Below are positions 1 through 20,516 of a DNA stretch of 20,516 nucleotides, in pieces. Where the stretch lies: IMG/VR virus record IMGVR_UViG_3300009705_000171, positions 1 through 20,516 of that record. One strand, 5' to 3'. Each line of letters begins with the position of its first letter. The stretch's first letter is position 1. A program made the position numbers and the translations under genes. The notes under the pieces were generated by a model. The model was not told the origin of the DNA. It searched no databases and was given only the letters and a program-made list of their open reading frames with translations. Source of the stretch: a virus.

Positions 1-3000
1 AGCACATCCTTGAGCCGGTCCGGATTTATTGCCTTGGGATCTGACGGTACTAACGACATTATGTCTTTAAGCGCCGATGCAAATTCTCCGACAGCGCCGA
101 TTGCTGCGGAGACTGTCTTCATGCCTTTGTCAGCAGTCTTACTGCCCCCAATTTTCTTAGCAACGGCAAGAATAGGCGCAATCACTGTTGGTAGGCTATC
201 TGCCATCGCTAGCGATATTGCTGAGATGACTTTTAATACAACAGGCAGAGCTTTTTCTGTAGCTTTTAAGCCGCCGCCTTTTGGCATGGCGATAGCCATT
301 GTATCTATTATAGCGCCTGCAAAGTTGGATACAGCTTCGATTGCCTGGGAGACGATCCTAACAGCCGGTTCAACAACTGCTGGATTCATGTCTTTGGTCG
401 CATCTAATATGGCCTTGACAACTACCTTGATTCCTTCACCCGCAGAGCTGGCAATCATATACATGACGCTCATTTTTGGTTGACCCGGTGGGCCAAACAA
501 TAGCATCAGCGCACCTAAATCAGGCTTTTTGTTCTTACCCTTTACAAGCTCAAGTGTTTTGAATAGCTGGGACGTCATCTTACCCATGATATCTATTGCT
601 GAGGCTACTAGCGCTATTTTGGGTTGAGCTGTTTTTGGATCTCCGGCGGCATCAGCGGCAGCTATAACAGACGATACAATTTCAGGTAAGTTACCTTTAA
701 TCATATTCATTAAGCCTGTCATTATGACCTTGAGTTTACCCATCATACTGTCAGCTGGATTTTGACCTGTGATTACATCTGATATCTTTTCAAAAAAGCC
801 TTTTTGTGATTCCTGCTCTTGCATCATTTTTAAGACAGTTGACATGGGTTCTAGGAATGTTCCAATAACACCTACAACCTTGGATATTAGTTCAATCTTA
901 GGCTGGGCTGCTTCTACGCCACCCGGTATGTCCATGGTGACAATATCCTTCACCATAGGACCGATCTGCGCTTTCATAATGCCGAACACACCATCCATTA
1001 AGCCTTTAATGCTGGCCATCATGGAATCAAACTTTCCGGTGTTTACCTTGCCGCTAGAAAATATTCCGCCGCCCTCGGTGGATGATGCTATCATGCCCAT
1101 CGCCAGTTCAGCTATGGGTGGCACTACGCCTGCAATGAGCTTGCCGATGGCTTCAATAACAGATGCAATCGCTTTAATCGCTCCGATCTGGGATGGGTCT
1201 ACAGAGTTTGCAACCTCTCCGATGGCCTCTATCATTTCGATAAAGCCGCCTAGAAGCACGTCCATAAAGCCAGTAACAGCCTTGATTGTACCGCCTTGCT
1301 TGCCGCCTTCTTCAACAGCTGCTTGATCAATTTCCGCTAAGCCAATTGCAATGCCTCCTAGCGTTCCAACACCTTCAACAGCTGCATTGATTAGATCAAT
1401 TTTCTGCCCTAGTGAAGCACTGGCTGGAATAGGCATTGCGGCGAATTTTGAGAGCGGCCCTACCAGTTTTTCTGCAATCATTGTCATGAAGTCGCCGATG
1501 AGACCGATGCCTTTCTTCATTAGCCAGCCGCCGATAAACGGTACAGCAAAAGGTATGAGAAGAACAGCGGTCAATGCAGTTATTACCAGCGCGCCCATAG
1601 CGGCTGCAACTGCTCCTGCATTTGTGGCTACTTTCTTGGCATCGATCCCCATTGCACCAAATGAAACTAGGGCCGGACCAAGAACAGATGCTACCAGTGC
1701 TAAGAATCCGGCTGCTGGGAATATGCCAATCATTCCTAGCACAGCTGGTATTGCCAAGGCAGCTGCTGCAATTGCCATGGGGACTGTAGCTATCATTACT
1801 AGCGCCATAAAGCCCATATTAAGTGCAGCGGAAAGCATGTCAACCTTGTCCATTTCTTTTGTGACAGTCTGTAAGGCCGCCGCGAACATGGTTGCACCTA
1901 ATGAAAGAAATCCGGCGCCGATGACAGCGCCCACAGAACCTAAAACGCCTAGCGGGATTAAAAGAGTTGCCGCGACGGCCATGGGAACTGCAGCTAATGT
2001 AGCTATCACCAGCATTCCAAAGTTAATAGCTGCAGACTTCATGTCGACCATGCCCATGGCTTTATTGGTGATTCCCAATGCCACAGCAAATGCTAATGCA
2101 CCGACGCCTACTAACATTGCGCCGACAAGAAGTCCTGGAATTGCTGCCTGTGCTGGAATAAGTGCTACACCTGCCATTGCCAATAAAACTGCTGAGCCTG
2201 CTGCGAGGCCTAAGGCGAGCATATTCAACGCTGCACTACCCATGTCTATGGGACCCATAACAACATTGGCTAGACCCAGGGCTAAAGCAAACGCCACAGC
2301 ACCTAAGCCTAGCATAAGTGCACCAGCCATAAGGCCGGGAATAGCGCCTGAGGCTGCATTGAGTGCTACACCTGCCATTGATAAGACAACAGCAGCACCC
2401 GCAGATATCGCTAAGCCAATCATAGCAGCTGGAACTGCTTTCCAGTCTATTCCTTCAAATGATGATGCTGCTAGTTTTAGTGCTATAGAAAATGCTACGG
2501 CACCAACACCTAGCATAATGGCGCCTGCGCCAAGACCTATTGAAGCTGCAACTACTCCGCCAGCATTAATTTGTTGGCCGGCTTTTGATAGAACCACAGC
2601 TGCGCCGACTGCGATTGCTAGAGCTACCATGCCGGCTGCAACCTTCATGGGCCCGGATGACTTGATAACCTTATATGCTTCAACTGCAGCAAATGCGAAC
2701 ACCTTAATGACAGGTATAAACGACAAAGCCATGATTGACAGTTTAAAAGCAGCCTTGAGGATATCAGTAACTTTAATAGCCGCAAAGCCTTTTATAAAAC
2801 TTCCGAAGCCCTTGCCTAATCCTCCGCCCTTGGCCATTCCTTTGCCCATTTGGGCGGAGCCTTTTAGCGCACCTGGACTCTTAGCAACAGAACCAAACAT
2901 TTTTCCGAATGCTTTACCGATCAAGCCAACCATCTTGCCCATCACAGCGCCTTTAAGTGCTGATAATGTGGCTACTAGGAACATTTTACTAAGAGCAACA

Positions 3001-5072
3001 ATAAGGAGCGCGCTGCCTATCTTGATTAGTTGTGGCTTGTATTTTGTAAATACTGTTGTAGCCAGACCTTTTAGAGCTTTGAGTAGCGGAGGCACTAGTG
3101 CAATTAATAAGCCTATTACTGCGGAGAATAGGTCGCCGAACATCTGGCCTAGACCTGATTTTATAGGCTTCGGGTTCTTTATTGCTTCTGTAATCTTGTT
3201 TACCAGTGTTGTCATTCCCTTAAGGGCAACAGACATCAAGCCTAAAAATATACCCTTAAGGGCCTTCATTATCTTAGACCCACCTTCGGCTACATCTTTC
3301 GCAGCACCGCCCTGCTTACCGAAGAACTTCCCAAAGGTCTTCTTGATACTGTCTATGAACTTTTCTGTTGCCTTCTTTGGATCCTTACTAAGATCACCGA
3401 AGAATGTCTTAAAGACCTTCATGGTGTCTCCCATCAGGGCCTTAAATTTCTTGGGGTCAAATATGCCTGCTAGACCTCCTAAGAATTGCTTAACACCAGG
3501 AAACATTTTTACGAACATTATTCCGACTTGTTTACCAGCCTGGAAAACTACTTTAAGCGACTTTCGAATATTTTTCATCAATAAACGAAACTCTTTGCTC
3601 TTTTTAATTCCGTCGCCGAATCCAGAAAGGAATGCGTCCATGAAACCCTTAAAGCCTCCGCCGCCGCCGCCCTTCGTCATCTTTTGAATAGATCCAGCTA
3701 ACTTATCCATTGCCTCAGCTTGTGATAGCTGTTTCTTTTCAGCCTTGTCTCCACCCTTGGAGATATCATCGTAGCTCAGAGACATGCCTTTTTGACTGAA
3801 CGCTAGCTTTGCAGCTTCTTCAGAAAGGCCAGATTGTGATGCCAACATTTTCAATTCTTGTCGACTCATGTCTTCAACAGACTTACCAGTATCCTTAAAC
3901 GACTTCTGAAGCATTGATAGACGCTCTGCAGGGTTCTGTGCGTTCATAAGCTCCATGGCATCAACGTTCATACCAAACGCCTGCGCCATTTCTCCTGCGC
4001 CCTTTGCTGCGTCTTCAAAGTTATCAAACTTAGAAATGACACCCTGAAGCTCTTTTGCCTTGATGCCTAACTTATCGGCAAAAATAGCTGCCTTACCTAA
4101 TTCTTTAGCGCTTAACTGACCAAAGTTTGCAACGTCTGCAGACATCTCAGCCATCGACTTGCCTACAACCTTAGCATTAACCCCAAATTGATCACCCATT
4201 TGAATTGCCATGGATGCAAATTTATTCATTTCCGCAACAGGATCTTTACCTGCCATGGAAGCCTGTTTAAGCATGTTGGCTTGCTGATCAGCTGTCATGC
4301 CTAATCCCTTACGGTACATCGAGAGTTCAACAGCGGATTTCTGGAACATCTCTGTCATACCGGAGAGACCGGGGCCGATAGCTTGAGCTAACTCGTGGAC
4401 TTCCTTCATCGCCGCGGCGACGCCTTCAGGTCCGTGTCCGTATACTTGGGACATTTTTAGACCGGTGCCGGCCATGTCGCCCATTTGACTTTGTATTTGC
4501 CCTAAAGAAGATGCAACTGCTTTACCTTCATTTGATGCAATATCACCAAAGGTACCTCTCATTGCCTCCAGCTCTTGACGAATTGGAGACGGCCCACCGC
4601 CGCCTGATTGTGCCATGCCTACTAAGCCGCTCATGAGCTTAAACGGTGTTGCGAGAATTGTGGCTCCAACTTTACCAAGTGAGCCAACAATGCCGGTAAT
4701 TCCTTTACCGACACTCTTCATCATGCCCAATCCGCCCTTGAAGCCGGATATCAAGCCAACACCTGCACCAACTGCAGCTACTTTTGAAGCGTCGAGTTTG
4801 CTTGCTAATCCGCCGGCGGCGTCTGCAACTGATTCTAGGGAGTTTTTGGGCTTTTCAGCAGCATCAGCTGCCTCTGTAAGGGCGCCTGACATGCCTTCTA
4901 GCTGTTCAGTCATGCCTTCTAGAGACTCACACTTGAGTGCCGCACAAAGTTGCATAGCAATTTGAGTCTGGTCTTGCAATTGCTTTGCAGATGCAGCCAT
5001 TAACGCTTGCCTATCTTGTAGGAGCTTGTTAATCTGCTGCTGTATTTCTAGTTGTGCGCCTTCTTCGGCCAT
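1..5072 (-). CDS. Tail tape measure protein, N-terminal 1690 residues (runs off the window)
   Basis: An uninterrupted minus-strand frame from ATG 5072 (MAEEGAQLEIQQQINKLLQD) to the left edge; the start has only a weak GAGAG site. The first 60 residues are a Gln-rich coiled coil. Residues 70-470 are Gly/Ala/Met/Lys-rich helices (GMTADQQANMLKQASMAGKD; KDTGKSVEDMSRQELKMLAS). Gly468-473 is a six-glycine hinge, followed by basic helices (GFKGFMDAFLSGFGDGIKKS). About residues 800-1210 hold six degenerate hydrophobic modules of 65-70 residues. The remainder alternates Ile/Val/Ala helices with polar linkers. Very long, helical, Ala/Gly/Met-rich and hydrophobic in the middle, it fits a tape measure protein that sets tail length and is ejected before the DNA. 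No peptidase or lysozyme motif is visible in this part. Its position after tube and chaperones is canonical. Confidence 0.92.
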   Translation of the reverse strand, partial: MAEEGAQLEIQQQINKLLQDRQALMAASAKQLQDQTQIAMQLCAALKCESLEGMTEQLEGMSGALTEAADAAEKPKNSLESVADAAGGLASKLDASKVAAVGAGVGLISGFKGGLGMMKSVGKGITGIVGSLGKVGATILATPFKLMSGLVGMAQSGGGGPSPIRQELEAMRGTFGDIASNEGKAVASSLGQIQSQMGDMAGTGLKMSQVYGHGPEGVAAAMKEVHELAQAIGPGLSGMTEMFQKSAVELSMYRKGLGMTADQQANMLKQASMAGKDPVAEMNKFASMAIQMGDQFGVNAKVVGKSMAEMSADVANFGQLSAKELGKAAIFADKLGIKAKELQGVISKFDNFEDAAKGAGEMAQAFGMNVDAMELMNAQNPAERLSMLQKSFKDTGKSVEDMSRQELKMLASQSGLSEEAAKLAFSQKGMSLSYDDISKGGDKAEKKQLSQAEAMDKLAGSIQKMTKGGGGGGFKGFMDAFLSGFGDGIKKSKEFRLLMKNIRKSLKVVFQAGKQVGIMFVKMFPGVKQFLGGLAGIFDPKKFKALMGDTMKVFKTFFGDLSKDPKKATEKFIDSIKKTFGKFFGKQGGAAKDVAEGGSKIMKALKGIFLGLMSVALKGMTTLVNKITEAIKNPKPIKSGLGQMFGDLFSAVIGLLIALVPPLLKALKGLATTVFTKYKPQLIKIGSALLIVALSKMFLVATLSALKGAVMGKMVGLIGKAFGKMFGSVAKSPGALKGSAQMGKGMAKGGGLGKGFGSFIKGFAAIKVTDILKAAFKLSIMALSFIPVIKVFAFAAVEAYKVIKSSGPMKVAAGMVALAIAVGAAVVLSKAGQQINAGGVVAASIGLGAGAIMLGVGAVAFSIALKLAASSFEGIDWKAVPAAMIGLAISAGAAVVLSMAGVALNAASGAIPGLMAGALMLGLGAVAFALALGLANVVMGPIDMGSAALNMLALGLAAGSAVLLAMAGVALIPAQAAIPGLLVGAMLVGVGALAFAVALGITNKAMGMVDMKSAAINFGMLVIATLAAVPMAVAATLLIPLGVLGSVGAVIGAGFLSLGATMFAAALQTVTKEMDKVDMLSAALNMGFMALVMIATVPMAIAAAALAIPAVLGMIGIFPAAGFLALVASVLGPALVSFGAMGIDAKKVATNAGAVAAAMGALVITALTAVLLIPFAVPFIGGWLMKKGIGLIGDFMTMIAEKLVGPLSKFAAMPIPASASLGQKIDLINAAVEGVGTLGGIAIGLAEIDQAAVEEGGKQGGTIKAVTGFMDVLLGGFIEMIEAIGEVANSVDPSQIGAIKAIASVIEAIGKLIAGVVPPIAELAMGMIASSTEGGGIFSSGKVNTGKFDSMMASIKGLMDGVFGIMKAQIGPMVKDIVTMDIPGGVEAAQPKIELISKVVGVIGTFLEPMSTVLKMMQEQESQKGFFEKISDVITGQNPADSMMGKLKVIMTGLMNMIKGNLPEIVSSVIAAADAAGDPKTAQPKIALVASAIDIMGKMTSQLFKTLELVKGKNKKPDLGALMLLFGPPGQPKMSVMYMIASSAGEGIKVVVKAILDATKDMNPAVVEPAVRIVSQAIEAVSNFAGAIIDTMAIAMPKGGGLKATEKALPVVLKVISAISLAMADSLPTVIAPILAVAKKIGGSKTADKGMKTVSAAIGAVGEFASALKDIMSLVPSDPKAINPDRLKDV
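1440..2670 (-). repeat. Six degenerate ~68-residue hydrophobic modules in the tape measure gene
   Basis: Each module starts with a short motif like (M)xxIDMxSAALNM and continues into two hydrophobic Gly/Ala helices (LAAGSAVLLAMAGVAL; GALMLGLGAVAFALALGL). Motif copies fall near 2665 (GPMKVAAG), 2455 (EGIDWKAVPAA), 2245 (GPIDMGSAALN), 2040 (GMVDMKSAAIN), 1835 (DKVDMLSAALN) and 1640 (MGIDAKKVATN), about 200-210 bases apart. The repeat is at protein level; the DNA has diverged. Confidence 0.7.
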
Positions 5073-5141
5073 ATGCTATTTACACTCTCATGTTAAGCTC
5101 AGCAACATTAAGTATCTAGTGCTCAAAGCTTGCAGTAGAAA

Positions 5142-5390
5142 CTATAGACGCCAGATTCGACCAGTAATCTTATTATAGGCCTTTGCGCGGGCGCGCTTAT
5201 TTTCTAAAAGAGGCATAACCTGATCAATTGTTGTACTGTCAGACGATAGAGCTGTATATAGCACCTTAGAAGCTTCTAGCACTTCTTTAGTAGCCTCGAC
5301 AATTTCTTTTTTGCCTTTTAACTTTACTATTTGAGTTGACCCCAAAATATAGCTGGCGTACGCTGTCTCATCGATTGTGTAGTTATTCAT
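5142..5390 (-). CDS. Small protein between tail chaperones and tape measure, unknown
   Basis: The product is 82 aa; AGAAGGA precedes the ATG with good spacing, so it is probably a real gene. I do not recognise it. It starts MNNYTIDETAYASYILGSTQ, then is mostly helical and charged (KKEIVEATKEVLEASKVLYT) and ends in a basic AYNKITGRIWRL. No membrane segment, signal peptide or Cys. It lies 32 bases after the gp51-like frame and 69 bases before the tape measure start, in the slot where small tail assembly factors are usual. A role in tape measure folding or hub assembly is inferred only from position. Confidence 0.72.
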   Translation of the reverse strand: MNNYTIDETAYASYILGSTQIVKLKGKKEIVEATKEVLEASKVLYTALSSDSTTIDQVMPLLENKRARAKAYNKITGRIWRL

Positions 5391-5422
5391 AATAGTCCTT
5401 CTCTAAAGTTAAATATTGGTTT

Positions 5423-5701
5423 CTAAGTAAACCTTCTTAGTCTAGATGGGACTTGAGAACGTTGACGCCCTTGCATGGCGCGTTGTTCGCCGCCGTTGGC
5501 GTGTGCTGCCCTAGATGCACCAGATTGGTTATCGTTGGCAGCCTTAATCTCTTTGTTTAGCCGCTTTAAGAACCAGTGTCTCTGCCAAACAGGAAGTCTG
5601 TAGCACTCTTCAAATGTAAAGCCCATATAGTACATGAGACTAAATATGTGCTCTAAGAAGATTTCCTTATCATTCGGAGTCAGGCCAAAAAAACGTGGCA
5701 C
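5423..5701 (-). CDS. Small gp51-like / tail assembly chaperone T-like protein
   Basis: The open frame allows 92 aa from a GTG at 5701, but the only good ribosome binding site (GGAGG near 5721) is about 16 bases away, too far for normal initiation. Residues 5-60 are FGLTPNDKEIFLEHIFSLMY, then YMGFTFEECYRLPVWQRHWF, LKRLNKEIK. The pattern 'F.EhIF.L.y.mgft..e.y.lPv..R.wf..rl..e' resembles small proteins that follow gp26 in T4-like phages and are sometimes labelled gp51 (hub assembly catalyst), and it also fits chaperone T modules of other tails. The last 30 residues are Gly/Arg/Gln-rich and probably disordered. It is much shorter than T4 gp51 (249 aa). It may be produced only as the C-terminal part of a frameshift fusion with the gp26-like protein. 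Confidence 0.65.
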   Translation of the reverse strand: MPRFFGLTPNDKEIFLEHIFSLMYYMGFTFEECYRLPVWQRHWFLKRLNKEIKAANDNQSGASRAAHANGGEQRAMQGRQRSQVPSRLRRFT

Positions 5702-6527
5702 CCATAGGGAGCCGTACCTCCGAGGACTCGAGACAGTGTGGGCAATCCATCCACTGCTTCATGTCGATTCCCGGCTCGTTCTTGTCAATAAATTTACGAA
5801 GCTCTAAAGAGTCTCGCGCTGGCATGTTCCTGATAAAGTGTGAAATCTTAGACTTATCTGTAATGTTATTCACTGAGACAATTGAGTAGTGCAGCCTTGT
5901 TGTTACAAAGTTGTCTGACTTCATTCCCTGCTTTTTGCGCCTTTCCATCTGAACTGTTAGGTTCGACTCATCTAGTCCTGTCAAGAACTTAAACTTTAGC
6001 TCCATTTTAGTAACTGGAAGCTTGAACTCAAAAAGATTAGCACCCGGGGCCACAGGCTCGATCTCTAGCCTTTTAAGCGGTAGCTCAGAAAGATTAAACT
6101 CTTGTTTAGATCGCTCAGAGCATGCGGGACAATCGACTTCAGCGTTATACTCAGAGCCGTAGCCTGTAATTCGAATAGCAGTCATGACGGCATTTCGATC
6201 GCCGGTAAGCATTACATCAGGATCAATTGTTTTATCAATTAAACATGACTTAATAAGCGCACTAATCACAGTACCCTTTTTGATTAGCGTTCGGGAAGTC
6301 AAAATATCTTCTTCCTTAGCTGTCATTGCCTTGATATCCAGAGTTTCCTGGCTTGACAAGGGCGATTCGGCGGGATACACAGTTCCGTTCGATGGAAGCG
6401 GAACAGACTCAGTGGGGACTTCAAAATTAAAGTCCTCCATCATCACGTTACGCGTTGTAAAACCTGCCTTCTGTGCTTCAGCGGCAGTAAATACCTCATT
6501 CCGATTTTTAGTTTCGTTATCTGACAC
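5670..6527 (-). CDS. gp26-like baseplate-hub assembly / tail chaperone protein with zinc ribbon
   Basis: The product is 285 aa from the GTG at 6527, which has GAGGAG ten bases upstream; an ATG at 6575 has no ribosome binding site. It matches the T4 baseplate hub (gp26-type, T4_baseplate) family pattern: VPLPSNGTVYP (residues 42-52), LDIKAMTAKEEDILTSRTLI (63-82), LTGDRNAVMTAIRITGYGSE (107-126). Two Cys pairs, CPAC (133-136) and CPHC (262-265), could form a split zinc site. In T4, gp26 helps assemble the hub around the tape measure. Here it sits between tube and tape measure, exactly where lambda-like phages carry chaperone G. The last codons overlap the next frame across a run of seven T. It may therefore be made both alone and as a frameshift fusion. 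Confidence 0.83.
   Translation of the reverse strand: MSDNETKNRNEVFTAAEAQKAGFTTRNVMMEDFNFEVPTESVPLPSNGTVYPAESPLSSQETLDIKAMTAKEEDILTSRTLIKKGTVISALIKSCLIDKTIDPDVMLTGDRNAVMTAIRITGYGSEYNAEVDCPACSERSKQEFNLSELPLKRLEIEPVAPGANLFEFKLPVTKMELKFKFLTGLDESNLTVQMERRKKQGMKSDNFVTTRLHYSIVSVNNITDKSKISHFIRNMPARDSLELRKFIDKNEPGIDMKQWMDCPHCLESSEVRLPMGATFFWPDSE
5687..5693 (-). promoter_or_regulatory. Candidate programmed frameshift site (T7) in the gene overlap
   Basis: In the 32-base overlap the message reads ACG TTT TTT TGG in the gp26-like frame, five codons before its TGA. The downstream frame reads CGT TTT TTT GGC. A +1 slip of tRNA-Phe on TTT-T (perfect re-pairing) or a -2 slip joins the first 280 residues to GLTPNDKEIF of the next frame, giving a fusion of about 367 residues. 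A -1 slip would lead to the third frame and does not give this fusion. Confidence 0.5.
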
Positions 6528-6575
6528 TTGACTATGTCTCCTCAATAAATGGTTATTCGGTGCCTTACTGCACAT

Positions 6576-6602
6576 CGTATAACATTAGATTGTTTTAGTC
6601 AG
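6576..6602 (-). promoter_or_regulatory. Possible promoter for the chaperone/tape-measure unit
   Basis: Just after the terminator, the minus strand has CTGACT (6602-6597), 15 bases, then TGTTATACG, an extended -10 (TGnTATACG) with its hexamer at 6581-6576. This is a weak match to a sigma70 promoter. A start about 7 bases on would give a short leader before the GTG at 6527 and would leave out the upstream in-frame ATG at 6575. Position is better evidence than the motif. Confidence 0.3.
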
Positions 6603-6613
6603 ATGTTAAACAC

Positions 6614-6639
6614 AAAAAAGCCCGACATTACATCGGGCT
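6614..6639 (-). terminator. Intrinsic terminator after the tail tube gene
   Basis: On the minus strand AGCCCGA (6639-6633), a 7-base loop and TCGGGCT (6625-6619) form a perfect 7-bp stem, followed by a T run (6619-6614). It lies 25 bases after the tail tube stop codon. It separates the abundant sheath and tube message from the chaperone and tape-measure unit, which is needed in much lower amounts. Confidence 0.92.
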
Positions 6640-6664
6640 AGTTCGTTCTATTTAAGAAGTGAGT

Positions 6665-7153
6665 TTAGTACTGAAGTACGCAGTTATCAAATCTGATTGA
6701 GAGAGAAATCTCAGTCATATCTTCCGCGCCGTAGTCCAGATCACCAAATGTTGCGTTTGTGAGAAAGCACCCCTTGAGGTCCCAAAGCTCAACAACTGTC
6801 CCAACAGGATCCAGCAACTTAAGCTGGCAGTCACGCTTGTAAAAGTCAGCGTAACCAGCTCGGCCTGAAACTGATTCGAAGTGAGTTCTCACCCACTCCA
6901 TAACCTGTTGTGCACCTGAAGGTGCGATTGGATCGTAAAGCGTAACGGAAATCGCTTCGAACTTGGCCTTACCCGCCATATAGCGTGTAGAGTTCATGAA
7001 CGGTACTTCCTGCTCTGCAATCGTAATGTTTGGACGTGCAGCGGTCTTCATCAAGAAGGAGTCGAGTCCCTCAATGGCAAAGACCCAGCGAAACTTTCGT
7101 TTCGGCTCAAACTTATTTGGTAGCATATCACTGACTTGAAGTGTCTCTGCCAT
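6665..7153 (-). CDS. Tail tube protein (gp19-like)
   Basis: The product is 162 aa, very close to T4 gp19 (163 aa). It has the family's landmarks: LPNKFEPKRKFRWVFAIEGL near the N-terminus, the central VPFMNSTRYMAGKAKFEAIS (the 'p.gn.k+.aG...+..i.v...D' element), a WV.......G helix, and the C-terminal FGDLDYGAEDMTEISLSIRF. These mark the T4 gp19 / VgrG-Hcp-like tube fold. Hexamers stack to form the inner tube through which DNA passes. The ATG has AGGAG upstream. It follows the sheath genes and is directly followed by an intrinsic terminator, so capsid-neck-sheath-tube transcription probably ends here. No anomaly seen. Confidence 0.96.
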   Translation of the reverse strand: MAETLQVSDMLPNKFEPKRKFRWVFAIEGLDSFLMKTAARPNITIAEQEVPFMNSTRYMAGKAKFEAISVTLYDPIAPSGAQQVMEWVRTHFESVSGRAGYADFYKRDCQLKLLDPVGTVVELWDLKGCFLTNATFGDLDYGAEDMTEISLSIRFDNCVLQY

Positions 7154-7201
7154 TTTGTAGTCTCCTAGTTTCCTTATCTACTAAGTATGTGTTTAACGAG
7201 A

Positions 7202-10200
7202 TTAAATCTCGGCTCCTTGATTAGTAACAACAAAATCTAGTGAGATGAACTCTAGCGATCTTGTCGGCTGCAAGAAAATCTTGCCACGGATTGTATTATT
7301 TTCGACATCAGCCTGAGTTGTTGTCGAAGTATCAATCTGCACCTTGTACCTATCCAAACCTTGTTGGGCTTGAATTTGTTGCATAACTGGATTCACCAAG
7401 TTGGAGAATCTAGCAAGCGTATCTACTCTGTTAGGCTCGAATAATAAGCCTTGTGCAATTTTCTTAACTTTTCTACGAATATCGATAAGAAGACGACGTA
7501 CATTGACACGATCAAGCGCACTTTGTGCAGCCTGCAGTGTTTTCTGTCCGAATACCACAACTCCCGGTGTATGGGGGAACGATGTAATAGGATTAATATC
7601 CGCTTCGTAGAGGGCGTCTAGATTAGCTCTCTTAAGCTTTACTTGTGATTCCAATACCGTATTAAGGGCACCACGTGTAAAGCCCGCAGGAGCAAACCAG
7701 GGATGTGATACGGAGTCATTCAATGAGAAGGCTCCGAGTACTGCCACTGAAGGTGGACATTGCACATTTGAGTTAGTAACTGGGTCTGTGATTACAACAT
7801 CAGGGAAGTAAGCAGCTGCAAACGAAGAGTCCAAATTACGGCTTTCAAAGTTGTTAACCGTGTATGTGACGTTTGTAAGCTGCTTAGAAGATCCTGTAAC
7901 AAACTGATTGTTTTGGTCTTTTTCCTCGAGGTCCATTAAGAACATCGCATCAAAACGATTTTCAACAGAATCAATTGCATAATCTGTAACAGCTGGGTGT
8001 CTTAGACCTGGAATTGCTAGCAGTTGAATTTCTACGTCTGCTTTCTCTTCCATTACGTCGATAGCTTTTCTATAAGCTGCAACTGTTGGACCCTTGACAC
8101 CACCTTGATTAGCTGGTTCACTAAACTCTCTTCGTACGGCAACGTCTGTAAGCTTTGCTTTCTCTTTGTCGAAGATGTTGAAGCCATCAAATCCGCCTTG
8201 AACGAATGTTGTGAACTTCAAGTACTTACGAGTTGGTAAGTGAGCAAAGTCCTTAGCAGGATCTAGGAATCTTGTATCTGATGCCTGATGTGTTGCGCCG
8301 TTCGCTGAAGTTAACGATCCCTTTGTTCCGTTTCTTCTGTATGTCGCAGCGGACCACTCATTAACAACTGGTTTGTCAGTAGAACCTGTAACAACCTGGA
8401 CTCTTTCTAGAGTGAAGAGATTGTTATTATAAAGGTCACTATCTAAAACAGCGTTATTAAGATTAGCTGCGCCTGCATTGTCTCGAACGAATACGTTGGC
8501 AATGTCTTTTCTGTGGCTTGGGAAGAATTTTGTAAACGAAGCAATTGATGTATCAACAACTGTATTTCGATTAGGCTCTTCAACCGAGTCAATTCTTTCA
8601 AACTGAACGCCCCATGATAGATCTGCATTTGATCTTTTCTTGTTGCCTTTGCCCTGTGCGACATTTCTTCGCAACGGAACAGGTGTCATTTTAACTTGGC
8701 GTACTTCAGCCAATGTAACACCGGAGCCACCAACAAAGCATGTATCAGCACCTAAGACATCAGAAAGAGCTGTACTTCCGTCTAGCGAAAGGTGACCAGG
8801 ACCTCTAAACCCTACTGGTAAAGAGCTGTCTGGCATTACGCCTCTTGATACGTCTGTATGCATCTGCACTCTTGCGTATCTAGACCTGGATGTAAATGCA
8901 CCTTCAAGTCTTAGCTTTTGAGCGCCTGCTCTTTGGTCAAAGTCATAATATGCATACATATCACCGATTCTTCGGGCAATGTAGTTGTCAGAAGATCTGT
9001 CTAGGTTGACACCTCGATATGATTCTAAAACGACGGGATCTGAGTCATTATCGTAAAAGTCACGAATAACAATGTCAAATTTTCCGAACTTATTGTTTTC
9101 ATTGCTACTAGCAGCGATATTCTCAATAGTGATCTTAAAAAGATCATTGGAGCGTGCGCCGTCATCTAAAGCATGAACCTTAAAGAGGTTATTGTTGCCA
9201 GCACCGAAGTCCTGGGACATAAACCATGGTGACTGTGCCGTCTGATATCGATCCTGGAAATCCTCATAGTTAGGATTATTTGATGTTCCAGTATTACGGC
9301 CTGAGGTTCCTGCAAGGATAAATGCAGCTTCTTCTAGTCCAGTTCCTGTGTGACCTGCTGTATGTACACCTGATGCGTCTGGCTGGGATACTGCAGAGTG
9401 CACATCCCAATGTGCATACAAGAAGTGTCCTGCTTCACGAACCTTATTAGGATCTGTATTTAGGACCTTACCGAGATAACTAGGATCAGATGGATCAAAC
9501 GATGCTTTAATCTTATTGGGATATAAGCTAGTAGACTTATGTCCGTTTAGAAATACCTCGAAAGCTTGCTTGCCATTGGTGAGATTAACAGTACCGTGTG
9601 CCTGACCTGCTGTCATTTCTTGAGCACCGGAATTGTTGGATACAGGAGGCTCTGCTGTATCGATAGTAGCTGTGGTTTGATACGACGATGAAAGTGCCAT
9701 AATAACACCATCTGGAGTCATGATCGCAGCACGAAGAATTGGAGCACCAGCGCCACCAGAGCCGGCTGTAAATGCGGTAACAGCAGGCGCCGAATCCGGG
9801 TGCTTATAGAGGATCTTGTTTCCGAGAGTCTCTACAATTGCTGTATTGCCATCAATACCGGGTTGCTGAGTGAGTACTAGCGTCTGGGGGTTTGCACCGG
9901 CTGTATCCGTTAAAACTACACTAAGGAAGTCTCCACTCGCACTAGCTGCACCAAACGCGTTTGCATGAACAATTGCATCACGAAGCGCTGTTAGAAACGC
10001 TCGAGATGTTGTCGCGACGCCGTTAGGTACACCTACTGCAATTGCACCGACGTTGCCAGCACCTGCGGTTTCAGCACCAGTATCAGATCCTGTCTCCAAA
10101 ACTGTCCCTGTAGTAACCCCACCTGCGGAGGTGTTGGAAACAACAAACTTAAGAGTTTTAGGTGTGTCAGGATTGGTTGTGCGCGCAGTAATTGTTATAG

Positions 10201-10834
10201 CATGCTTCTCAAGGACGTTAGTCTTAATGTCTTCGTCACCATCAGCTGTATGGATTTGAAGCTTGCCAGAGACACTCGTCAGTGATTGTGCGCCGGCGTC
10301 GACCAAATAGCCAGATGAATTTGTATCAGCCATCAACGATCCAAGGAAGTTCATACGTCCTAGAGGTTGAGGTCTGTCAGTACCCTGGTCGAAGTCGCCG
10401 TCGGCGTCATCAATTGGTGCAACTGCAAACGGATTTGCGCCACCTACTGTCTTTAATAGCTCTCTAGTTGAACCAATTAAACCGCTGTCTTTAACTAAAC
10501 GCTCACCGACAACAAAACCGGAGTTTGTTACAACACCTGTTGTGTCATCACGCTTTGTGCCATCGCCTACACCTAAAACTCTTACATACGTTCCTGCTCT
10601 CGCATTACGCATCCACTCGTTCATGGCTAGCGGTCCAAATTTTTCGCCATCGGTAGCACCGAACTCTGCGACGAAGTCTTGATAAGTAGCAACTGTAATA
10701 GGAACAAATGCTCGCCCCTTGATTGCAGTTCCAATAATTCCGGCCGGGGTGCCTTGAGGGCCTAAAGCAGTGGGACCGCTTAGGTCGATTTCCCTCGTGC
10801 TAACACCTGGGCTTTTAAAAGTTAGCTCAGCCAT
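7202..10834 (-). CDS. Tail sheath protein, downstream paralog with inserted domain (gp18-like)
   Basis: The product is 1210 aa; TTAGGAG precedes the ATG. The N-terminus (FKSPGVSTREIDLS; PAGIIGTAIKGRAFVPITVA; GTYVRVLGVGDG) and C-terminal 130 residues (FGQKTLQAAQSALDRVNVRR; FLQPTRSLEFISLDFVVTNQ) are those of contractile-tail sheath proteins and match the preceding gene closely. The main size difference is an extra region at about residues 190-365: HAITITARTT, TSRAFLTALRDAIVHANAFG and TLVLTQQPGIDGNTAIV. This pattern of strands, a helix with 'LraAI..a' and a closing 'GxxGNtxI' recurs in many environmental-phage structural proteins. It probably forms a surface-exposed beta domain. The tail tube gene follows 48 bases later. 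Confidence 0.96.
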   Translation of the reverse strand: MAELTFKSPGVSTREIDLSGPTALGPQGTPAGIIGTAIKGRAFVPITVATYQDFVAEFGATDGEKFGPLAMNEWMRNARAGTYVRVLGVGDGTKRDDTTGVVTNSGFVVGERLVKDSGLIGSTRELLKTVGGANPFAVAPIDDADGDFDQGTDRPQPLGRMNFLGSLMADTNSSGYLVDAGAQSLTSVSGKLQIHTADGDEDIKTNVLEKHAITITARTTNPDTPKTLKFVVSNTSAGGVTTGTVLETGSDTGAETAGAGNVGAIAVGVPNGVATTSRAFLTALRDAIVHANAFGAASASGDFLSVVLTDTAGANPQTLVLTQQPGIDGNTAIVETLGNKILYKHPDSAPAVTAFTAGSGGAGAPILRAAIMTPDGVIMALSSSYQTTATIDTAEPPVSNNSGAQEMTAGQAHGTVNLTNGKQAFEVFLNGHKSTSLYPNKIKASFDPSDPSYLGKVLNTDPNKVREAGHFLYAHWDVHSAVSQPDASGVHTAGHTGTGLEEAAFILAGTSGRNTGTSNNPNYEDFQDRYQTAQSPWFMSQDFGAGNNNLFKVHALDDGARSNDLFKITIENIAASSNENNKFGKFDIVIRDFYDNDSDPVVLESYRGVNLDRSSDNYIARRIGDMYAYYDFDQRAGAQKLRLEGAFTSRSRYARVQMHTDVSRGVMPDSSLPVGFRGPGHLSLDGSTALSDVLGADTCFVGGSGVTLAEVRQVKMTPVPLRRNVAQGKGNKKRSNADLSWGVQFERIDSVEEPNRNTVVDTSIASFTKFFPSHRKDIANVFVRDNAGAANLNNAVLDSDLYNNNLFTLERVQVVTGSTDKPVVNEWSAATYRRNGTKGSLTSANGATHQASDTRFLDPAKDFAHLPTRKYLKFTTFVQGGFDGFNIFDKEKAKLTDVAVRREFSEPANQGGVKGPTVAAYRKAIDVMEEKADVEIQLLAIPGLRHPAVTDYAIDSVENRFDAMFLMDLEEKDQNNQFVTGSSKQLTNVTYTVNNFESRNLDSSFAAAYFPDVVITDPVTNSNVQCPPSVAVLGAFSLNDSVSHPWFAPAGFTRGALNTVLESQVKLKRANLDALYEADINPITSFPHTPGVVVFGQKTLQAAQSALDRVNVRRLLIDIRRKVKKIAQGLLFEPNRVDTLARFSNLVNPVMQQIQAQQGLDRYKVQIDTSTTTQADVENNTIRGKIFLQPTRSLEFISLDFVVTNQGAEI
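9740..10267 (-). other. Extra domain inserted in the downstream sheath paralog
   Basis: Codons for roughly residues 190-365 of the larger sheath. The paralog has only a short stretch at the corresponding place, between the conserved N-terminal domain and the shared LRAAIMTPDG / VRAVILTDSA segment. The region is Gly/Ala/Thr-rich, ends in the LTQQPGIDGNTAIV motif, and then runs into a Gly/Ala linker (TAFTAGSGGAGAP). Boundaries are approximate, set by eye from the paralog comparison. Confidence 0.5.
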
Positions 10835-10882
10835 TCTGTCTTGCTCCTAACTGTGCAAAATGTTGTATAATATACATATCCA

Positions 10883-13800
10883 TTACTCGAACGAAACTCC
10901 GCTATTCGTAACGACAAAATCAACCGCAATGAACTCAACAGCTCTTGTTGGGACAAGAATAATTCGCCCGTTCATCTTGTTTGATTCGTGATCAGTTTCA
11001 GTATTATTTGTATTATCACAAACAACGCCAAACTTCTCGATGCCTGCTTGAGCTTGAATCAACGTAAGAAGAGGTGTGACTTGATTTACAAATCTCTGCC
11101 TAGTCTGATCATTGTTTTGCTCAAATAGCAGTTTTGTTGCAACGCCCGAAACTAATCGTTTGACTTCTAGAAGAAGCCTGCGAACGTTAACTCTATCAAG
11201 TGCTGATTTAGCAACCTGAAGTGTCTTTTGACCGAAGATTACGAATCCACCTGTGGGGAAAACCGCGATGGGGTTAATTCTCGCATCGTAAAGAAGATCT
11301 CTGTCAGCAGAGTTAAGCCGAACATCAACGTTTGTTACAGATTCCAGCGCGCCTCTATTGAAGCCGGCTGGTGCAAACCATGGATATGCGACCTTGTCAT
11401 TGAATCCTAGAGCTGTCATTGCAGCGACCGAAGCCGGTACAGAGACTACTTCATTATTCACAACATCTAGTATGTCGATATCTGGGAAGTAAGCAGCACC
11501 GTAATTATTGTCGATGACTCTGGACTCAAACTGTTCTGATGTCTCTTGAACATCAACCTTTGCTGTGGAATCGTCAAAAAGACGTGTTCCACCAGAAGCG
11601 TACTTAATAACATCCATCAAGTAGATTGCCATGCTGTAGCTCTTTACAGCTTCCAGTGCATGATCACTAATGAATGCGTCTCTCATTCCCGGGACAGCAA
11701 GAATGTTGACTCTTGATGCCATTGGGTTTGTTATGATCGTAACTGCTTCCTTGAAGGATGAAACAATGTTGTTTTTGTTTCCCTTGCCTGCAACGTGTGA
11801 CTTAAGACCAATAGCGGGAATAGCATCAGTTGCCTTGCCACCGGTATCTGATGACGAAGCTTTGTCATTCATCAGACGATTATCTCTATCTAAGAAGTTA
11901 ACGCCGTCAAAACCACCATAGAACATTGTCGAGAACTTTGCGTACTCGGTAAATCTATTAAAGTAAGATGAACTGTTGTGATTAACCAGAGAAGCAAATG
12001 TTAACCTCTGGTCTGCTCCGCCAACGCCTGCATCCTTAATAGTATAGTATGATGAATCAGGTTTGCCGTTTCTCATGTAAGCTGCACCGAGCATATGCTC
12101 CTTAGCAGTACCTGTAAGCTCTGTAAGCTCTGAGCCTACTGTGCCTGAGTTTACATGGTTTGCGAAAGCAACGCGTGCCATTGTGAACTTATTATTATTA
12201 AACTTGTCAGCGCCTGAGCCTGTTACCAGAGTATCAAGCTTTTCAATTCCTTGAAACTTAGCGTATGAACCAACAATTGCATTGGGCAGTGCACCAACAT
12301 TTGGATTCATAATAGCATCTGTAATTGACCCTTGATCAGCACTTGATGATAGAGGCATTCTTTCGAACTTAACACCCCAGTAAAGTCTAGCATCTGATCT
12401 TTCGTTGTCACCTCGTTGGCCTGTCCACGTCGCTGTATTAGATGTAGCGCCGCGTGTGCACTTAAATCTAAGCGGCAGCGGAGGAATTACACTGAATGGT
12501 AGATCTGTGGCATTATCGTCTACATCACCGTCATGCTTCATGAGTGACGTTGCATAAGTGGCGGTGTAAGCATCCGAACCAAATGATGCGTCGACTGTTG
12601 CCGCTTGATCCATCAAGGATAATGAAGTTTTTAGAACTGGAACGCCACGGAATCCGAAAGGTAGTGATGAAGCCGGAATTTCTTTTTTCTCAACTGCATC
12701 TGCCATTTGAACCCTAATACGTGATGACTTATTAGGATACTTTCCTTGGATTGCGAGCCCACGATCTTCGATATTTGCTGCATTAAAGTTGTAGAAAACT
12801 TTCTTATCGCCAACTTTTTTGGCAACATAGCTATCAGAACTTGGATCTAGTGAACATGCAGGATAAGCTTCTAAGACTTCTAAGCTTGTATCAGTGTCAG
12901 CGAATCTTCTTACCTGAACATCGAATGTACCGTAAGGATTATTGGGATCCGTTGATCGTCTCAAGTTAGCGATTGAAATCTTATATAGCGTATTACCAAT
13001 TGCACCGTCATCGATTGTTTCGAAGTGAAACAAATCATGCTCAGACTCACCAAAAGGCTGTGAGATTATTGCGGGTGTTCTAGCAGTTGTGAATCTACTG
13101 TCTAGACGCCCGAATAGCTCAGAATGTTTTGCTGTTTTGAGAAAGCTTTTGTCTGAAGTTGAAGATGGTGATCCGATGTATACAGCAACCTTAGCAGCAG
13201 TTGCACCTGTATCTCGTTTGACAGAAGCTAGCTCATCCTCAACAGCAAAGTCTAGATATAGAAGATGCTTAAGTGCTGTGAACTGGTCAGGGTCTGTGTT
13301 TAAAACGTTTGCGATATACATAGTGTCGCTAGGATCTAGTGAGACTACATAAGACTTCGCATTTGCCGTTGTAATAGGGCTGGCATCTGTATCTTGCGCA
13401 ATCCAGAGTGTGAATCGACCTGTAGCTTTGTGTGCGTCAACTGTTCTGGTGTTAAGCGCTTGCAAACCAGCCTCGTTAGCTGAAGCTGCAGCTGTTGTTC
13501 CGTCAGTTGCAACAGCTGGTATAATTCTTGTCGCGGAGTCTGTTAAGATAACAGCACGGACAAGACTAACAGCATTGGCTGCAATTACGTACGAATCATT
13601 GTCACTGAATGCTGGAAAACCTGCGACTTCGTTTCCTGCACCATCAGCTCGTGTTCTATGTTCTGCTGTGATAAATGTTACACCACCATGGAGGCCGTTA
13701 GCGGCGTCGCCGCTCCGGGCCGTGGTAGACAATACAGTGCCAGCATTTTTAGCGAATCCGCCGTTTTCAAAATTGCTAATATCTGTATCGTTTTCGATAA

Positions 13801-14068
13801 CGCCCGCACCTAAAGTACGTACGTAAGTAACTGCATTCCTGTTCTTAAGAAATTCTCTCACAGCATACGGACCAAAACGGTCCTGGTCTAGTGTTCCAAA
13901 CCTTGCTGTAAAATCTGCTAGTGATCCTACAGTGACGGGAACAAATGCTGGTCCTCGCTCTGCAGTGCCAACTACGCCTGCTGGTACGCCCAGTGGCGTG
14001 GCTACTCTAGCTGAGAGATCTATTTCCTGTTCAAAGAACCCAGGTGATCTAAATGTCTGCTCGGCCAT
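10883..14068 (-). CDS. Tail sheath protein, upstream paralog (gp18-like)
   Basis: The product is 1061 aa; AAGGAG lies 9 bases before the ATG. Residues 1-90 carry the conserved sheath N-terminus: FRSPGFFEQEIDLS, then PAGVVGTAERGPAFVPVTVG and AVTYVRTLGAG, whose strand exchange links neighbouring subunits. Residues 932-1061 are the conserved C-terminal domain (FGQKTLQVAKSALDRVNVRR; IILVPTRAVEFIAVDFVVTN). The long middle part forms the variable outer domains. Sheath subunits stack in rings around the tube and contract to drive it through the envelope. T4 gp18 has 659 residues, so this is unusually large. It is clearly paralogous to the next gene at both ends and in the middle (LFHFETIDDGA versus LFKVHALDDGA). 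Which paralog forms the main helix cannot be told from sequence. Confidence 0.95.
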   Translation of the reverse strand: MAEQTFRSPGFFEQEIDLSARVATPLGVPAGVVGTAERGPAFVPVTVGSLADFTARFGTLDQDRFGPYAVREFLKNRNAVTYVRTLGAGVIENDTDISNFENGGFAKNAGTVLSTTARSGDAANGLHGGVTFITAEHRTRADGAGNEVAGFPAFSDNDSYVIAANAVSLVRAVILTDSATRIIPAVATDGTTAAASANEAGLQALNTRTVDAHKATGRFTLWIAQDTDASPITTANAKSYVVSLDPSDTMYIANVLNTDPDQFTALKHLLYLDFAVEDELASVKRDTGATAAKVAVYIGSPSSTSDKSFLKTAKHSELFGRLDSRFTTARTPAIISQPFGESEHDLFHFETIDDGAIGNTLYKISIANLRRSTDPNNPYGTFDVQVRRFADTDTSLEVLEAYPACSLDPSSDSYVAKKVGDKKVFYNFNAANIEDRGLAIQGKYPNKSSRIRVQMADAVEKKEIPASSLPFGFRGVPVLKTSLSLMDQAATVDASFGSDAYTATYATSLMKHDGDVDDNATDLPFSVIPPLPLRFKCTRGATSNTATWTGQRGDNERSDARLYWGVKFERMPLSSSADQGSITDAIMNPNVGALPNAIVGSYAKFQGIEKLDTLVTGSGADKFNNNKFTMARVAFANHVNSGTVGSELTELTGTAKEHMLGAAYMRNGKPDSSYYTIKDAGVGGADQRLTFASLVNHNSSSYFNRFTEYAKFSTMFYGGFDGVNFLDRDNRLMNDKASSSDTGGKATDAIPAIGLKSHVAGKGNKNNIVSSFKEAVTIITNPMASRVNILAVPGMRDAFISDHALEAVKSYSMAIYLMDVIKYASGGTRLFDDSTAKVDVQETSEQFESRVIDNNYGAAYFPDIDILDVVNNEVVSVPASVAAMTALGFNDKVAYPWFAPAGFNRGALESVTNVDVRLNSADRDLLYDARINPIAVFPTGGFVIFGQKTLQVAKSALDRVNVRRLLLEVKRLVSGVATKLLFEQNNDQTRQRFVNQVTPLLTLIQAQAGIEKFGVVCDNTNNTETDHESNKMNGRIILVPTRAVEFIAVDFVVTNSGVSFE

Positions 14069-14171
14069 TGAATGATTCTCCTTAGACTCGTGTCATCCTA
14101 AGATAAGTATTGACGTTTGATTCAAAATTCCTGGTCAGTAAGATAGATAAAGACATGAAACCCCGAAATAA

Positions 14172-15515
14172 TTAACCTAAATCACCGAGATCGATCGTAA
14201 TACCTTCTCGGTACACTGTCTCTCCGGACCTTTGGTCCTTTGAAATGACAGTGACTAAACTCCATTTTCTTTTTCCCGTAAACGGATCAATTACCATTCT
14301 TCGCATTTTGGCCTGTTCACGTCCTTTTGTAAAACCGCCCATCTTAGTATCTCCTGTTTTTGAACTTGAATTGACACTAGAAGAGCCTCCAGATCCGGAA
14401 GATCCTTCAGATGCAGGTGTCTTTGAAACTGATCCTGCTTTTCTAGAGTCAACTGATGCTAATGCTGAATTACCTGCGTAGCCAATTGCTGCGCCTGGAT
14501 AACTATCTGATTCTGTTAACAAATCTTCCATAACGTAGTCATTTGGTGAGCCTGATGCGACTGGTGGGAAAAAATCAGGGGCAAGATCCCCTGCTTGTGT
14601 TACATCAAATGTGATGTCTGGTGCTGATATTGTTCTGCGAATTCCTGTTTTAGATCCAGGAAATTCTGGTAAGACCATATAACCTCCGACCCTCATCGTA
14701 AAATTGTACCTGACCAATCTCTCGCTGTCTGTAAAGTCATCGTAGTTGTTGCCAGGCGACATATCAGCATCTGTAAATCCTACAAACCAGTAACCTTTAT
14801 CAGTCTCTAACTTGAAAGTTCTACGATTATTATCTTGATATGAGCTCATAAGTGCAGTAATCATATCATTCATCTGCTGTGTATACTGAGCCCAAAATGT
14901 GATATCATATGTTGTTGTAAAGTATTTGACAGGTGGGATCGTGTATATCTCATAGATGTTGTTCCCTAACGAGGGTGCTAATAAGCGACCCTGTCTGCTG
15001 TCCATAGTTGCAGATTTCGACCCTCTTCTAGTAGATACCTTGCCGGGTTCTGCTCCGGGCTTTCCATCCTTATGTCCTGTCGATGCTGCTTCATCCATAT
15101 TTTTGAAGACGTTATTAAGAAGTCTTTTATAGGTCTCACTATCTTTTGATATCTTTTTCTTAATAGTAATAGTTTGTGTTTCACTCGTTGCCATGCCATG
15201 GGCAACTTCTTGTGAGACGCCTGTCCGCATAATTGATACTAGCGGCAAAATGAGTGCATTATTTTTATCTTTAAGTGGCTTTTTTCTTCTAAGTACAGCA
15301 AATCGCTCACCGGTGGCGAAGATAACTGGAATTTTCTTTTGTTTCTTCCTGTGTTCATACTGAAGCGGTATTTTGTTTTCAAAAAGATCAAATACAGCCC
15401 TGTCAACATCCTCAATAGTACAGGGAGGAACGTAGATATCACCTGCGTCTTTTCCTTCGTACCCACCCGCAACTGTATTTGCGGATTCTAGTTGTTTGTC
15501 GTATCTAGTAGACAT
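14172..15515 (-). CDS. Tail sheath stabiliser / tail completion protein (gp15-like)
   Basis: The product is 447 aa; the ATG lies two bases after the previous stop with GGAG upstream. It aligns by eye with T4 gp15, the hexameric terminator that caps the tube and sheath and docks to the neck. Matching segments are FAVLRRKKPLKDKNNALILPLVSI; TTTYDITFWAQYTQQMNDMI (gp15: YELSIFTRYEDDMFQIV); and RLVRYNFTMRVGGYMVLPE (gp15: RIEWSLTFEVNGWMYPP). It is much longer than T4 gp15 (272 aa). Residues 120-170 are a basic insertion, and after about residue 330 comes an extension with a Ser/Gly linker (367-390) and a basic strand-like end (KMRRMVIDPFTGKRKWSLVT). The extra C-terminal module is unrecognised. The sheath genes follow after 103 bases without recognised signals. 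Confidence 0.83.
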   Translation of the reverse strand: MSTRYDKQLESANTVAGGYEGKDAGDIYVPPCTIEDVDRAVFDLFENKIPLQYEHRKKQKKIPVIFATGERFAVLRRKKPLKDKNNALILPLVSIMRTGVSQEVAHGMATSETQTITIKKKISKDSETYKRLLNNVFKNMDEAASTGHKDGKPGAEPGKVSTRRGSKSATMDSRQGRLLAPSLGNNIYEIYTIPPVKYFTTTYDITFWAQYTQQMNDMITALMSSYQDNNRRTFKLETDKGYWFVGFTDADMSPGNNYDDFTDSERLVRYNFTMRVGGYMVLPEFPGSKTGIRRTISAPDITFDVTQAGDLAPDFFPPVASGSPNDYVMEDLLTESDSYPGAAIGYAGNSALASVDSRKAGSVSKTPASEGSSGSGGSSSVNSSSKTGDTKMGGFTKGREQAKMRRMVIDPFTGKRKWSLVTVISKDQRSGETVYREGITIDLGDLG

Positions 15516-15517
15516 TC

Positions 15518-16174
15518 TTAATCTCCGTAAAACGAAGACTTAATAGACCCCGAATTCTTTTTAACTTTAGCTGGTCCTTCATCTGGGGGATCTAGCTTGC
15601 CGTCTTCAATGAGAGCTCTCTTATCTCCCGTTGGGCCTTCGCTATTTTCAGCCAGTCCCCGCTTTTGTACAAACTCTGTCTGGACAGCGTCTGGATCGTT
15701 TTTATCTTCAGATGTCGGACCGATTGCAAATTTATCTATTTGACCTTCACGGGCTTGCTTGCCGGTGACTTTAAAACCAGTCTTGTGTTCAATTTGTCCG
15801 AAAATAGTCTTGTCAACTACAACAGAAGTTATCTCAAAAAATATTGATCCATAGCTAAAATAGTCGCCGGCTGTAATTTCAAACCCTCGGTCGATCAGAT
15901 CACGCATCTGAATGTAAACTTCAATACTTTTAAATTCTTCACTGCCAAAGCGATTTGTTCTGACTTCTTCCGGTGACCATTCAACCATTGCTTCAACTTC
16001 AATTGGTAGGTCAAAAACTTTTTCAGGAGCCTCTTCATATACATCATGAACGTCAGTAATATCGTGACGTATTCTATAATAGTATATCTTTTGACCCCTT
16101 ACATCTTTTGTGATCTCTTTAGTAATATGAGATACAAAATCAATTTCTCTGGGTGTTATGAATATTCTAGCCAC
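15518..16174 (-). CDS. Neck protein (gp14-like)
   Basis: The product is 218 aa from a GTG start, with AGGAG overlapping the stop codon of the gp13-like gene. The N-terminus IFITPREIDFVSHITKEI recalls the YYVPRE segment of T4 gp14. The core AGDYFSYGSIFFEITSVVVD aligns with the gp14 pattern 'GDliyfp..nslFEI..VE', followed by a beta-rich stretch. Residues 150-205 are polar and probably disordered. The end, SIKSSFYGD, resembles the conserved Ser/Phe/Asp-rich end of gp14 (SSPFDNDF). The protein would join gp13 in the neck between portal and tail. It is slightly shorter than T4 gp14 (256 aa). Order directly between gp13-like and gp15-like genes agrees with T4 and supports the call more than the sequence similarity does. 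Confidence 0.72.
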   Translation of the reverse strand: MARIFITPREIDFVSHITKEITKDVRGQKIYYYRIRHDITDVHDVYEEAPEKVFDLPIEVEAMVEWSPEEVRTNRFGSEEFKSIEVYIQMRDLIDRGFEITAGDYFSYGSIFFEITSVVVDKTIFGQIEHKTGFKVTGKQAREGQIDKFAIGPTSEDKNDPDAVQTEFVQKRGLAENSEGPTGDKRALIEDGKLDPPDEGPAKVKKNSGSIKSSFYGD

Positions 16175-16183
16175 TTATATCTC

Positions 16184-17356
16184 CTAGCCCATCGATATGG
16201 CTAATCCGTTCGGCATGGGAATATTCTTAAGAATTCTCATGAGGTTTTCTGAGGCATTTGCCTCGTCTTCAAGCATCTTGCTGTATGTCATACTATCAAG
16301 CATTTCTTTTAGCTCAGTGCGAAGATTTGTTTGTTCTTCACGGCCTTGTGCTATAAGATCTGCTCCGTTTAGTTGTAAATCGCCGCCTGGAATTGGAACA
16401 GTAGCGAATTTTGATCTTACTAGGCCTAGCAATTCTTTTCCTAGTGCCAGTGTATATTGTCTAGTCCACTGTCGCCCAATACTGTTCACCCTAGCAAACT
16501 TTAAATTACCGTAGGGTATGTTTGATAAGTTGCTCATACCATCAATAGTGCCATCATCATACGATGGGTTTAATGGATCGAGAGGCACACCAATTCTTAT
16601 AAATAAGCTTTGTGGGTTTGAATTTGTAGGCTCTGGAAACACTCTAATTCTTGTGCCCATTATCTTGTAAGAGTAATTTGATCTTCTTACTTTCTGGGAC
16701 AACTTAAGCTGACCGCCTCTTAAAACATCTTCGAAAACAGGTAAGACATAGAATACTGTCTCAGGTGTAAACGATTCAAAAGAAAACTCATTGTTCAAGT
16801 AGTTAAGTGCTGATGTTGTATCGAAGAATCGATATGCAGCTTGAGGTGAAAAGTGAAACACCTCCATAATCTTAAGTCTAGTGGGTGGATTATTAACAGA
16901 GCTTGAATATATTAAATTTCCTTCGGCATCTTTTAGTTCTGCTAGAATATCATAATCTTGACGTCTAGATTCTAGCTTAATAGATCCAGAGATTGTATGA
17001 TACGATCCTCCGAGACCTGCCTCCATGGCATAAGGTTCGGCACGTCTCATGATAAGCTCCAGATTCTCTCTAGGGAACTTCTGTTCCATTCCAGAGATGT
17101 CTGATCCAGTAGCTGCGCCGATTAGATTCGAAAGCTGTGATGCAGCTTGATATTGATTAACCAGCGATCCGTATTCTAGAAATGCTTCTTCAAAACAAGC
17201 CCACACCTGCTTTTTTGTTAGCTCAACTGATAGGATATCATCGCCCAGCTTTCGCTTGACAAATGTGACCATGGCATCAGCTTCATTTTGAAACTGCACC
17301 TCTTCGTCAAATATTCCAAACGGTGTTGGGGTTAATGTGTTTGCAAATAATGCCAC
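16184..17356 (-). CDS. Neck / head completion protein (gp13-like)
   Basis: The product is 390 aa, starting at GTG with AGGAG at 7 bases. The N-terminal part (AMVTFVKRKLGDDILSVELTKKQ, then ACFEEAFLEYGSLVNQYQ) matches the start of T4-type gp13 neck proteins, which have a helical 'krkLG.pvi.veLt..Q....++A...Y' segment. The middle is mixed strands (RLKIMEVFHFSPQAAYRFF). The C-terminal part has GRQWTRQYTLALGKELLGLV, then PGGDLQLNGADLIAQGREE, typical of these connector proteins. It is longer than T4 gp13 (309 aa). It should sit on the portal and seal the filled head, together with the gp14-like product of the next gene. A 5-bp hairpin (17367-17381) precedes its ribosome binding site. Family assignment is from recalled patterns, not a search. 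Confidence 0.8.
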   Translation of the reverse strand: MALFANTLTPTPFGIFDEEVQFQNEADAMVTFVKRKLGDDILSVELTKKQVWACFEEAFLEYGSLVNQYQAASQLSNLIGAATGSDISGMEQKFPRENLELIMRRAEPYAMEAGLGGSYHTISGSIKLESRRQDYDILAELKDAEGNLIYSSSVNNPPTRLKIMEVFHFSPQAAYRFFDTTSALNYLNNEFSFESFTPETVFYVLPVFEDVLRGGQLKLSQKVRRSNYSYKIMGTRIRVFPEPTNSNPQSLFIRIGVPLDPLNPSYDDGTIDGMSNLSNIPYGNLKFARVNSIGRQWTRQYTLALGKELLGLVRSKFATVPIPGGDLQLNGADLIAQGREEQTNLRTELKEMLDSMTYSKMLEDEANASENLMRILKNIPMPNGLAISMG

Positions 17357-17432
17357 GTAACACTCCTAGGGCTTACCCCTAATAACTATCCAATTAAACT
17401 AACAAATACAAACAACAAACTACTGGGTTGGT

Positions 17433-17768
17433 CTAGCCACCACCCGCAAACTTCATGGCGAATAAAATAGCCGCCATTGTAAACTGAACAACTGCAAAAA
17501 CTGTAACTGCCTTGGTTTTGAAAACCTTTAAGCTCTCGACATCTTCTGTCAATACTTTAAGCTGTGTGGGCGACGCGACTTCATCGATTTTATCTTTCCA
17601 GACCTTCAACTCAGAAACCCTGTCTTCTTTTGATTTTAGAAGTGCAATTTCCTGCTTAAGACCTGAAATTTCATCTCTTAGGGCTGTAATACCATCTGTA
17701 AGTGTTTCTAGCTCCTTGAGAACTAATCGTGAATATTCGTTCCAACCATTTTGGCTATCATTACCCAT
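17433..17768 (-). CDS. Coiled-coil protein with C-terminal membrane segment
   Basis: The product is 111 aa. Residues 15-82 are a long amphipathic helix with heptad spacing (LETLTDGITALRDEISGLKQ and onward), predicted as coiled coil. Residues 83-87 are basic (FKTKA), and 88-106 are hydrophobic (VTVFAVVQFTMAAILFAMKF), a single membrane span close to the end. This coiled-coil plus tail-anchor plan resembles XhlA-type hemolysin/holin-accessory proteins, but no direct family match can be shown. The ATG follows the TGA of the PAS gene with no gap, and GAGGAG lies within the last PAS codons, so translation is tightly coupled. It may anchor a complex to the inner membrane or be a virion protein used at infection; both are inference. 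Confidence 0.75.
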   Translation of the reverse strand: MGNDSQNGWNEYSRLVLKELETLTDGITALRDEISGLKQEIALLKSKEDRVSELKVWKDKIDEVASPTQLKVLTEDVESLKVFKTKAVTVFAVVQFTMAAILFAMKFAGGG

Positions 17769-18329
17769 TCAAGACTCCTCAGCGCCGGGCATCCGATGCA
17801 TAGGAATGCCTGACTCGATCATTGATCGAAGACGACTTGATACGACGGCTTCTTTTAAGAGATCTAATCCTAGCTCTAAATTTCCTTCTGAAAAGTAACT
17901 TAGTGAATTAGACGCGTGTCCAAGCATTGCAACATTGGATGTTATATCCCATGCTAGTCCCATAGCACCAGCAAACTGGTCTTGAGAATCAAGCTTTGGC
18001 ACGACATGTACATAAAATATAGGATCGCCAGACTCAATCATGAAAGAAACTGTTTTTCCATCACTTGCTTGTTTATGAGCCTGAACGATATGTGTGGTTA
18101 AGTGTGGACATTCAAACATTTTCTCAACACATGTAGTATCGATACATTGAATTGCATTGCCCTTACAGGTGAGAACGTCCCCGTTCCGATTTGTCGACCA
18201 GACAGTGACCGGAACGGGGAAATGCTCAAAAAAGTCATTAAACGCAGAAACATCCCTCTTGAGTTGCTCATCACGATCACTCAAGTCATCAACTAATTCT
18301 CTTAGCTTTAGAAGGCTGTCTCCACGCAT
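17769..18329 (-). CDS. PAS-domain protein
   Basis: The product is 186 aa from the ATG at 18329; an in-frame TTG at 18338 would add three residues. Neither start has a clear ribosome binding site, so coupling to the upstream gene 12 bases away is likely. Residues 5-33 form a charged helix or coiled coil leading into FNDFFEHFPVPVTVWSTNRNG. The segment to about residue 131 has the PAS layout and closes with FAGAMGLAWDITS, the usual final strand and exit motif of PAS sensor domains. Cys55, Cys62, Cys67 and Cys74 with His76 and His80 cluster where PAS domains bind ligands, suggesting metal, heme or redox sensing (inference). No kinase, GGDEF or HTH output domain follows, only a helical tail. The next gene begins directly after its TGA. 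PAS proteins are unexpected in a phage structural cluster. Confidence 0.72.
   Translation of the reverse strand: MRGDSLLKLRELVDDLSDRDEQLKRDVSAFNDFFEHFPVPVTVWSTNRNGDVLTCKGNAIQCIDTTCVEKMFECPHLTTHIVQAHKQASDGKTVSFMIESGDPIFYVHVVPKLDSQDQFAGAMGLAWDITSNVAMLGHASNSLSYFSEGNLELGLDLLKEAVVSSRLRSMIESGIPMHRMPGAEES
18178..18220. repeat. Perfect 11-bp inverted repeat inside the PAS gene
   Basis: TCCCCGTTCCG (18178-18188) and CGGAACGGGGA (18210-18220) are exact reverse complements separated by 21 bases. The loop holds a second small stem, TGTC (18192-18195) with GACA (18201-18204). It lies in codons for residues 37-51, at the entry to the PAS domain. A GC-rich stem this strong in a moderately AT-rich coding region could act as an RNA element, or could be chance under coding constraint. 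Confidence 0.6.
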
Positions 18330-18341
18330 AATAATCAACTA

Positions 18342-18878
18342 CTAGCTAAGTGCTATTGCTGCTGGTCCGAACCACTCAACGATGACTACAACTGTAGCAG
18401 TTCCAGTAGCCGCTGATATGTCTTCTTTAGCAACTAGCTGAAAGTATGATGCAGCTGTGCCGCGGTCGATAGCAGCTAGAGTACCCATATTAATGCTGTC
18501 ATTGACGACATCAACGGCACCAACGTTTAAGTCAGTGTCGGGTAACGATAAGTTGCCGGCCTCATCGGCCCCAACAATCTCTGTTCCAGCTGAAGCTGCG
18601 TCTACAGCAACGTCAGCGCTGTGAACTTCAAGTGCAACTGAACCGTTATCTGACGTGAGCAATGCTGTTCCGATGATATGAGCGTTTGTAATTCTAGCTT
18701 GCGCAGGAATGTACATGCCTAAACGTGCAACAACATCATTGTCTGCAGATGCATTTGTGACTGTGAGTTCTTCTACCCACCGGTGAAAACCGACTTCGCC
18801 TGCTGTGTCTGAATGCTCAAAGCCCTTACCGGACTTCTGAACCAAACCTTTGGCGTTTGATAACTGTACCTTTGGCAT
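18342..18878 (-). CDS. Putative virion structural protein (decoration-like)
   Basis: The product is 178 aa. It has no signal peptide, membrane segment or catalytic motif. The N-terminus (MPKVQLSNAKGLVQKSGKGF) is followed by an Ala/Val/Asp-rich body with alternating hydrophobic patterns and ends in a strand-like segment TATVVVIVEWFGPAAIAL. Composition and length resemble all-beta capsid decoration or head-fibre proteins, but I do not recognise a specific family. The start is clear: AAGGAG lies 7 bases before the ATG, although that site is part of a long inverted repeat. The PAS-protein ATG follows 12 bases after its stop, so both are probably translated from one message. Function is inferred from composition and from the neighbouring capsid and neck genes. 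Confidence 0.7.
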   Translation of the reverse strand: MPKVQLSNAKGLVQKSGKGFEHSDTAGEVGFHRWVEELTVTNASADNDVVARLGMYIPAQARITNAHIIGTALLTSDNGSVALEVHSADVAVDAASAGTEIVGADEAGNLSLPDTDLNVGAVDVVNDSINMGTLAAIDRGTAASYFQLVAKEDISAATGTATVVVIVEWFGPAAIALS

Positions 18879-18971
18879 AATCTTTCTCCTTTTGTTCCCA
18901 AGATTCCGATCCGCCGGGGAGTTCGGCTGATTATAGTGGAGCGGGCCTACTGATAATTATGGAGAAAGATT
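18879..18971 (-). promoter_or_regulatory. Intergenic RNA element sequestering the Shine-Dalgarno of the next gene
   Basis: In the 101-base gap before the decoration-like gene, the minus strand carries AATCTTTCTCC at 18971-18961 and its exact reverse complement GGAGAAAGATT at 18889-18879. The second arm contains the GGAG ribosome binding site and ends right at the ATG (18878). The 71-base interval can fold further: ATTATcAG (18956-18949) against CTATAAT (18936-18930), and a GC-rich segment (CCGA at 18925-18922 with TCGG at 18908-18905). The layout is that of a three-way-junction leader with the ribosome binding site hidden in the closing stem. Pairing is seen directly; a regulatory role is inference. 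TATAAT at 18935-18930 could instead be a -10 box, but no -35 is visible. Confidence 0.5.
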
Positions 18972-18979
18972 TGAATTAT

Positions 18980-19291
18980 CTAGTCAGTAAGATTTGCGTT
19001 TTCCATGAGTTGAGCAATGCCACGTGGGCCTTGCAGCACTTCTGTTGAGAACTCAGTGTGCAGAATGGTGATTAAATTTTGCAACTTTTTTTCTAGGGTG
19101 GTCACCTGCTCACGCAGTGCTAATACCTCAGTATTTGAATTACTAGTCTTTGTTGCTGTTTTAGCTGTAATTGAAGTCGCTGGCTTGCCGGTTGTAGTTT
19201 TTGTTCCAGTAGCGCGACGTGTTGTTGTCTTTGTAGGCGTCGTCTCAATTGCGACAGACGTCTTTGTGTTCGTTTTATTTGTTATTGCCAT
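18980..19291 (-). CDS. Thr/Lys-rich small protein with C-terminal coiled coil
   Basis: The product is 103 aa with no family I recognise. Residues 1-53 are low complexity, dominated by Thr, Lys, Ala and Ser in repeats such as TKTTTRR and TKTTTGK, so this half is basic and probably disordered. Residues 54-82 (EVLALREQVTTLEKKLQNLI) have the heptad pattern of a short coiled coil. A short tail ending LMENANLTD follows. The ATG has GGAGG upstream at 19303-19307, within a GTTATA/TATAAC palindrome. Position between the ParB-like gene and the decoration-like gene suggests a virion or head-assembly role, for instance an internal head or scaffold-associated protein, but the sequence alone does not show this. 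Confidence 0.75.
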   Translation of the reverse strand: MAITNKTNTKTSVAIETTPTKTTTRRATGTKTTTGKPATSITAKTATKTSNSNTEVLALREQVTTLEKKLQNLITILHTEFSTEVLQGPRGIAQLMENANLTD

Positions 19292-19350
19292 GATAAGTTA
19301 TACCTCCAAGATTATTATAACATGTTTTGATGCAGGCGAATATGTTAAAA

Positions 19351-20286
19351 TTACTCTATTCCTGCTAAGTGATTCCACCTCTCTAAAAGCACATCGCCCT
19401 TATGCCGCGAGCCTTCTTGAGTTGTAGCCTTTTCTTTGTCACCATCGTCTTTTTCGACTTGATATGGTGGGTTAACATCAACCTCTCCAGTGGTTAAAGC
19501 CTGGATAGCTGGTTGAGGATTGTCGATAACAGGCATGTCAGGTCTTTCAGGTGCACCAGGTGGTGTTTCAAACTTTAACCCAGAAAGGTTGCTTACCATT
19601 TTATCGGCAGCTGCTTGAATAGCTTCTTCGCCTGTTTTGTCCGTAAACTTCTCTAATGCCTGCAATACTTGTTCAGGAGGTCGAGGAAATTCACCAGGAA
19701 CACCTTCAGCTGCAAACTTTTCTAATGTAGCTCTAACAGGACCTTCTTGAAACTGATCGAATCCGCCCGATGCCGGTTTACCCTGGGTAATTCCAAACTT
19801 ACCTGCTGTAATAGCGTTAAGAATTGCGATTAATTCTTCACCTGGAAAATCGACTTGATATCCGCCCACAGGCTTTGATGGATCGACCATTGCTGTTGCA
19901 ACCCATCGATGGTGCCCGTCCATGATGTGATTATCACTACTGATAAACGCTTCAATGTTTCCGCCTAATTCCATGTCGCCTAAAATCATTGAGATAGCTT
20001 GACCCATAGCTTTTTCTATGTTCATGCTAGTCTGGGAAGGCTTAAGCTCGCTGACTGGCTTCGAAGTGCCAGTAACAGCAATCGTATCTTCTTCAGAAGG
20101 CTCTGTGCTTACAGCTCTCTTCGCAAATTCTGTATCTACTGATGATAGATTTGTGGGAAATCTGTCGACTTCGACCTTTCCTGGGTCGGCCTTTTCATTA
20201 AGCGTCTCCACAATTAAGTTAGTCAGTTCTTTCGTAGAAAGTTTTTTTGTCTTGGTTTTGAAGCCGTATAGATCTGTAAGTTTCAT
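19351..20286 (-). CDS. ParB/sulfiredoxin-fold-like protein next to the capsid gene
   Basis: The product is 311 aa. Residues 108-131 contain GGNIEAFISSDNHIMDGHHRW. The D-G-H-H-R motif (residues 123-127) is the signature of the ParB/Srx-like fold, which binds nucleotide (CTP in ParB, ATP in sulfiredoxin) and in some members acts as a nuclease. After about residue 160 the protein is acidic and rich in Pro and Glu with no fold I recognise, ending in LLERWNHLAGIE. The ATG is preceded by AAGGAG with good spacing; ATCT-AAGG-AGAT around it could form a small hairpin presenting the ribosome binding site in its loop. It is the first gene after the capsid terminator. Partition is unlikely because no ParA, helix-turn-helix domain or centromere repeats are visible. 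A head-assembly, DNA-end or host-modifying role is inference only. Confidence 0.72.
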   Translation of the reverse strand: MKLTDLYGFKTKTKKLSTKELTNLIVETLNEKADPGKVEVDRFPTNLSSVDTEFAKRAVSTEPSEEDTIAVTGTSKPVSELKPSQTSMNIEKAMGQAISMILGDMELGGNIEAFISSDNHIMDGHHRWVATAMVDPSKPVGGYQVDFPGEELIAILNAITAGKFGITQGKPASGGFDQFQEGPVRATLEKFAAEGVPGEFPRPPEQVLQALEKFTDKTGEEAIQAAADKMVSNLSGLKFETPPGAPERPDMPVIDNPQPAIQALTTGEVDVNPPYQVEKDDGDKEKATTQEGSRHKGDVLLERWNHLAGIE

Positions 20287-20336
20287 CGACTATCTCCTTA
20301 GATGTCTATATCTGTATTAAGTATGCTGTTTAAAGT

Positions 20337-20367
20337 AAAAAAAAGGGGATGCCGAAGCATCCCCTTT
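20337..20367 (-). terminator. Intrinsic terminator after the capsid gene
   Basis: On the minus strand GGGGATGC (20364-20357), a TTCG tetraloop and GCATCCCC (20352-20345) form a perfect 8-bp stem with the very stable C(UUCG)G loop. Eight T follow (20344-20337), and AAA precedes the stem opposite the start of the T run. This is a textbook rho-independent terminator 22 bases after the capsid stop codon. It should insulate the high-level capsid transcript from the downstream genes, or allow limited read-through. Confidence 0.95.
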
Positions 20368-20389
20368 AGTCACAAAGCTATTGCTTTGA

Positions 20390-20516
20390 TTAGATAATAT
20401 TCATATCCATACAAGTAACAGTTCCGAAGAAATCGGATCGAACCATCTTCTTACCGTATCGAGTCATCACGCCCTTGCGAGGAGTGAAGTCTTCTGGCGC
20501 GAAGATAGTTGGGGTG
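20390..20516 (-). CDS. Major capsid protein, C-terminal end only (gp23-like)
   Basis: Only the last 41 codons are in the window; the gene enters from the right edge and stops with TAA at 20390-20392. The visible tail reads APEDFTPRKGVMTRYGKKMV and then RSDFFGTVTCMDMNII. The TPRKGVMTRY..KKMVR.DF.G pattern is the conserved C-terminus of T4-type gp23 major capsid proteins (family knowledge). The protein would form the hexameric lattice of the head. A strong terminator follows directly, as expected for a very highly expressed gene, and the next genes are other head and neck components. The rest of the protein is unseen, so its length and any prohead cleavage site cannot be judged. No competing identification fits the motif. 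Confidence 0.88.
   Translation of the reverse strand, partial: TPTIFAPEDFTPRKGVMTRYGKKMVRSDFFGTVTCMDMNII

Follow-up and report, generated by a model that had tools for sequence, protein, structure and literature searches.

Frameshifting in tail-chaperone genes is a textbook example of programmed recoding. In the lambda G/GT system, a short G protein (140 aa) and a frameshifted G-T product, made by a -1 shift at G GGA AAG near the 3′-end of G, are encoded beside the tail tube gene, and this arrangement is kept despite low sequence conservation. One review names phage T4 as the exception to G/GT tail-chaperone frameshifting; the same review gives CTT T as the shift codon of prfB (RF2), and 3 nt (+1) and 9–14 nt (-1) as the SD spacings that stimulate frameshifting (PMC5009743). 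T4 gp26 and gp51 appear as hub assembly chaperones in a table of a T4 review (PMC3004832). Our literature search returned no report of gp26/gp51 frameshifting that we recognized (most subscription journals lay outside its coverage, making it weak evidence of novelty), and gp26, gp51, contractile and myovir- were all absent from the main text of PRFect.

The locus described here was found in a 20.5-kb virus record (IMGVR_UViG_3300009705_000171); the whole stretch analyzed, 20,516 nt, is referred to as the window. Its minus strand carries two tail sheath genes, a tail tube gene, a gp26-like gene (G), a second frame (T), a small ORF and a very long ORF, in that order, with the tube gene directly upstream of G and the long ORF after T (Table 1). 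The two sheath genes are adjacent and very large (7202–10834, 1210 aa, and 10883–14068, 1061 aa, both on the minus strand). The long ORF had no match in PHROG at E 0.001; three isolates have a long ORF with a tape measure annotation in the matching position, and an open stretch of at least 900 nt follows T in 55 of the 60 loci having at least 1400 nt there. A short ORF occurs in Mel-JY01 at the position of the small ORF of the window, and Streptomyces phage BRock (L088) has an endolysin annotation on the long ORF that occupies the tape measure position.

Table 1 Features of the window, with positions numbered from its first letter
Feature	Position	Strand	Basis or remark
G frame, gp26-like, 301 aa, ending in GATFFWPDSE and stop	5670..6575	-	PF12322 T4_baseplate, phrog_150
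Slippery run TTTTTTT (TTT TTT T, then GG)	5687..5693	-	YTT TGG in 79/79 readable loci
P-site codon TTT; A-site codon TGG	5688-5690; 5685-5687	-	Within slippery run
T domain after +1 shift (GLTPNDKEIF..., 87 aa + stop)	5423..5686	-	gp51 C-terminal domain/DUF6760-like; weak direct matches
GTG-initiated ORF of the T frame, 92 aa	5423..5701	-	GTG missing in closest relative
GAGGT, SD-like, 25 nt before P-site codon	5716..5720	-	GAG preferred to GAA across loci
Tail tube protein, gp19-like, directly upstream of G	6665..7153	-	phrog_4542, E = 5.5e-32; PF06841, E = 6e-6 (below cut-off)
82-aa ORF between T and long ORF	5142..5390	-	ORF list, profile searches
1690-aa ORF leaving window edge	3..5072	-	Presumed tape measure, by size and position

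The G frame matched PF12322 (E = 7.4e-17; 62.2 bits, curated cut-off 24.5) and phrog_150 (E = 1.1e-21). Direct HMM matches of the T frame were weak (DUF6760, E = 4e-4, below the cut-off; phrog_634, E = 0.28), and NCBIfam gave no informative match for it. The 3′-end of G reads GCC ACG TTT TTT TGG CCT GAC TCC GAA TGA. The T frame, +1 relative to G, shares 32 bases with it (5670–5701), and these include the seven-T run read as TTT TTT T, just as the initial annotation had described. On translation, a +1 shift at the run leads directly into GLTPNDKEIF and yields a 383-residue G-T fusion. The T frame has a GTG of its own at 5699–5701. Its nearest SD-like run, GGAGGT, lies 14 nt upstream, too distant to serve as a good ribosome binding site, and in the closest relative (L002, 88% identical) the corresponding codon is GCG; the earlier remark that this GTG lacks a properly spaced site thus held.

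We consider it very likely (probability of approximately 0.88) that the two frames are one gene, read through a programmed +1 ribosomal frameshift that gives a G-T product. Ribosomes remaining in frame would complete G, the gp26-like protein. At TTT TTT TGG, the peptidyl-tRNA-Phe on the second TTT would slip one base forward and re-pair with the next TTT, so that a fraction of ribosomes would read GGC CTG ACT and continue into G-T.

The +1 set of relatives comprised the best 80 of at least 600 found in a scan of viral contigs. Two loci (L028 and L051) in which the 3′-end of G was missing were left out, leaving 79 readable loci (the window and 78 others). Both this set and the -1 set described below lean to near relatives because only the best 80 of each were retained; the G genes of the +1 set nevertheless formed 73 clusters at 90% identity and 20 at 50%. 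T was in +1 and started at one common place, after YTT TGG, in all 79 loci. The slip-site sequence was TTTTTTTGGCCT in 63 of them, TTTCTTTGGCCT in 11 and TTCTTTTGGCCT in two, with three single variants. The codon in the P site was TTT (68 loci) or CTT (11 loci) and never TTC, although TTC represented 163 of the 670 Phe codons elsewhere in these genes (TTT, 507). The absence of TTC from the P site fits slippage, which requires the tRNA to pair again one T further on. TGG occupied the A site throughout (79/79). The re-pairing of a Phe tRNA after a +1 slip, proposed initially for the window, works in every one of the 79 loci. The run of T was broken in 14 loci, 11 with TTT CTT TGG and three with TTC TTT TGG. 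Because T was found in +1 at the same place in all loci, including those with a broken run, the arrangement is neither chance nor a homopolymer error. When start codons were counted (ATG, GTG and TTG only), 32 of the 79 loci had none for T between its upstream stop and approximately 30 nt past the site, and 10 had one with an SD-like 4-mer 5–15 nt upstream. The comparison of homologs for T run, frame offset and missing start, put forward with the initial annotation, therefore gave the predicted outcome.

Within 45 nt upstream of the site, Glu codons preceding Val were almost always GAG (60 GAG, 4 GAA), compared with 30 GAG and 81 GAA elsewhere, which indicates that GAGGT is kept at the nucleotide level. 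GAGGT was mostly located 19–25 nt from the P-site codon, and SD-like runs clustered 24–33 nt upstream of that codon; the GAGGT spacing is outside both of the stimulatory ranges given in the review. Downstream RNA structure was sought in the +1 class and none was found (mean z of -0.42 vs. -0.29 in control windows). As in prfB, a YTT in the P site would slip to the next T, and 11 of the 79 loci carry the CTT T of prfB itself. However, prfB has a stop codon in the A site and an SD 3 nt upstream, whereas the +1 class has the sense codon TGG and no such SD. The +1 site is prfB-like at the slip itself, but it is not a prfB-type cassette.

Phage records with a related G numbered 42, of which 13 were examined. 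Mel-JY01 and RM378 have TTT TTT TGG and Flavobacterium phage immuto has TTT CTT TGG, in each case with T in +1. In SP-15, LIS04, GXN1, BRock, LuckySocke and LR756508, T is also in +1, at other or unclear sites; LR756508 had no obvious slip site. PF12322 did not match in three of 19 records (Bacillus phage G, immuto and Mel-JY01), and the G genes of immuto and Mel-JY01 were recognized by tblastn. Searches with other queries recovered little: a 57-residue N-terminal query gave nothing against phages, the T frame alone reached Mel-JY01 at E = 0.07 (ranked under two chance-like RNA-phage matches), the SP-15 protein had no match in plasmids, and scans with the SP-15, PBECO4 and Aeromonas phage 31 proteins gave one, three and one loci, respectively. 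Eight loci were found in bacterial assemblies, on what appear to be phage contigs. One was left out where its contig ends (L228), and the seven readable loci all agreed with the +1 class, one of them with TTT TTT TTC rather than TGG. A further locus (L235) was left out, its PF12322 match being weak, below the cut-off and in an unrelated-looking ORF.

Several public genomes annotate the T frame incompletely or not at all. Among loci L084, L086, L087 and L089, the immuto and SP-15 records annotate it in part, as a short hypothetical protein, and the records of Streptococcus phage GXN1 and Listeria phage LIS04 leave it unannotated.

In a second class of related phages, T is in -1. It follows T TTT TTC in the cyanophages S-PM2 and P-SSM2, in KVP40 and phiW-14, and in the jumbo phages Atu_ph07, PBECO4, PA5oct, Phosso and LR756511, and T TTT TTT in the pelagiphage HTVC008M. 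A scan with S-PM2 gp26 gave 276 loci, and the best 80 all had the exact heptamer T TTT TTC with T in -1. This set was less diverse than the +1 set (35 clusters at 90% identity and 3 at 50%). The zero-frame product is the short one; the G stop begins 10 nt downstream of the first base of the heptamer. In 18 of the 80 loci (13 distinct), T lacked a start codon between its upstream stop and 41 nt past the G stop; an ATG for T was present in 52, and 45 of these had it at +5, counted from where the G stop begins. The upstream Glu position was GAG in 54 loci, GAA in 15 and not Glu in 11 when all 80 loci were counted without deduplication, and the corresponding numbers for the 56 distinct ends were 32, 13 and 11. 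Glu codons elsewhere in this class were 516 GAG and 1294 GAA; the preference for GAG at this position creates GAGG approximately 10 nt before the heptamer.

The 60 nt downstream of the heptamer folded more stably than expected (mean z of -2.40, with 35 of 56 sequences below -2; control windows, -0.80; mononucleotide shuffles). Most of 48 distinct sequences had a hairpin starting 4–9 nt after the heptamer, its sequence varying between subgroups, and folding was weak in a few (e.g., L160 and L174). In the S-PM2-type stem, 88.7% of cells were paired, compared with at most 52% in slid versions. Covariation in this stem was modest, with one compensatory pair in four of 12 sequences; the number of pairs was reached in 441 of 500 shuffles and the covariation score in 0 of 500. 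The P-SSM2-type stem had no compensatory pair among 18 sequences, but it is nearly invariant and covariation is therefore uninformative. E. coli dnaX likewise has an X XXY YYZ heptamer and an SD-like run approximately 9–10 nt upstream, and its downstream stem-loop probably has a counterpart in these hairpins; the -1 class differs in having T TTT TTC as its heptamer and the short protein as its zero-frame product. In cyanophage-type phages and several jumbo phages, the G and G-T pair seems to be made by a -1 frameshift, and the recoding signal would reverse its direction between lineages with the protein outcome conserved. Salmonella phage Vi01 (L108) has a T-like frame in -1 after G without T TTT TTC (GAA ATT TTC ATT TAA).

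Production of T as a separate protein, whether initiated at a codon of its own (in the window, the GTG) or coupled to termination of G through reinitiation, would account for the in-frame GTG of the window and for the ATG, GTG or TTG found in the T frame of 47 of 79 loci in the +1 class. It would also agree with the ATG of the -1 class, which is predominantly at one position relative to the G stop, and with the records of S-PM2, P-SSM2 and KVP40, in which T is annotated as a separate gene. Nevertheless, such starts are lacking in 32 of 79 and 18 of 80 loci, respectively, the closest relative of the window lacks the GTG, and a start site accounts neither for the constant YTT T or T TTT TTC nor for the frame or the G-T fusion in gp51. 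We consider separate production of T very unlikely for the window, although separate initiation may occur in the -1 class, in which 52 of 80 loci have an ATG. The initial annotation left the direction of the shift as +1 or -2, and a -2 shift at YTT TGG would reach the T frame as well, with re-pairing in 76 of 79 loci; moreover, an SD-like run so far upstream should draw the ribosome backward rather than forward. The -2 option fails in the three TTC TTT TGG loci, in which the Phe tRNA would land on TCT, and it is these loci that favor +1; the CTT T of 11 loci is, in addition, the prfB shift codon. The +1 part of the earlier proposal was consequently retained, and the chance that the shift is -2 appears as slim as that of a separately made T.

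Slippage of RNA polymerase on the T run, giving a mixture of mRNAs for G and G-T, could operate in the window and the many relatives with seven T, in which loss of one base reaches the T frame. However, the run is interrupted in 14 of 79 loci by CTT or TTC, leaving at most four T, and the SD-like runs and hairpins of the -1 class are at spacings that point to ribosomes. This origin of the two products seems even less probable than a -2 shift. Homopolymers are prone to sequencing error and the window is a virus contig known from sequence alone, so errors in assembly or sequencing were also considered, as was gene decay; the possibility of a homopolymer error had been raised at the outset. The agreement of 79 of 79 loci across separate contigs and named isolates, including the 14 without an intact run, makes error or decay extremely improbable. 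We therefore retain the programmed +1 frameshift for the window and its relatives.

Both gp26 and gp51 of T4 matched PF12322 (E = 8.8e-64 and 3.9e-52), and gp51 extends approximately 48 residues beyond the match. In profile comparisons (hhalign; gp26 and gp51 profiles of five sequences each, E-values for single comparisons), the -1 fusion aligned with gp51 over 243 columns (probability 98.7, E = 4.5e-16), and the T of the -1 class aligned with the gp51 C-terminus (probability 96.8, E = 2.2e-10) but not with gp26 (probability 0.2). Thus, the G-T fusion is matched by the whole of gp51, and G alone by gp26. The T sequences of the +1 and -1 classes aligned with each other (probability 83.9, E = 7.7e-6). 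Direct comparison of the window-class T with T4 gp51 was weak (probability 1.4, E = 0.037), so that T of the window is linked to gp51 only transitively, by way of the -1 class. The second frame had been called gp51-like, which seems apt for the C-terminal domain of T4 gp51 and not for the whole protein. A GenBank note on KVP40 already likens the small gp51 of that phage to 40 C-terminal residues of T4 gp51.

Two PF12322 genes were present in T4, Aeromonas phage 31, phiP4-3, RB43 and a Krischvirus, and KVP40, which also belongs to Straboviridae, has one PF12322 gene and T in -1. Gene 26 of all five two-gene phages contained no T TTT TTY heptamer, and the 90 nt following the gene showed no T-like frame. 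In RB43, the end of gene 26 reads TTT TTA AAG, which could act as a -1 heptamer, but there is no T frame after it. T4 thus has two separate, divergent genes, both with the PF12322 domain, in place of the single frameshifted gene of the window. Because gp26 and gp51 are G-like and G-T-like paralogs, and because gene 26 lacks the heptamer, T4-type Straboviridae seem to make G and G-T from the paralogous genes 26 and 51, fused in frame in the latter. The evidence for homology is strong, and gp26 and gp51 may be functionally equivalent to G and G-T. Replacement of recoding by duplication in the T4 lineage seems the simplest reading; this direction is proposed from the spread of frameshifting among the other lineages.

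The gp26/gp51 family is probably the G/GT system of T4-related contractile phages, derived from one ancestral frameshift gene in which the sign of the shift switched and which the ancestors of T4 duplicated, gp26 corresponding to G and gp51 to G-T. The tie of gp26/gp51-type genes to the G/GT system that was suggested for the window was therefore supported, and it extends further, to the -1 sister class and the T4 paralogs. If this is true, then T4 is no longer an exception, and its two G/GT proteins come from duplicated genes.

A G/GT-like system is likely for the window; as tail assembly chaperones, G and G-T would most likely work between the tube and the tape measure. Such a role is suggested by the position of the genes, the two-product design and the listing of T4 gp26 and gp51 as chaperones. 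By analogy with lambda, G would coat the tape measure and T would recruit the tube, and gp26 and gp51 could then be tested for roles in chaperoning the tape measure and recruiting the tube. The place beside the tail tube gene, the short G with a frameshifted G-T near its 3′-end and the persistence of the arrangement are common to both systems, whereas gp26/gp51-type G proteins are larger than lambda G (about 240–300 aa, with conserved Cys pairs) and the shift in the window class is +1 at YTT TGG instead of -1. Genetic studies cited in the T4 review place gp26 in the finished hub (PMC3004832), which counts against a pure chaperone because a pure chaperone would not be predicted there.

The structure model of G had a pLDDT of 84.3. 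Among 613 aligned PDB chains, its best two were the HK97 tail assembly chaperone 2ob9 (Z of 5.7, rmsd of 4.4, 84 aligned residues; a low Z and a small margin over archaeal Cren7, Z of 5.2) and YqbN 3klu (Z of 5.6, rmsd of 4.3, 96 aligned), the latter presumably a tail assembly chaperone of HK97 type. Foldseek alone placed 2ob9 30th (E = 5.8). The apparent resemblance of the modeled fold to tail assembly chaperones is a lead only. Matches of the T model to viral predicted structures were weak (best E = 0.14), with Gp51 of Prochlorococcus phage P-HM1 at E = 0.73. Lambda G and T compared with six profiles of the gp26/gp51 family gave nothing over probability 0.4 (hhalign).

DUF6760, to which the T family is weakly linked by HMM (E of at most 0.1 for 8 of 38 T sequences), was present in three of 395 genomes from the phylum of a Winogradskyella assembly. 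In two of these three genomes, G and T were fused in a single frame, one HMM match extending past the stop. Single-frame G-T fusions were observed in tail-like bacterial operons at L230, L231 and L232 (genomes G205, G272 and G038); L232 was found by PF12322, and its T part was judged by eye. In some bacterial tail-like loci, only an in-frame G-T fusion was found. In the third DUF6760 genome, T is a separate frame in -1: at L229 (G079), this startless DUF6760/T frame runs over the 3′-end of G at CTA TCG GGG GAA TCA TAG, and a frameshift in this injection-system-like operon is possible.
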